Of a stretch of DNA of 64,000 nt, positions 1-64,000 are shown one piece after another; the first letter of the stretch is position 1, and each line of letters starts with the position of its first letter. The notes beneath the pieces are model-generated. The model was not told where the DNA came from. It saw only the letters and a program-made list of their open reading frames with translations, and ran no database searches. The position numbers and the translations under genes are program-made. The stretch spans positions 2,976,001-3,040,000 of the forward strand of contig NZ_CP089309.1 of NCBI RefSeq assembly GCF_021228795.1. Direction: 5' to 3'. The DNA is from Thiocapsa bogorovii (lineage in GTDB: Bacteria > Pseudomonadota > Gammaproteobacteria > Chromatiales > Chromatiaceae).

Positions 1-855
1 CTCGAGAACCCGAATGACTCGGTGGTGGGGGTTCCCTTCTACTTCAAGGCGCGTGCCCAAGATACCTTGCTGGACGTCGCACGCCAGAACGGGCTGGGTT
101 TCGACGACATGCGTCAAGCCAACCCCGAAGTCGATATCTGGGTGCCCGGTGAAGGCACGCCTGTCATGGTTCCGGCCTTCTACGTGCTTCCGGACACACC
201 GAGGACCGGCATCGTGATCAATCGTGCCGAAAAACGCCTCTACTACTTCCCGCCGAATGATCCCAACGAGGTGCGGATCTACGCCATCAGCGTCGGCAAA
301 GACGCGATGGGCACTCCGCTCGGAAGCTTCACGGTGATCGAGAAACGCAAGGATCCGACCTGGACGCCCGGGCCGAACGTGCGCGCTGCTCACGCGGCAT
401 ACGGCGACATCCTGCCGGCGGTCGTCCCGCCGGGCCCCGACAACCCGTTGGGCAAGTATGCCATGCGTTTGAGCCGTCCCGATTACCTCATCCACGGGAC
501 GAGCCAGCCGTGGGGGCTCGGGATGGAGGTCAGCGGGGGCTGCATCCGCATGTACCCTGAAGGTATCGAGGAGCTCTACGGTTTGACCGATATTTCCACG
601 CCAGTGAACATCATCGATCAACCTTACAAGGTCGGATGGCGTGGAGACGAGCTTTACTTGGAGGTCCAGACCGGCGAGAAAAGCGTGCGCCGGACCGCGA
701 GAGAGGTGATCCCTCAGTGGGTGAAGGATTCCGAAGGCGTGACGATCGACTGGGAGGCGGTGGAGAGAGCCGTGCGTGAAGACACCGGCATCCCACAACT
801 CGTGGGAAGCCGGCGCAGTCCCTCGGAAGGGTCTTACTTGCCCATGATCTTCTGA
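1..855 (+). CDS. L,D-transpeptidase (YkuD family), 5' end missing
   Basis: Periplasmic enzyme that would form 3-3 peptidoglycan cross-links or attach lipoprotein to peptidoglycan. The reading frame is open from the first base, so the true start and signal peptide lie upstream; 284 residues are visible. The first ~60 visible residues resemble a LysM-like region (KARAQDTLLDVARQNGL). The YkuD catalytic domain follows, with the HGTSQPWG segment and the signature SGGCIRMY holding the nucleophilic Cys. Its 3' end overlaps the convergent lpp-like gene by 22 bp. The neighbour's protein ends in lysine, the residue used for murein attachment in Braun's lipoprotein, so an ErfK/YbiS-like role is likely but inferred. 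A cross-linking (LdtD-like) role is the alternative. Confidence 0.9.
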   Translation, partial: LENPNDSVVGVPFYFKARAQDTLLDVARQNGLGFDDMRQANPEVDIWVPGEGTPVMVPAFYVLPDTPRTGIVINRAEKRLYYFPPNDPNEVRIYAISVGKDAMGTPLGSFTVIEKRKDPTWTPGPNVRAAHAAYGDILPAVVPPGPDNPLGKYAMRLSRPDYLIHGTSQPWGLGMEVSGGCIRMYPEGIEELYGLTDISTPVNIIDQPYKVGWRGDELYLEVQTGEKSVRRTAREVIPQWVKDSEGVTIDWEAVERAVREDTGIPQLVGSRRSPSEGSYLPMIF

Positions 856-1031
856 TACATGCGGTCAAGACGCTCGGTGTTGGCGTTACAGCAAGCCTGG
901 GCACTGTTGGCAGTGTCCATGGCCTGCTGAGCCATGTCGCGAGCGGTCTGGTCGGTGGTGCAACCGCCCAGCAAGGAAACGCCGAGAACGGCAACAGCGG
1001 ACAGGGAAGCGAGCTTGACGATCTTGGTCAT
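834..1031 (-). CDS. lpp: Lpp/OprI-type murein lipoprotein
   Basis: Small (65 aa) outer-membrane lipoprotein. The N-terminus MTKIVKLASLSAVAVLGVSL is a signal peptide followed by the lipobox LLGGC. The mature part is a short Ala-rich coiled coil (alanine-zipper type) ending in K, the residue joined to peptidoglycan in Braun's lipoprotein. The start at 1031 is chosen because AGGAG lies 10 nt upstream; an in-frame ATG at 1058 has no such site. A Cys-Cys pair in the coiled coil (QACCNA) is unusual for the family. It is convergent with and overlaps the L,D-transpeptidase gene, which suggests, without proving, an enzyme-substrate pair. An AT-rich stretch just upstream (about 1065-1085) probably holds the promoter, but I could not fix the boxes. 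Confidence 0.85.
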   Translation of the reverse strand: MTKIVKLASLSAVAVLGVSLLGGCTTDQTARDMAQQAMDTANSAQACCNANTERLDRMYQKIMGK

Positions 1032-1468
1032 CGTTTTAAATCTCCTGAAGTTGGCCACTAGGCCCTATGTATATAACACATAACCACGGGTTTTTCCGAA
1101 CCTCGGGCCCCGCCCCGCTCGGGCGCGCCGGGAGGGGGTGGGCCGGAGGCAGGCCGTTGATCGCGCATTTGTTGCTTTTGCCCCACTCGAAGGCGGGTGA
1201 GACGCCGCCTACAGACGCGGATCATCGTACAGATTGAGGCAAATTTGACTACGTATCAAGTCCGCAACGGTGGTCCAGGCCATTTTTTTTCCGCGAGGTA
1301 TCGAGAACGCTTGCCGAAAGGAAGGCGAAGCGCGCCTCGCGGATCGAGATGGAGCGTCACGGAACCCCGGAGCTGGAACGCCGCACCCTTGTGGGGCAGA
1401 ATCGCGCTCGGTCGATGATGCCGACGCCCCGTCGTGCGACCGCCCTTGTCGGCCCGAAGGAGATGCAG
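1032..1468. other. Intergenic region, divergent lpp / DUF98 gene
   Basis: About 435 bp between two divergent genes. It holds the AT-rich upstream region of lpp at about 1060-1090 and the ribosome site (AAGGAG at 1457-1462) of the next gene. Long ORFs crossing it have no recognisable similarity and no start signals. I see no RNA gene or repeat. Confidence 0.4.
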
Positions 1469-2080
1469 ATGCGCCGTTACTACGGTCGTTCGGTCGAAGA
1501 ACCGGGAGCGCGATCCGCGCAGGCCTCGTTCCGCTGCGATGGGTTTGTCCGCGACGGCGTCATTGCCGCACCTCCAGGGGATCCGGTGTCGCTGAAGACG
1601 CTACCGCCCTTCCTGCGTGCGCTCTTGGTAACGGACGGCACCGTGACCAAGATCCTGGAGGCCTATTTTTGGGAGCCGGTCACGGTCGATACACTCGAGC
1701 AGCGCTTCGAGACCGCCGAAGAGACCGTTCCCGCGATCCATGTCGCCCCCGGCGATCGCTGTCTGATCCGCGATGCGCGGTTGCGCGGAACGGATTCGGG
1801 GCGAAATTTTGCCGAAGCGTTTTCGCTGATTCGAACCGAGTTTATTCCCTCCGGCTTCCGCCAGCGCTTGATCGATCGCGAGATCGGCATCGGTGTGTTG
1901 ATTCGAGACAGTGGTTTGGAAAGCTATCGCGAGGTCTTAGACGTCGGCATAGAGGTGGATTCGGACGGCCGCCGCGCTGTATGCCGAACCTATCGCATCA
2001 TCATCGAGAGGCGCCCGGTGATCCTGATTACCGAGTGTTTCCCCCTCGCGCTCTATGCCGGGGAGCCGGGCGTCGCCTGA
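1469..2080 (+). CDS. Chorismate pyruvate-lyase-like protein (UbiC/DUF98 superfamily)
   Basis: A 203-residue soluble protein. The central stretch LPPFLRALLVTDGTVTKILE then AYFWEPV matches the DUF98/Ycf21-type branch of the chorismate lyase fold, and the C-terminal part (RTYRIIIERRPVILITECFP) matches the end of that domain. Chorismate lyases split chorismate to 4-hydroxybenzoate and pyruvate for ubiquinone; activity of this divergent branch is inferred only. The start at 1469 is chosen because AAGGAG lies 6 nt upstream; an upstream ATG at 1349 would add 40 residues with no family similarity. It lies 52 bp before the RDD gene on the same strand and may be co-transcribed with it. Confidence 0.6.
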   Translation: MRRYYGRSVEEPGARSAQASFRCDGFVRDGVIAAPPGDPVSLKTLPPFLRALLVTDGTVTKILEAYFWEPVTVDTLEQRFETAEETVPAIHVAPGDRCLIRDARLRGTDSGRNFAEAFSLIRTEFIPSGFRQRLIDREIGIGVLIRDSGLESYREVLDVGIEVDSDGRRAVCRTYRIIIERRPVILITECFPLALYAGEPGVA

Positions 2081-2132
2081 CCGGGCCCGATCTTCGCGGT
2101 CCTCCAATCTCATCCCACTTCCCGAACGGATC

Positions 2133-2831
2133 ATGTCGCCTCCCATCGATACCGTTCGGCTTCACGAAACCCCGGAAGGTGTCGATCTTGCCCTGCGGGT
2201 TGCCGGTCCCGCGCCGCGCTCCATCGCCTATCTTTTGGATATCGTGGTTCGCTTGGCGCTCTTGCTTGTCGTGATGCCGCTCGCGGCCTTTTCCGGCTTC
2301 GGCACCGGGCTGATCCTCCTCGCCGTCTTCGGGCTCGAATGGCTCTATCCCGTGGCCTTCGAGGTGCGCAGCGGCGCCACGCCCGGCAAGCGACTGATGG
2401 GCCTGATGGTGGTCCATGACGACGGGACACCCGTGCGGTTGCCCGCGTCCCTGATCCGCAATCTGCTCCGTGCCGTGGATTTTCTCCCGATGCTCTACGG
2501 CGTCGGACTCGTCAGTATGCTCGTGGATCGCGACTTTCGCCGTCTCGGCGATCTGGCCGCCGGCACCCTGGTGGTCTATGCCGATACGCCGCCGAAGACA
2601 CCGAAGATCACGCGGGTCGAACCGCAAGCCCCGCCCGCCGGTCTGCCGCTCGAGGCGCAACAGGCGATCCTGGCCTTCGCCGAACGCGGTCATGCCATTT
2701 CCGAAGCACGCCGGATCGAGCTGGCCGAGATCCTTGCGGGCACCGTCGGCGCACGGGGTGGGGCCGCCGTCGCGCTGCTCAACGCATGGGCCGCATGGCT
2801 CGCCCGCGGGGCGCCGGAGGGTCGCGGATGA
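2133..2831 (+). CDS. RDD family membrane protein
   Basis: A 232-residue inner-membrane protein. The N-terminal half has the RDD pattern: a conserved Arg and Asp near the first hydrophobic helix (RSIAYLLDIVVRLALLLVV), a second helix, then GATPGKRLMGLMVV and a late RNLLRAVDFLP with DRDFRRLGDLAAGTLVV. The C-terminal ~70 residues are soluble. It is the first gene of a tightly packed set, since its stop overlaps the next start by 4 bp (ATGA). The start at 2133 is the first ATG before the RDD domain; the 26 residues encoded upstream look non-coding. RDD/SpoIIM/DUF4129/DUF4350 sets are common in proteobacteria and usually accompany a MoxR ATPase; their biochemical role is unknown. Confidence 0.8.
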   Translation: MSPPIDTVRLHETPEGVDLALRVAGPAPRSIAYLLDIVVRLALLLVVMPLAAFSGFGTGLILLAVFGLEWLYPVAFEVRSGATPGKRLMGLMVVHDDGTPVRLPASLIRNLLRAVDFLPMLYGVGLVSMLVDRDFRRLGDLAAGTLVVYADTPPKTPKITRVEPQAPPAGLPLEAQQAILAFAERGHAISEARRIELAEILAGTVGARGGAAVALLNAWAAWLARGAPEGRG

Positions 2832-3814
2832 AACAGGACGCCTTCGAGGCCGCCGCGTTGCCGATCTGGACCGACTATCGCGCCATGCTCGACGCACTCG
2901 AGAACCCGCGGCAACGGCGAGCACATGCCCCGGCCTTGACATCGTTTCCGCAGCTGCACCGACGGTTATGCAGCGACTATGCGCTGGCCCGCAGTCGGCG
3001 CTACAGCCCTGGGTTGATCGCCGAGCTCGAGGTGCTGGTGAGGCGGGGTCACCGCCAGCTCTATCGGCGACGGTCCGCCCCGCTGCGTTCCATGCTCGAT
3101 TTCATGGCCCTGCGGTTTCCCCGGACCTTGCGTCGCCATTCGACGGTCTTTTGGATCGCGGCGGCGCTGTTTTTCCTGCCGATGATCGGGATGGGGATCG
3201 CGGTTCATCAGGATGCGGATCTCGTTTACAGCGTGCTCGATGCCGAGCAGGTCGCGGATCTCGAATCGCTCTACGACCCTGCTCGACACATGCCGGGACG
3301 CGGCGGCGAGCGGCAGGCGGACACGGATGTGGCCATGTTCGGTTTCTATGTGATGAACAACGTCGGGATCGGTTTTCGCACCTTCGCCGGCGGCCTGATC
3401 CTGGGGCTCGGCAGCCTGGTCATCCTGCTGATCAACGGGTTGTCCATCGGCGCCGTCGCGGGACACCTGACCCGTTTGGATTACGGCGCCACCTTCTGGC
3501 CCTTCGTCAGCGGTCACGGACCCTACGAGCTGACAGCGATCGCGATCTGCGGTGCGGCCGGACTTCTCCTCGGACAGTCACTCTTGGCCCCCGGGCAGCG
3601 CACCCGACTCGCCGCACTCCGCGCGAACGCACGCGATGCCGTGATCCTCGTCGGCGGTGCAGCGATTCTGCTGGTTTTTGCCGCAGTGATCGAGGCCTTT
3701 TGGTCGGCCGGGCCTGCGCCGACGGCGTTGAAATACGGCGTCGGTGTCCTCGGATGGATCCTGGTTGCGGTCTATCTCGCGCTGGCCGGACGGGCGAGCG
3801 ACCATGCGCATTGA
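2828..3814 (+). CDS. SpoIIM-like (stage II sporulation protein M family) membrane protein
   Basis: A 328-residue integral membrane protein of the DUF95/SpoIIM family, which also occurs in non-sporulating bacteria. The N-terminal ~110 residues are soluble and basic. Membrane helices start near STVFWIAAALFFLPMIGMGI, and the signature region FYVMNNVGIGFRTFAGGLI with the following helices (GSLVILLINGLSIGAVAGHL) and GHGPYELTAIAICGAAGL is typical of the family. The start at 2828 overlaps the RDD stop and has GGAGGG 6 nt upstream. It overlaps the next gene by 11 bp. No role in sporulation is implied; its context suggests an envelope complex with the neighbouring gene products. Confidence 0.82.
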   Translation: MKQDAFEAAALPIWTDYRAMLDALENPRQRRAHAPALTSFPQLHRRLCSDYALARSRRYSPGLIAELEVLVRRGHRQLYRRRSAPLRSMLDFMALRFPRTLRRHSTVFWIAAALFFLPMIGMGIAVHQDADLVYSVLDAEQVADLESLYDPARHMPGRGGERQADTDVAMFGFYVMNNVGIGFRTFAGGLILGLGSLVILLINGLSIGAVAGHLTRLDYGATFWPFVSGHGPYELTAIAICGAAGLLLGQSLLAPGQRTRLAALRANARDAVILVGGAAILLVFAAVIEAFWSAGPAPTALKYGVGVLGWILVAVYLALAGRASDHAH

Positions 3815-5345
3815 CGCCATCGGTGCGCGTTTGCGTCCGCGCCGCCCCTGGGAGGGAGTCGATCTGGGCTTTGCGCTGGGGCGACAGTGGTTCGTGTCGC
3901 TCTGGATCCTTTGGTGGATGACCGCGCTGCCGTTCGCTTTGCTTCTCGCGGTGTTGACCGGTGGACGACCGGACCTCTGGTTGGTCGCCGTCTGGTGGTG
4001 CAAACCGCTGTACGAGGCGCCGCTGCAGTCTTGGGCGGGTCGTGCGCTTCTCGGCGAGCGTCCGGAACGTGCCGAGCGTGTCGGCATCATTCGGGCGGCC
4101 TTGACGCGACACATCCTGCCCTTACTCCTCTGGCGTAGATTGGCACTTCGCCGCTCCTTTCTGATGCCGGTCACGCTCTTGGAGGGTTTGACCGGTGCTC
4201 CGGCTCGGCGCCGTCGCGCGGTTTTGAGCCACGGCATCGGCGCACCGACCTGGCTGACCCTGATCTGCTATCACTTCGAGGCCATTCTTTGGGGCGGCGT
4301 GCTGCTCGCGTTGGTCTTCCTGGTCCCCGAGGAGCTGCCCCGTCTCGATCTGACCGCTGCCGTCACCGAGTCCGACTCCCCGGTCTATTGGATCAGCGCC
4401 GCGGTCTATCTGCTCGCCTTTTCGGTGATCGCGCCCTTCTATGTTTGCGCCGGCTTCACCCTCTATCTGACCCGTCGCACCGAGCTGGAGGCCTGGGATC
4501 TGGAGGTTGCCTTTCGCCGCGCGCGCGACGAGCAGGATGCGGCCGCCCGGGCGGCCGGGAGCCTGACCTTGGCCGGTCTCTTGGCCATCGTGATCCTGTC
4601 CTTGCCGAGCACCTCCGCCGACGCGTCCACACCGCGCGACCCCGTCCTCGATGCCGCTCTCGATCCGGGCGAAGCGCAGGTTCTCATCCGGGAGATCCTG
4701 GCGGCCGATGATTTTGGAAGTACGCAAGAGGTGACGCTTTGGCTGCCGGTCGAGCGCGACCCGGCCGAGTCTGTCGAGGGCTGGATCTGGCCGAGCGCGC
4801 TCGGCTCGCTGGCAGTGACGCTTGCCGAGATACTCAAATGGTCTCTGTTCGTCCTGGCGCTCGCGGCACTCGTTTGGCTGGCACTCAAGGTCATTCAAGG
4901 GATGACGCGAACGCGGCTCCGATGGCGCAGGCCGAGACGCGGATCGCGAGGAGATGGAGACGGACCGGCGGTCCCGCTCGAGCATCTCGGCGCGGAGCCG
5001 TCTCCCGAGGACATCACGGCGAGTATCCGCCGCTTGATCGACAGGGGCGAGCATCGCGCGGCCCTCGCCTTGTTGTACCGCGCGAGCCTTGCCGAGCTGG
5101 CTCGGCAGGGTGTCGCGATCCCCTCGGGTGCGACCGAGAGCGATGCTCTGGAAATGGCAGCGCAGATCTTGCCGGCCCCGCGCGTCGGTCTCATTGCCCG
5201 TTTGACCGGGCATTGGAGCCGCGTCGCCTACGCGCATCGGCAGCCTTCAGGCGCCGAGCTCATCGCACTGCTCGACGACTGGTGTCGTGCGCGGGATCTT
5301 GCGACCGGACCGACCCGAGATCCGGGACCGTCTCGTGACGTCTGA
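3804..5345 (+). CDS. Membrane protein with C-terminal DUF4129 domain
   Basis: A 513-residue protein with several membrane helices in the N-terminal two thirds (e.g. FVSLWILWWMTALPFALLLA, ISAAVYLLAFSVIAPFYVCA), a periplasmic stretch, a last helix (WSLFVLALAALVWLALKVI) and a cytoplasmic tail. The tail (EDITASIRRLIDRGEHRAAL then LLYRASLAEL) is the helical DUF4129 domain found next to transglutaminase- or MoxR-linked genes. The start at 3804 lies inside the end of the SpoIIM-like gene, so the two are translationally coupled. Function unknown. Confidence 0.75.
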   Translation: MRIDAIGARLRPRRPWEGVDLGFALGRQWFVSLWILWWMTALPFALLLAVLTGGRPDLWLVAVWWCKPLYEAPLQSWAGRALLGERPERAERVGIIRAALTRHILPLLLWRRLALRRSFLMPVTLLEGLTGAPARRRRAVLSHGIGAPTWLTLICYHFEAILWGGVLLALVFLVPEELPRLDLTAAVTESDSPVYWISAAVYLLAFSVIAPFYVCAGFTLYLTRRTELEAWDLEVAFRRARDEQDAAARAAGSLTLAGLLAIVILSLPSTSADASTPRDPVLDAALDPGEAQVLIREILAADDFGSTQEVTLWLPVERDPAESVEGWIWPSALGSLAVTLAEILKWSLFVLALAALVWLALKVIQGMTRTRLRWRRPRRGSRGDGDGPAVPLEHLGAEPSPEDITASIRRLIDRGEHRAALALLYRASLAELARQGVAIPSGATESDALEMAAQILPAPRVGLIARLTGHWSRVAYAHRQPSGAELIALLDDWCRARDLATGPTRDPGPSRDV

Positions 5346-6495
5346 GCGCCGCGTTCTCAGGTTGGTGGTCTCCGGGTTGATCCTGATCCTCGTCGCCCTG
5401 ATCGCTGCCGTCCTGAGTCAGCTCGAGCGCCGGACCCTGGAGATCGAAATCGGCCCTTCCGAAGAGACCGTGCGCAACCCCCTCCTCGCGGCGGAGCGCT
5501 TTCTCGCACGTCTGGCGATCCCGGTGTCGAGCGAGAGCGGGCGCGAGCGTCTGCGCCATCTCCCGCCCACGACCGACACGCTGGTCGTGCGACACACGGG
5601 CGCTCTCGCGCCCGAGCGCCGTCGGGCGCTCGACCAGTGGATGAGGGACGGCGGGCGCCTGGTGGTCACGGCGAGCGATCCGAATGCGGGGCCTGCGGAG
5701 GAGGGCGACCTCATCGCCGGGTACGGGGTCCGCCCCAACGCCGAGAACGCGGATCGGAACGCAGCCGATGATCGAACCGAGGTTCTCGCCGAGATCCAGG
5801 TCGGAGATCCGGAGCGCCCGCTCCGGGTGGCCTTCTCGACCGAACGCTCTCTGCTGACGATGCGCGAGCAGGAGCCTGAAACGGCGATTATCGCGGGCGA
5901 TCGGCTGCGTTTAGTGCGACTGTCCGTGGGCGACGGATCACTCACGGTGCTCGCCGACGATCGCTTCATGACCAACGCGGCGATCGGCGAGCACGACCAC
6001 GCGCTCTTTATGACATACCTCGTCGATCTCGCGCCCGGCGGCAGCGTTTGGCTGCTCTACGATCGCAAGATGCCTTGGATCGGAGCCTTGGTCTGGTCCG
6101 CCGCGCCCTACGCGGTGATCTCCGGTGCCTTGTGTCTGCTCGCCTGGACCTGGTCGGCGGGTGCTCGGCTCGGACCGCTACAGCCAGTGCCAACCCGTGA
6201 CCGGCGCGATCTCCTCGAGCATTTGGACGCGAGCGGCGACTTTCACTGGAGACACGGACAGGCCGATCATCTCATCAAGCCCACGCGCCGGCGCGTCCTC
6301 GAGCGCTGGCGACGTCGACGCCCGGATCTCGGCGGTCTCGATAACGCGGCGCTGGCCCACGCGATCGCAGTCATCGCGGACGAGGATCCGGACGCCGTCG
6401 TCCGGGCGCTCCATGTCCATGCGGAAGATGCCGATGCCTTCGTGCGGCAAAGCGCACTGCTTCAGCGTCTGTGGAGCAAGGCGTCGAGTCGGTAG
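5335..6495 (+). CDS. DUF4350 domain protein
   Basis: A 386-residue protein with an N-terminal anchor (LRLVVSGLILILVALIAAVL), a periplasmic Rossmann-like domain (LLAAERFLARLAIPV, TLVVRHTGALAPERRRALDQ then WMRDGGRLVVTAS) typical of DUF4350, then a second helix region (PYAVISGALCLLAWTW) and a basic C-terminal tail. A GTG at 5335 overlaps the upstream stop and is preferred; another in-frame GTG at 5287 is possible. It is the last gene of the RDD-SpoIIM-DUF4129 set here. The MoxR ATPase and DUF58 genes that usually follow are absent; a mobile element begins 12 bp after the stop. Confidence 0.75.
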   Translation: MTSERRVLRLVVSGLILILVALIAAVLSQLERRTLEIEIGPSEETVRNPLLAAERFLARLAIPVSSESGRERLRHLPPTTDTLVVRHTGALAPERRRALDQWMRDGGRLVVTASDPNAGPAEEGDLIAGYGVRPNAENADRNAADDRTEVLAEIQVGDPERPLRVAFSTERSLLTMREQEPETAIIAGDRLRLVRLSVGDGSLTVLADDRFMTNAAIGEHDHALFMTYLVDLAPGGSVWLLYDRKMPWIGALVWSAAPYAVISGALCLLAWTWSAGARLGPLQPVPTRDRRDLLEHLDASGDFHWRHGQADHLIKPTRRRVLERWRRRRPDLGGLDNAALAHAIAVIADEDPDAVVRALHVHAEDADAFVRQSALLQRLWSKASSR

Positions 6496-6506
6496 CGGGC
6501 ACGCGC

Positions 6507-6783
6507 CCTAGTACCTCGTTCCACCTTATTTTGCATGCTCAGAGCCCCCCCAAAGGCGTCAGGGCAAGGCACAGACCGCGGGGAATAGTGGGTGCTATTT
6601 CCAAGGGCTGTAACGCTGCCCTGGCGCCTTTGGGGGGCTCCCGAAGGGGGCGAGGCGAGAAGCGTTCAGCGTCGTTGTTGCGCGAGCTTGAAAGAGGGTC
6701 ACTCTTCCTTCACTCGCGCGCCTAGCCGCTGAACACTTCTCGCCTCGCTGAGCACGCAAAATAAGGTGGAACGAGGTACTAGG
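6507..6783. mobile_element. MITE-like element with 36-bp terminal inverted repeats
   Basis: A 277-bp non-coding element. Its ends, 6507-6542 and 6748-6783, are inverted copies matching at 35 of 36 positions, beginning CCTAGTACCTCGTTCCACC. Two further inverted pairs are nested inside: about 6541-6565 with 6618-6642, and about 6649-6671 with 6725-6747. The whole therefore folds as a hairpin with two internal hairpins. No transposase is encoded, so it would be moved in trans. A solo copy of one end lies at 44292-44326. The insertion follows directly after the DUF4350 gene. Confidence 0.8.
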
Positions 6784-6796
6784 ACGGACAAGCGCC

Positions 6797-6876
6797 GTAG
6801 GGTGGACGAGCGAGAGCGAAGTCCACCGAGGTCTGTGCCGGCGTTGGTGGACTGCGCTGCGCTTGTCCACCCTGCG
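6797..6876. repeat. GGTGGAC/GTCCACC double-hairpin repeat, copy 1
   Basis: Two adjacent imperfect palindromes, each bounded by GGTGGAC and GTCCACC, at about 6800-6826 and 6846-6871, separated by a short spacer. A near-identical copy lies inside the helicase gene (11782-11867) and a half copy at 33281-33318. The layout is like REP/BIME elements. Confidence 0.75.
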
Positions 6877-6940
6877 GGTTTAGGCGCAATTCGACATCAA
6901 ACGGGGCTTCACACCGGGCTTCCGCGACGCTGAACCGGCC

Positions 6941-9900
6941 TCAAGACCCGCGCCAGCGAATCTCCACCAGCGGCACCTCCCAGCGCTCCGAGCGGCAGTG
7001 CTGCGCATGCTCGGGCGTGTTTTGTCGGCTGTCGCGGCGGATCAGCGCATGGACGCGGATCCGCTCGATGCGATCGATGTCGGGGAGCCAACGGGCCGCC
7101 GCGCGTTTAGACAGGCGGGCGATGCGATGGCCGGCTTGGTCGAGCAGAAGCGTGTCCTGGCCGACCTGCTCCCAACGCAGCTCGTCGCCCGGGCCGAGTG
7201 CGGCCAGATGAGCGTGGATCGCCGCATCCGGGGACATCCGCCCGGCATAGCCGAGATCCAGGTCCGCCGGTGACAGGCGCGTGTAGCGACGCCCGATGAC
7301 CTCCGCGGGCGGGGGATCCACGAAAGGCTCGACCTTGACCAGCCAATCGCCCTCGATCTCGGCCAGGTACGGGTGGCGGCTGCCGGCGATCGCCATCAGC
7401 GTCAGGGTCTCCTTTGCCCGTGTCATGCCGACATAGAAGAGGCGGCGCTCCTCCTCGTTGTGCGGATCCGGATCCCATGCGCCGTCGGCGACGAGGACAT
7501 GAGGAAACTCGAGCCCCTTTGCGCCGTGCAGCGTGGTCAGCAGCAGACCCTCGCCGAGCCGGCGCTCGCGGCGCTGCTCGGCGAGGGTCTCGTAGCAAAA
7601 CTCGGCGATCTCGACGGCGGGAACCTCGGTCGTACCCGCCTCGGCCTGCCAATCCCCGATCAGGCGTTGCAGGACGGAGCGCCAAGGGCTCGGGCGCTCC
7701 GGGAGCCAGTCCGAGAGTGCCCGGGCGCTCAGGGGCTCGCGTGCATGGCGTGCCAGATTGCTCAGGAAGGTGTCGATCTCGCGGACCCGGTGCAGGGGCG
7801 GTAGGTCGCCGGGCCAGTCGACCGGGATGTCTCTGTGCTCGCAGAGCGCACGGACCGGCTCCAAGATGGAATGGCGACGAGCGAGGACGGCGAAGTCCGA
7901 CCAGTCGTGACCGCCGAGGCGCCGAAGCTCCTCGATGCGTGCGACCAGCGCGGCGGCCTGGCGCGCCGGATCGGCCACTTGGAGCACCAGCACACGTCCC
8001 TTTGCATGGCCGTCGAGGTCCTGCCAACGCCCGCCGGCGGCCCGCGTGGCGCGACCCCGATCGACCCGGATCGGATGGTCGCGCTTCATCCGTTCGCGGT
8101 TGTGCACGATCAATGCGTTCGCGGCGGCGACGATGTGGCCGGTCGAGCGGTAATTCTCGACCAGATGATGCAGCTCGGCGGCGTAGTCCTCTTTGAAACG
8201 GCGGATGCAGTCGAGGTTCGCGCCGCGGAAGGCGTAGATGCTCTGATCGTCGTCCCCGACGGCGATCAGGGTCAGTTTCTCCTCGTCTTGGTTCCGTCCG
8301 GCGATGGCCGCCACCAGCCGGTACTGATCCGTGTCGATGTCCTGATATTCGTCGACCAGGATGTGCCGATAACCGGCGAGGAGGCGTTCGCGCGCCGTGT
8401 CGGGCCCGATGCCGGGCAGGTCCACGCGGCCCTCGAGTAGGTCCACGGCCTCGGCGATGAGACCGTCGAAGTCGGGCGCGGCATCGGTGGCCGCCGCGAG
8501 ACGCTCGGCGTAGGAGCGCCCCGTCAGGCGCATCGCAAAGCCGTGGTAGGTCTGTACCGTGACGCCGCGGGCGTCGTCCCCGACCAGCTGCGCGAGCCGG
8601 CGGCGCAGCTCCAGCGCCGCGCCGCGGTTGAAGCAGAGGACCAGGATGCGATGCGCCGGCACCCGCAGCACCCGCAGCAGATAGGCGCACCGGTGGACGA
8701 TGACGCGGGTCTTGCCCGAGCCGGGTCCGGCCAGCACCAGACGGTTGCCGTCCTCGGGGGCGGCGACGATCTCGATCTGCTCGGGGTTGCCCAGATCATC
8801 GACGATCCGACAGAAGGACTCGGCGGTCGTCGCCCGCAGGAGCTGCTCGCGGCGGTCGGCGAGCCAGCGCTTGACGAAGGCCTCCTTGCCGAGCGTGAAA
8901 TAGCCGGTGACCAGGCTCAGGGCCTGGCGGATCTTCTCCGCGCCCAGCCTGGCGTATTCGTTCATGACATGGATCTGGAACACCCGCTCGCGATAATGCT
9001 GAGCCAGCGGCTGATATTGGGCCTCGCTGTAGCGTCGTCCCTTGGCCTGCGGGAGCAGGCGCAGTGTCATGGCCGAGCGGAATACCGCGAATCCGCCTTG
9101 CAGGATGATGACGCCGTGCTCGTGTAGGAACAGCAGGCCGCGCTCTGCGGCCGCGAGCGGGTCGCGCAGCTCGGCGGACAAGGCCAGATCGCCGTGCAGC
9201 GCGCGGGTGAGCTCGTCGGTGCCGAAGGCCACCAGCAGCTCGCCGGAGGCGGGAGCGTCGTCCGGGAGCTTGGCCAGCAGGGTCTTGAGGATTCGGTCGG
9301 CCACGGCGCGACGGCGCTCGGCGGTGCGGTACAGGGTCCGCCAATCGCGATGCAGGCGCAGGCGGTAATGGTCACGGTCGGTCTGGTGCAGATCCAGGCT
9401 GCCGCGGGCGCCGGCCAGGCCGCGACCGTCCAGGGTCAGGCCCTTGAGCAGGTTGCGCAGGGTCTCGGGGTTGCTGTCGTGGCCCTGATCGAGGAGATGC
9501 TGGTTGAGACGCCGTAGCGAGAGCGGCAGCCAGACGCCGGTCTGCGCGTCAGGGTCCTGCTCGCGCAAGGCATCCAGCATCGCGCGCTCCAGACGTGCCA
9601 CACGCGTGAGGACCAAGGCCGAATGGTTCTTGACCTTGTGGCTGACGAAGGCGGTGAGCTGAGGACCGTCGCGCAGGAGGCCGGCGCCTGCCATGTCGTG
9701 AAGCGTCCGCAGAACGCGCTGCGACGGGGTGTCGCCACGATCCCAGGACGGGACCGGCGCCGAGACTGAATCTGGCGCACCGGCCTGACCGTCCGCGGCG
9801 CGGACGAAGGCCGGCAGGCGAGCCAGCTCATCGGCGGTGAAGGCCTCGTCCGGCTCGGTGTTGAGCATCGCCTCCAGGATCGCCAGCCAGCGCCGACCCT

Positions 9901-12406
9901 GGGCGGCCGAGAGGCCCAGTCCGCGGATCTTCCGCTCGGCATCCTCCAGGCTCGCCACCGCGGGGCGGCCTTGGAAGACGAAGGTGCGGTTCTCGTTGCG
10001 TTCGACCAGGCCGGCACGTTCCAGCCAGGCGATGGCGATGCGTACCCGGGTGTCGGCGTCGCTCGTCTCGGGATCGAAGCCCAGCCGGAGATCCTCGTCG
10101 CGCAACAGCTCGCCGCTGGTGACCACTACGATGCCGTCGCGGTCGCGCTTGGCCCGGCGCACACCGCGCAGGATCTCGGCGATGTCGCGGCGCGACAGCT
10201 CGGAGAAGGATTCCATGCGAAACTGCCGCTCGATGTCCTGTTCGTCGTAGAGCAGAACACAGGCCGCGGGTTTGCGATCGCGCCCGGCGCGCCCGGCCTC
10301 TTGGATGTAGCTCTCGAGCGAGCCGGGGATGTCGGCGTGCACGACCAGGCGCACGTCCTCCTTGTCCACGCCCATCCCGAAGGCATTGGTGGCGCAGATC
10401 ACCTGCAGCTCGCCGGTCACGAAGGCCTCCTGGATGCGCTTCTTCTCCGGCTTGTCGACGCCGGCGTGGAAGGCCTCGACCGCCCAGCCTTGGCGGCTCA
10501 GGCGCTCGGCCAGGGTCTCGGTCCCTTTGCGCGTCGAGGCGTAGACCACCGCCGCACCGCCGGTCGGGTCTGGATCCTCGCTGGATCTCGGCGCGCCGAG
10601 GTGCTCGGTCAGGATGGCGTGGATCCGGGCGTCCTTCTCGTGCTTACCGACGACCTGGACCACGAATTCGAGGTTGTCACGCTCGACGCCGCCCGCGTAA
10701 TCGACCAGATCGAGACCCAGCTCCTCGCGAAAATAGGCCAGGATCTCGGTTTTCACGTCCCGCTTGGCCGTGGCCGTGAAGCAGGCCACGGGCGGGATCG
10801 GCACGTCTTGGCGCTCGGCCAGCGTGCGAATGAAACGCCCGGCATAGAGATAATCGGGGCGGAAGTCGTGGCCCCATTTCGACAGACAGTGGGCCTCGTC
10901 GAAGATCCAGCAGCCGATCTCGCGGCTGGCCAGCATGTCCGCCACCGATCGGTTGCGCAGCTGCTCCGGTGAGATGTAGAGCAAGGCAATATCGCCGAGG
11001 CGAACACGCTCCATCACGTCGCCGCGCTCCGGCGGGGTCAAGAGGCCGTAGATGGCCGCCGCACTGGTTGCGCCGGTCTTCGTTACCAGATTGTCGACTT
11101 GGTCCTTCATCAATGCCTGCAAGGGCGAGACGACGACGCTCAGCGTGCCGCGTCGATGCGCGCGTACCAGGGCCGGCAACTGAAAACACAGCGATTTGCC
11201 GCCGCCGGTCGGGAGGATCGCGAGCAGCGAGCGATCCGCGATGCCGTCCCGGACGACGCGCTCCTGCAGGCTCCCGCCGTCCTGCGCCTGCGGCTCGGCG
11301 CGGAAGGCGTCGAAGCCGAACCAGCGTTCGAGCTGCGCCCGCGGGTCGTGCACCTCGCGGCACCAGGGGCAGCCCGGGTCCTCGCAGGGGGTGTCCCGCA
11401 GGGCCTTGAGCAGCGTGACCGTCGCCGGGAAGCGATGCCGCACCCAGCGCGGAAGCACCGAGCTACCGCCGGCCACCTGAAGCCAGGCCGCGGCATAGGC
11501 GAGGACCGGGCGGCGGTCGGGATTCGCCAGATGATCCAGGATCAGGCACGGGGCGGCGCTCGAGCAGGCACGGTCCCGCCAGCGGGTCAGCAGGGTCTCG
11601 CGCACCTCGGTGACGCTCGGCAGGTCGCCCGAGAGCAACCGAAAGATTGCGGCCAGTCCGTCCCCGCCCGTGGCGTTGGCTTCCAGCAGGGTCGCGCCGC
11701 GGAAACAGAACTGGAAGACCCGGATCAGGTCGCGCTCGCCTTTTCCGCCCTCGCCCGCGGAGGTATTCGTGACGCTGGCCGGTAGGGTGGACGAGCGCGA
11801 GCGAAGTCCACCGAGGTCTTCACCGGCGCTGGCGTTGGTGGACTGCGCTGCGCTTGTCCACCCGGCGCTTGTCCGCGCTACAGCCTCGGCCGGCGACGTG
11901 CCCGAGTTGATGGGCGAGGTCTCGTCGGCAATCCCGATGGTGCAGCGCCGGGCCAGCTCTTCGAACTGTTCGCGTAAGACTTGCTCGGCCAGGCGGCAGT
12001 CCTGAACCGGGTCGGCGATGCTGTCGCGCACCAGCTTGTAGTCTTTGACCAGCCGGTGATAGGGGTGCGCCGGAAAGGCCAATGGGGACAGATAGAGTGT
12101 GTCGATGATGCGCCGTCCGAGCAGGTCCAGGCTCGGCGCTCGGGCCCGCAGTGTCGGCAGATCGTGTCCGAGCAGGTTGTGACCGATCACGAAGCTCGCA
12201 TCGCCTGCGAACTGCACCAGGTCATCGAGTGCACGTGCCGGATCGAATCTCCCTTGGCGACGGAATTCGCGCCCCTGTCTGATCGCCCCGATCTTGTGGA
12301 TGGCGCCGTCCGGCCCGGTCTCCAGGTCGAGCAGGAGCGAGCGCTCGATGAGCGAATCGATGCCGGATGTCGGTGGCGGCTCGGTTGTCGGGGCGTGATG
12401 GGGCAC
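6941..12406 (-). CDS. Exonuclease-RecQ-UvrD triple-domain helicase
   Basis: A 1821-residue DNA-processing protein. Residues ~20-150 form a DnaQ-like 3'-5' exonuclease domain (SLLLDLETG, GHNLLGHDL, VQDCRLAE). A linker at ~175-210 is encoded by a palindromic repeat. A Cys cluster (CEDPGCPWC, ~341-349) may bind metal. The RecQ-type helicase starts near 380 (Walker A PTGGGKS at ~399-405, DEAH at ~503) and runs to the RAGRDRKP motif. A second, UvrD/Rep-type helicase occupies the C-terminal third (AGPGSGKT ~1222, DEYQD ~1351, GDDDQSIYAFRG, GMTRAKETL). Two helicase motors of different superfamilies plus a nuclease in one chain suggest repair, recombination or defence. The start is a GTG with no strong ribosome site, so the N-terminus is uncertain. 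It stands alone on its strand. Confidence 0.88.
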   Translation of the reverse strand: MPHHAPTTEPPPTSGIDSLIERSLLLDLETGPDGAIHKIGAIRQGREFRRQGRFDPARALDDLVQFAGDASFVIGHNLLGHDLPTLRARAPSLDLLGRRIIDTLYLSPLAFPAHPYHRLVKDYKLVRDSIADPVQDCRLAEQVLREQFEELARRCTIGIADETSPINSGTSPAEAVARTSAGWTSAAQSTNASAGEDLGGLRSRSSTLPASVTNTSAGEGGKGERDLIRVFQFCFRGATLLEANATGGDGLAAIFRLLSGDLPSVTEVRETLLTRWRDRACSSAAPCLILDHLANPDRRPVLAYAAAWLQVAGGSSVLPRWVRHRFPATVTLLKALRDTPCEDPGCPWCREVHDPRAQLERWFGFDAFRAEPQAQDGGSLQERVVRDGIADRSLLAILPTGGGKSLCFQLPALVRAHRRGTLSVVVSPLQALMKDQVDNLVTKTGATSAAAIYGLLTPPERGDVMERVRLGDIALLYISPEQLRNRSVADMLASREIGCWIFDEAHCLSKWGHDFRPDYLYAGRFIRTLAERQDVPIPPVACFTATAKRDVKTEILAYFREELGLDLVDYAGGVERDNLEFVVQVVGKHEKDARIHAILTEHLGAPRSSEDPDPTGGAAVVYASTRKGTETLAERLSRQGWAVEAFHAGVDKPEKKRIQEAFVTGELQVICATNAFGMGVDKEDVRLVVHADIPGSLESYIQEAGRAGRDRKPAACVLLYDEQDIERQFRMESFSELSRRDIAEILRGVRRAKRDRDGIVVVTSGELLRDEDLRLGFDPETSDADTRVRIAIAWLERAGLVERNENRTFVFQGRPAVASLEDAERKIRGLGLSAAQGRRWLAILEAMLNTEPDEAFTADELARLPAFVRAADGQAGAPDSVSAPVPSWDRGDTPSQRVLRTLHDMAGAGLLRDGPQLTAFVSHKVKNHSALVLTRVARLERAMLDALREQDPDAQTGVWLPLSLRRLNQHLLDQGHDSNPETLRNLLKGLTLDGRGLAGARGSLDLHQTDRDHYRLRLHRDWRTLYRTAERRRAVADRILKTLLAKLPDDAPASGELLVAFGTDELTRALHGDLALSAELRDPLAAAERGLLFLHEHGVIILQGGFAVFRSAMTLRLLPQAKGRRYSEAQYQPLAQHYRERVFQIHVMNEYARLGAEKIRQALSLVTGYFTLGKEAFVKRWLADRREQLLRATTAESFCRIVDDLGNPEQIEIVAAPEDGNRLVLAGPGSGKTRVIVHRCAYLLRVLRVPAHRILVLCFNRGAALELRRRLAQLVGDDARGVTVQTYHGFAMRLTGRSYAERLAAATDAAPDFDGLIAEAVDLLEGRVDLPGIGPDTARERLLAGYRHILVDEYQDIDTDQYRLVAAIAGRNQDEEKLTLIAVGDDDQSIYAFRGANLDCIRRFKEDYAAELHHLVENYRSTGHIVAAANALIVHNRERMKRDHPIRVDRGRATRAAGGRWQDLDGHAKGRVLVLQVADPARQAAALVARIEELRRLGGHDWSDFAVLARRHSILEPVRALCEHRDIPVDWPGDLPPLHRVREIDTFLSNLARHAREPLSARALSDWLPERPSPWRSVLQRLIGDWQAEAGTTEVPAVEIAEFCYETLAEQRRERRLGEGLLLTTLHGAKGLEFPHVLVADGAWDPDPHNEEERRLFYVGMTRAKETLTLMAIAGSRHPYLAEIEGDWLVKVEPFVDPPPAEVIGRRYTRLSPADLDLGYAGRMSPDAAIHAHLAALGPGDELRWEQVGQDTLLLDQAGHRIARLSKRAAARWLPDIDRIERIRVHALIRRDSRQNTPEHAQHCRSERWEVPLVEIRWRGS
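11782..11867. repeat. GGTGGAC/GTCCACC double-hairpin repeat, copy 2, inside a gene
   Basis: Nearly the same sequence as 6797-6876, with both palindromes present. Here it is read through in the helicase frame as a low-complexity Ser/Ala/Thr-rich linker (around AGWTSAAQSTNASAGEDL) between the exonuclease and RecQ parts. No stop or frameshift results. Confidence 0.8.
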
Positions 12407-12611
12407 GGGTCTAGTGCGAGTCTGCTTCCATGAATCGTCCGCAGATTAACCCGAAACGCGTGCGACGTATCGGCCGAAAGACCGGAATCGGACCTCCAAT
12501 CGCCGCGCCGTGCTTCAACGACCGACCTCGAGATGCACTCCCCCGATCGCCCCGCCTGGCCTATGCTTTGTGTATGAGCAGCAGGTGTTGCGTCGATTCT
12601 TCGGGGGTACC

Positions 12612-13745
12612 GTGGAAAACTGCTTCGTTTTTGCCGACACGCTCGGCCCCGCGAAAATCCTGCATGTCTACGAGCCGTCGATCGGGCTGCGCGGCATCCT
12701 GGTCGTGGACAACGTCGCTTGCGGTCCGTCGATCGGCGGGCTTCGGATGGCCGAGGACGTGAGCGTCGAGGAGTGCTTTCGACTTGCCCGCGCCATGACG
12801 CTGAAGAACGCGGCCGCCGGTTTACCGCACGGTGGCGGCAAGTCCGTACTGTTCGGCGATCCTCGGATGGAGAAGGCGCGCAAGGAGACGCTGATCCGTG
12901 CCTTCGCCAAGGCATTGCGTACCGAAGAGGACTATATCTTCGGCCCCGACATGGGCACGGACGAGGAATGCATGGCCTGGGTCAGGGACGAGATCGGCCG
13001 CTCGGTGGGTCTGCCAGAAGAGATCGGCGGCATCCCGCTCGACAAGATCGGCGTCACCGGCTGGGGCCTGCTCAAGGCCACCGAGGTCGCTCTGGAGCAT
13101 GGCGGTTTTCCGCTGAAGGGCGCACGCGTCGTGGTCCAGGGCTTCGGCGCCGTCGGACGCAATGCGGCGCGCTTTCTGACCGATGCCGGCGCTGTCCTGG
13201 TCGGCGCTGCCGACTCGCAGGGCGCGATCCATGACCCCGAAGGCATCGAGGTCTCGGCATTGATCCAGCTGAAGGAGGAGGGCCGCAGCGTCTCCGACCA
13301 TCCGCGGGGAGAACGACTCGATCGCGACGCGGTGATCGGTCTGCCCTGCGATGTCTGGATCCCGGCGGCGCGCCCGGACGTGGTGGACGCCTCGAACGTG
13401 GACCGGCTCCGGGCGCGGCTGGTGGTGCAGGGGGCCAATATCCCCTTCACCGCGGAGGCCGAGCGGGCGCTCCATGCGCGCAACGTCTTGGTGGTCCCCG
13501 ACTTCATCGCCAACGCCGGCGGGGTGATCTGCGCGGCCATGGAGCTGCGCGGTGCGACCGAAACCGCGGCACTCCAGGCGATCGAGGAGAAGGTCCGGCG
13601 CAACACCCGCATCGTGCTCGAGACGGCGAGGGCGCGGGCGATCACGCCGCGCCAAGCCGCGGTGGAGCTGGCCGAGGCGCGGGTGCGAAAGGCAATGGGG
13701 TTGCGCCGCTACTCGCTCTTCTCCTGCGCGCCGGGATACCTCTGA
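12612..13745 (+). CDS. Leu/Phe/Val/Glu-type amino acid dehydrogenase
   Basis: A 377-residue NAD(P)-dependent oxidative deaminase that interconverts an amino acid and its 2-oxo acid. The N-terminal catalytic domain has GPSIGGLRMAEDVS and the lysine motif LPHGGGKSVLFGDPR, closer to leucine dehydrogenases (GGGK, GDPR) than to glutamate dehydrogenases. The C-terminal Rossmann domain carries VVVQGFGAVGRNAA and VPDFIANAGGVI. The start is taken as GTG 12612 because the protein start VENCFVFADTLGPAKILHVY fits family N-termini; a longer GTG start at 12510 is possible. It lies 17 bp before the oxidoreductase genes, whose substrate would be its 2-oxo acid product. Substrate choice cannot be read from the sequence. 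Confidence 0.85.
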   Translation: MENCFVFADTLGPAKILHVYEPSIGLRGILVVDNVACGPSIGGLRMAEDVSVEECFRLARAMTLKNAAAGLPHGGGKSVLFGDPRMEKARKETLIRAFAKALRTEEDYIFGPDMGTDEECMAWVRDEIGRSVGLPEEIGGIPLDKIGVTGWGLLKATEVALEHGGFPLKGARVVVQGFGAVGRNAARFLTDAGAVLVGAADSQGAIHDPEGIEVSALIQLKEEGRSVSDHPRGERLDRDAVIGLPCDVWIPAARPDVVDASNVDRLRARLVVQGANIPFTAEAERALHARNVLVVPDFIANAGGVICAAMELRGATETAALQAIEEKVRRNTRIVLETARARAITPRQAAVELAEARVRKAMGLRRYSLFSCAPGYL

Positions 13746-13762
13746 TCGGCGAGGGGCGAGCC

Positions 13763-14689
13763 ATGGTCCGCATCCGATTTCACGGTCGAGGCGGTCAAGG
13801 GATGAAGACCGCGAGCCGCATCCTGGGCAGCGCCTGCTTCCTCTCCGGGTACCAGGTGCAGGATGCGCCACGCTACGGTGCAGAGCGACGGGGTGCTCCC
13901 ATCTTCGCCTATGTCCGGGTGGACGACCGGCCGATTCGCGAGCGTGGCATCATCGTCTGTCCGGATTTGGCGGTGGTCGCCGACCCCTCGCTGATCTCGG
14001 TTCCGGCTGCGGGGGTCCTGGCCGGACTGGATGCCCACAGCGTCCTGCTCGTGAACAGCCCCGAGGCGCCCGAGGTCTGGCGGGACCGCTTGGGACTGGC
14101 AGCGACCCCGATCTGTTTTCAGCCCGCCGATATCCTTGCCGGCTCGCTCGCGGATCGTGCTGATCTGCCCGTCATCGGCGCGGCCTGCGCCGCGGCGGCT
14201 GCACGTGTATTGGGCTTCGTGTCGCTCGAGCGCTTGGAGCAGGCGATCCGGGACGAGTTGGCCGGATTGGGTACGTCCGTCCTGGAGCGCAACCTGGCGC
14301 AGGCGCGGGCCGCCTTCGAGCAGCTCGCCTCCCGGTCCGGCTGCGTCACGCCCGCACCAGCGGCGGATGCCGACCTCGCGCCGGACTGGGTCGATCTGCC
14401 CTTCGAGGACGCGCGCATCAGCGCCCCGGTCATCCACGCCGCACTCACCAGCGAGGCGGTCCCGACGGGGCTCTGGCGGACGCTGCGTCCGGTCATCGAC
14501 GAGGGCCGCTGCAACGGGTGCTGGTGGGTCTGCTCGGCCTTCTGTCCGGACGGAGCCATCCGGGTCGAGGACGGCAGGCCGAAGATCGACTACGACCACT
14601 GCAAGGGTTGCCTCGTGTGCGTGGCCCAGTGCCCGCCGCATGCCATCGACACGATCCCCGAGGCAGACATCGGGAGTGCGCAGCCATGA
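13763..14689 (+). CDS. 2-oxoacid:ferredoxin oxidoreductase, gamma-delta fusion subunit
   Basis: 308 residues. Residues 1-~190 form the gamma domain (IRFHGRGGQGMKTASRIL, DAPRYGAERRGAP). The C-terminal ~100 residues are a delta-type ferredoxin domain with two [4Fe-4S] motifs, CNGCWWVCSAFCPDG and CKGCLVCVAQCPPHAI. The first motif has CX2CX3CX3CP spacing, one residue longer than the usual CX2CX2CX3CP. The ATG has AGGGG 6 nt upstream. The alpha gene start overlaps this stop (ATGA). Together with the next two genes it forms a complete CoA-dependent oxidoreductase that turns a 2-oxo acid into acyl-CoA, CO2 and reduced ferredoxin; the reaction is reversible in this family. Confidence 0.9.
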   Translation: MVRIRFHGRGGQGMKTASRILGSACFLSGYQVQDAPRYGAERRGAPIFAYVRVDDRPIRERGIIVCPDLAVVADPSLISVPAAGVLAGLDAHSVLLVNSPEAPEVWRDRLGLAATPICFQPADILAGSLADRADLPVIGAACAAAAARVLGFVSLERLEQAIRDELAGLGTSVLERNLAQARAAFEQLASRSGCVTPAPAADADLAPDWVDLPFEDARISAPVIHAALTSEAVPTGLWRTLRPVIDEGRCNGCWWVCSAFCPDGAIRVEDGRPKIDYDHCKGCLVCVAQCPPHAIDTIPEADIGSAQP

Positions 14690-15930
14690 CCGGAATGCTC
14701 TTGACCGGCAACGCGGCCGTCGCCCGGGGCGCACGCCTCGCGCGGGTCGACTATGTGCCTGCCTTCCCCATCACGCCCCAGACGGAGATCATCGAGGCCC
14801 TCGCGGGTTGGATCGAGAGCGGTGACATGCTCGGCCGATGGGTCACCCTCGAGTCCGAGCATGCCATGCTGACCGCTGCGGGCGCGGCGGCTGCGACCGG
14901 CGTTCGGGTCTTCACGGCCACCTCCAGCCAAGGGCTCCTCTATGCGATGGAGATGCTCTACACGGTTGCCGGCTGGCGTGCCCCATTTGTTCTCGCGAAC
15001 GTCTCACGCGGGCTCGCCACACCGATCACGCTGGAGCCGGACCACAACGACATCCTCGCTGCGCGCGATTGCGGCTTCCTGCAGATCCATTGTGCGACCT
15101 GTCAGGAGGTCCTGGACAACCTGCCGATCGCCTATCGGGTCGCCGAGGATCCGCGGGTCAGACTGCCGGTGATCGTCAATCTGGACGGCTTTTATCTCTC
15201 CTTCACTCGAGAGCCCGTCGTGCTGCCGGAGCCGCAGGAGGTCGACGCCTTCCTGCCGCCCTTCGAGGCCCGCGACATCCGGTTCCGCGCCAGTCAGCCG
15301 GAGAGCCAGGCGGTGGCGGTGCTGGGCGGCGGTCCTTACTCCTACTTCCGATACGAGACCCACCTGGCCGCCCGAAACGGCCTGCAGGTCTACGCGGAGG
15401 CGGGCGCCGAATGGGGCGAACGATTCGGTCGTGTCTACGATGTGCTGGATCTCTATCGCAGCGAGGACGCAGAGATCTGCTTTGTCATGATCGGCTCGTT
15501 CGCAACCAAGGCGATGGCCGCCGTGGACGCCCTGCGTGCGGCCGGGCGACGGGTCGGACTGGTTCGACCGCGCCTGCTGCGACCCTTCCCGGCAGAGGCG
15601 CTGCGGCAGGCCCTGGTCGGAAAACGCGGGGTTGCGGTCGTCGATCAAAACCTGTCGTTCGGTTTCGGCGGGGTGCTCCACGGCGAGCTGTGCTCGGCGC
15701 TGTATGGGCTTGCCGATGCACCGATTCTGCTGAGCTTCATCGGTGGTTTGGGCGGTCGGGACATCGCGCAGTCCGAGCTCTTCGAGATGGCGCGTCTCGC
15801 CGCCGCCGCGGACCGGGGCGAGGCGCCGCCGCCGCGCCTTCTCTACACCCAGGAGGAGCTGCGCGAGGTGCGCAAGCTCCAGACCCTTGCGCATGCAGAG
15901 CGCAACCGTCTGGAGGATCCAGGATCATGA
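14686..15930 (+). CDS. 2-oxoacid:ferredoxin oxidoreductase, alpha subunit
   Basis: 414 residues. The N-terminal pyrimidine-binding domain shows YVPAFPITPQTEIIEALAGW and LESEHAMLTAAGAAAATGVR, the pattern of PorA/VorA-type subunits. A middle/C-terminal domain includes ICFVMIGSFATKAM and VVDQNLSFGFGGVLHGELC. Start and stop each overlap the neighbours by 4 bp, so gamma-delta, alpha and beta are translationally coupled. The subunit order (fused gamma-delta, alpha, beta) matches archaeal-type pyruvate/2-ketoisovalerate oxidoreductases rather than the single-chain pyruvate:flavodoxin enzyme of enterobacteria. Substrate (pyruvate versus branched-chain or aryl pyruvate) is not determined by motifs I can see; context with the amino-acid dehydrogenase favours a non-pyruvate substrate. 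Confidence 0.9.
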   Translation: MTGMLLTGNAAVARGARLARVDYVPAFPITPQTEIIEALAGWIESGDMLGRWVTLESEHAMLTAAGAAAATGVRVFTATSSQGLLYAMEMLYTVAGWRAPFVLANVSRGLATPITLEPDHNDILAARDCGFLQIHCATCQEVLDNLPIAYRVAEDPRVRLPVIVNLDGFYLSFTREPVVLPEPQEVDAFLPPFEARDIRFRASQPESQAVAVLGGGPYSYFRYETHLAARNGLQVYAEAGAEWGERFGRVYDVLDLYRSEDAEICFVMIGSFATKAMAAVDALRAAGRRVGLVRPRLLRPFPAEALRQALVGKRGVAVVDQNLSFGFGGVLHGELCSALYGLADAPILLSFIGGLGGRDIAQSELFEMARLAAAADRGEAPPPRLLYTQEELREVRKLQTLAHAERNRLEDPGS

Positions 15931-16844
15931 GCGAAACCCGCTTTCACAGTGTCAAAGACCTGCCTTCCGCCCGCCTGCTCGGCACCGGCACGCCCATGTG
16001 CGCCGGCTGCGGCGGGCTCCAAGCCCTGCACCAGATCTACAATCTGCTCGGAGGACGATCGGTCTTCGTCAACGCCGCCGGCTGCATGACGCTGCTCTCC
16101 GTTTATCCCTTCACGCCGTTTCGGGGATCCTGGCTCTACACCGCCATGGCCTCGGCGCCGGCCGGGGCGCAGGGTGTGCGCGATGCGCTCGACATCCTGA
16201 TCGCACAGGGTCGCATGCCGCCCGAGGAGGATCTTCAGGTCGTGGCGCTGACCGGCGACGGCTCCGCCTACGGCATGGGCCTGTCGGCCACCTCCGGGGC
16301 GATCGAGCGCGAACTGGACTTTCTCTACATCGTCTACGACAACGAGGGCTACGGGAACACCGGTCAGCAGACCTCGCCGGCCACACCTCACGGCGCTCGC
16401 ACCGCCACATGCCGAGGCCCCGGCGGCTTCGCCGGCGAGAAGAAGGACCTCTTCGCGATCTGGTGCGCCCACAAACCCGCCTACGCGGCCACGCTCGTCG
16501 GGGCGGAGCCGCTGGACCTGGCGCGCAAGGTCGAAACCGCCCTCTCCATCAAGGGACCGCGACTGCTGCTTGCCCTCGCGCCTTGCCCGACCGGGTGGGA
16601 CTTCGATCCGCGCCACACCGTCGAGATCGGCAAGCTCGCGGTCAAGACCGGCCTCTGGCCGCTCAAGGAGTATCGCGAGGGCCGGGTCGTGCACACGAAG
16701 CCGCCGATGCGACGTGTACCTGTGGAGCGCTATCTGGAAACCCAGGGACGCTTCCGTCATCTCTTCGAGCCGACACGCCGCGACGATCGGATCGCCGAGA
16801 TTCAGGCTCGCGTGGATGCCTATTGGGAGGCCGTTGCGCCATGA
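15927..16844 (+). CDS. 2-oxoacid:ferredoxin oxidoreductase, beta subunit
   Basis: 305 residues; thiamine-diphosphate subunit. The N-terminal TPMCAGCGGLQALHQIYNLL gives two cluster-binding Cys residues, with further Cys at NAAGCMTLL and the later CRGPGG. The ThDP/Mg motif is ALTGDGSAYGMG followed about 30 residues later by VYDNEGYGNTGQQTSPATPH. GGAGG precedes the ATG by 10 nt. It starts 4 bp before the alpha stop, and its own stop overlaps the start of the acyl-CoA synthetase gene, so the CoA thioester producer and its consumer are coupled. Confidence 0.9.
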   Translation: MSETRFHSVKDLPSARLLGTGTPMCAGCGGLQALHQIYNLLGGRSVFVNAAGCMTLLSVYPFTPFRGSWLYTAMASAPAGAQGVRDALDILIAQGRMPPEEDLQVVALTGDGSAYGMGLSATSGAIERELDFLYIVYDNEGYGNTGQQTSPATPHGARTATCRGPGGFAGEKKDLFAIWCAHKPAYAATLVGAEPLDLARKVETALSIKGPRLLLALAPCPTGWDFDPRHTVEIGKLAVKTGLWPLKEYREGRVVHTKPPMRRVPVERYLETQGRFRHLFEPTRRDDRIAEIQARVDAYWEAVAP

Positions 16845-19543
16845 CCGCAAGGCATCTGGATGCCCTCTTCAATCCCCGCTCGATCGCCTTGGTCGGGGCC
16901 AGCGACACACCGGGGTCGATCGGGGCCGTGCTCGCCGCGAATCTGCTCGACGGGGCCTTCAAGCAACCCGTGATGCCGGTCAACCCACGACACGCCAGGA
17001 TCGCGGGAAGGCGCTGCTTTTCCGACCTGGAACATCTCCCGCACACCGCCGACCTCGGCGTGGTCTGCACCCCGCCCGACGCGGTGCCGGAGATCGTCGC
17101 GGCCTTGGGTCGACAGGGTGCGCGGGCGGCGGTCATCGTGACGGCCGGGTTCGGCGAGGTCCGCGAGGCCCGCGGCAGTGCGCTCCAGCAGGCGCTGACC
17201 GAGGCCGCGCGTCCTTACGGGCTGCGCATCCTGGGCCCGAACTGTGTCGGTCTCCTGGTCCCGCCCATCGGGCTGAACGCGAGCTTCGCGCACCGCTCCG
17301 CGCGGCCCGGCAACATCGCCTTCGTCGCCCAATCCGGCGCCGTCATCACCTCCGTCATCGACTGGGCGGACGCCCGCGGGATCGGCTTCTCCTGTCTGGT
17401 CTCGCTGGGCGACATGGCGGATCTCGACTTCGGCGATCTGCTGGATGCCTTGGCCGGAGACCCGGGCACCCGCGCCATCCTGCTCTACATCGAATCGGTC
17501 GGCGATGCACGCAGCTTCATGTCCGCCGCGCGTGCCGCGGCGCGGATCAAGCCGGTGGTGGCGGTCAAGGCCGGGCGGCACGCGGAGGGCGCACGGGCCG
17601 TCACCTCCCACACCGGGGCGCTCGCCGGCAGCGACGCGGTTTACCAGGCCGCCTTTGAGCGGGCCGGCATCCTGCGGGTCTTCACCTTGGCCGAGCTGTT
17701 CGACGCGGTGGAGATCCTGGCCTTGGCCCGGCCGGCACCGGGCGATCGGCTGGCCATCTTGACCAACGGGGGCGGCGTCGGCGTGCTCGCAACCGACGCC
17801 CTGATCGACGAGGGCGGACGGCTCGCGACCCTCTCGGAGGCGACCCTCGCCGCGCTCGACCGCTTCCTTCCGCCGACCTGGTCTCACGGTAATCCGGTGG
17901 ACATCATCGGAGACGCGGACGGGACACGCTATCGCGAGACGCTTGCGGTGCTGCGCAGGGATCCGGGCGCGGATGCGATCCTCGCGATGCACTGTCCCAC
18001 CGCGGTCGTCTCGGCGCGCGAGGCGGCCGAAGCGGTGGCCGAATCCCCGTCCGAGTCAGGCGGTCCGCTCCTTCTGACGAGCTGGGTCGGCGACGGGGCC
18101 ATGAGCGAGGCGCGCAGGCTCTTCGCGGATCGGCACATCCCGACCTACCCGACCCCGGAGCAGGCGGTCCGCTCCTTCATGTACCTGGTCCGCTACCGCC
18201 GCAGCCAAGCGCTCTTGACCGAGACCCCGCCGTCGCTCCCCGACATTTTCTTGCCCGATACCGCCGCGGTCGCCGCTCTGGTCGCCGCGGCCTTAGCCGA
18301 GGGGCGGAGCGGGCTGACCGAACCCGAGGCGAAACGGGTGCTCGCCGCCTACGGCGTCGCCGTGGTGACGACGCGCTCGGCCGGATCACCCGAGGAGGCG
18401 GCGCGGATTGCCGCCGAGCTGGGCGGGCCGGTGGTGCTCAAGATCCTATCGCCGGACATCGGCCACAAGAGCGACGTCGGCGGCGTCGTGCTCGACCTGA
18501 TCGGCCCAGGCGCCGTGCTCGAGGCCGCGCGTGGCATGTCGGCGCGAATCCGCGAGAGCCATCCGCAAGCCCGCATCCAGGGCTTTGCGGTGCAGCCCAT
18601 GGTGCGACGTCCCGGCGCCCACGAGCTGATCGTCGGAGCCGCCGAGGACGCCCAGTTCGGCCCCATGATCCTGGTCGGTCAGGGCGGGACCGCGGTCGAG
18701 GTACTCGCGGACCGCGCGATCGGATTGCCGCCGCTGAACCTGCGGCTCGCCCGAGAGCTGGTCTCGCGCACCCGCATCTGCAGGGTGCTGAAGGGCGTGC
18801 GCGGTCAGCCGCCTGCCGACCTGGACGCCTTGGCCCTCACGTTGGTGCGGGTCTCCCAGCTCGTCATCGACATCCCCGAGATCCGGGAGCTGGACATCAA
18901 TCCACTCTTGATCGACCCCTTCGGTGTCGTCGCCCTCGACGCCCGGATCACGCTGGCCACGTCTGCCGGTCCAGCGGCGCGGCGCCTCGCCATCCGCCCC
19001 TATCCGAAAGAGCTGGAAGAAGAGATCCGGCTTCCCGACGGGCGCCGCCTGCTCCTCAGACCGATCCGCCCCGAGGATCAACCGGCCCTTCACGCTGCCT
19101 TCGCCAAGCTCAGACCGGAGGAGGTGCGACTGCGCTTCTTCGCGCACCTGCGAGAGCTCGATCCTGCTGCCGCCGCGCGTCTGACCCAGATCGACTACGA
19201 GCGCGAGATGGCCCTGGTCCTCAGCGAACCCCGCGATGCCGGGACGCAGGAGATCTACGGCGTTGTGCGCTTGATCGCAGACGCGGACGGCGGACGCGCC
19301 GAGTTCGCGATCATCGTCGGCCGACCCATGACCGGACGTGGCCTGGGCAAGACGATGATGCGTCGGATCCTGGACTACGCCCGAACGCGCGGCATCTGCG
19401 AGGTCTGCGGCGACGTACTCCGCGACAACCGCGTCATGCTCGGCCTCTGTAGCGCGTTGGGATTCGAGCAGTGGCGTGACCCCGACGACCCGAGTACGGT
19501 GAAGGTGTGTCGCGTGTTGGAGCAGCCATCTCCCGGCCCGTGA
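16841..19543 (+). CDS. ADP-forming acyl-CoA synthetase fused to a GNAT acetyltransferase
   Basis: 900 residues, the layout of YfiQ/Pat-type proteins: CoA-binding and ligase domains (LFNPRSIALVGASDTPGSIG, LGPNCVGLLVPP), an ATP-grasp part (ILSPDIGHKSDVGGVVLDL, ELDINPLLIDPFGV), and a C-terminal GNAT domain (~residues 720-895; VGRPMTGRGLGKTMMRRILD). Unlike enterobacterial Pat, where the ligase part is catalytically dead, the phosphohistidine is kept: His257 in VTSHTGALAGSD. The ATP-grasp His542 in GHKSDVGG is also kept. It should therefore be able to make ATP from acyl-CoA, ADP and phosphate, and the GNAT part may acetylate proteins. It is last in the five-gene operon. Which acyl-CoA is used is unknown; an all-regulatory role like Pat remains possible. 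Confidence 0.87.
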   Translation: MTARHLDALFNPRSIALVGASDTPGSIGAVLAANLLDGAFKQPVMPVNPRHARIAGRRCFSDLEHLPHTADLGVVCTPPDAVPEIVAALGRQGARAAVIVTAGFGEVREARGSALQQALTEAARPYGLRILGPNCVGLLVPPIGLNASFAHRSARPGNIAFVAQSGAVITSVIDWADARGIGFSCLVSLGDMADLDFGDLLDALAGDPGTRAILLYIESVGDARSFMSAARAAARIKPVVAVKAGRHAEGARAVTSHTGALAGSDAVYQAAFERAGILRVFTLAELFDAVEILALARPAPGDRLAILTNGGGVGVLATDALIDEGGRLATLSEATLAALDRFLPPTWSHGNPVDIIGDADGTRYRETLAVLRRDPGADAILAMHCPTAVVSAREAAEAVAESPSESGGPLLLTSWVGDGAMSEARRLFADRHIPTYPTPEQAVRSFMYLVRYRRSQALLTETPPSLPDIFLPDTAAVAALVAAALAEGRSGLTEPEAKRVLAAYGVAVVTTRSAGSPEEAARIAAELGGPVVLKILSPDIGHKSDVGGVVLDLIGPGAVLEAARGMSARIRESHPQARIQGFAVQPMVRRPGAHELIVGAAEDAQFGPMILVGQGGTAVEVLADRAIGLPPLNLRLARELVSRTRICRVLKGVRGQPPADLDALALTLVRVSQLVIDIPEIRELDINPLLIDPFGVVALDARITLATSAGPAARRLAIRPYPKELEEEIRLPDGRRLLLRPIRPEDQPALHAAFAKLRPEEVRLRFFAHLRELDPAAAARLTQIDYEREMALVLSEPRDAGTQEIYGVVRLIADADGGRAEFAIIVGRPMTGRGLGKTMMRRILDYARTRGICEVCGDVLRDNRVMLGLCSALGFEQWRDPDDPSTVKVCRVLEQPSPGP

Positions 19544-19646
19544 GCCTTCGGATGATCGATGGTGCGCGATTCAACCTGAGAAGGCGTGGGGGAACCTCGA
19601 ACGGTTCCGCAAGGCGCTGCACAATGCCGAAGGGGTGGGGCTGGAT

Positions 19647-20804
19647 TCAAGGCGCGACGGTCGCGACCTGATTTCGCCCTTTGCGTTTTGCCTCGTAGAG
19701 CGCCGCATCCGAAGCACGTATCAGATCCGCCGGAGACGCGACGGACGCATGATCCGACGATGCGACACCCAAGCTGACGGTCACGCGCTCGGCGATCGGC
19801 GAGGACTCATGCGGCAGGTTTAGGTCCCAGACGGCCTTGCGGATCCGCTCTGCGACCTTTTCCGCGCCGAGCACGGTCGTTTGCGGGAGAACAAAGGCGA
19901 ACTCCTCTCCGCCGATTCGCGCGGCGGCGTCACCCGGTCGCTGCAGGGCGGACGCCATCGCCTGTGCGACGCCGACCAGGCAACGGTCTCCCGCCGGGTG
20001 TCCGTAACGGTCGTTGTAGGCTTTGAAATAGTCGACGTCGGCTGAAATGACGGCAAGGGTACCGCGGTTGCGATCGGCTCGTTTCCATTCGCTCCCGAGC
20101 TGCTCTTCGAAACAGCGCCGATTGCCGATCCGCGTGAGCTCGTCGAGACGCAACATCTCCTGAAGAGCCGAGCCCTCCGCAAGCGACGACGCGAGCCTCA
20201 GGCGCATGTCTGTAGCCTCGCGAAACAATCGCTGTACCCGGGCGTACGAAGACAGCATGGCGATGCCGAACACCAGGATCATCAGCCCCATGATCACATG
20301 CACACGGTCGCCGAGAACGAGCATACTGAAGGTGATGGGCAGCACGATCGGGATCGCAAAACAGGGGTATGCACGATTCAGTGGCGAGAGCAGCGGGACA
20401 CCCCCCGCGACCATTCCGCCGAGTACGAAGGCAAGAAACACCTGATGCGTGAAGGATGTCGGATGAAACAGGGCGATCCCGGCTCCTCCCCAAACGATCC
20501 CCGCCGCGCACGCCCCCGCCACGAAATTTCGCCTCCAGACCGCGTCCTCGACGCGCCCCCGACGCTGCGGGTTCGAAAATGCGCGCAGGTTCAGGAACCG
20601 AAACGCGGTTACCGAAACAAGACAGGCCAGCCAGATGAGTAAAGTCGTCTTCCGAATGCCTCCCCAAAGAACGCCGGTGAGGATGAGAGCGTTGATCAGG
20701 CTCACCACCAAGGCGATCGGGAGCTGTCGATAGGCTTGTTCGATCAGCGCGGAGAGAATTGCGGACTCTCTCGGGCCGGCGAGGTCACGGCGTGCAGGTT
20801 CCAA
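19647..20804 (-). CDS. Membrane-bound diguanylate cyclase (GGDEF)
   Basis: 385 residues. The N-terminal half holds about five to six membrane helices (e.g. ALVVSLINALILTGVLWGGI, FVAGACAAGIVWGGAGIALF, VHVIMGLMILVFGIAMLS). A GGDEF domain follows: LDELTRIGNRRCFEEQL, DVDYFKAYNDRYGHPAGD, and the active site RIGGEEFAFVLP. A GGEEF site normally makes cyclic di-GMP. The start is a TTG at 20804 with GGAGG 7 nt upstream; a TTG at 20924 would add 40 residues without a ribosome site. It converges on the acyl-CoA synthetase gene; the ~100 bp between them holds a small GGAACC/GGTTCC palindrome at 19591-19608. No sensor domain beyond the membrane region is seen. Confidence 0.9.
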   Translation of the reverse strand: MEPARRDLAGPRESAILSALIEQAYRQLPIALVVSLINALILTGVLWGGIRKTTLLIWLACLVSVTAFRFLNLRAFSNPQRRGRVEDAVWRRNFVAGACAAGIVWGGAGIALFHPTSFTHQVFLAFVLGGMVAGGVPLLSPLNRAYPCFAIPIVLPITFSMLVLGDRVHVIMGLMILVFGIAMLSSYARVQRLFREATDMRLRLASSLAEGSALQEMLRLDELTRIGNRRCFEEQLGSEWKRADRNRGTLAVISADVDYFKAYNDRYGHPAGDRCLVGVAQAMASALQRPGDAAARIGGEEFAFVLPQTTVLGAEKVAERIRKAVWDLNLPHESSPIAERVTVSLGVASSDHASVASPADLIRASDAALYEAKRKGRNQVATVAP

Positions 20805-21122
20805 ATGAGAACCTCCTACGGCAGGATTCGGTGGTTTGAGACGCCTCTCGGCCGCCGTGCTTTCTCTTATGTCGAGCCGCCGTCGCCTTCTCCGGCGGCC
20901 CGAGGCATCAGACCGGCCACCCAAACCTTCAGATGCTCAGCGCCAGGTCGCGCGAACGTCGGAATTGCGAACAAGGTATCACCGGTGGCGGCAGTGACCA
21001 GCAGCGTGCCGGAAATGCGGTTCCTCCACCTTTTGGCGTAGAGTCTACTGCGTTTTCTAAGGTCTCGCTGATTTGAGCTGACACCCGAAGCATCGTCGTC
21101 GTGTCGGCGCTATCATCAAGCC
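20805..21122. other. Intergenic region between divergent genes
   Basis: About 320 bp between the diguanylate cyclase gene and the ATPase-like ORF. It holds the GGAGG site for the former at 20812-20816. I find no repeat, RNA gene or recognisable protein remnant here. Confidence 0.35.
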
Positions 21123-22046
21123 ATGAGCACATTGCGCGCGTCCATGGCCGAGCACGGTTTCGAGTCCAACGACGACTACGACTTTCAGGTGCGTTGTCTC
21201 CTGAAAGGGGCGCCGAATCGGATTCGTACCTTAAGCATCCAAGGCGACGGCGAGCGCCGGAAGACGGCCTTTGCGACCGCGCTCGCCCATGCCCTCGATA
21301 CCCCGCACATCCTCTATCACGACTTCTCGGACGAAGAGCCCCCCAGACCGGAGGTGATCTTGCCGCCGGGTACCGACGAGTACGGACGCAAGGCGTCTCC
21401 GGTCGACCCGCTCGACGACATCGTGAGCCAGGCCTGTGCGCTGAGCGAGGCCGAGTCCACCGTGTTGATCCTCGACCAGTTGCAGGCAGCCGATTTCCGC
21501 GAGCACATCCGGGTACACCGCTTGATTCGCGACCGGCGCTGGCTGGTGCGCGACGCGCCCTACTACGCCAACCCGCGCAACCTGCTCTTGTTCCTGATCA
21601 GCGAGGCGCCGCTCTACCACTCGCTGCAACGCGAAAGCTTCCGGGTTTGGGTCGGTCGGGTGTCCGAGCGTCGGGTGACCTTGAGTCCCGAGGAGTTGGG
21701 GCTCGGTGTCGACGCGGCGCCCTTGCTTGATGCCCTTAACGACCTCTTTTGCGCCGTTGACGCTTCACCGACACGCAGCGAAGTCGCTCGGCTACTCGAG
21801 GATCTCATCTCAGAAACTCAGGTCCGTTCCGCTTTGCCATGCGTTGTGTGGCTTCCTTTTGTTATCGGCGATCGCAGGTGTCGGCTATCTGCATCTGACA
21901 TCGGATGCTCGATCGGTCGAGGGGTCAAGCGGCTGCGGGACATCATCAATCCACCAGCACCACATGCAACCGTCGCGGCCCATGCGCGCCGAGCTGGATG
22001 GTCTGCTCGATGTCGGCCGTGCGCGAGGGGCCCGAGACGAGGTTGA
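21123..22046 (+). CDS. Uncharacterised ATPase-like protein, 3' end doubtful
   Basis: 307 residues; I do not recognise a named family. Features suggest an AAA-type nucleotide-binding fold: a degenerate P-loop (IQGDGERRKTAFATALA), a Walker-B-like STVLILDQ, and a sensor-like NPRNLLLFLISEAPLYHSLQ. Residues to about 235 read like a real protein. After LLEDLISETQ the sequence becomes Cys/Arg-rich and runs ~100 bp into the convergent lutC gene, so the real C-terminus may be shorter or frameshifted. In the +1 frame a hydrophobic stretch (GFLLLSAIAGVGYLHL) appears at about 21845-21895. The ATG at 21123 has no clear ribosome site. Confidence 0.5.
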   Translation: MSTLRASMAEHGFESNDDYDFQVRCLLKGAPNRIRTLSIQGDGERRKTAFATALAHALDTPHILYHDFSDEEPPRPEVILPPGTDEYGRKASPVDPLDDIVSQACALSEAESTVLILDQLQAADFREHIRVHRLIRDRRWLVRDAPYYANPRNLLLFLISEAPLYHSLQRESFRVWVGRVSERRVTLSPEELGLGVDAAPLLDALNDLFCAVDASPTRSEVARLLEDLISETQVRSALPCVVWLPFVIGDRRCRLSASDIGCSIGRGVKRLRDIINPPAPHATVAAHARRAGWSARCRPCARGPRRG

Positions 22047-22590
22047 CGGCCCGCGGCATGCCGTCAGTGCGCTCGCGCAACGCTGCCCAAGCGTCCTCGA
22101 AGTGCCGGAGGATCCGCGTGGTCTCCAGAATGACGACCTGGTTGTCCGGGACGAAGTTGTGGGTGGTCGGGCTATCGGGCGACGCGAGCAGCATCAGGGT
22201 CCCGGTCTCGGCGATCCCCGCGAAGGCGGGGCTCACCGACAGGGTCTCTTCAATACCGGCGCGGTCGTGATGGATGATCCAGTCCGCGGGCCAGACGAGG
22301 TCACTCAACCCTGCGCCGACAGCGGCGCGTGCCGCGATATCATGTGCCGAGCGGAATGTCTCCACAGCGTCCGGGACCTGCGCTCGGCCGGTCACGCGAG
22401 CGACTGTGCCCGAGCGGCTTTCGAGCTTGCGGATGAAGCGAGCGGTCAGATCTTCATCGAAGAGAGGGCGGAGATGCCGGACCGGTGTGGCGATAAGCGC
22501 ATCCAGGGTTGCGCGCGTGGGCGAGGCGAGTGGTCCGCGCCCCCGTGCGCGACGCACGGCATCCAGAATGTCCTCTCGAGCGCTGCTCAT
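21946..22590 (-). CDS. lutC: Lactate utilization protein LutC
   Basis: 214 residues of the LUD family, the third component of the LutABC L-lactate oxidation complex. Typical features are AGIAETGTLMLLASPDSPTT and VVILETTRILRHFEDAWAAL near the C-terminus. The start at 22590 overlaps the lutB stop (ATGA) and has GAGGG 5 nt upstream. It is the last gene of the minus-strand lut set, whose lutA is separated from lutB by a toxin-antitoxin pair. Its 3' end overlaps the convergent ATPase-like ORF. Confidence 0.88.
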   Translation of the reverse strand: MSSAREDILDAVRRARGRGPLASPTRATLDALIATPVRHLRPLFDEDLTARFIRKLESRSGTVARVTGRAQVPDAVETFRSAHDIAARAAVGAGLSDLVWPADWIIHHDRAGIEETLSVSPAFAGIAETGTLMLLASPDSPTTHNFVPDNQVVILETTRILRHFEDAWAALRERTDGMPRAVNLVSGPSRTADIEQTIQLGAHGPRRLHVVLVD

Positions 22591-23996
22591 GACTGCCCTC
22601 GCTCGGTTTGCCAGCGTTCCAGGAAGGTTCGGCCCGGCGGGGCGGGGAGGTCGCGGCCTTCCGTCCATCCGCGGGCTCCCGGCAGGCTGAGGATGCGACC
22701 TGCACGACCGCCGATCCGGGCGAGCAGACGCGCCGCCAGCCGCTCCAACACATGGTAGAGCTTCGGTCGCGTCGCCAAGAGACGCCAGGCGGCGAGTGCG
22801 TGGCGTTGGCGACGGGGCGTGATCGCCTGCTTGAATTGTTCGTGGCGCAGCCGGCGCAGGAGATCGGGCAACGGGATCTTGACCGGGCACACCGAGGCGC
22901 ATCGGCCGTTCAGTGTACAGGCGTTGGGCAGGTCGTAGGCGGCGTCCAGGCCCTTGATCAGCGGGGTCAGCACCGAGCCCATCGGGCCAGGATAAACCCA
23001 GCCGTAGGCATGACCGCCGATGGCGCCGTAGACCGGGCAGTGATTCATGCAGGCGCCGCAACGGATACACCGCAGCATCTCCCGAAAGGGTCCGGCGAGC
23101 ATGCGGGAGCGGCCGTTGTCGACCAGAACGACATGGTACTCCTCCGGCCCGTCGAGATCCTCCGCCCGTTTCGGGCCGGTGGAGATCGTCGTATAGGTCT
23201 CGGTCTCCTGCCCGGTAGCGCTGCGCGCGAGCAGACGCAGGAAGAGCGTGGCGTCGTCGAGTGTGGGGACGACGCGCTCGATGCCGGCGGTGACGATGTG
23301 CACTCGCGCCAGCGTCTGGGTGAGATCGCCGTTGCCCTCGTTGGTGACGATCAGACTGGAGCCGGTCTCGGCGATCAAAAAATTACCGCCGGTGATGCCG
23401 ACATCGGCCTGAAAATAGCGCTCGCGCAGCGCCAGGCGGGCCGCATCGACCAGATCCGCGATCTCGGTCAGACGCGGTCCGCCATGGGCCTTCTCGAACA
23501 GATCCGAGACCTGCTCGCGGGTCTTGTGCACGGCCGGGGCGATGATGTGCGAGGGCGCCTCGCCCGCGAGCTGGATGATGTACTCGCCCAGATCGGTCTC
23601 GACCACGGCGAGGCCGGCATCGATCAGGGCCGTGTTGAGACCGATCTCCTCCGACACCATCGATTTGCCCTTGGTGACGGTGCGCGCATCCACGCGTTTG
23701 CAGATGTCGAGGATGATCCGGCGGGCCTCGGCATCGTCGCGTGCCCAGTGGACCTGTCCGCCGGCCGCGACGACGGCCGCCTCGTAACGCTCCAGGTAGT
23801 GATCGAGATGGTCGAGGACGTGGTCCTTGAGCGTCGTGGCCGCCTCGCGCAGGACCTCGAACTCGGACAGCTCGGCGACCTGGACCGCGCGTTTGGCGAC
23901 GAAGCCATCTCGTGCCTTATCCAGCGCCTGCTGGAGGCTGGCGTCGTGGAGCGCTGCGACCGCACGCGGCTGAAATTCGTGTGAGCGAATGTCCAA
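22587..23996 (-). CDS. lutB: Lactate utilization iron-sulfur protein LutB
   Basis: 469 residues. An N-terminal LUD-like domain (residues ~70-290, with GITGGNFLIAETGSSLIVTN) is followed by two [4Fe-4S] motifs, CIRCGACMNHCPVYGAIGGH and CTLNGRCASVCPVKIPL, then a C-terminal helical region. It carries electrons from L-lactate in the LutABC complex. The likely start is a TTG at 23996, because the encoded LDIRSHEFQPRAVAALHD fits LutB N-termini; no ATG/GTG is nearby. It overlaps lutC by 4 bp. The ~180 bp upstream of it, between it and vapC, may hold a separate promoter. Confidence 0.9.
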   Translation of the reverse strand: MDIRSHEFQPRAVAALHDASLQQALDKARDGFVAKRAVQVAELSEFEVLREAATTLKDHVLDHLDHYLERYEAAVVAAGGQVHWARDDAEARRIILDICKRVDARTVTKGKSMVSEEIGLNTALIDAGLAVVETDLGEYIIQLAGEAPSHIIAPAVHKTREQVSDLFEKAHGGPRLTEIADLVDAARLALRERYFQADVGITGGNFLIAETGSSLIVTNEGNGDLTQTLARVHIVTAGIERVVPTLDDATLFLRLLARSATGQETETYTTISTGPKRAEDLDGPEEYHVVLVDNGRSRMLAGPFREMLRCIRCGACMNHCPVYGAIGGHAYGWVYPGPMGSVLTPLIKGLDAAYDLPNACTLNGRCASVCPVKIPLPDLLRRLRHEQFKQAITPRRQRHALAAWRLLATRPKLYHVLERLAARLLARIGGRAGRILSLPGARGWTEGRDLPAPPGRTFLERWQTERGQS

Positions 23997-24180
23997 TGAC
24001 CGTGCCCTCGAAGGCTATCGTTGAATAGATGTCGGATCAGTGCAGGTTCATCCGACGGATGAGTCGTCGTTTCGTCCTCGCTCCTCCTACCCATTTGGTC
24101 ATCGCATCGGTCAAGCAGTCCGGCTTCGACTGATCCATGCCGACGCATCTCTGCCTATTAGTCTTCAGGTCGCGGCTGGA

Positions 24181-24618
24181 TCAAAGCGGGTGACCGGGTT
24201 TGCCGACTGGCACGACAACGGCCGGGGTCGTGCCGAGACGCTGCGCACGCCGGGCAAACCGACGCTCGTCGAAGGTATAGAGCGCTTCACAGTGGCTGCA
24301 ACCGGACAGATGCAAGGAATCGGCGAAGTCTATGCTCCGCTTGAGCAGAGAGAGGGCATTGGCGACTCGCTCTGACTCCTCGACGTTGACGTTCGCCAAG
24401 CCCAACAGATGCTCCATGACTTGGACGACCTTCACGGCGTCAAACCGATAGAAGGCGCGGAGCACCCATTCCAGCTCCAGAATCACGGTGAGCGGGACGA
24501 ACAGGCTGGAGTGACTGGTCAGAATCTCGTAGGCGATGGGTCGCTGTTTGGCGGCTTCCGGATCACCGGGATCATCCACATAGAAGCGGGCCAGGATATT
24601 GGTATCAAGGGCAATCAT
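24181..24618 (-). CDS. vapC: PIN-domain toxin (VapC family)
   Basis: 145 residues. The PIN nuclease pattern is present: MIALDTNILARFYVDD (first Asp), an acidic ILELEWVLRAFY, and DFADSLHLSG with a late Asp (TFDERRFARRA). Such toxins cut RNA and are held inactive by the partner antitoxin. Its start overlaps the end of the upstream antitoxin gene by 14 bp, the usual antitoxin-first order. The pair sits between lutA and lutB on the same strand. Confidence 0.88.
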   Translation of the reverse strand: MIALDTNILARFYVDDPGDPEAAKQRPIAYEILTSHSSLFVPLTVILELEWVLRAFYRFDAVKVVQVMEHLLGLANVNVEESERVANALSLLKRSIDFADSLHLSGCSHCEALYTFDERRFARRAQRLGTTPAVVVPVGKPGHPL

Positions 24619-24865
24619 CGCCGATCTCGCGCATGGATTCAGCGATATCGAAGTCGGTCAGGCGCCGCGTCCCCGGCTGATCGCATTGCAGTAATCCATA
24701 GCCGTCTTCGGGGCGCGTCCGCTGGATCGTACGAAGGGGCCTGATACGGATACTGTCGCCCTCCAGTTCGAAGTCGAGCTTCGTCCCCGGCTCGATTCCA
24801 AGCCGATGCCGGATCGCCGCCGGGATGACGACTTGCCCCTTGTCCGAGACGGTGACTGTCGACAT
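24605..24865 (-). CDS. vapB: AbrB/SpoVT-type antitoxin
   Basis: 86 residues. A swapped-hairpin AbrB DNA-binding domain occupies residues 1-45 (TVSDKGQVVIPAAIRHRLGI then EPGTKLDFE). The remaining tail (ending DFDIAESMREIGDDCP) would bind and block the PIN toxin. The pair is probably autoregulated through this domain. The start at 24865 is chosen because the AbrB domain begins there; longer in-frame extensions upstream show no similarity. Confidence 0.85.
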   Translation of the reverse strand: MSTVTVSDKGQVVIPAAIRHRLGIEPGTKLDFELEGDSIRIRPLRTIQRTRPEDGYGLLQCDQPGTRRLTDFDIAESMREIGDDCP

Positions 24866-25023
24866 TGCTATGGCCTCTTGTCTTACACGGTAAGAGCTGC
24901 AGTCTAACGAATCGGCGGCGGTCCGCAAGTCCAGCGATCCAGTGTGGCACCGAACGCATCCGGTCGACGGGATCGATGTCGAATCGCGGCATCGGGAATG
25001 TCCTCCCACCGCGCTGCAAAGGC

Positions 25024-25800
25024 TCAACTCCGCCCATCGCCGATGCCCGGACCCTCCGCCATCCCGGCCAGCACCTCTGCCGTATGAAAGACCCGGATCG
25101 GCGAGCCGTTCCGGCTCAGTCGCCCGGCGATATTCATGAGACACCCGAGATCACCGCCGATCAGGGTATCGGCGCCGGTCTCGCGGATGTTCCGGATCTT
25201 ATCGTCGACCATCTTGACTGAAATCTCCGGATACTTGACGCAGAAGGTCCCGCCGAAACCGCAGCAGACCTCGCTGTCGGTCATTTCGTGCAGGGTGAGT
25301 CCTTCGACACCGGCGAGCAGCTGCCTGGGTTGGCCCTTGATGCCGAGCCCGCGCAGACCGGAGCAGGAGTCGTGGTAGGTCACGATACCGTCGAGCCTGG
25401 CTTGGACGCTTGTGATGCCGAGGACGTCGACGAGGAACGACGTCAGCTCCCAACTCTTTGCCGCAACAGCCGTGGCGCGGTCTCGCCACTCATGATCTTC
25501 GGCAAGAAGGACGGGGTAGTCGTGCCGGATGGTCGCCATGCAGGAGCCCGAGGGACCGACGACATAATCGTAGTCCTCGAAGGTGGCGATCACCTGCTTG
25601 GCGAGTGCTCGTGCGGAGCCGTTGTCGCCCGAGTTGTAGCCCGGTTGTCCGCAACAGGTTTGGCCTTGCGGCACGCAGAGGATGCAGCCTGCGTCCTCGA
25701 GAAGTTTCGCAGCGGCAAAGCCGATCGTCGGCCGGAAGAGGTTCATGAGGCAGGTTGCGAACAGGCCGATACGCAGGGGGGGCTTCGGGGTATCGCTCAT
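25024..25800 (-). CDS. lutA: Lactate utilization protein LutA (CCG-domain protein)
   Basis: 258 residues with the two Cys-rich CCG motifs: QGQTCCGQPGYN with upstream CLMNLFRP, and SEVCCGFGGTFCVKYPEI with upstream YHDSCSGLRGLG. These bind an Fe-S cluster in the heterodisulfide-reductase/GlcF-like fold. LutA works with LutB and LutC in L-lactate oxidation. The ATG at 25800 has GGAG 9 nt upstream. About 160 bp and the antitoxin gene follow it before lutB resumes, so the lut genes are split. Confidence 0.9.
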   Translation of the reverse strand: MSDTPKPPLRIGLFATCLMNLFRPTIGFAAAKLLEDAGCILCVPQGQTCCGQPGYNSGDNGSARALAKQVIATFEDYDYVVGPSGSCMATIRHDYPVLLAEDHEWRDRATAVAAKSWELTSFLVDVLGITSVQARLDGIVTYHDSCSGLRGLGIKGQPRQLLAGVEGLTLHEMTDSEVCCGFGGTFCVKYPEISVKMVDDKIRNIRETGADTLIGGDLGCLMNIAGRLSRNGSPIRVFHTAEVLAGMAEGPGIGDGRS

Positions 25801-25856
25801 CGGACGGGGCTCCGGTAGGTCTTGGACGTGATCCGTAGTCGAAATCGATCCGGTAC

Positions 25857-25957
25857 TCTAAACCGTATGAAGGCGAAACGCGCCGCCGATGGATCGGTCG
25901 AGACCAAGGCCGGCTCTTCGGGCTATGCTAGACCATGTGATGACGGACGCGGTTTAA
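25857..25957. repeat. Degenerate copy of the TTAAACCGCGTC inverted-repeat element
   Basis: The right end GGACGCGGTTTAA (25945-25957) matches the family end exactly. The left end (TCTAAACCGT) shares only about 8 bases and the spacing is ~101 bp instead of 86-90. It is therefore a doubtful copy. It lies 13 bp upstream of pilT. Confidence 0.35.
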
Positions 25958-25970
25958 TCGGGAGTGATTT

Positions 25971-27008
25971 GTGGATATCGCCGAGCTACTGGCTTTCAGC
26001 GTCAAGAACAACGCCTCGGACCTGCACCTTTCGGCTGGCTTGCCGCCGATGATCCGTGTCGACGGCGACATGCGCCGCATCAATGTCCCACCGCTCGAGC
26101 ATCGCTCGGTGCACTCGCTTGTCTACGACATCATGAACGACAAGCAGCGCAAGGACTACGAGGAGTTCCTGGAAACGGACTTCTCGTTCGAAATCCCGGG
26201 TCTGGCCCGCTTCCGCGTCAACGCCTTCAACCAGAAGCGCGGCGCCGGTGCGGTTTTTCGGACCATCCCCTCGAAGGTCTTGTCGCTCGAAGAGCTGAAC
26301 GCGCCCGAGAGCTTCAAAGACATCGTCAATGTCCCGCGCGGCCTCATCCTGGTGACCGGGCCGACCGGCTCGGGAAAGTCCACGACCCTTGCGGCGATGG
26401 TCGACTATCTCAACGAGACCGAGTACGCGCACATCCTCACCATCGAGGACCCGATCGAGTTCGTGCATACCAGCAAGAAATGTCTCGTCAATCAGCGCGA
26501 GGTTCACCGCGACACGCTCGGCTTCAGCGAGGCGTTGCGCTCCGCGTTGCGTCAGGATCCGGACATCATCCTGGTCGGCGAGATGCGTGATCTGGAAACC
26601 ATTCGGCTGGCGATGACCGCGGCCGAAACCGGACATCTGGTCTTCGGGACGCTGCACACCACTTCGGCGGCCAAGACCATCGACCGCATCATCGACGTCT
26701 TCCCAGCGGCGGAGAAGGAGATGATCCGCGCGATGCTTTCGGAGTCTCTGCGCTCGGTCATCGCGCAGACGCTGTTGAAGCGCGTCGGCGGCGGGCGGGT
26801 TGCCGCGCACGAGATTATGATCGGCACCCCGGCCATCCGTAACCTGATCCGCGAGGCCAAGGTGGCCCAGATGTATTCGGCGATCCAGACCGGACAGGCG
26901 CACGGCATGCAGACGCTGGATCAGAACCTCAAGGAACTGGTCCAACAGGGCCTGGTGTCACGCAAAGACGCCCGGATGAAGGCCCAGAACAAGGACGGTT
27001 TTACCTGA
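25971..27008 (+). CDS. pilT: Type IV pilus retraction ATPase PilT
   Basis: 345 residues. It powers pilus retraction for twitching motility and DNA uptake. N-terminal PAS-like domain (ASDLHLSAGLPPMIRVDG), Walker A GPTGSGKSTTLA, Asp box ILTIEDPIEFVH, Walker B DPDIILVGEMRDLETI, His box ETGHLVFGTLHTTSAAKTID, and the retraction AIRNLIREAK motif. The GTG start at 25971 has GGAG 6 nt upstream. The length is that of E. coli/Pseudomonas PilT. pilU follows 156 bp later. Confidence 0.95.
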   Translation: MDIAELLAFSVKNNASDLHLSAGLPPMIRVDGDMRRINVPPLEHRSVHSLVYDIMNDKQRKDYEEFLETDFSFEIPGLARFRVNAFNQKRGAGAVFRTIPSKVLSLEELNAPESFKDIVNVPRGLILVTGPTGSGKSTTLAAMVDYLNETEYAHILTIEDPIEFVHTSKKCLVNQREVHRDTLGFSEALRSALRQDPDIILVGEMRDLETIRLAMTAAETGHLVFGTLHTTSAAKTIDRIIDVFPAAEKEMIRAMLSESLRSVIAQTLLKRVGGGRVAAHEIMIGTPAIRNLIREAKVAQMYSAIQTGQAHGMQTLDQNLKELVQQGLVSRKDARMKAQNKDGFT

Positions 27009-27164
27009 TCCGCCCCGGCGAACCTGGCCGGGCCGAGCGCTGGTCGGTGGCGCCGCCCTGCACGCCGCCGATTTCGCGGGATACCGATCGTTTGTGAATC
27101 GAAGGTCCGGCCGAGCCTGGATGGCTGCCGTCCGGGAGCGACTTTCTGAACAGCGAGGTCTCGT

Positions 27165-28322
27165 ATGGACCTGAATCGTGCAATCGAGCAACTGCTGAGC
27201 ATGGTGGTCGAGCGCAAGGCGTCCGACCTCTTCATCACCGCGGGCTGGCCGCCCAGCGTCAAGATCGACGGGGCTATCTATCCCGCGACAAAGCATCCCT
27301 TGTCGGCCGAGCAAGCGCACGACATGGTGCTCGGTCTCATGAACGATCGCCAGCGCGAGGAGTTTCAGGCGACCAAGGAATGTCAGTTCGCGATCGATCG
27401 GCCTCATCTCGGTCGCTTTCGCGTCAGTGCATTCGTCCAGCGCGAGGCAACCGGGATGGTCCTGCGCCGGATCGAGACCGACATTCCGACGATCGAGGCA
27501 CTCAAGCTCCCCTCGATCCTGCGCGAGCTGGCATTGACCAAGCGCGGCATGGTGATCTTTGTCGGCGGCACCGGGACGGGTAAATCGACCTCGCTCGCCG
27601 CGCTGGTGGGATATCGCAACCGGCACAGCTCGGGTCACATCATCACGGTCGAGGATCCGATCGAGTTCGTCCACGAGCATCACGGCTGCATCATCACCCA
27701 GCGCGAGGTGGGCGTGGATACCGAGTCCTACGAGGTCGCGCTCAAGAACACACTGCGTCAGGCCCCGGATGTCATCCTGATCGGCGAGATCCGCACCCGC
27801 GCGACGATGGAATACGCCATCGCCTTCGCCGAGACCGGCCATCTCGTTTTGGCGACCCTGCACGCCAACAACGCCAACCAAGCACTGGACCGCATCATCA
27901 GCTTCTTTCCGGACGACTCGCGCAACCAGCTTCTGCTCGATCTCTCGCTGAATCTCAAGGCCGTCGTGGCGCAACAGCTCGCCCCGCGCAAGAGCGGTCA
28001 GGGCCGTCGGGCCGTCGTAGAGATCCTGTTGAACACGCCGTTGGCCTCCGATCTCATCCGCAAGGGCGAGGTGCACAAACTCAAAGAGCTGATGAAGAAG
28101 TCCAACGAGCAGGGCATGATCACCTTCGATCAGGCCCTCTTCAATCTCTACCGAGAGGGCGAGATCAGCTACGAGGATGCGCTGCGTTATGCAGACTCGG
28201 CCAACGAGGTGCGGCTCGTCATCAAGCTCCAAGGCGGTGCCGCGCAGCGCGAGGCGACCGATCGTATGATCGACGGGGTTTCTCTCGTGCACGACAACGA
28301 GTACCGCGGGCGGCGACCCTAA
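27165..28322 (+). CDS. pilU: PilT-dependent accessory ATPase PilU
   Basis: 385 residues, the second retraction ATPase, which works together with PilT. Motifs: ASDLFITAGWPPSVKIDG, Walker A GGTGTGKSTSLA, ITVEDPIEFVHEHH, DVILIGEIRTRATMEYAIAF, ETGHLVLATLHANNANQALD. The PilU-specific C-terminal extension (EISYEDALRYADSANEVRL) separates it from PilT. GAGG lies 6 nt before the ATG. The 156-bp gap after pilT shows no hairpin, so co-transcription is plausible. Confidence 0.95.
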   Translation: MDLNRAIEQLLSMVVERKASDLFITAGWPPSVKIDGAIYPATKHPLSAEQAHDMVLGLMNDRQREEFQATKECQFAIDRPHLGRFRVSAFVQREATGMVLRRIETDIPTIEALKLPSILRELALTKRGMVIFVGGTGTGKSTSLAALVGYRNRHSSGHIITVEDPIEFVHEHHGCIITQREVGVDTESYEVALKNTLRQAPDVILIGEIRTRATMEYAIAFAETGHLVLATLHANNANQALDRIISFFPDDSRNQLLLDLSLNLKAVVAQQLAPRKSGQGRRAVVEILLNTPLASDLIRKGEVHKLKELMKKSNEQGMITFDQALFNLYREGEISYEDALRYADSANEVRLVIKLQGGAAQREATDRMIDGVSLVHDNEYRGRRP

Positions 28323-28385
28323 TCCGAGCATTCCAGGGGTCTCCGCCCCGGTATCCGCAATCGACTCCGAGACATTACCCTAAAC

Positions 28386-29291
28386 ATGTCCAAACGAACC
28401 GAACGCGATCACGCCTCCTTGCCGACCGCCCGCGAAGATGCCGTGCGGGCGGCCGGGACCAGCTCGACGCCGCAGACGCGTTCTGCGGCCTACCGTCTCG
28501 CTTATACCGATGTCGATTTTTTGATGCGCGACGAGGCGCGGCCGCTGCGGCTCCAGCTCGAGCTGCTCAAGCCCGAGCTGGAGCTCCAGGATCAGCGGGT
28601 CGAGTCGACCATCGTGGTCTTCGGCAGCGCCCGGATTGCGGATCCCGAGACGGCTGCACAGAACCTGGTGGACGCCGAGCGCGCGCGGGCCGCCGCGCCG
28701 GCGGATCCCCGGGCACAAGCCGCGGTCGAGCGTTGCCGGCGGGCGCTCGATCGCTCGCACTACTATGCCGAGGCGAGGCGATTCGCGCGGATCGTCTCCG
28801 AGCAGACGCAGGACGCGAAATCACGTTGTTTCGTGATCGTCACGGGTGGCGGCCCCGGGATCATGGAAGCTGCCAATCGCGGTGCCGCCGACGTCGATGC
28901 GGTCTCGATCGGGCTCAGCATCACGCTCCCGCACGAGGAGGCCCCGAATCTCTACATCACCCCGGAGCTGTCGTTCCAGTTTCACTACTTCGCCCTGCGC
29001 AAGATGCATTTTTTGCTGCGCGCGAGGGCACTGGTGGTCTTCCCCGGCGGCTTCGGCACCTTCGACGAGCTCTTCGAGACGCTCTGCTTGATTCAGACGA
29101 AGAAGATTCGACCCATGCCGGTGATGCTCTTCGGGCGGGCGTTCTGGGAGCGCGTCATCGACTTCGAGGCGTTGGTCGATGAAGGGGTGATCGGTCGCGA
29201 CGACCTCGCCCTCTTCAGTTTCGTCGAGACCGCGGAGGATGCCTGGTCACGGATCTGTGCGCATTACGACGGGTTGGTCTGCGAATTCTGA
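28386..29291 (+). CDS. LOG-family (Rossmann) nucleotide phosphoribohydrolase-like protein
   Basis: 301 residues. The C-terminal two thirds are the LOG/TIGR00730 fold: ESTIVVFGSARIADPE, VIVTGGGPGIMEAANRGA, and the signature VVFPGGFGTFDELFE. LOG enzymes cleave nucleoside 5'-monophosphates to base plus ribose phosphate; older 'lysine decarboxylase' labels are wrong. An N-terminal ~75-residue extension and the Ala-rich insert (RARAAAPADPRAQAAVE) make it longer than typical members. The start at 28386 has no strong ribosome site. The TonB receptor start lies 13 bp after the stop. Confidence 0.82.
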   Translation: MSKRTERDHASLPTAREDAVRAAGTSSTPQTRSAAYRLAYTDVDFLMRDEARPLRLQLELLKPELELQDQRVESTIVVFGSARIADPETAAQNLVDAERARAAAPADPRAQAAVERCRRALDRSHYYAEARRFARIVSEQTQDAKSRCFVIVTGGGPGIMEAANRGAADVDAVSIGLSITLPHEEAPNLYITPELSFQFHYFALRKMHFLLRARALVVFPGGFGTFDELFETLCLIQTKKIRPMPVMLFGRAFWERVIDFEALVDEGVIGRDDLALFSFVETAEDAWSRICAHYDGLVCEF

Positions 29292-29304
29292 TCGGGATCC
29301 CCCA

Positions 29305-31575
29305 GTGACCCGCGCCGCCGGCCCGAGCATCGGTCGCGCCGTGCGCGAGACCGGGCCGACTCTCGGCGGCCTCGCGGTCGTGGTCGCGGCTCTCCAATGG
29401 GGGAATGCAGTCGCGCAGGGGCTCCCGACGGTGGAGCCCGATGCGGAGGCCATCGAGCTAGCCCCTTTGGTCGTGACCGCGACACGCTCGGGCGAGAGCA
29501 CCTTCGACCTGCCGGTCGCCATCGATGTTCTGGACAAGGCGATCATCCAGGATCAAAAGCCGATGGTGCTGATCTCCGAGGATCTGCCGCGCGTCCCCGG
29601 AACGGTCGTGACCAACCGCGGGACCTACGCGCAGGAAGAGCAGATCATGATCCGCGGCTTCGGCGGGCGCGCCCAGTTCGGGACACGCGGGGTCAAGCTG
29701 ATCGCAGACGGCATCCCCGCGAGCACACCCGACGGACAAGGCGGACCCGGGCTCTTCGATCTGGGCTCGGCGCGGTCCATCGAGGTGATGCGCGGCGGTT
29801 TCTCCGCCCTCTACGGCAACCACTCCGGCGGCGTCGTGCAGGTCTTCACCGAGGACGGCCCGCCCGAGCCGACCCTGTCGGTCCGTCTGATGGGCGGCAG
29901 CGACTCCACCTGGATCGCCGGGACCAAGCTCGGCGGCCAGACGGGGCGTCTCAACTATGTCGTCGATCTCTCCCGCGCGCGGACCGACGGCTACCGCGAC
30001 TGGAGTCGAGCCACCAAGGAGCAGGCCAACAGCAAGCTCGGGATCGCGCTCGACGGCGGCGGTACCCTCAGCCTGATCGTCAACGCCTTGAATCTGCCGG
30101 AGGCCCGAGATCCGCTCGGTCTGACGGCGGAGGAGGTCAAGCGCGATCGCCGCCAGGCGTCACCGGCCGCGCTGAGCTTTCAGACCCGCCGTACGCTCGA
30201 CAACCTCCAGGGCGGGGTCGTCCTGGATCAGCCGCTGAGCGATGCGGACGACCTTCGCGTCATGGCCTACACCGGGACCCGCAGCAACGAGCAGTACCTC
30301 GCCATTCCGCTCGTCAACCAGAATGCCATCACGGCCTCGGGTGGCGTGAGCGCATTCGATCGGCGTTTCGCTGGCGGAAATCTCCTCTGGACCCATGCAA
30401 CAACACTCGCCGACGGCCCCCTGACCCTCATCCTCGGCGGGGAATACGACCGGTCGGCGGAAGCGCGCAAGGGTTATCTCAACGACTTGGGCGAGCGCGC
30501 CGCACTGAAGCGGGACGAAGACAATACCGTGGACAGTTGGGGCACCTTCTTTCAGGGCACCTGGGGTTTTGCGCCCGGCTGGAGTCTGGATCTGGGCTTG
30601 CGCTACACCGAGGTCCGTTTCGACTCCGACGACGGCTTCATCTGCACCCCCGATCGGGTGACCGCCCCCGGCACACGGCCGGGCACCTGCAGCGGCTCGA
30701 CCGTCCCGATCACGGCCACCAACCTTAACCCCGACGACAGCGGCAGCCGGACCTACGGCGCTTGGACGCCCGCTCTCGGGCTCCTTTACAACCTGACGCC
30801 CTCCATCAATCTCTACGCAAACCTGGGCAAAACCTTCGAGACGCCGACCTTCACCGAACTGGCCTACCGTCCCGACGGCGGCGCGGGTCTGAATCTGGAT
30901 CTGGATCCCGCCGTGAGCCGACATTACGAGATCGGCGCCAAGGTTTTGCTCGGGGCGGACGCCCGCTTGAACCTCGCACTCTTTCAGATCGACACCGACG
31001 ACGAGTTGACCGTGGCAACCAACGGCGGCGGACGTGCAACCTTTCGGAATGCACCCGGGTCGCGTCGCCGAGGTGTGGAGCTGCTGCTGGAGTCAAGCCT
31101 CGGCCGAGGTTTTGCCGGCTATCTGGCGGCGACCTACCTGGACAGCGCATTCACCGAGAGCTTCCCAGCTTGCGCAGGCATTCCCTGCCGCACCGTTGCG
31201 CCGACCCTCAATGTCACGACCGTCGAGGCCGGTAACCGCATTCCGGGCGTTCCCGCGTTCACGGTCTTCGGTGAGCTTTCCTACGCCTACGAGCCCCTGG
31301 GGTTCGAGGCGGCAATCAATCTTTACGGTCAGGATAAGGTCTACGTGAACGACCGCAACAGCGAGACGGCACCCGCTTATTGGCTCGCCAACCTCCGCGG
31401 CGGCTTTACGCAGGACGTCGGCGGACTCCGGCTCTCGCAGTTCCTACGCATCGACAATCTGCTGGACGAGCCCTACATCTCAGCGGTGAGCGTCAACGCC
31501 TCAAACGGTCGGTTCTATGCGCCGGGCCCCGGCACCAATTACCTAATCGGCATCACCGCGAGCTACAGCTTCTGA
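29305..31575 (+). CDS. TonB-dependent outer-membrane receptor
   Basis: 756 residues. A signal peptide (LGGLAVVVAALQWGNAVAQG) precedes a TonB box-like APLVVTATRSG, the plug domain (VLISEDLPRVPGTVVTNRGT, QIMIRGFGGRAQFGTRGVKL, RSIEVMRGGFSALYGNHSGG) and a ~22-strand barrel ending with aromatic F (NYLIGITASYSF). The class resembles siderophore (ferric) receptors, but ligand and partner genes are not present here. A GTG at 29305 is chosen so that the signal peptide comes first; a longer ORF from 29239 overlaps the LOG gene. Two Cys pairs in surface loops (ICTPDR...GTCSG; FPACAGIPC) may form disulfides. Confidence 0.9.
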   Translation: MTRAAGPSIGRAVRETGPTLGGLAVVVAALQWGNAVAQGLPTVEPDAEAIELAPLVVTATRSGESTFDLPVAIDVLDKAIIQDQKPMVLISEDLPRVPGTVVTNRGTYAQEEQIMIRGFGGRAQFGTRGVKLIADGIPASTPDGQGGPGLFDLGSARSIEVMRGGFSALYGNHSGGVVQVFTEDGPPEPTLSVRLMGGSDSTWIAGTKLGGQTGRLNYVVDLSRARTDGYRDWSRATKEQANSKLGIALDGGGTLSLIVNALNLPEARDPLGLTAEEVKRDRRQASPAALSFQTRRTLDNLQGGVVLDQPLSDADDLRVMAYTGTRSNEQYLAIPLVNQNAITASGGVSAFDRRFAGGNLLWTHATTLADGPLTLILGGEYDRSAEARKGYLNDLGERAALKRDEDNTVDSWGTFFQGTWGFAPGWSLDLGLRYTEVRFDSDDGFICTPDRVTAPGTRPGTCSGSTVPITATNLNPDDSGSRTYGAWTPALGLLYNLTPSINLYANLGKTFETPTFTELAYRPDGGAGLNLDLDPAVSRHYEIGAKVLLGADARLNLALFQIDTDDELTVATNGGGRATFRNAPGSRRRGVELLLESSLGRGFAGYLAATYLDSAFTESFPACAGIPCRTVAPTLNVTTVEAGNRIPGVPAFTVFGELSYAYEPLGFEAAINLYGQDKVYVNDRNSETAPAYWLANLRGGFTQDVGGLRLSQFLRIDNLLDEPYISAVSVNASNGRFYAPGPGTNYLIGITASYSF

Positions 31576-31599
31576 TTCATTGCGCAGCGAAGCCGCGCA

Positions 31600-32358
31600 T
31601 CACGGCGCCCCGAGCCTCTCCAAGAGGGTCTGCATGGCGTGCAGGACGTGCCCGGCGATCAGGGTGATGAAGTCGGCTTTGTCGGCCTCCAGATTGACCG
31701 TTTCCAAGGCATCGTAGTAGGCGCGGCGGCTGTCGGTGTCGCCGGGGATATTGGCGATGCAGTAGCCGTCGGCGAGCAGGCCCAGGTTCATGACTAGTCG
31801 CGCCGTGCGGCCATTGCCGTCGAGAAATGGATGTATCGTCACCAGCCGCTCGTGGGCCTCGGCGGCGCGCACGACAGGATGAAGGTGCAAGGATTCGTCG
31901 GTAAGCCACCGCCCGTAGTCCTCCATCAGCTTGGGCACGGCCCAAGGTTGCGGCGGCAGATGGCGGCTGCCGGAGATCATCACCGGCAGGTTGCGGTAAC
32001 GCCCGGCGTTGTCGCGGTCGATGCCTCGCAGCACCAGCGCATGAAGGTTGCGCACCTCGGCCTCGTCCAGCGCCGCGCCCCGGGCCGCCAGCTCGCGGAT
32101 ATAGAGGACGGCCTCGTAGTGGTTGATCGCCTCGAGATGTTCGCGCAGGGGTTTGCCGCCGATCGTGAGGCCCTTGTGGACCACCAGATCGGTCTCTCGC
32201 AGGGTGAGTGTGTTGCCCTCGATGCGGTTGCTTTCGTAGGTGTACTCGATGTCCAACGCCTGCTGCAGTTGTGCGCTGGTCAGTGGCCGAGCGGCATCGA
32301 GTCGGGTCTTCAGACCGTCGATCCGCGCGAGTAGGGTCTCGAGCTCAGCCATCTTCAT
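31600..32358 (-). CDS. Fic-domain protein (AMPylase-like)
   Basis: 252 residues. The Fic core motif is intact: TIHPFLDGNGRTARLVMNLG (HPFxxGNGR). The N-terminal helix holds ESNRIEGNTLT, an S-x-x-x-E-G self-inhibitory motif of the kind placed N-terminally in class II Fic proteins. It would transfer AMP (or another nucleotide) to a hydroxyl of a target protein. It starts 12 bp after the ppk2 stop on the same strand, so the two are probably one transcript. The target is unknown. Confidence 0.9.
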   Translation of the reverse strand: MKMAELETLLARIDGLKTRLDAARPLTSAQLQQALDIEYTYESNRIEGNTLTLRETDLVVHKGLTIGGKPLREHLEAINHYEAVLYIRELAARGAALDEAEVRNLHALVLRGIDRDNAGRYRNLPVMISGSRHLPPQPWAVPKLMEDYGRWLTDESLHLHPVVRAAEAHERLVTIHPFLDGNGRTARLVMNLGLLADGYCIANIPGDTDSRRAYYDALETVNLEADKADFITLIAGHVLHAMQTLLERLGAP

Positions 32359-32370
32359 GGTCTCGGGGTA

Positions 32371-33219
32371 CTACCAATGCTCGGGGATCCACCGACGACC
32401 GATCATCGCCACCTGGTCGTCGTAGGCGTCGTCCATGTCGCGATCCGGCAGCTTCACCTTGGTCTTGGGGAGCGGGTCGTACGGGAATTGGCTCAGCAGG
32501 TGGCGGATCACGTTGAGGCGTGCCCGCTTCTTGTCGTCGGAGCGTACGATCGACCAAGGGGCCGCATCGGTGTCGGTGGCGCTCAGCATGAGGTCGCGTG
32601 CGCGTGAGTAGTCGTACCAGCGCTTGCGGGACTCCAAGTCCATCGGCGAGAGCTTCCACTGACGCACGGGGTCTTCGATGCGGGCGCGGAAACGACGCTC
32701 CTGCTCGGCGTCGCTGACCTCGAGCCAGTATTTGATGAGCGTGACGCCTTGTTCGACCAGGTTGTTCTCGAACCAGGGCGCCGCCGTCAGGAAGTGACGG
32801 CGCTCGTCCTCGGTGCAGAAGCCCATGACGATCTCGACCCCGGCGCGGTTGTACCAGCTGCGGTCGAAGATCACGACCTCGCCGGCGGCCGGGAAATGTT
32901 GCAGATAACGCTGCATGTAGAGCTGTGTCTTCTCGCGGTCGGAGGGCGCCGGGAGGGCGACGACCTGGAAGACGCGGGGACTCAGGCGCTCGGTGATCGC
33001 GCGAATGGTGCCGCCCTTGCCGGCGGCATCGCGTCCCTCGAAGACGATGACCACGCGTTGTCCGGTGCGCTTGATCCATGCCTGCAGGGCGCTGAGCTCG
33101 ATCTGCAGCGCGCCGAGCTCGCGCTCGTAGGCCTTGCGAGACATCTTCTTGCGGGGGGCGGCCGTTTCGGGGGCTGTCTCCTTATGCTTCGATTTCTTCT
33201 TTCGGTCATGTTTCGGCAT
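32371..33219 (-). CDS. ppk2: Polyphosphate kinase 2
   Basis: 282 residues. PPK2 family enzymes move phosphate between polyphosphate and nucleotides. The Walker A-like VVIVFEGRDAAGKGGTIRAI, the DRSWYNRAGVEIVMGFC Walker B region and the lid (RARIEDPVRQWKLSPMDLES) are all present, so the enzyme looks complete. The N-terminal ~30 residues are Lys-rich. The ATG at 33219 has GAGGAGG 7 nt upstream. The fic gene follows at once. PPK2 type (class I ADP versus class II AMP phosphorylation) is not assigned with confidence; single-domain length fits class I. Confidence 0.93.
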   Translation of the reverse strand: MPKHDRKKKSKHKETAPETAAPRKKMSRKAYERELGALQIELSALQAWIKRTGQRVVIVFEGRDAAGKGGTIRAITERLSPRVFQVVALPAPSDREKTQLYMQRYLQHFPAAGEVVIFDRSWYNRAGVEIVMGFCTEDERRHFLTAAPWFENNLVEQGVTLIKYWLEVSDAEQERRFRARIEDPVRQWKLSPMDLESRKRWYDYSRARDLMLSATDTDAAPWSIVRSDDKKRARLNVIRHLLSQFPYDPLPKTKVKLPDRDMDDAYDDQVAMIGRRWIPEHW

Positions 33220-33280
33220 GCGCTCGCCTCCTCGTTGTGATCGGCCTCGCTCGGAAGCCGGGCCAGCGCCGGCGCAGGGC

Positions 33281-33318
33281 TCGGTGGACTTCGCTCCGGC
33301 TCGTCCACCCCACCGGTC
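33281..33318. repeat. GGTGGAC/GTCCACC hairpin, half copy
   Basis: One palindrome of the family seen at 6797-6876 and 11782-11867: GGTGGAC at 33283 and GTCCACC at 33303 flank GC-rich sequence. The second palindrome is missing. It lies in the region upstream of ppk2, between it and the 3' end of the Anbu gene. Confidence 0.6.
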
Positions 33319-33450
33319 GGCAGCACCGGGGCGGGTTGGGTGGTTTCCAGGCCACGGTCGCCGGAAACGGTCACGGGGCGACCGAAGTCGTTCCTACGGT
33401 CGTCCCAACGTCCATTCCTAAAGCGTTGTCGGTTCGGCCCGGAAATGACC

Positions 33451-33536
33451 TTAAACCGCGCCGGCTCCAGCGGTCGTCAAGTCTGCCGGGACCGATCCCA
33501 TCCAAAAACTCGCATATCGCGCCGGGCGCGGTTTAA
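33451..33536. repeat. 86-bp inverted-repeat element (copy B)
   Basis: Perfect 12-bp inverted ends, TTAAACCGCGCC (33451-33462) and its complement (33525-33536), around a 62-bp unique interior. The Anbu gene (minus strand) ends in this copy: its TAA stop is bases 2-4 of the repeat end read in gene direction. Confidence 0.8.
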
Positions 33537-34342
33537 CTCTGCATCTGATGCGGACTCTCGGCCTCGGCGCCGCTCAATGTGTCCGGTTGCTCCCAGGGAA
33601 AGTGAGGTAGGCCGAAGAAGGCATGGCGCTGACTCTCGATCCACTCTCGGGTCATCGTCTCCAGCTCCGCGGACTGTTCCTCGAGTCGGAGGCGGTGCGA
33701 CGGCGCCAAGGCGTCTTTCGGGCAGATCGCGACCTCGAACGGCGGTCCGACGGTGAGGTTGGAGCGCGCCGTCCCCGCAAGCGAGACCAGACACGCGCGT
33801 GCCCCGTCGTTGAGGGAGAGGTCTGGCGTGACGATCTGATCCAGGATCGGTTTGCCGTATTTACTCTCGCCGATCTGCAGGAAGGGCGTCTCGGGCGTGG
33901 CAGCGATACTGTTTCCCTGCGGGTAGATCATGAAAAGTCCGTGGGGTTGTCCGGCGATCTGTCCGCCCAGGATGAAGGTGGCTTCCACGCTCGCGCCGAT
34001 CTGCCGCAGCGCGGGACCATGCTCGTTTTGAACCGCCAGGTTGACCTGTCCGATATAGTTCGCTGCCTCGAAAAGGTAGTCCACACTCGCGAGCGTGACC
34101 GGGGTGGATAGATCGTTTTGACTCGGATTTGCTGCTTGATCGAGGTCGCGGCGGATTCTGTTCAGCACCTCTTGGGTCGTCGCCAAGTTGCCGGCTGCGA
34201 GCAGGACGAACATGCGATCGGGTGCCGGCTGGAAGAGGTGCAGCTTGCTGTACGAGGAGATGTAATCCACGCCCGCGTTGGTGCGGGAATCGGATGCCAT
34301 GACAAGGCCCTGGTCGAGGCAGAGTCCAACGCAGTAGGTCAT
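33533..34342 (-). CDS. Anbu-type proteasome-like peptidase
   Basis: 269 residues of the bacterial 'ancestral beta subunit' (Anbu/BPH) family, relatives of 20S proteasome and HslV. The N-terminus MTYCVGLCLDQGLVMASDSR places Thr2 as the N-terminal nucleophile after Met removal; TNAGVDYISSYSKLHLF and the later GQPHGLFMIYPQGN and LNDGARACLVSL follow the family. Anbu genes are usually clustered with an alpha-E protein, an ATP-grasp protein and a transglutaminase; none is present here, so this copy is an orphan. The last ~25 residues (after HFPWEQPD) are a variable tail. The stop codon lies inside a repeat element. Confidence 0.88.
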   Translation of the reverse strand: MTYCVGLCLDQGLVMASDSRTNAGVDYISSYSKLHLFQPAPDRMFVLLAAGNLATTQEVLNRIRRDLDQAANPSQNDLSTPVTLASVDYLFEAANYIGQVNLAVQNEHGPALRQIGASVEATFILGGQIAGQPHGLFMIYPQGNSIAATPETPFLQIGESKYGKPILDQIVTPDLSLNDGARACLVSLAGTARSNLTVGPPFEVAICPKDALAPSHRLRLEEQSAELETMTREWIESQRHAFFGLPHFPWEQPDTLSGAEAESPHQMQS

Positions 34343-34592
34343 TCGGGTGAATCTCCGAGGAGTGGAAGAGTCGGTGTAGAGCGGGTCGGCCCGGGGTGAC
34401 GCGGATCGACAAAGCGCGCCGGTCCACCCGAGCGGAACCCCGAGTAGGCGGGCAGCATCAAGCTTGAGCCGAGCGGCGTCAAGAACCTCCCGCCTGCCCG
34501 CCGCGTTCCTGCGGCATTGTCATGGTGACCTGCGAACATGGACAATGAGCGAGCTCGTCGGGTCATCCGGCAAACCATCCGGGGAGAATCAG

Positions 34593-36017
34593 GTGAAAGA
34601 ACGCAACGTCGACGTCGCCATCATCGGCTCCGGCAGCGCCGGACTGAACGCCATGGGGCAGGTCCGCCGGGCGGGCAAGAGCTTCGTCCTGATCAACGGG
34701 GGCGAGCCGGGGACGACCTGTGCACGTGTCGGCTGCATGCCCTCCAAGGCCATGATCCAGATCGCCGAGGATTATCATCGGCGCACGCATCTGGGTCGAT
34801 TCGGCATAGACGGCCACGAGGGCATGATGCTGGACATCCCCGAGGCGCTCGAACATGTCCAGGATCTGCGCGACACCTTCGTGGATCGTGTCCTCGGCAG
34901 CAGCACCGACGACATGCCGGAGGATCTCTTCGTTCAGGACTACGCCCGCTTCGTCGAGCCGACCTTGATCGAGGTCGCCGGTCAGCGGATCCGCGCCCGG
35001 GCGGTCGTCATCGCGACCGGCTCGCGACCCTTGGTGCCCGAGCCCTGGAAGGCATTCGGCGATCGCGTCATCACCACCGACGAGATCTTCGAGCTCGAGG
35101 ACCTGCCCGCCGCCATGGCCGTGATCGGACTCGGGACCATCGGTCTGGAGATCGGCCAGAGCTTGGCCCGCATGGGCGTGAAGATCACCGGGTTCGATGC
35201 GGTCGATCACATTGCCGGGGCTCAAGACCCGGAGGTCAATCAGTCGGCCATCGAGCTGCTCGGCAAAGAGTTTCCTATCCATCTGGGCGCGGCCGCCGAG
35301 ATCGTCGGGGAAGACAATCGGTTGCGCGTCACCGCGGGTGATCAGAGCGTCCTGGTCGATAAGGTCCTCTGCAGTATCGGGCGCGTGCCCAATGTCGAGG
35401 GTCTCGGGCTCGAGAACTTCGGTGTTGCGCTCGACGCTCGCGGCATCCCGTCCTTTGATCCGAGCAGCATGCAGGTCGGCGACCTGCCGGTCTTCATCGC
35501 GGGGGACGTCTCGGGATACCGGCCCATCCTCCACGAGGCCGCCGACGAGGGCAAGATCGCGGGCTACAACGCGGCCCGTATCGACACCGCCCCCGTGCCC
35601 GAACGTTTCCGCCGCAAGGTCCCGCTCTTCATCAACTTCTGCGACCCCAACATCTGCGCCGTCGGGATGCGCTGGAACGCGCTGGACCCCGAGACCACCG
35701 CGGTCGGACAGATCAAGTTCGCCCCGGTCGGGCGTGCCCTCATCATGGGCAAGAACAAAGGGGTCATCCGTGTCTATGCGGACAAGGCGACCGGGCGCAT
35801 CCTCGGCAGCGAGATGATCGGTCCCAAAGGCGAGAACCTCGCCCACCTGCTCTGTTGGGCAATCGAGCAGGGCTTGACCGTCGGCGAGCTGCTACGCATG
35901 CCGTTTTATCACCCCGTGATCGAAGAGGCCCTACAGGCCGCACTCTATGACCTGTATTCAAAGGTCGAGGCCAAGAACAGCGGAGGCATTACGGAGCTGG
36001 TGCGTTTGGCGGATTAA
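34593..36017 (+). CDS. Dihydrolipoamide dehydrogenase-like flavoprotein
   Basis: 474 residues, pyridine nucleotide-disulfide oxidoreductase class I. FAD motif VDVAIIGSGSAGLNAM, redox disulfide TTCARVGCMPSKAMI, NAD-binding AMAVIGLGTIGLEIGQSLAR, second FAD motif LPVFIAGDVSG, and a C-terminal FYHPVIEEALQAALYDL near the active-site His-Glu dyad. The start at GTG 34593 is preferred because GGGGAG lies 6 nt upstream; upstream ATGs would add up to 43 residues unlike the family. No 2-oxoacid dehydrogenase E1/E2 genes are adjacent, so it may be a general disulfide reductase rather than E3. It is divergent from Anbu across 250 bp. Confidence 0.87.
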   Translation: MKERNVDVAIIGSGSAGLNAMGQVRRAGKSFVLINGGEPGTTCARVGCMPSKAMIQIAEDYHRRTHLGRFGIDGHEGMMLDIPEALEHVQDLRDTFVDRVLGSSTDDMPEDLFVQDYARFVEPTLIEVAGQRIRARAVVIATGSRPLVPEPWKAFGDRVITTDEIFELEDLPAAMAVIGLGTIGLEIGQSLARMGVKITGFDAVDHIAGAQDPEVNQSAIELLGKEFPIHLGAAAEIVGEDNRLRVTAGDQSVLVDKVLCSIGRVPNVEGLGLENFGVALDARGIPSFDPSSMQVGDLPVFIAGDVSGYRPILHEAADEGKIAGYNAARIDTAPVPERFRRKVPLFINFCDPNICAVGMRWNALDPETTAVGQIKFAPVGRALIMGKNKGVIRVYADKATGRILGSEMIGPKGENLAHLLCWAIEQGLTVGELLRMPFYHPVIEEALQAALYDLYSKVEAKNSGGITELVRLAD

Positions 36018-36288
36018 GACGGACCGGTTTTATCGGCGGGGTCTCGTCCGCTTCGAGTCGAGGGTCATGCCTGTATTCATGCCTGTATGAGGGACGGAAC
36101 GCTAAACCGGAACCGGCCCGCGTTATCCTCATCGCAGTGGGCGAGCCGGCCTGCTGCCTCCCCGCAAACGCGGGCTTTCCGACACCCGCTTGTACGGATG
36201 TCGCACCCGATTGCAGCTACGCCGACAGATGCTAGGCTCAAGGTAGAGAGGATACGCGCACCGGTTGGCGCGTGCCTTGGGAGTAGCC

Positions 36289-38442
36289 ATGTTTGTACCG
36301 AGCTACAGATCCGCCTTCGTACTTCTCTTCCTGGTCATGTTGACGCTGACGGTGGCGGGCGTCTCAATCAATGCGTACAGGCGGGCAACGCGCGTGTCCC
36401 TTGACCTCTCCGCAGACATCCTAACGGAAATGTCGGAGAAGGTGATCAATTGCACCGTCGGGCTGGTGGAGCTGAGTCGCGGCCTGTTGGAGAGCGACGC
36501 GGTGGCGGTGCACGAGGGCGGGGGACTGCTGGTACAGCGTGAGCTGCTCCTCGCGCTCTTTGCGAGGCAGCTCACCTTGGTACCGCAGATCCGGTCACTC
36601 TACGTCGCCGATGCGGACGGCAATCTCCTGCAGATGTTTCGGATGCCGTATCCGGCGTCGCGCGTCATCGAGCGTGTACTGCCGGATGGCCGGCGGCTCC
36701 CGAGTCCGCGCGAGCGGATCATCTACCGCACCGCCGACTTCCGTCCCATCGCCAGGCTCATGGGCAGCAGTCGCGAGGATCCCCGCGAACAGTCCTGGTA
36801 CCGCCATGCGACGGATTCTCGGCTACACATCTCCGAACTGCACCGGTTTGCGGCGGACAACAGTCCCGGCGTCACCATGGTACAAGCGGTGCAGACCGCC
36901 GACGGCACCCTGCATGCAGCGCTCGGCGCGGATGTGACGGTGGCGGGCATCTCGGAGATCCTCGCGGCGCAGCGCCTGCCGGCGGGCGGAGTCGTGGTAC
37001 TGGTGGATGCCGAGCGTCGTCTGGTGGCTTTCCCGCCCTGGCTCGAGCTCGCCGAGAGTGCAAAAGACGATCTCCCGCGAATCGATCATCTGAACGCCCG
37101 CTGGCTGGTGGATGCTTACTCGGGCTCCATCGCGAGCTCGGCGCGGGAGCCCGACAACGGGGCCTTCGAACATACCCTGACGGAGACCGACGGGCGCCGG
37201 TACATCACCCACCGGGCGCCCGTGCCGGAGCGGCTTGGCACGGACTGGACGCTGTTCGTCGTCGTACCGGAGGCGTCGCTGCTGAGCGCCGCCGGTCGGG
37301 TCTTCGCCGAATCCGCGGTGATCGCCGTCATTGTGCTGGTGGCCGCGGACTTTGCCGTGTCGGTACTGGCCGTGCGAATGTTCGCGCCGCTCGAGCAGTT
37401 GGTGCACAACACCGAGCGCATCAGTGCGCTGCGCTTCGACGAGGTGGTGCGGGTGCCGTCCCGGTTCCGGGAGATCCGCACCATGGATGCCGCGATCTGG
37501 CGTATGACCCAGGGGTTACAGTCGCTCACCAAGTTTGTGCCGTCGGCGATCGCGCGGCGCCTGGTGCAGTCCGGCACTCCGGCGCACCCGGAAGCGGAGG
37601 TGCGGGAGTTGGCGGTGCTCTTCACCGGTATCTCCAGTCTCGTCACCCTCCGCGGAAGGATGCCGCCGGAGCGCATCACGGCGCTCCTCGGCGCGCAGCT
37701 GGACGCCTTTACCGAGGCCATCTCACATCGTCAGGGTACTGTCGGCAGTTACCTCGGCGAGAGCATCCTCGCCTTCTGGGGCGCGCCCGTCGCGGTGGAC
37801 GACAGTGCCGTGCGCGCCTGCGATGCGGCGCTGGCTTGCATGGAGGCGGAAACCGAGCTGCTCGCCGACTGGGATCCGAGCGACATGCCCGTGCCGCGAA
37901 ATCTGTTCTCGGTGCACCTGGGGCTCTGCATCGTGGGTGCCATCGGGTCCAAGGCGCACATGAGTTACACCGCCGTGGGCGACAGCATTGCCCACGGCTG
38001 GGATCTGCGTCGGCTTAACCGTCGTTATGGTACGCGTATCATCGTGAGCGGTACCGCCAGGGCTCAGGCCGGAGACCGCTTCTGGTTCCGCCGACTGGAC
38101 CGGTTGCCGGCCGGACATCCACTCGCCGGCGATGCGGAGCTGGAACTGTTCGAGCTCGTGGACCGGCGCGAGCATCCCCTCACGACCGCGCGGGCCGCCT
38201 ACATTGACGCCTACGAGGCGGCGCTGACCGCGCTGCAAGCGGAGCAATGGGACACGGCGGAAAACAGCTTTCGCCCGCTCGCCGCTCAGGCGCCTATGGA
38301 TGTGGCGGTGGCACTGATGCTCGAGCGCTGCCGCTTACACGACGCTTGGTGGTGTCCGGGTGCGGTTCGGCAAATCCCGGCTGCACCTGAACCTGCACCA
38401 GCCCCAACCGGACCGTCGCCGTCCGAACGGAGGTCGGCGTGA
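36289..38442 (+). CDS. Membrane sensor with degenerate class III cyclase domain
   Basis: 717 residues. TM1 (~7-27) and TM2 (~343-365) bracket a periplasmic Cache-like sensor domain; a HAMP region follows (APLEQLVHNTERISALRFDE), then a class III nucleotidyl cyclase homology domain (~440-610). Key catalytic residues are changed. The first metal Asp of the usual FTDI is Gly447 (VLFTGISSL). The second, in GDA, is Glu491 (YLGESILAFWGAP). The GDxVN...R segment reads VGDSIAHGWDL. The domain therefore probably does not cyclise nucleotides, though it may bind one. The C-terminal tail is Pro-rich. The ATG has GGGAG 5 nt upstream. Two membrane coiled-coil genes follow directly, so it probably signals to, or with, them. 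Confidence 0.82.
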   Translation: MFVPSYRSAFVLLFLVMLTLTVAGVSINAYRRATRVSLDLSADILTEMSEKVINCTVGLVELSRGLLESDAVAVHEGGGLLVQRELLLALFARQLTLVPQIRSLYVADADGNLLQMFRMPYPASRVIERVLPDGRRLPSPRERIIYRTADFRPIARLMGSSREDPREQSWYRHATDSRLHISELHRFAADNSPGVTMVQAVQTADGTLHAALGADVTVAGISEILAAQRLPAGGVVVLVDAERRLVAFPPWLELAESAKDDLPRIDHLNARWLVDAYSGSIASSAREPDNGAFEHTLTETDGRRYITHRAPVPERLGTDWTLFVVVPEASLLSAAGRVFAESAVIAVIVLVAADFAVSVLAVRMFAPLEQLVHNTERISALRFDEVVRVPSRFREIRTMDAAIWRMTQGLQSLTKFVPSAIARRLVQSGTPAHPEAEVRELAVLFTGISSLVTLRGRMPPERITALLGAQLDAFTEAISHRQGTVGSYLGESILAFWGAPVAVDDSAVRACDAALACMEAETELLADWDPSDMPVPRNLFSVHLGLCIVGAIGSKAHMSYTAVGDSIAHGWDLRRLNRRYGTRIIVSGTARAQAGDRFWFRRLDRLPAGHPLAGDAELELFELVDRREHPLTTARAAYIDAYEAALTALQAEQWDTAENSFRPLAAQAPMDVAVALMLERCRLHDAWWCPGAVRQIPAAPEPAPAPTGPSPSERRSA

Positions 38443-38984
38443 ATCCCGACACCGACCACCAGCTCGATCGGACCATGGCACGCTTCGTGGCGTTCATCGG
38501 GCAGATGAACACCCGCCAGACGGACCTGGAGCAGCGAGTGACCAACCTCTACCTGCTGTCGTTGGTGGCCTTCGTGTTGGTTGTCTCGACGCTGTCCTTT
38601 CTCACCATCATCCTCTCGCAGCAGGTTCCGGGTATCACGGCGGCGATCGAGGATATGAACGCACGCTTCGCAGTCATCGCCGACGACATGGTGGCCATGG
38701 ATCGGAATATTGCCAACATGCAGCGACACATGGAAATCATGCCGTCCCTGGTGTCACACCTGGACGACATCCACGGCAGCGTCGGCTTCATGTCCAACGA
38801 CGTGGCCAGCATGGCGCTCAACATCGACACTATGGACGACACGGTGCTCGGCATGTCCGCAAGCCTCGGCGACATGCGCCTGTCTTTCGAGGTCATGGAG
38901 CAAAGCGTGGGTCGAATGGGGGCTGACATGCGGCACCTCTCACAGCCGATGCGCATGTTCAATTTCTTCAATCCGTTTCGGTAG
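38439..38984 (+). CDS. Met-rich membrane coiled-coil protein 1
   Basis: 181 residues, no named family recognised. A short N-terminal cytoplasmic part with RTMARFVAFIGQMNTRQTDL, one membrane helix (YLLSLVAFVLVVSTLSFLTI), then a ~115-residue amphipathic region with Met about every seventh residue (MNARFAVIADDMVAMDRNIA, MEIMPSLVSHLDDIHGSVGF), reading like a periplasmic coiled coil. It ends in RMFNFFNPFR. The GTG start overlaps the upstream cyclase-like gene stop by 4 bp and has GGAGG 5 nt before it. It is similar in plan to the next gene's product. Such Met-rich repeats are sometimes wrongly labelled as translation factors or chemotaxis proteins. Confidence 0.7.
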   Translation: MNPDTDHQLDRTMARFVAFIGQMNTRQTDLEQRVTNLYLLSLVAFVLVVSTLSFLTIILSQQVPGITAAIEDMNARFAVIADDMVAMDRNIANMQRHMEIMPSLVSHLDDIHGSVGFMSNDVASMALNIDTMDDTVLGMSASLGDMRLSFEVMEQSVGRMGADMRHLSQPMRMFNFFNPFR

Positions 38985-38993
38985 GGATCCACC

Positions 38994-39530
38994 GTGAGCG
39001 ACGCCGATATTGCCGAGCGTGATCGAATCGAGCGTCTGGAGGCGCTTCTGGAGCAACTCCAGCAGGATGCCGACGTCACGGCGCGGCCGAGCCGCCGCAA
39101 CACGCGGCGGGTGAGGTGGTTGATTCGCGTGTTGGGCCTGCTCATGGCCGCGCTAGCGCTGTCGAACCTCTACTTCGTGAACACCTTGACGCAGGATGTG
39201 CGGCAGGTGATCGCGCAGATGGAGATCATGACGAGCTATTTCGTGCGCGTGTCCGAGCGGATGCACAGCATGCGCGGTGCAGTGGCTGCCATGGAGGCGG
39301 ATGTGCGGCTCATGCCCGTGGTGGACGCCCAGGTGACCGCCATCGGCGAGAATGTAGGCGCCATGGGCAACAGCGTCGATGACATGGAGCGAAGCACGGC
39401 CGGCCTGAACCAGCGGGTGGCCAGTATGCGGGGGGCTATGGATGATATGGCCCGGCGCTTCCGCGGGCTCAATGCACGTGTCGGGGCCATGGGGGTAGAT
39501 GTACGTGAAATGGCCAAGCCCGTGCCGTGA
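38994..39530 (+). CDS. Met-rich membrane coiled-coil protein 2
   Basis: 178 residues, a diverged relative of the preceding protein. An N-terminal coiled-coil start (DRIERLEALLEQLQQDADV), a basic stretch (RPSRRNTRRVRW), one membrane helix (LIRVLGLLMAALALSNLYFV), then a Met-spaced helical region containing MEIMTSYFVRVSERMHSMRG and repeated 'AMGNSVDDM/AMGVDVREM' units. It starts 9 bp after the previous stop. The shared MEIM segment right after the membrane region in both proteins suggests duplication. Together with the degenerate cyclase sensor it forms a compact three-gene unit of unknown job. Confidence 0.7.
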   Translation: MSDADIAERDRIERLEALLEQLQQDADVTARPSRRNTRRVRWLIRVLGLLMAALALSNLYFVNTLTQDVRQVIAQMEIMTSYFVRVSERMHSMRGAVAAMEADVRLMPVVDAQVTAIGENVGAMGNSVDDMERSTAGLNQRVASMRGAMDDMARRFRGLNARVGAMGVDVREMAKPVP

Positions 39531-39796
39531 TCCCGGCAAGAGCAGTTGACCGCTTCGTGCACCGCAAGCCGAACCTCTCTCAATGGATCGAATGCGGCCG
39601 AGCAGGTATCCTCCCGCTGCGTTCGAGCGAGTTTGCACCCACGGACTTGCGTGCCGCTGGCGAAGTCGCACGCCGACACGCCCGGGTCGACGCGTACCGC
39701 CGGATTCAGCCTCCCAAGCACCTGTAAGCATTCGTGTATAGACACGATGCCGCGCGGACGTGCGTGCACTTCATTCAACAACAAAGAGGCACGAGT

Positions 39797-41029
39797 ATGG
39801 AGCTTTTGGACGGTATCATCCGGATCGATTCATTCCTTGCCGTGACGATCGGTATTATCGTGCTGTTCGTCGGCAAGCTGCTGAACGGCAAGATCGGTTT
39901 TCTGCGGGAGTTCAGTATCCCCGAGCCGGTCACCGGCGGCCTGCTCTTCTCGGTCCTCTTCGGGCTGCTCTACTTTGCCTCGGGGCACGCGATCGAGTTC
40001 GAGCTGCGTGCGCGCGATATCCTGCTGGTCTACTTTTTCACCACCATCGGCATCAACGCGAGCGCGCGCGATTTGCTGGCCGGCGGCCGCCCGCTCTTGA
40101 TCCTGCTGACGATCACGATCGCCTTCATGTTCGCGCAGAACCTCACCGGGATCGGGGTGGCCTCGCTCTTCGATCTGCCGGCGGCGGTCGGCGTGGTTGG
40201 GGGCAGCATGTCCTTGATCGGCGGACACGGCACGACCATCGCTTGGGCACCTTCGATCGCCGAGAACTTCGGGATCTCCAATGCGATGGAGATCGGCATC
40301 GCCAGCGCGACCTTCGGCCTGATCCTCGCCAGCATCATGGGCGGACCGATCGCGAAGTTCCTGATCACGCGTCACAAGCTCAAGCCGGTGCCGCATGTCG
40401 TCGAAGAGGTTCAGGACGTCGGGCTAACCGAGAAACAGCGCAAGGAAGGCGTCGATCACATGGACTTTCTGGGCGCCGTGCTCGCCATCCATATCTGCAT
40501 CATCATCGGCTATGCGCTCAACGAGGCGATCGCGGAGGCCGGCCTCATGCTGCCGCTCTTCGTGACCTGCCTCTTCGCAGGCATCCTGATCACGAATCTA
40601 GTGCCTAAGAACTTCTCCAAATGGAGCGGGGTCACCTGGCCGACCCGTACGCCGGCGGTCGCGCTGATCGCGGACATCTCGCTCGGCGCCTTCCTGGCCA
40701 TGTCTCTCATGAGCATGCAGCTCTGGACCCTGATTGATCTGGCGGGACCCATCTTCACCATCCTGGCGGCTCAGTTCGTCTTGGCGGTGACGGTTACCAT
40801 CTTTGTGCTGTTCCCCTTGATGGGCAAGAACTACGATGCGGCGGTCGTCTCGGCCGGGTTCGGCGGTGTGACGCTCGGATCCACGCCGACGGCCATGGCC
40901 AACATGGCGGCGGTCACCCAACGTTTCGGCCCGTCGCACCGGGCCTTCATCATCGTGCCGTTGGTCTCGGCCTTCTTCATCGACCTGACCAATGCGATGG
41001 TGATCCCGTTTTTCCTGAGGACCTTTTAG
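39797..41029 (+). CDS. gltS: Sodium/glutamate symporter GltS
   Basis: 410 residues, inner membrane. Two homologous halves of about five helices each, typical of GltS. Family stretches include the re-entrant-type GVVGGSMSLIGGHGTTIAWA and, in the second half, AAVVSAGFGGVTLGSTPTAM, which carry substrate and Na+ binding. It would import glutamate with Na+. The start at 39797 follows AGAGG; upstream in-frame codons look non-coding. The ~265 bp before it (39531-39796) hold no recognisable feature. It converges on a small lipoprotein gene, with a strong stem-loop between them. Confidence 0.93.
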   Translation: MELLDGIIRIDSFLAVTIGIIVLFVGKLLNGKIGFLREFSIPEPVTGGLLFSVLFGLLYFASGHAIEFELRARDILLVYFFTTIGINASARDLLAGGRPLLILLTITIAFMFAQNLTGIGVASLFDLPAAVGVVGGSMSLIGGHGTTIAWAPSIAENFGISNAMEIGIASATFGLILASIMGGPIAKFLITRHKLKPVPHVVEEVQDVGLTEKQRKEGVDHMDFLGAVLAIHICIIIGYALNEAIAEAGLMLPLFVTCLFAGILITNLVPKNFSKWSGVTWPTRTPAVALIADISLGAFLAMSLMSMQLWTLIDLAGPIFTILAAQFVLAVTVTIFVLFPLMGKNYDAAVVSAGFGGVTLGSTPTAMANMAAVTQRFGPSHRAFIIVPLVSAFFIDLTNAMVIPFFLRTF

Positions 41030-41047
41030 GGTTGGGTCGATTCAAGC

Positions 41048-41080
41048 AGCCCCCGGGGATCGAACGATCCTCGGGGAGCT
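41048..41080. terminator. Stem-loop between convergent genes
   Basis: A GC-rich hairpin: CCCCGGGGATCG pairs with CGATCCTCGGGG (one mismatch) around an AA loop, extended by AGC/GCT outside. It sits between the ends of gltS and the lipoprotein gene, so it may end transcription from both sides. There is no T-run, so it is only a candidate. Confidence 0.45.
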
Positions 41081-41099
41081 GTTCGTCTCTGTTCGCAAC

Positions 41100-41462
41100 C
41101 TACATGTCTTGAGGGATGTAGACGTACGCGGTCGGGACGTCGGCGCCGACGACCTTGATCGCGTTGCTTCCGAACAAGCTGCCGAGCGAGACCGTTTGAC
41201 CGGCCGGGAAGTCGCCGATCTTGACCTGGTTCCCGGTGACCTCGTAGGTGCCCGTGCCGGGCGGCATCACGAACGAGACTTGGCAGGGGTTTGATTGACA
41301 GGTGCCCGTCTCTCCCGGCTTGAGTGTGATCTGCATGGCGCCGGTCACGTGCTCGCCGCTCGAGGCGCAAGCGACGAGCAGCATGGACATGCCGGCAAGC
41401 AGTATGCGGCCGACAACAGGGACTCCGAAACCGTCAAGATGTTCGGATCGATCGATTTTCAT
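41100..41462 (-). CDS. Small putative lipoprotein
   Basis: 120 residues, unknown function. The N-terminus has a hydrophobic segment (GRILLAGMSMLLVAC) ending in a lipobox LVAC, so it is probably lipidated. The mature part is a short beta-rich domain with a Cys pair (GTCQSNPCQVSF) that could form a disulfide. GAGGAG lies 7 nt before the ATG. It is convergent with gltS and stands alone. Confidence 0.7.
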   Translation of the reverse strand: MKIDRSEHLDGFGVPVVGRILLAGMSMLLVACASSGEHVTGAMQITLKPGETGTCQSNPCQVSFVMPPGTGTYEVTGNQVKIGDFPAGQTVSLGSLFGSNAIKVVGADVPTAYVYIPQDM

Positions 41463-41552
41463 GGCTTCTCTCCTCGTTCCGCGTGAACTGAAATGCGAGT
41501 GTCCCTCCTGGCTTCGTCGGAGGCACGGTTAAAGAATGGGGTCTTTTAAACA

Positions 41553-41639
41553 TTAAACCGCGCCAGTTCGGACGTTCCAAGAGCCCGGCGAGTGAGTTCC
41601 AATAGATACACGATACGTGCCGCTCTGGGCGCGGTTTAA
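41553..41639. repeat. 87-bp inverted-repeat element (copy C)
   Basis: Ends TTAAACCGCGCC (41553-41564) and its complement (41628-41639) match over 12 bp, 13 with the flanking A/T. The interior is unlike copy B but partly resembles copy F. The SLC13-type gene (minus strand) ends in it; the TAA stop is bases 2-4 of the repeat end. Confidence 0.8.
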
Positions 41640-43474
41640 TAGAGCGGCAGCAGCCAAGGCACCAGAAGCACGCTCATGATCATGACCAACAGCGTCAAGG
41701 GCAAGCCGATGCGAATGAAATCCGCAAAGGTGTAGTTGCCCGCGGTCGCGACCAGGGTGTTGATGGGCGAGATGGGCGTCATGAAGGCGGACGATGCCGC
41801 GAGCGCGATGATCATCGCAAAGGGGTAGGGCGATGCACCCAGGGCTTCGGCGACCGCGAGCGCGACCGGGATCATCAGGACCGCGTTGGCCGTATTCACG
41901 ATGAAGAGGCCCAGCAGCACTGTAATGGCGAACAAGACCCCGAGCACCGCATAGGGGCCGGCGCCCCCGATCCAGGCCACCAAGGCGTTCGCCGCGATGT
42001 CCACTCCCCCGGTACGGTCCAGGGCGAGGGCGAAGGGCATCATGCCCACGATCATCACGAGGCTCCTCAGCTGGATCGCGCGGTATGCCTTGTCCAGATC
42101 GATGCAGCGAAAAAGACCCATCAGGAGACAGCCGATCAGGGCGGCCTGGACGTTCGGGACGATTCCGGTCGCCATCAGGGCGACCACCACGACGAGTGTG
42201 AGAACCGCATAGGGTGCGCGCTTGGCCGCCGGCAGGTATTCGTCGAACTCCTTGGGAAGATTGAGCACGATCAGATCGTGCGTATCCTCCTGCAGGCGGC
42301 GGATCGTCTTCCAGGGTCCGACGAGCAGCAGCGTATCGCCCACCTTCAGGGTCTCCGCGCGCAGCCCGTGCGGTGCATGGGCCTCCGGGCCGCGCCGCAT
42401 CCCGACCACGGTCAGCTCGGAGCGGACCATCCGCTCCGCCTCCGCGATCGTCTTGCCGGTAAAGCGCGACTCGTCCGCGATCATGCTCTCCACCATGCCG
42501 ATGTCCTGAGACCGGTCGACGAAATAGCGGCCGGTCCGCGGCAGGAGCTCGACGCCGTAGCGCTTGCAGAACTCGGCCACGTCGATCCGTTTCTCCTCCA
42601 GATCGACGTCGACCAAGAGGATGTCGTGCGGCTGCAGCAAGGTCTGCGGCGTGCGCGGGAGCAATTGGCGCGAACGGCCGAGACCGCGCTCGACGAGGAT
42701 GATCCGCACACCGATCTTCGCGGGCAGATCCAGCTCGCCCAGCGTTTTGCCGAGCAAGGGCGAGTCGGGACGCACCCGCACGCGATATTCGCGATCGGCG
42801 AGCCGGTAGCGCTCGACCCACTGCATGAGTTTCGGGCGCGTCCGGGCCGTCGGCGTCTCCGGCGTTTTCGGGCGCAGCCATCGCTGCGTGACCAGCATGT
42901 AGAGCGTCGCCATCAGCAGGATCGGCAATCCAAACGGCGTGAATGAGAAAAAATTGAACCCCTCCGCGCCGGTGCGGACGAGCTCGTAGTTGATCACCAG
43001 ATTGGGCGAGGTGGCGACCAAGGTCATCATGCCGCTGATGAGCGCGGCATAGGCCATCGGCATCATCAGCTGGCTCGCCGGGATGCGGCGCCGGCTCGCG
43101 ATCCGCAGCACCACTGGGATAAAGATGGCTACCACACCGGTCGAGCTCATGACCGAGCCGAGCAGACCGACCGACAGCATCAGCAGCACCAGAAGCCGCC
43201 AGGCACTGTTGCCGCCGCGATGGGCCAGCCAATCGCCGATGCCGCGTGCCACCCCGGTCCGAGCCAGCGCTTCGCCGATCACGAACATGGCCGCGATCAG
43301 GACGATGTTGGGATTGCTGAAACCGGCGAGCGCCTCCTGGACCGTGATCACGCCGGTAAAGGGCAAAGCGATCATCATGATGAGGGCGACGGCATCCACC
43401 CGCGGCTTGTTGAGCGCGAACATCAGGATCGCGGCGCCCAGCATGAGAAGGACGATCAGAAGGTCTTGCGACAT
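41636..43474 (-). CDS. SLC13-family transporter with RCK_C (TrkA-C) domains
   Basis: 612 residues, inner membrane. Two membrane halves carry the anion:Na+ symporter hairpins (first half LVATSPNLVINYELV, second half SSAFMTPISPINTLVATAGN). Two TrkA-C domains sit between them (~215-300 and ~305-390; e.g. SPLLGKTLGELDLPAKIGVR, LRAETLKVGDTLLLVGPW). Likely substrates are sulfate, thiosulfate or dicarboxylates; the sequence does not decide. In a sulfur bacterium an inorganic sulfur anion is plausible. GGAGG lies 7 nt before the ATG. The stop codon lies in repeat copy C. Confidence 0.88.
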   Translation of the reverse strand: MSQDLLIVLLMLGAAILMFALNKPRVDAVALIMMIALPFTGVITVQEALAGFSNPNIVLIAAMFVIGEALARTGVARGIGDWLAHRGGNSAWRLLVLLMLSVGLLGSVMSSTGVVAIFIPVVLRIASRRRIPASQLMMPMAYAALISGMMTLVATSPNLVINYELVRTGAEGFNFFSFTPFGLPILLMATLYMLVTQRWLRPKTPETPTARTRPKLMQWVERYRLADREYRVRVRPDSPLLGKTLGELDLPAKIGVRIILVERGLGRSRQLLPRTPQTLLQPHDILLVDVDLEEKRIDVAEFCKRYGVELLPRTGRYFVDRSQDIGMVESMIADESRFTGKTIAEAERMVRSELTVVGMRRGPEAHAPHGLRAETLKVGDTLLLVGPWKTIRRLQEDTHDLIVLNLPKEFDEYLPAAKRAPYAVLTLVVVVALMATGIVPNVQAALIGCLLMGLFRCIDLDKAYRAIQLRSLVMIVGMMPFALALDRTGGVDIAANALVAWIGGAGPYAVLGVLFAITVLLGLFIVNTANAVLMIPVALAVAEALGASPYPFAMIIALAASSAFMTPISPINTLVATAGNYTFADFIRIGLPLTLLVMIMSVLLVPWLLPLY

Positions 43475-43661
43475 GCTGTTTCCTCCGTGGCGCTGCGACC
43501 CGTGACCGGCCCGCCGCGTTGGCCCTCGGGTTCGGAGCCCCGCGCTCCGACCCGAAACGGGTTTATCCTATCGGAAACAGCCAGGGATCTCGCACGCACT
43601 GCCGTGCGACCATCGACGGCGACGTGCGCGGCCTGTACCGATCGACACCGGAGACCACCCC

Positions 43662-44276
43662 ATGTCCATGCAAAGCCGGTATCAGCAACCCGAACCGCAA
43701 CCGACCCAGGACGGCATCGTCCATTTCTCCGACGTGAGCTGGGACGACTACGAGCGCTTGCTCGTGATGCGCGGCGATCATTCCGCGCCGCGGATCGCCT
43801 ACCTGGAAGGAGAGGTCGAGATCATGAGCCCATCGCAGACCCACGAAAGCATCAAGTCCGTCATCGGCCGCCTGGTCGAGACCTATTGCCTGGAGCGCGA
43901 CATCGTCTTCTCGACCTACGGCTCGTGGACACTCAAGGACAAGGCCCGCAACCGCGGTGCCGAGCCGGATGAGTGCTATGTCTTCGGGGCAGCGCCGGCC
44001 GAGCGCCCGCATCTCGCCATCGAGGTCGTTTGGACCCACGGCCGAATCGACAAGCTCGAGATCTACCGCCAGCTCGGCGTCGCCGAGGTGTGGTACTGGC
44101 GCCAGGGTCTCATCCAGCCCTACTGTCTCCGCGGCGAGCGTTACGAGCCGGTGAACGCGAGCCAGGTCCTGCCCGGCTTGGATCTTGCGCTCCTGATGCG
44201 CTTCATCGACGAGCCAACCACCTCACAGGCGATTCGGGGCTATCGCGATGCGCTGCGGGGCGATGAAAGGGTCTGA
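43662..44276 (+). CDS. Uma2-family (DUF820) putative endonuclease
   Basis: 204 residues of the Uma2 family, a PD-(D/E)XK-like fold common in bacteria with many repeats. The conserved pattern is visible: ISPSQ-like IMSPSQTHESIKSVIG, GAEPDECYVF and the core LAIEVVWTHGRIDKLEIYRQ then LGVAEVWYW. GGAG lies 8 nt before the ATG. Function of the family is not established; a link to mobile elements is suspected. A solo MITE end follows 15 bp after the stop. Confidence 0.82.
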   Translation: MSMQSRYQQPEPQPTQDGIVHFSDVSWDDYERLLVMRGDHSAPRIAYLEGEVEIMSPSQTHESIKSVIGRLVETYCLERDIVFSTYGSWTLKDKARNRGAEPDECYVFGAAPAERPHLAIEVVWTHGRIDKLEIYRQLGVAEVWYWRQGLIQPYCLRGERYEPVNASQVLPGLDLALLMRFIDEPTTSQAIRGYRDALRGDERV

Positions 44277-44291
44277 CGGCAGGTCGGGGCT

Positions 44292-44326
44292 CTGAGCATG
44301 CAAAATAGGGTGGAACGGGGTACTAG
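44292..44326. repeat. Solo end of the 6.5-kb MITE family
   Basis: 35 bases matching the right terminal repeat at 6748-6782 with three mismatches (core GCAAAATAGGGTGGAACG). No partner end is found within ~1 kb, so it is a remnant or a minimal copy. The barrel gene on the minus strand takes its TAG stop from it. Confidence 0.7.
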
Positions 44327-45225
44327 AAGCGCCCGATCAAAGAAACCCCCAGCATCAACGCCGTATCCTGATCCTCTTCGTATAGCCGTTTCCCCTTCTC
44401 GTCCTCGACCCGCAAGGTTGTCCCGGTCGATGCACCGGCGTAGAGCTTGAAGCTCAGGTTCTCGGTCAGGTCGCGCCCGAGCTGGACGAAGACGGGGATG
44501 AACTTGTGCTCGCCGACGCCGTCTGGGAAGGGGCCGTTGGAGTCGAGCCGAAAGCGATAGGATCGGTAGGCCGCGCCCACGCCCGCGGTCCAGCCCGAAT
44601 CGAGCGTATAGGACAGCTCCAACCCTGCGGGACCGGCAGGTCCGGCGGGGAAGGGGTTCGTGAGGCGCCAGCGATCGTTGATCCGCCAGTCGATGATCAG
44701 GAAGGGGAAGGCGCTTGTGTCCTCGATCTTCTCGAAGACGCCGACACCCAGCCCGAGGGTCAGGTCGGGTCGCACGGCTCGCGATACCGTGGCCGTGGCC
44801 CCGTATTCGAGCGTGTCCGAGAAGTTGGCGCCGGATTCGCCCGAGGACTCGATCGTCGGTGTCAGACCCAAGCGCCATCCGCCCTCGGTCCTGAAACCGT
44901 AGGATAGGGAGATGCCGGCTCGGTAGAGCCTGTCCCAGGGCTGCTCGCCGCCGAATCCGAGTGGTTTGTCGAAGTTCCAGTCCTCGTAGTCGAGTCGCAG
45001 CCGCGCGCCGAGAGACGAGCGCTCGTCGATTCTCCAGCTTGTGCCGAGCGATGTGAGGATCGCGGCATACCCGGCATCGCCGCCGGAGTCCAGATTGCTG
45101 TCGAATTGCCCAAGCGGGGTGACGGAGAAGCTGACGCCCGGCGGCGATTGCGCCGAACAGACCCCGGCAAATCCGGTCGACAGCAAGGCGGCACGGGCGA
45201 CACGGACGAGGCGAGGCGCTGGCAT
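44323..45225 (-). CDS. Predicted outer-membrane beta-barrel protein
   Basis: 300 residues. A signal peptide (LVRVARAALLSTGFAGVCSA then QS) is followed by alternating beta-strand pattern throughout (e.g. GVSFSVTPLGQFDSNLD, RLYRAGISLSYGFRTEGGWR), ending in LGVSLIGRF with the terminal Phe typical of barrels. No ligand or family function is recognised. The start is taken at ATG 45225 because TTAGGAG lies 8 nt upstream; the GTG at 45234 is too close to it. The TAG stop lies in a MITE-end repeat. Confidence 0.7.
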   Translation of the reverse strand: MPAPRLVRVARAALLSTGFAGVCSAQSPPGVSFSVTPLGQFDSNLDSGGDAGYAAILTSLGTSWRIDERSSLGARLRLDYEDWNFDKPLGFGGEQPWDRLYRAGISLSYGFRTEGGWRLGLTPTIESSGESGANFSDTLEYGATATVSRAVRPDLTLGLGVGVFEKIEDTSAFPFLIIDWRINDRWRLTNPFPAGPAGPAGLELSYTLDSGWTAGVGAAYRSYRFRLDSNGPFPDGVGEHKFIPVFVQLGRDLTENLSFKLYAGASTGTTLRVEDEKGKRLYEEDQDTALMLGVSLIGRF

Positions 45226-45584
45226 CGGAGACACTCCTAATAATGATCAGTTAGACGATGGACGGGTGGCCGAAACGCCGTGACGATAGCATCCCGAGAT
45301 CGAGCAGGACCAGCATCGGCGCCAGCCGATCCGACCGGGGTTGCGTTCCCGTTGCTCTTCGAGGACGATTTCGGGCGATTCACGAAACGGCCAAATGGGC
45401 GTCCGGCGCCGGATCGATCGCCCTCGCGGCTGCGAGGGTTTTCGCTGGTTTCTCGAGCGTTGCCCGGATTGCGTGCGGTCGAGACACCCGAGTCGTCGAT
45501 GAACGACGCGGGTTTCCGGGCCGAGACTCCGGACCGGAAGCCGACCACGATGGGGCTCGGGATGATTCGGAAGAGGACCGAATC

Positions 45585-45812
45585 ATGCTGTTGCAGCAGC
45601 TCAACCGGCGCGATCACAGCTTCACCCTCATGAGTCGCGGCAATCCGAGCACCGATACGGGTGCCGCGCAGTTGACCTGGATGTCGCCGCGAGTCCTCGG
45701 GCCCTCGCGTGTCTATGTGCTCGCCTTCACCGGATACGGCGACAGCCTGATCGACTGCAACTGGAAGCAGAATACGATCGGGATCGGTATGGCGCCGAAC
45801 GGCATCCTCTGA
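45585..45812 (+). pseudogene. pldA: Relic of outer-membrane phospholipase A (C-terminal end)
   Basis: 75 codons from an ATG preceded by GAGG. The protein SRGNPSTDTGAAQLTWMSPR followed by VYVLAFTGYGDSLIDCNWKQ and NTIGIGMAPN matches the last strands of PldA/OMPLA (family pattern YFsGYGeSLIDYN, then IGiG). The catalytic N-terminal and middle parts (HxSNG-type region) are absent, and the usual SLIDYN reads SLIDCN. It therefore cannot be an active phospholipase; a short expressed fragment cannot be excluded. Confidence 0.7.
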
Positions 45813-45906
45813 AGGGTCCGACGCGCGGCTGGACGTCACGCGCCGAATGGTCTTCTCACCGACGATGTCGGGTCACTCACGTTCTCCACCTCCTCTATGT
45901 CGACCC

Positions 45907-46059
45907 TTCGTGCCCGATGTCACGCCCTACGAAACAATGAAGATCCGAATGCTCAACGGCGGGCACGCGACGATCGCGTATCCGGCGGGCCTCATGGCGA
46001 TCTATTCGGACGGAGTCGAATCGGTCCTGACAGGTTATTTGGAGTCGCCGGCTCAATAA
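45907..46059 (+). pseudogene. Relic of a mannitol dehydrogenase-family gene
   Basis: About 50 codons reading FVPDVTPYETMKIRMLNGGH then ATIAYPAGLM, which matches the C-terminal domain motif (K-x-R-x-L-N-x-x-H) of polyol-specific long-chain dehydrogenases. The NAD-binding half and the rest of the C-domain are missing. A stop follows shortly after a diverged tail. Its position next to a sugar porin and PTS genes suggests an older polyol/sugar locus. Confidence 0.6.
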
Positions 46060-46192
46060 CCGCATGAACGACACATGACGAATCCGGAGTTGTACCGAAA
46101 AGATTCGATTTTATCGCGGAACTCTTGATCGGAATCCGACAGGATTTTCCGAACCGCGCGTCTACGAGCGTACCACCAGCGGAGCGAGACCA

Positions 46193-47527
46193 ATGACCGA
46201 CCGAATTGAGGGCCGAATGATTCAGCATGAAGACAAGTGGATTGGGTCGCGTATCCCTGCGGCGGCTCTCATTCTGACCTTGACGGCGCCTGTGGTCATG
46301 GCGTCGGACTATCCGTCGAGCGACTACTTTCTCGCCGACTGGGAGACGCGGGATACCTGGAAGGGACATGGAGTCAGTTTCGGGCTCAGCTACACCTCCG
46401 AGCCTATGTTCAACATCGCGGGAGGGGAGAAGCTCGGCGGGACCTACACCGACAACATCGGCCTGGAATTCGGCTTCGATCTCGATCGCCTCCTCGGCAT
46501 CCCGGCGACCAACCTTGTAATCAAGGGGTCAAAACGTGATGGAAGCTCCGTCTCCGAGCGCTTCATCGCGCCCTCGGAGGGGGGCAACCAGTTCACGGTG
46601 CAGGAGATCTTCGGCGGGCAGAACGTCAAGCTCGCCAACGTCCAGTTCAACACGGTCTTGTTGGACGAGCGACTGAATATTGCAGTCGGGCGAATGATCG
46701 CCAACGACGACTTCCTGCGCTCGCCGCTCTACTGTCAGTTCATCAACAACGCCTTCTGCGGGAGCCCGAAGCCGGTCTTCCTGCAAAACCCCTTTACCTT
46801 CACCGCCTACCCGCTCGCGACCTGGGGCACACGGATTCGCTACGACACCCCGTCGCGCGTCTGGACCGTCCAGGCGGCCGTCTATGACGGCGACCCCGAG
46901 GGCAAGGAAGGGGATCCGGAGAGCCGCAATCACAACCAACACGGCACCAGCTGGGGTTGGGGAAACAACGGGGTGACGATGGCCGGCGAGATCCATTACC
47001 ACGTCAACCGCGACTCCGACTCTGCCCTGCCGGGCACCTACAAGGTCGGCGGCTACTACATGACCGGCAGGTTCCAGGACCTCGAGAGCACCGACAATTC
47101 CACCGTGACCGGCAGCGCCATGGGTTGGGTCCTGGGCGATCAGATGCTCTACCGTGAGCGACCGGGATCGGAACGCGGACTCTGGGGCTTCGGTGCGCTG
47201 GTTTTCAGCTTCACGAACGACACCAATCCCATGCCCTGGTACTTCAACACCGGCCTCGTTTACCAGGGGCTATTCGAGAGCCGGCCCCGGGACACCACCG
47301 GGTTCGCCATCACCAGCGGCTGGTTCGGCAACGAGGTCAACGTCGCGCGCCGTGCGCAAGGCCTGGCTGAGAAGGATTACGAGGCGGTCATCGAGCTCAA
47401 TCACCAGTTCGTCCTCGGCAGAGGCGTCAGCTTCCAGCCGGATATCCAGTACATCATTCGTCCGGCAGGGACGGGTGACATCGACAACGCCCTCGCCATC
47501 GGCGCGCGAGTGGTCATCAATTTCTGA
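46193..47527 (+). CDS. OprB-type carbohydrate porin
   Basis: 444 residues. A signal peptide (IPAAALILTLTAPVVMA then SD) is followed by a 16-strand-type OprB barrel: YFLADWETRDTWKGHGVSFG, NLVIKGSKRDGSSVSERFIA, IAVGRMIANDDFLRSPLYCQ and the end ALAIGARVVINF with terminal Phe. OprB porins let sugars through the outer membrane. GGAG lies 8 nt before the ATG. It precedes the PTS genes on the same strand, so it probably supplies the PTS with its sugar. A Cys pair (LYCQFINNAFCGS) could form a loop disulfide. Confidence 0.87.
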   Translation: MTDRIEGRMIQHEDKWIGSRIPAAALILTLTAPVVMASDYPSSDYFLADWETRDTWKGHGVSFGLSYTSEPMFNIAGGEKLGGTYTDNIGLEFGFDLDRLLGIPATNLVIKGSKRDGSSVSERFIAPSEGGNQFTVQEIFGGQNVKLANVQFNTVLLDERLNIAVGRMIANDDFLRSPLYCQFINNAFCGSPKPVFLQNPFTFTAYPLATWGTRIRYDTPSRVWTVQAAVYDGDPEGKEGDPESRNHNQHGTSWGWGNNGVTMAGEIHYHVNRDSDSALPGTYKVGGYYMTGRFQDLESTDNSTVTGSAMGWVLGDQMLYRERPGSERGLWGFGALVFSFTNDTNPMPWYFNTGLVYQGLFESRPRDTTGFAITSGWFGNEVNVARRAQGLAEKDYEAVIELNHQFVLGRGVSFQPDIQYIIRPAGTGDIDNALAIGARVVINF

Positions 47528-47711
47528 TCGCCAACTGACGCGTTGCCCGTTGTGCGGGTGACGCGCCCACTTTTTCATCGGGTGACGAGGCTTGCCTCGG
47601 GCCAACTCGGCTACACTGGGTCACAGGCCAAGGACTCGACAGCAACAAGCGTCACGGAACAACAGCGAGCGCAATTCGCCCGATCGGCACGGGCATGAGG
47701 GGGACACCGCA

Positions 47712-50255
<2,544 letters not shown>

Positions 50256-50271
50256 CCGGGAGCATGCCGCA

Positions 50272-52377
50272 ATGAATTTGAAAGCAACCTGGGACGGCGC
50301 CTTTTCCAATCTGCAAAAGATCGGCAAGGCCCTGATGTTGCCGGTCTCGGTCCTGCCGGTGGCGGGCATCCTGCTCGGCGTCGGCAGCTCCATCGCCGGC
50401 GCCGAGGATCTCGCCCCCTGGCTGATCAAGCTCGGCGAGATCATGGCCGCCTCCGGCGGCGCGGTGTTCACCATCCTTCCTCTGATCTTCGCCATCGGCG
50501 TCGTGCTCGGCTTCACCAAGAATGACGGCGTCGCCGCCATGGCCGCCACCGTCGGCTATTTCGTGCTGATCGCCGCGCTCGGCGTCATCGGACTGATGTT
50601 CATCGACTGGGTGGCGCCGGCCGAACCCTTGGGGCTCAAGGACGGAAACAGCGCCTATGTCGAATATGACGCCGCCCGCGAACGCTTCATCTGTTTGGAC
50701 GCTCAGGGACGCACCTTAAGCAAGGTCAGACTCGACGAGATGACGCCCGACGGCAGTGATATGCGCAGCATCAGCTGCGGCGACGGCGATGCGGCGGTGA
50801 CGGTGCCCTTCTCGATCCAAGAGGTGGAGGAAGGCGGCGGCGCGCTGGCGCTGTATCAGGACAGCACCGGCAACGCTGTGCCCTTTCCGGTCGCCAAGAG
50901 CCGCGCCGAGATCAAGGAGATCTTCGGCATCGAGTCCATCGACACCGGCGTGTTCGGCGGGATCCTGATCGGTCTCATCGCCGCCTGGCTGTTCAACAAG
51001 TATTACCGCATCCAGCTACCGGCCTATCTGGGCTTCTTCGCCGGCAAGCGCTTCGTGCCCATCGTCGTGTCCTTCGCGGCCATCGGTCTAGCCGCCATTC
51101 TGGCGGTGATCTGGCCGCCCATCGGCGGCGCCATCCGCACCTTCGGCGACTGGGCCGCCTACGGCAACCCAGCTGCGGCAGTGACCATCTACGGCGTCGT
51201 CGAGCGCATGTTGCTGCCCTTCGGCCTGCATCACATCTGGAACGTGCCCTTTTTCTTCGAGGTCGGCACCTACATCGACCCGGAAACCGGAGAGGCGGTC
51301 CACGGCGTGCTCAGCCGTTACTTTGCCGGCGACTACGAGGCGGCCATCCTCGGCGGCGGCTTCGTCTTCAAGATGTTCGGACTCCCCGCAGCGGCGCTCG
51401 CGATCTATCACACGGCAAAACCCGAGAACAAGGCGCGCGTCGCCGGCATCATGGGCTCGGCAGCGTTGACCTCGTTCCTGACGGGGATTACCGAGCCGTT
51501 GGAATTCGCGTTCCTGTTCCTGGCGCCCTTGCTGTACGCGGCCCATGCCGTCCTGGTCGGTAGCGCCTATCTGGTGACCTATCTGCTCGACGCTCGGCTC
51601 GGCTACAGCTTCAGCCACGGCTTTATCGACTTTGCGCTCTATTGGGTCAACAACATCAAGCCCTGGATCATCCTGATCCTGGGGCCGATCTTCGCGGTGG
51701 TCTACTACGTGGTCTTCCGCACGCTGATCCTGAAGCTCGACCTGAAGACACCGGGACGGGAGGAGGCGGTTGCGGAAGCCGAGAACTTCAAGGACATCAT
51801 CGCCGACGACTATGCGAAAGAGCTGGTGCTGGCCTTCGGCGGCAAGAGCAACATCGCCGGGCTGGACGCGTGCATCACGCGTCTGCGCGTGGAGGTCGTC
51901 GACATCGGCAAGGCCAATCCGGACAAGCTCAAGGCTATGGGCGCCGCCGGCGTGCTGGTGGTGGGCAACAACCTACAGGCCATCTTCGGTCCCAAGTCCG
52001 ACAACCTGAAGACCGACATGGAAGAATACCTGGCCCATGCCGGTCCCGAGGCCGAGCTGCCCGAGGGCGCCGCGGCCCCCAAGGTCAGCTACAAGGCCGA
52101 CGACCTCAGGCCCCGTGCCCGTGATCCGCTGGCGCCGGAGAAGGCCCGCGCCATCCTCGCGGCACTCGGCGGTGCCGCGAATGTCCGCCAAACCGAGTCG
52201 GCGGCCGAGACACGCCTGCGCGTCGCCGTCGGCGACGGCACACGGCTCGACGAGACGGCCCTCGCGGCCGCTGGCGTGAAAGGCATCCTGCGCCTGCCCG
52301 ACAATGTGCTGCATCTGATCGTCGGGCTCAATGCCGATCAGTACGCGGCGGAGATCAAGGCGGCGATGGCGGGCTAG
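50272..52377 (+). CDS. Glucose-type PTS permease EIIBC with inserted domain and second EIIB
   Basis: 701 residues. The EIIC part matches PtsG/NagE-type permeases ([75 protein letters not shown]). Two oddities: an acidic soluble insert of ~90-100 residues (~122-220) between helices, before [13 protein letters not shown], where PtsG has a short loop; and two EIIB-like domains at the C-terminus. The first (~510-600) has the phosphoryl Cys in [13 protein letters not shown]. The second (~620-700; [17 protein letters not shown]) lacks it. GGGAG precedes the ATG by 9 nt, and it lies 16 bp after the triple fusion. Sugar: glucose or N-acetylglucosamine, not resolved. Confidence 0.88.
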
Positions 52378-52541
52378 GTGAACTCAAGATAGGGAGAGTC
52401 GGCAACGGATTGCCCAAGCCAGGGATGTCGGATCCTGACCTGCCTACCGGTCGGTTTTGGGCTGGCCCGGGGATGATCCTCGAAACCGCCGGCCCGGGTG
52501 CGTTCGACTATACTGGCGCGAAAGGGCCCGAGCGCGTCGAT

Positions 52542-53126
52542 ATGTCCATACAACCAAAGACCATCTATAGCTTCGACGACTATCTGGTCGCCGAGCGCGA
52601 ATGCCGCGACCAGCGCCACGAGTATCTCGATGGCGAGGTCTTTGCGATGACGGGCGCGAGTTGGGAGCATAACGTCATCACCGCCAACCTCGTCGGCGAG
52701 TTGCATGCCAGGCTCAAGGCGCATCCATGCCGAGTGTTGTCCAACGACTTGCGTATCTACGCTGTAGTCGCGAATGCCGTCACCTACCCGGACGCCGCAG
52801 TGATCTGCGGAGCGCCGGAGTTCTACGACCAACGGCGAGACACGGTCACCAATCCCACCCTACTGATCGAGGTCTTGTCCCGATCCACGGAAGGCTACGA
52901 TCGCGGTGGCAAGTTCACCTGCTATCGAACCTTGCCGAGCCTGCGGCAGTATGTGCTCGCTGCCCAGAACCGGCAGGCCGTCGATGTCCTCACCCGCGAG
53001 ACCGATCAGCGCTGGGTCTTGACCCTGTACGACACCGTCGACCAGGTCGTCGTCCTGGATGCCATCGACTGCGCGGTCCCGATGCGCGAGATCTACGCCG
53101 GGATAGAGCTCGGTCACGATGACTGA
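52542..53126 (+). CDS. Uma2-family (DUF820) putative endonuclease
   Basis: 194 residues, a second member of the Uma2 family. It shows YLVAERECRDQRHEYLDGEV, the core acidic residues (VTYPDAAVICG, NPTLLIEVLSRSTEGYDRGG) and KFTCYRTLPSLRQYVLA. The first ATG that gives the family N-terminus (MSIQPKTIYSFDDYLVAE) is 52542; the longer ORF from 52410 is not supported. It is only distantly similar to the copy at 43662. It stands alone after the PTS genes. Confidence 0.82.
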   Translation: MSIQPKTIYSFDDYLVAERECRDQRHEYLDGEVFAMTGASWEHNVITANLVGELHARLKAHPCRVLSNDLRIYAVVANAVTYPDAAVICGAPEFYDQRRDTVTNPTLLIEVLSRSTEGYDRGGKFTCYRTLPSLRQYVLAAQNRQAVDVLTRETDQRWVLTLYDTVDQVVVLDAIDCAVPMREIYAGIELGHDD

Positions 53127-53230
53127 TTCGCGGTCCCGGTACTCGTGCTGCAACTGATGGTAGAGCAAGGTCTCAGCTCTGGCACTCCTGGCTGACGACC
53201 GACGGTGACCGATCGAGGTCGGTGGAGAGG

Positions 53231-54307
53231 TTATCGCGTCTCTCGGCGAATCGGCTCCCACGCGCCGGCAGGCAAGGGCCGCGGCAACGGTGTGATCTTC
53301 ATGCTCGGTGCCTCGTGTCGCGCGATCAGCACCAGGATCAGGAGCGCGGGCATCACGAATGAGAGGAGACGCAGCGGCGAACCCTCCGGAGCGCCGAACA
53401 TCAAGATTCCCGGGCCGATGACCACGAGGCCGGCGACCGTCATGAGTCCGAGCGTGCGTCTCGCCAGAGCAAACCAACGCTGCCGCAACCAGGTCCGGTG
53501 AAAGTCGGCGGGCGGTGAGCCGAGTGTCGCGACGAGATGCTCCAGGGTCCGAGCGAGCTTGGCCTCGACATCCGGCGTGCGAGCCGGCTCGGCAGCGGGG
53601 ATGCGCAGATGGGCGCGCCAACCCGTGTCGAAGGGACGTAAAGACCGCCACGCCCAGCCCAAGACCGCCAGCAGATCCTCCGGTGGGCGTATCGTCCGCT
53701 GCGGGGCCGGAAGGAGCCGGATCTCGGCAGGCATCCCATGCCCGACCCTGGCGTCGAGCTCGAGCCCGATCCCGTCGAGGTCTGTCGAGGCACTGAGGAA
53801 GACAAGACGACTGGTGCCATCGGCGCTTCCGTCGGCGCCCGGTTCGGTCTCGATGCGATAGCTGCAGGCCACGCGCACGCCGCCGAGTGAGGGGAAGTGA
53901 CGCCTCGGATCCACCGCATCCACCTGCTCGATCAGCGCCTCCGGATCCGGCCCATCGCTGCGTAACGTCGCGACTCGCCCCGCCGCGTCGATCAGCGTCC
54001 GGATCAAACCGTAATGCCGTCGACCGTGACTCTCGAGGACGAGCGTCTCGGTCAGTCCGCCCGGGACATCGGGCGTGTCCGGATACCCCGTCGGCTTAAA
54101 GAGGATACGGCGCGCCAGTCGATCGCTCCCCGCAAGATCGACATGCCGCCCGCGCCGCGTGAAGGGCTCCGCAAGGGCCAGGATCTCATGATGCGTGAGC
54201 GGGATTTTCGGCTGCCGACGCGCATCTTCGGTGCGTCCGACCTTAGGGGGCTTGTTCCGCTTGACCGGCGGCGGCCAGAGCGGTCGCATCGGTTTCGGCG
54301 CGTACAT
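53231..54307 (-). CDS. Unknown membrane protein
   Basis: 358 residues, no family recognised. Mostly soluble, Arg/Pro-rich; near the C-terminus two adjacent hydrophobic helices (GLMTVAGLVVIGPGILMFG and LLSFVMPALLILVLIA) form a hairpin anchor. The start (ATG 54307) abuts repeat copy D and has no ribosome site; an in-frame ATG at 54289 is possible. It lies downstream of, and on the same strand as, rho, but two repeat elements (193 bp) separate them. Confidence 0.6.
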   Translation of the reverse strand: MYAPKPMRPLWPPPVKRNKPPKVGRTEDARRQPKIPLTHHEILALAEPFTRRGRHVDLAGSDRLARRILFKPTGYPDTPDVPGGLTETLVLESHGRRHYGLIRTLIDAAGRVATLRSDGPDPEALIEQVDAVDPRRHFPSLGGVRVACSYRIETEPGADGSADGTSRLVFLSASTDLDGIGLELDARVGHGMPAEIRLLPAPQRTIRPPEDLLAVLGWAWRSLRPFDTGWRAHLRIPAAEPARTPDVEAKLARTLEHLVATLGSPPADFHRTWLRQRWFALARRTLGLMTVAGLVVIGPGILMFGAPEGSPLRLLSFVMPALLILVLIARHEAPSMKITPLPRPLPAGAWEPIRRETR

Positions 54308-54308
54308 G

Positions 54309-54395
54309 CTAAACCGCGTCCTGAGTGAACCTTGAGGCCGAGTCTGGAATTGCCGTCGGTTGGAAACCGGAAGATCCGGGTCGGACGCGGTTCAG
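54309..54395. repeat. 87-bp inverted-repeat element (copy D)
   Basis: Ends CTAAACCGCGTCC (54309-54321) and complement (54383-54395) match at 12 of 13. The interior is unique. It lies directly before the start of the unknown membrane protein gene and 19 bp from copy E. Confidence 0.78.
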
Positions 54396-54414
54396 AAACA
54401 AAGAAAAAAATGAC

Positions 54415-54500
54415 TTAAACCGCGTCAACTGCGTTGCTCGTTGGCGCGCGCAAGGCCGGCGGACTGACTCGGAGCGATGCATGTTGCACCAAGACGCGGT

Positions 54501-54504
<4 letters not shown>
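54415..54504. repeat. 90-bp inverted-repeat element (copy E)
   Basis: Perfect 12-bp ends TTAAACCGCGTC (54415-54426) and complement (54493-54504). The stop codon TAA of rho (minus strand, 54501-54503) is bases 2-4 of the repeat end. Copy D follows on the far side, making a tandem pair. Confidence 0.8.
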
Positions 54505-55757
<1,253 letters not shown>

Positions 55758-55977
55758 CACATTTTTTGTCGTCGGCGGAGGTGAGGGGGTGTTCGGCAAC
55801 GCCCCGGGGCAGGGCCCGTGTTGCGGGGGAACGCGGTTGGGGGTGGTCGCTTTACGGGGACGGGGCGCCTTGGCGGCGGCCCCTCGGGAGTGTCGATCGG
55901 TGGCCATGGGTGCCGGTGTCGGTTCCGGTCCGCGGGGGCGGCCGGCAGATTGAACCGGATGCCGTTACCGGTCTTCC

Positions 55978-56304
55978 TTAAAGGTTACTGTCGATGAAGG
56001 CCGTCAGTTGGGACTTGGACACCGCCCCGACCTTGGTGGCTTCGACCTCGCCCTGACGGAACAGCATCAGGGTCGGGATACCGCGAATCCCGTAGCGCGG
56101 CGGTGTGTTGGGGTTCTCGTCGATGTTGAGCTTCGCGACCTTGATGCGGCCGGCGTATTCCCCTGCGATCTCGTCGAGCACGGGCGCGATCATCTTGCAG
56201 GGCCCACACCAGTCGGCCCAGTAGTCCACGAGCACGGGTTCGAGGGATTTCAAAACCTCGTCTTCGAATGAATCATCGGTCACATGGACGATGCTATCGC
56301 TCAC
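55978..56304 (-). CDS. trxA: Thioredoxin 1
   Basis: 108 residues. Cytoplasmic disulfide reductase with the active site [20 protein letters not shown] and the cis-Pro region [15 protein letters not shown]. Length and sequence are those of E. coli TrxA. The start is GTG 56304 with GGGAG 9 nt upstream. trxA-rho on one strand with rhlB divergent is the conserved gammaproteobacterial order. Confidence 0.95.
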
Positions 56305-56535
56305 TGAAGTGATCTCCCATAGGGTGTTTGCGGCACGGGCGGTTGTTTCTGTTTACGTTCGGCGGATGACGGCGGAGCGGGGTCGCTGGGGCGCGGCGCG
56401 AACGGGTCGTGGAGCGGGCGGGCGAATTGGCGTTGGAATGTGCCCTTGAGTAAGATGCTATTTGATCCAAAGCGAAGAGATTTTGCAAGCCTTGCCCAAT
56501 TCGCGAGGCCCGTAGCTCCAGGGACTCCCCACGTC

Positions 56536-58116
56536 ATGACCGACAAACACCTCACTCAGACCCGCTTCGACAGCTTCGCGCTCGATCAACGGATCCTTGA
56601 TGGACTCGACGACGCGGGCTTCACCCGCTGTACGCCGATCCAGGAACAAACCCTGCCGCTCGCGTTGTCGGGCCGGGACGTTGCCGGTCAAGCCCAAACC
56701 GGCACCGGGAAGACTGCGGCCTTTCTGATCGTGCTCATGCAACGCCTGCTGACCAATCCCGAGCCTGCCCCGGCAAAGATCGCACGTCCGCGTGCGCTGA
56801 TCCTCGCCCCGACCCGTGAGCTCGCGGTCCAGATCCATCGGGATACGGAGCTTCTCGCCAAGCATACAGGCCTGCGCATCGCGGTGGTCTACGGCGGAGC
56901 GGGTTATCAGGAGCAACGCGACCGGGTTGCCGGTGGCGTCGACATCCTCATCGGTACACCTGGGCGCCTGATCGACTATTTCAAGCAAAAGGTGTTCGAT
57001 TTGCAGGCGATCGAGGCGGTCGTTCTCGACGAGGCCGACCGAATGTTCGACCTCGGCTTCATCAAGGACATCCGCTTTCTGCTCCGACGGATGCCGCCGC
57101 CCGAGGAGCGTCAGGGCCTCCTCTTCTCGGCGACGCTCTCCTATCGCGTCACCGAGCTCGCCTACGAGCACATGAATCACCCGCAGCTGGTGAAGATCGA
57201 GACCGAGACCATCACCGCCGATCGCGTGCGCCAATGCTGCTACATGACCTCCAACGAGGAGAAGATCGCCTTGCTCCTGGGCCTGGTCCGCGGCTGGGAC
57301 GATGCGCGCATCATGGTCTTCGTCAACACCAAGCGCGAGGCCGATCGTGTCTGGGGTTTCCTTCAGGGCAACGGCATCAATACCGCGGTGCTCTCCGGAG
57401 ACGTGCCTCAGAAGAAACGCCTGAAGCTCCTGAAGGACTTCACCGATGGCAAGCTCCCCGTGCTGGTCGGCACGGACGTGGCCGCGCGCGGGCTACACAT
57501 CCCGGACGTCACCCATGTCGTGAACTACGACCTGCCAGAGGATCCGGAGGACTATGTCCACCGCATCGGGCGGACCGCGCGGGCCGGTGCCGCGGGCGAT
57601 GCAATCGGCTTCGTCTGCGAGACCTATGCCTTTTGCCTGCCGGATATCGAGGCGTTCATCGGCGCGAAGATCCCGGTCGAGCCGGTCGATCCGGTACTGC
57701 TCGCCGAGGTGAATCCGCGCAGTCGGATGCGCCCGGACCGAGAGGATCGGTGCGAGGGGCGGTCGACGCGCTCGCCCCGTGGCGCCGGTGGCGGTAGCGG
57801 GCGCGGCGAGCGTCGTCCGCGCGCAGGCGGGCAACGTCGTTCGCCATCACAATCGCCGACGCAGTCGCTGTCGCGTGAGATCACACCCGAGACACCTTTA
57901 GCCGTAACCGGTCAAGCGCCCGAGGTCGCTGCGCTTACGGATCCGTCGGCGATCACCGGCGTGCCGGTAACCGATCGCCGGGAGGCGGGTGCGCAGCGCT
58001 CGGAGACCTCGACCGGTGAGCCGAAGAAGCGACGTCGGCGTCGGCGGTCCAAGAAACCGAGCGCCGACGGCACGAATCCACCGACGCCTGCTCCGGCGCC
58101 CGAGCCGGTCGATTGA
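56536..58116 (+). CDS. rhlB: DEAD-box RNA helicase RhlB
   Basis: 526 residues. Q motif ([19 protein letters not shown]), Walker [21 protein letters not shown] in [17 protein letters not shown] ([11 protein letters not shown]), and motif [12 protein letters not shown]. Identity as RhlB rests on similarity and on its place divergent from trxA-rho as in E. coli. RhlB works with RNase E in mRNA decay. The C-terminal tail (~residues 400-526) is longer than in E. coli, Arg/Gly/Ser-rich with a run of basic residues ([14 protein letters not shown]), and probably binds RNA. The start is ATG 56536; 32 upstream codons are not like the family. Confidence 0.93.
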
Positions 58117-58275
58117 GCGGCGAACCCACGCTCTGTAACCGGTCGGAGACGAGTTGAGCGCCGAATCCACTCGTTGTCGTGATCGAGAACGACGACGACA
58201 GCCGTGGCAGAGGTATTCTCTCGTCGAGTCGTTTTTCTGGTCTTTGGAACCGCTCCTCTGCGGCCCCTGCGTCGA

Positions 58276-58941
58276 TCAGTCCGAATGCAGACTCGGAAGC
58301 AGATCGCCGAAGTGAGCGATCGCCGGGAAGTCTGCAACCTCTCGTCGAGGACCCCTCGAGTCGGGCTCGACAACGGCCATCAACCAGCGAAACCCGAAGT
58401 CTCGCGCCGCCCGCAGGACGCTTGTGCTGTCGTCGATGAAGAGGGTGCGCTCCACGTCGAATGGCTCGATCGCCTGAACCAGAGACCAAAAACCCGGCGT
58501 CTCCTTGGCGACCTTCAGGTCATGCGAGCAGATGACGCGGTTGAAGTGTCCGCCGAGACGGGTTCGGGTGAGCTTGAGTGCGAGCGCCTTCTGATGCGCA
58601 TTGGTGACCAAGACGCGCCGCTTGCCGCGTTGCTCAAGTGCCTCCAAGAAGTCGAGCACATGCGGATGGATCGCGATCAGATGCTCGACCTCCTGCTTGA
58701 GCAGGGCGATATCCAGGCCCAGCACGCGGCTCCAGTGGTCGACGCAATACCACTCGAGGGTGCCCTCGACGTCGCGATAGCGGGCGAGCAGCTGGGCCTT
58801 GGCGACCTCGGGCGCGAGCCCGCGGGCTTGGGCATAGCGCTTGGGGACATGCTCGAGCCAAAAATGATTGTCGAAGTGCAGGTCGAGCAAGGTGCCGTCC
58901 ATGTCCAGGAAGACGGTGTCGATACGCTGCCAATCGATCAT
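58276..58941 (-). CDS. HAD-family nucleotidase (YrfG-like)
   Basis: 221 residues. HAD motif I DTVFLDMDGTLLDLHFDNHF, motif II VLVTNAHQKAL, motif III Lys in HDLKVAKETPGFW and motif IV TLFIDDSTSVLRAA. E. coli YrfG, a GMP/IMP nucleotidase, shows the same WLEHVPKRYA-type N-terminus and is also near nudE. AAGGGG lies 6 nt before the ATG at 58941. It is divergent from nudE across 69 bp. Confidence 0.88.
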   Translation of the reverse strand: MIDWQRIDTVFLDMDGTLLDLHFDNHFWLEHVPKRYAQARGLAPEVAKAQLLARYRDVEGTLEWYCVDHWSRVLGLDIALLKQEVEHLIAIHPHVLDFLEALEQRGKRRVLVTNAHQKALALKLTRTRLGGHFNRVICSHDLKVAKETPGFWSLVQAIEPFDVERTLFIDDSTSVLRAARDFGFRWLMAVVEPDSRGPRREVADFPAIAHFGDLLPSLHSD

Positions 58942-59010
58942 GCTGTACCCCTTGTCGCCTCGTGTTTTCAGCGTCGCTTCGCGGCGACTTGACCCATCGG
59001 AGTCTCGTTC

Positions 59011-59556
59011 ATGCTTCGCAAACCGAAAGTACTGGATCGGCGGATCGTCGCCCAGAGCCGCTTGTTCCGGGTAGAAGAGGTCGATCTGGAGTTTGCGAAC
59101 GGCGCGCGCCGCACCTTCGAGCGCGTGCCCGGCGGCACGGATTCGGTCATGATCGTCCCCATGCTCGACCCCGAGACGGTGCTCCTGATCCGCGAATACG
59201 GTGCCGGCAGCGACCGTTACGAGCTCGGCCTGCCCAAGGGCGTCGTGGAAACCGGCGAGGACCCCTTGGTCGCCGCGGATCGCGAGATCCAAGAGGAGAT
59301 CGGGTACGGCGCGCGTGATCTGCAAATCATCAAACGCGTCTCGCTTGTGCCCGGCTATATCGAGCATCATAGCCTCATCGTGCTGGCGCGCGATCTCTAT
59401 CCCAATCGTCTCCCCGGCGACGAGCCGGAGCCGATCGAAGTGATCCCCTGGCGGCTCGACGCGATCGACGCGCTGCTGGCTCGGGATGATTTCGACGAGG
59501 CCCGGTCGGTGGCGGCCCTGTTTATCGCCTTGCGTGTCTTGGATCGCGAGCCTTGA
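59011..59556 (+). CDS. nudE: ADP compounds hydrolase NudE
   Basis: 181 residues. The Nudix box is intact: GLPKGVVETGEDPLVAADRE followed by IQEEIGYG. The upstream MIVPMLDPETVLLIREYGAG and the downstream LVPGYIEHHSLIVLARDLYP fit NudE, which cleaves ADP-ribose, Ap3A and NADH-like compounds. GGAG lies 8 nt before the ATG. Its pairing with a yrfG-like gene supports the name. Confidence 0.9.
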   Translation: MLRKPKVLDRRIVAQSRLFRVEEVDLEFANGARRTFERVPGGTDSVMIVPMLDPETVLLIREYGAGSDRYELGLPKGVVETGEDPLVAADREIQEEIGYGARDLQIIKRVSLVPGYIEHHSLIVLARDLYPNRLPGDEPEPIEVIPWRLDAIDALLARDDFDEARSVAALFIALRVLDREP

Positions 59557-59616
59557 CCGAGCCCGATCCTAACCCGGTCATCCGGATGTGCCCCGGACGG
59601 CGTTGACGACTCATCC

Positions 59617-59648
59617 GCGCCAGCTCCGACAACTGTCGGTGCCGGCGC
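59617..59648. terminator. Stem-loop downstream of nudE
   Basis: A 15-bp stem with two mismatches (GCGCC...CCGACA pairing with TGTCGG...GGCGC) around a 2-base AC loop, 60 bp after the nudE stop. An AT-rich tract follows ~20 bp later but no immediate T-run. It is a candidate terminator only. Confidence 0.4.
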
Positions 59649-59683
59649 AGGTCAAGGTACTCATAAATCATAAATATTCAAAT

Positions 59684-59769
59684 TTAAACCGCATCCCCAA
59701 GAAGTTCGGGAAAATCCTCGAGCCCGACACAAGATGAAAGTGGCGAATTTCACTCTGGACGCGGTTTAA
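59684..59769. repeat. 86-bp inverted-repeat element (copy F)
   Basis: Ends TTAAACCGCATCC (59684-59696) and complement of TTAAACCGCGTCC (59757-59769) match at 12 of 13. Parts of its interior (AGTTCGG, GAGCCCG) recur in copy C. It lies 20 bp before the double-thioredoxin gene start. Confidence 0.78.
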
Positions 59770-59789
59770 GCCCCCAACGGAGGTTACGC

Positions 59790-60836
59790 ATGTTTCGTTT
59801 TTCCGCCGTCTCGGCGATCGTCTTGACACTGGGTCTGCTTACGGGCGCCCCGACGGGCATTGACGGCGCGAAGGCCCAAGACATGCCGCCGCCGGATGAT
59901 TCGGCCTACAGCTTCGACGACTTTCCGCGCGAGGATCTGCTTGAGCATCCGGATTGGTTTAAGAGGGGTTTCCTCGATCTTCCGAGCGACCTCGAAGAGG
60001 CGATTGCCGCGGGCAAACAGGGGTTGATCGTCTATTTCGGTCAGAAACACTGTGCCTACTGCCACAAGCTTTTGAACGACAACTTCGGTCTTTCCGACAT
60101 CCTCGAGTACACCCAACGGCATTTCGATCTGGTTCCGATCGACGTTTGGGGCGTGGAGGATGTGACGACGATCGACGGCGAGGTGATGACCGAGCGCGAG
60201 CTCTCGGTTCGCGAGGACACCAATTTCACACCCTCTCTGCTCTTCTACGATGCCGAGGGTAAGCTCGCCCTGCGCTTGCGCGGCTACTATCCGCCCTATC
60301 AGTTCCGAGCCGCGCTCGAATATGTCGCCGACGGGCACTACACCCGCGAGACCTTTCGTGACTATCTCGCCCGTGGCGAGAACCGGATGGTGTTCGAGCC
60401 GGAGGACCTGAACGACCAACCCTTCTTCGCGAAGCCCCCGTACAACCTGGATCGACGCTTCCCGAGCGAGCGCCCGCTCGCCGTCTTCTTCGAGCAGGGC
60501 GACTGTCATGCCTGCGACGTGCTGCACGGCCAAGCCCTGAAGGAGCCGGCGATCACACGGTATTTCGGCAACTTCGACAGCGTCCAGCTCGACATGTGGT
60601 CCGATACGCCCGTCGTCACGCCGTCGGGCGAGCGCACCACGGCGCGCGACTGGGCGGCCGAGCTCGGGCTCTTTTATGCACCCTCGATCCTTTTCTTCGA
60701 CGAGCACGGCAAGGAGTTGCTGCGGGTTGATTCGGTCGTGCGTTTCTATCGGCTGCGCAACGTTCTGAACTACATCAGCAGCAAGGCGTATCTCACCGAG
60801 AGCTTCGGGGAGTGGCGCCTGTCCGAGGCGCTTTGA
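59790..60836 (+). CDS. Periplasmic double thioredoxin-fold protein
   Basis: 348 residues. A signal peptide (FRFSAVSAIVLTLGLLTGAP, cleavage near AKAQ) precedes two thioredoxin-like domains. The first has IVYFGQKHCAYCHKLLNDNF (CAYC) and a cis-Pro TNFTPSLLFYD. The second has AVFFEQGDCHACDVLHGQAL (CHAC) and FYAPSILFFDEHG. Both active-site pairs are intact, so it could be a disulfide reductase/isomerase relay related to SoxW/DsbD-gamma-type proteins. GGAGG lies 6 nt before the ATG. Repeat elements flank it on both sides (copies F and H), and its TGA stop lies in a repeat-like end. Confidence 0.82.
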   Translation: MFRFSAVSAIVLTLGLLTGAPTGIDGAKAQDMPPPDDSAYSFDDFPREDLLEHPDWFKRGFLDLPSDLEEAIAAGKQGLIVYFGQKHCAYCHKLLNDNFGLSDILEYTQRHFDLVPIDVWGVEDVTTIDGEVMTERELSVREDTNFTPSLLFYDAEGKLALRLRGYYPPYQFRAALEYVADGHYTRETFRDYLARGENRMVFEPEDLNDQPFFAKPPYNLDRRFPSERPLAVFFEQGDCHACDVLHGQALKEPAITRYFGNFDSVQLDMWSDTPVVTPSGERTTARDWAAELGLFYAPSILFFDEHGKELLRVDSVVRFYRLRNVLNYISSKAYLTESFGEWRLSEAL

Positions 60837-60843
60837 ACCGCGG

Positions 60844-60930
60844 TTGAGCCGCGTCCGGCGTGACATGGACCGCGCGGGGTGTGCCTCGGTCTCGTGGATA
60901 CAGACAGGTGTCCGAGACGACGCAGTTTAA
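60844..60930. repeat. 87-bp inverted-repeat element (copy H)
   Basis: Ends TTGAGCCGCGTC (60844-60855) and GACGCAGTTTAA (60919-60930) pair imperfectly (10 of 12). A further TTGAACCGCG stands just before it at 60833-60842 and includes the stop codon of the preceding gene, so the left end may be duplicated. Confidence 0.65.
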
Positions 60931-60951
60931 GATATTAAGGATTTTAATGAG

Positions 60952-61038
60952 TTAAGCTGCGTCAGGGATAAGGCCGCTGGCATACTCGACGGTGCGGACC
61001 TGACCAGCACATCGACATGCCGCGCGGACGCAGCTCAA
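60952..61038. repeat. 87-bp inverted-repeat element (copy G, variant)
   Basis: Ends TTAAGCTGCGTC (60952-60963) and complement of TTGAGCTGCGTC (61027-61038) match at 11 of 12. Both arms changed together from CCGCG to CTGCG, so pairing is kept. It lies 21 bp after copy H and 139 bp before pta. Confidence 0.72.
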
Positions 61039-61177
61039 TACGAGGTCGCGGCCGAGAGCCGTTATCTGGTATTTTTGCGCAGTGCAGCATTCGGGGCGTT
61101 CGTCGTGCCGAAGCATCCAAGTCGTTCGATCGGGTCGCTCGACCCCGTCCAGCCTGTTTCGCGCAAGAGGAAGATCC

Positions 61178-63316
61178 ATGCAAAGCGTCTACATCGCCGG
61201 TGCCGGTTCCGGCAGCGGTAAGTCCGTCGTTGTTCTGGGCTTCATGGAGATGCTCTACGCCGTCAATCGGAAGGTGGGGTTCTTTCGCCCGATCGTCTCC
61301 AAGGGTGTCGAGCGAGACAACCTGACCACCCTCATCCGCAGTCGATACGACCTGCCCTTCTCCCCGGAGATGCTCTACGGCTGTACGGCTGAGACCGCCA
61401 GCCATCTGGTTGCGGCCGGTCAGTATGACGAGCTGCTGAAGATGATCCTGAACAAGTTCAAGATGCTCGAAGAGCGTTGCGATCTCGTCGTCTGCGCCGG
61501 GACCGACTTCGACGGTCTGGTTCCGTCCCTCGAGTTCGACTTCAACGCCGACCTGGCCAACAACCTCGGCTGCAACGTCGTGGTCGTGGTGAAGGGCTTC
61601 GGGCGCAGCCCCGAGGAGGCGCTCGAGGCGCTCTACATGGCCCACGAGTCGATGCGCAATCGCGGCGGAGACTTCCTCGCGAGCGTCATCAACGGGGTTG
61701 ATCCGGAGCATGTGGAAACGGTCAAGGCCCGAGCCCGCAAGCTGTTGCCGGAGCGCGAGAACGTCTATGTGCTGCCGCGCCATGCGGCACTCGGGATGCC
61801 TACGGTGGGCGAGATCCGTCAGGCCCTGGACTGCGAGTGTCTCTGCGGCGACGGCGATGCCATGAATCAGGTCGTCTCCAACTACAAGATCGCGGCGATG
61901 GAGGTCCCGGATTTCCTCAGCTATATCGAGGACGGCTGTCTCATCATCACCGCCGGCGATCGATCCGACATCATCCTCGCGAGTCTTGCGGCCGACGTCT
62001 CCTCGTCCTTCCCGCGCGTGGCCGGACTGCTCCTGACGGGCGGGCTGCAGCCGGCCGAGAATGTCCAGCGTCTGCTCGAGGGGCTGCGCCGGACCAAGGT
62101 CTCGATCCTGCGCGTGTCGACCGACACCTTCACCACCGCCATGCGGGTCAACGGGATCGAGGCGACCATCCTCCCGGGCGACGAGCGCAAGATCGCGGCA
62201 GGCCTCGGCCTGTTCGAAGGCCATGTCGACATCGAAGAGCTGCGGGGCCGGATCGCGGTGCGACATTCGGACCGCACCACGCCGCTCATGTTCGAGTACG
62301 AGCTCGTGCGTCGCGCGAAGACGCGGCGTCAGCGCATCGTGCTGCCGGAAGGCACCGACGAGCGGATCCTGCGGGCAGCGGAGATCCTCACCCTGCGCCA
62401 GGTGGTGGATCTCACCCTGCTCGGCGACCCGGAGAAGATCCGCCGCCGGATCGGCGAGCTCGGACTCAAGCTGGACGAGATCCCGATCATCGATCCCATC
62501 ACCGCGACGGATCGCGAGCGCTACGCGCAAATCTATTTCGAGCTGCGCAAGCACAAGTGCATCTCCGAGCAGATGGCACGCGACGCCTTGGAGGATGTGA
62601 GCTATTTCGGCACCATGATGGTCTATGCAGGCGACGCCGACGGGATGGTCTCGGGTGCCGTGCATACCACCCAGCACACGATCCGACCGGCGTTCGAGAT
62701 CATCAAGACCAAGCCGGGGGTGAAGCTTGTTTCCAGCGTGTTTTTCATGTGTCTCGCCGACCGGGTCCTGGTCTACGGCGACTGCGCCGTCAACCCGAAC
62801 CCGACCTCGGAAGACCTCGCCGACATTGCCATCACCTCGGCCGCGACGGCATCCGCGTTCGGGATCGAGCCGCGTGTGGCCATGCTGTCCTACTCCAGCG
62901 GCAGCTCGGGCAAGGGCGCAGACGTGGAGCGGGTGCGCGAGGCGGTGCGGATCGCGCGCGAGCGTCGACCGGATCTCAAGCTGGAAGGTCCGATCCAATA
63001 CGATGCGGCGGTCGACATCGGCGTCGCGCGCTCGAAGATGCCCGAGAGCGAGGTCGCCGGTCGCGCCACCGTCTTCGTCTTCCCGGACCTCAACACCGGC
63101 AACAACACCTACAAGGCGGTGCAGCGCAGCGCCAACGCCGTGGCGATCGGCCCGGTGCTCCAGGGCTTGAATAAGCCGGTCAACGATCTGAGCCGAGGTT
63201 GCACCGTGACCGACATCGTCAACACGGTCACGATCACCGCCATCCAGGCGCAGAACGATCACGCACTCGCCTCGGCGCAAGCCGACGCCGATATCGCCCA
63301 TGTCACTCGGGACTGA
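61178..63316 (+). CDS. pta: Phosphate acetyltransferase, long (DRTGG-containing) form
   Basis: 712 residues. It interconverts acetyl-CoA and acetyl phosphate. The N-terminal P-loop-like domain (SVYIAGAGSGSGKSVVVLGF) and DRTGG-type middle domain are followed by the catalytic PTA_PTB domain from ~residue 385 (RIVLPEGTDERILRAAEIL, DADGMVSGAVHTTQHTIRPA, SYSSGSSGKGADVERVREAV, TGNNTYKAVQRSANAVAIGP). Length matches E. coli Pta (714 aa). The start at 61178 follows AGGA; 32 upstream codons are unlike the family. ackA follows 13 bp later, so the two form the usual acetate pair. Confidence 0.95.
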   Translation: MQSVYIAGAGSGSGKSVVVLGFMEMLYAVNRKVGFFRPIVSKGVERDNLTTLIRSRYDLPFSPEMLYGCTAETASHLVAAGQYDELLKMILNKFKMLEERCDLVVCAGTDFDGLVPSLEFDFNADLANNLGCNVVVVVKGFGRSPEEALEALYMAHESMRNRGGDFLASVINGVDPEHVETVKARARKLLPERENVYVLPRHAALGMPTVGEIRQALDCECLCGDGDAMNQVVSNYKIAAMEVPDFLSYIEDGCLIITAGDRSDIILASLAADVSSSFPRVAGLLLTGGLQPAENVQRLLEGLRRTKVSILRVSTDTFTTAMRVNGIEATILPGDERKIAAGLGLFEGHVDIEELRGRIAVRHSDRTTPLMFEYELVRRAKTRRQRIVLPEGTDERILRAAEILTLRQVVDLTLLGDPEKIRRRIGELGLKLDEIPIIDPITATDRERYAQIYFELRKHKCISEQMARDALEDVSYFGTMMVYAGDADGMVSGAVHTTQHTIRPAFEIIKTKPGVKLVSSVFFMCLADRVLVYGDCAVNPNPTSEDLADIAITSAATASAFGIEPRVAMLSYSSGSSGKGADVERVREAVRIARERRPDLKLEGPIQYDAAVDIGVARSKMPESEVAGRATVFVFPDLNTGNNTYKAVQRSANAVAIGPVLQGLNKPVNDLSRGCTVTDIVNTVTITAIQAQNDHALASAQADADIAHVTRD

Positions 63317-63329
63317 TCAGGAGACTCAG

Positions 63330-64000
63330 GTGAAGGTACTCGTCCTCAATTCAGGCAGCTCTTCGATCAAATATCAGCTCTTCCGCAGTGAGGATTGGGT
63401 GGCGCTCGCCTCGGGTGCGGTCTCGCGCATCGGCGAGCCGGAGGGCGAGATCAAGGAGGAGTGGTTGGATGCGTCCGGGATCCGGCAATCGGGGCGTGCC
63501 CGAGTGCCGATTCCGACCCACCAAGACGGCATCGATCGCATCGTCAAGGCACTGCACGAAACCAGGGTTCTGGGGGATGTCTCCGAGCTCGCCGTGATCG
63601 GTCATCGCGTCGTCCACGGCGGCGAGCATTTCAAGCGCCCGACCATCGTCGACGATGCCGTCGCCGAGGCGATCCAAGGCGTGGTGCCCTTGGCGCCGCT
63701 GCACAATCCGGCCCATCTCGCCGGTATCGAGGTCGCCCGGCGACTCTTCCCGACGGTGCCTTCGGTGGCGGTCTTCGATACCGCATTTCATCAGACGATG
63801 CCGCGAACCGCCTATCGCTACGCGCTTCCCGAGTGGCTCTATCGGGAGCACAGGATCCGTCGCTACGGCTTCCATGGAACCTCGCACTACTATGTCGCCA
63901 AGCGCGCCGCAGCCGTGCTGGGTCGTCCTCTGGAGACCTGCAACCTGATCACGCTGCATCTGGGCAACGGGTGCAGCGCGACCGCGATCCGCGACGGCAA
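63330..64000 (+). CDS. ackA: Acetate kinase, 3' end outside window
   Basis: About 223 residues of AckA are visible; the frame runs off the window. It makes acetate and ATP from acetyl phosphate and ADP. Visible family motifs: KVLVLNSGSSSIKYQLF at the start (adenosine/phosphate site), GHRVVHGGEHF, PLAPLHNPAHLAGIE, VAVFDTAFHQTMPRTAYRYA, RRYGFHGTSHYYVA and LITLHLGNGCSATAI. The GTG start at 63330 has GGAG 6 nt upstream and lies 13 bp after pta. Confidence 0.95.
   Translation, partial: MKVLVLNSGSSSIKYQLFRSEDWVALASGAVSRIGEPEGEIKEEWLDASGIRQSGRARVPIPTHQDGIDRIVKALHETRVLGDVSELAVIGHRVVHGGEHFKRPTIVDDAVAEAIQGVVPLAPLHNPAHLAGIEVARRLFPTVPSVAVFDTAFHQTMPRTAYRYALPEWLYREHRIRRYGFHGTSHYYVAKRAAAVLGRPLETCNLITLHLGNGCSATAIRDG

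Follow-up and report, generated by a model that had tools for sequence, protein, structure and literature searches.

A receptor with a degenerate class III cyclase domain and two methionine-rich coiled-coil proteins are encoded as a conserved three-gene unit in Chromatiaceae

The inner-membrane receptor LapD of Pseudomonas fluorescens acts on a periplasmic partner through degenerate enzyme domains plus a HAMP domain (PMC3032553). The locus described here, in Thiocapsa bogorovii, resembles LapD in its predicted inner-membrane receptor, degenerate signalling-enzyme domain, probable working without catalysis and predicted periplasmic partners. LapD has GGDEF-EAL domains, a confirmed HAMP domain and the LapG protease as partner, whereas the unit has a class III cyclase fold, a dCache sensor, a HAMP-like linker undetected by Pfam and two coiled-coil partners (A and B) encoded alongside. 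The nearest catalytic relatives that we found, the intact dCache-cyclase receptors L178 and L179, share the dCache, transmembrane (TM) helix, linker and class III cyclase with the unit receptors but keep the active site D/K/D/T/N/R. On the sensor side, PctA, PctB and PctC (dCache_1AA) have the dCache fold in common with all of these receptors and the ligand motif in common with most unit orthologues; the T. bogorovii receptor differs from PctA at three motif positions, where Y121, R126 and Y144 are replaced by E, Q and H, and in having an output that is not MCP. In another class, OEP-MFP-RND efflux operons carry A-B directly behind the RND gene, whereas no RND gene is present at the T. bogorovii locus and A-B is no known pump subunit.

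The window, the whole 64,000-nt stretch of T. bogorovii DNA that was analysed, contains the receptor, A and B as open reading frames on one strand (36289-38442, 38439-38984 and 38994-39530), each with a plausible ribosome-binding site upstream of its start. The receptor and A genes overlap by 4 bp (GTGA) and 9 bp separate A from B, in agreement with the contiguous arrangement described by the first-pass annotation. The next gene downstream of B, at 39797, encodes a GltS glutamate symporter. The features are as follows.

36289-39530, + strand: three-gene unit receptor-A-B
36289..38442, + strand: receptor, 717 aa, comprising TM1, dCache, TM2, HAMP-like linker, degenerate class III cyclase domain and TPR-like C-terminus
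36313..36369, + strand: receptor TM1, by hydropathy
36370..37299, + strand: periplasmic dCache sensor domain, by profile match and motif alignment
37318..37374, + strand: receptor TM2, by hydropathy
37375..37530, + strand: HAMP-like linker, undetected by Pfam, by sequence pattern and position only
37531..38148, + strand: degenerate class III cyclase-like domain, with Asp1 replaced by G, Lys by S, Asp2 by E, Asn by A and Arg by D
38182..38358, + strand: TPR-like C-terminal region, kept in receptors without the cyclase domain, by sequence comparison
38439..38984, + strand: A, 181 aa, GTG start, predicted single-TM, N-in protein with a periplasmic Met-heptad coiled coil
38556..38612, + strand: transmembrane helix of A, aa 40-58, by hydropathy
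38790..38918, + strand: methionine ladder of A, M118-125-132-139-146-153-160, at exact 7-residue spacing
38994..39530, + strand: B, 178 aa, GTG start, paralogue of A, predicted single-TM, N-in protein with a periplasmic Met-rich coiled coil
39123..39179, + strand: transmembrane helix of B, aa 44-62, with RRNTRRVR before it

Receptor-A-B adjacency was found in 17 genomes from five genera of the family Chromatiaceae. The first-pass annotation had proposed a search for this gene order in other genomes, and had named as evidence against its reading small genes that never lie near such sensors; the order is conserved, and the small genes do lie there. All 15 units with complete A and B genes fall into one clade of the A-B tree (SH-aLRT 97), within which the linkage to the receptor was never broken among the loci recovered, and the pairwise distances of receptor, A and B are correlated (r=0.964-0.978; 0/2000 permutations). 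Within the genus of the window, identity to congeners is 90-96% for the neighbouring genes and 33-40% for the three cassette genes, while the T. bogorovii receptor and A share 71-73% identity with their counterparts in another genus (G143, a Thiohalocapsa MAG), implying that the three genes were exchanged as a block. The congeners' cassette (L070, L071, L073, L172) occupies the same neighbourhood with a different junction and in the opposite orientation relative to T. bogorovii, and cassette versions with and without the cyclase domain replace one another. The CitMHS/TrkA_C permease gene at 41636-43474 of the window has its orthologue directly upstream of the receptor gene in these congeners (the gap is 3 bp for L070 and L073 and about 190 bp for L071 and L172). 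Other neighbours include HSP90 genes upstream of the unit in L065-L068 and, in genera g16 and g18 (L065-L069, L183), a PF05618 zinc-protease-like gene that overlaps or nearly abuts the receptor gene.

The double Cache of the T. bogorovii receptor lies between two TM helices, the arrangement of a dCache_1 receptor. Its match to PF02743 (E=6e-8) is below the Pfam cut-off (GA), and orthologues score above GA, reaching 68 bits in L066. In PctA, the dCache_1AA motif consists of Y121, R126, W128, Y129, Y144 and D173 (PMC10104139). The aligned residues are Y/F, R, W, Y/F, Y and D in most unit receptors and E, Q, W, Y, H and D in those of T. bogorovii and G143, so that the motif is broken in the T. 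bogorovii receptor at two key positions and at the Y144 equivalent. Amino-acid or amine sensing is likely for the receptor family, judging by these residues, and uncertain for the T. bogorovii member. Of the Cache-HAMP-cyclase layout originally proposed, the dCache and the cyclase-like domain were recovered, but the HAMP domain was not: PF00672 gave no Pfam match at E up to 10 in the receptor or in homologues with an intact active site, and the linker after TM2 is HAMP-like in pattern and position as judged by eye. An AF2 model of the receptor built from three sequences was unusable (pLDDT 37).

The cyclase-like domain of T. bogorovii scores below threshold in Pfam (E=0.11), and it matches the solved cyclases CyaC (1wc0, 4e-13, phmmer against the PDB) and CyaB (3r5g, 1e-26, profile search). 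This homology is significant and assigns the domain to the class III cyclase fold as a predicted non-catalytic homologue. Both metal Asp residues are lost (Gly and Glu in the cyclase-domain alignment), as the first-pass annotation had read them, and the substrate and transition-state residues Lys, Asn and Arg of catalytic class III cyclases are replaced as well. Across the 12 unit receptors that have the domain, Asp1, Lys and Asn are lost in every case and Arg in most; at the Asp2 position, eight carry Glu and four keep Asp (L004, L072, L075, L174). The active site D/K/D/T/N/R is present in 17/17 homologous cyclase domains outside receptor-A-B units. A-B was absent beside the cyclase domains of L049-L062, for each of which at least some 1.2 kb of downstream sequence was covered, and within 18 kb of L178; L179 sits at a contig end, and in L080 the cyclase gene lies on the opposite strand of an A-B-bearing locus and is not co-operonic with A-B. 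The sole matches of the unit in a defence library were the homology of the cyclase domain (PycC) and a weak similarity of B to ZorA.

Five unit receptors lack the cyclase domain altogether. Those of L070, L071, L073 and L172 (521-534 aa) retain the TPR-like tail, and that of L074 (376 aa) ends 15-20 residues past TM2, with neither HAMP-like linker nor cyclase domain. The domain therefore cannot be the obligatory output, and coupling in L074 must take place in the membrane or the periplasm.

A and B match each other as paralogues (28% identity, E=9e-12), and each has the one membrane helix previously reported. Methionine accounts for 18/181 residues in A, and across 99 A-B pairs Met-Met pairs at lags of 7, 14 and 21 residues are 2.5-3.5 times the shuffled mean; with the 7-residue ladder of A, this bears out the Met-spaced helical repeats of the earlier description. 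Its MEIM segment does follow the helix closely in B (aa 76-79), but in A it is 40 residues past the helix (aa 98-101) and the two do not align; MEIM was rejected as a common motif, since the MEIMP of A aligns with the VRLMP of B and the likeness is coincidental. Basic residues (K+R) number about 3.4 in the 15 positions before the helix and about 1 after it, with more before than after in 97/99 A and 94/99 B proteins and the reverse never seen. By the positive-inside charge rule, A and B are predicted to be N-in with periplasmic coiled coils, which means that a cytoplasmic cyclase domain could not act on them directly. AF2 modelled A as almost all helix at low confidence, a PDB profile search with A returned generic coiled coils only, and Pfam and NCBIfam hold no model above cut-off for A or B. 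Tandem order at 99 loci and the clade structure rule out a chance likeness of coiled coils. The pair belongs to an unnamed tandem family of adjacent same-strand paralogues, each with one N-in TM helix, a Met-heptad periplasmic helix and a C-terminal Pro-containing motif. We found no account of it in searches of the open-access literature, and a plasmid search with an A homologue gave no match.

We favour, at a probability of roughly 45%, a receptor-A-B complex that is coupled through the membrane and periplasm and has a dispensable cytoplasmic pseudo-enzyme. Receptor, A and B would form one inner-membrane signalling complex, in which the dCache would bind a small periplasmic ligand (by ancestry an amino acid or amine, with a pocket that may have drifted in the T. 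bogorovii version). Ligand binding would shift TM2, and the signal would reach A and B by a path inside the membrane and periplasm; these two proteins may build a heteromeric coiled-coil rod, N-in and C-out, with a methionine core. The dead cyclase domain would be retained for dimerisation, docking or modulation, and some lineages would do without it. Direct support comes from the conserved unit, its co-inheritance and block exchange, the dead active site, selection on the domain and its loss elsewhere, and the Met heptads; the dCache motif retained in most orthologues, an A/B topology that is never reversed and the adjacency in 17 genomes likewise argue for a complex. From these we infer the physical association, the ligand, the direction of the signal and the next step taken by A-B. 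The first-pass idea of a signalling unit holds for the conserved cassette and for the pseudoenzyme throughout, but not for its mechanism of a cyclase domain acting through HAMP on partner coiled coils, given the periplasmic coiled coils, the undetected HAMP and the five receptors without the domain. The receptor may best be read as a variant of pseudoenzyme receptors with LapD-like logic, joined to an unnamed A/B family.

A-B is also a wider module than the receptor unit. A-B-type matches occur in 94/146 genomes of the family at E<=0.001 with a single-sequence query, and in 180/195 genomes of an order sample with a profile that also catches single generic coiled coils; pairs also extend beyond this family, and beyond this class, within the phylum. 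Single proteins with a weak A/B-profile match (L144, 7356-7901; L145, 7240-7647) and the single hits in L161 and L163 were excluded from the pair set as possibly generic TM coiled coils. For 69 of the 99 gammaproteobacterial pairs, no signalling or pump partner was recognised, and these often sit between housekeeping genes (e.g., ThiC, Maf and ABC-F ATPase), implying that A-B has a receptor-independent function. Genes for cyclases, EAL or GGDEF proteins or receptors make up 28/98 same-strand A-B neighbours vs 13/961 other genes in the same loci, an enrichment that counts related genomes repeatedly and is inflated by shared ancestry; the A-B tree calls for perhaps four to five independent gains. 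Examples include genus g22 (L076, L164, L165), where a class III cyclase gene with both metal Asp intact starts -4 to 12 bp after A-B (with a TPR-S domain in L076; L166, also g22, is truncated), EAL genes adjoining A-B in L078 and L149, and a REC-PAS-GGDEF-EAL gene upstream of A-B in genus g42 (L100, L189, L195, L196, L200, L202, L207, L208).

Within another class of the phylum, A-B directly follows an RND permease gene at 14-15 of 20 fetched loci (14 complete pairs plus L234 at a contig end), in the order OEP-MFP-RND-A-B by Pfam in L228, and it lies likewise behind an RND permease in the gammaproteobacterial L147. Downstream of RND-A-B we observed an EAL gene (L228, L235), a cNMP-binding symporter (L227) and FGE-sulfatase-like genes (L238, L241). 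It is possible, if tentative, that A-B is a general, so far undescribed two-protein periplasmic coiled-coil effector module plugged into dCache pseudo-cyclase receptors, RND pumps and possibly EAL or cyclase enzymes, machines that would act on the envelope through one shared methionine-core rod. The RND-operon linkage hints at transport or envelope work and speaks against the favoured complex. Together with the many partnerless pairs, it would also fit envelope or efflux accessories, with the periplasmic coiled coil as an adaptor or spacer, that do no more than accompany various membrane proteins and that the receptor regulates or stabilises little. We consider this unlikely, because linkage is unbroken in the receptor clade and the three genes were exchanged as a block.

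Selection on the cyclase-like domain bears on a second reading, to which we give similarly low odds. Under inside-out control as in LapD, the pseudo-cyclase would sense a cytoplasmic nucleotide or partner and alter the periplasmic side and A-B through the HAMP-like linker and TM helices, with the dCache as a second, modulating input. The precedent of LapD itself favours this (PMC3032553). In genus g16 purifying selection acts strongly on the dead domain (omega 0.03-0.15, at or below the 0.14-0.24 of the dCache half), a constraint implying that it does something specific. However, in the more distant T. bogorovii-G143 pair conservation of the domain does not exceed that of the rest (omega 0.27 vs 0.22), loss of the metal Asp is accompanied by loss of the nucleotide-binding Lys and Asn and, in most receptors, of Arg, HAMP is undetected by Pfam, and five unit receptors have no such domain. 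Selection on the domain and its loss in some receptors together indicate that it is useful where kept and not needed for the A-B partnership.

Alternatively, A-B could use its methionine ladder to sense or buffer Cu(I)/Ag(I) or oxidants in the periplasm, with the receptor gene as its regulator. Methionine is enriched 5-6x only in the periplasmic part (11.6-12.8% after the helix across the 99 pairs vs 2.2% in ORFs generally) and is heptad-spaced, but such spacing at one position is expected from a hydrophobic coiled-coil core, the alignments of A and B showed no Cys/His clusters, and for the linked RND proteins the multidrug model (NF033617) outscores that of CusA/CzcA, so that we regard this role as quite improbable. 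Full or partial cyclase activity of the cyclase-like domain, by itself or in a heterodimer, is very hard to credit despite its fold homology to CyaC and CyaB and the Asp2 of four receptors, since with Asp1, Lys and Asn lost in 12/12 the domain could contribute to neither side of a composite active site, and a catalytic or composite cyclase was ruled out on six residues across the 12 receptors.

Active cyclase receptors, pseudo-cyclase receptors with A-B and domain-deleted receptors still with A-B make up a natural series, which allows one to ask how receptor output switches from a second messenger to a protein partner. The comparison also exposes a widespread, uncharacterised gene pair that lies beyond Pfam and NCBIfam models and beside sensors, c-di-GMP and cyclic-nucleotide enzymes and RND pumps. 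The conserved three-gene unit itself points to an undescribed route of signal relay across the cell envelope.
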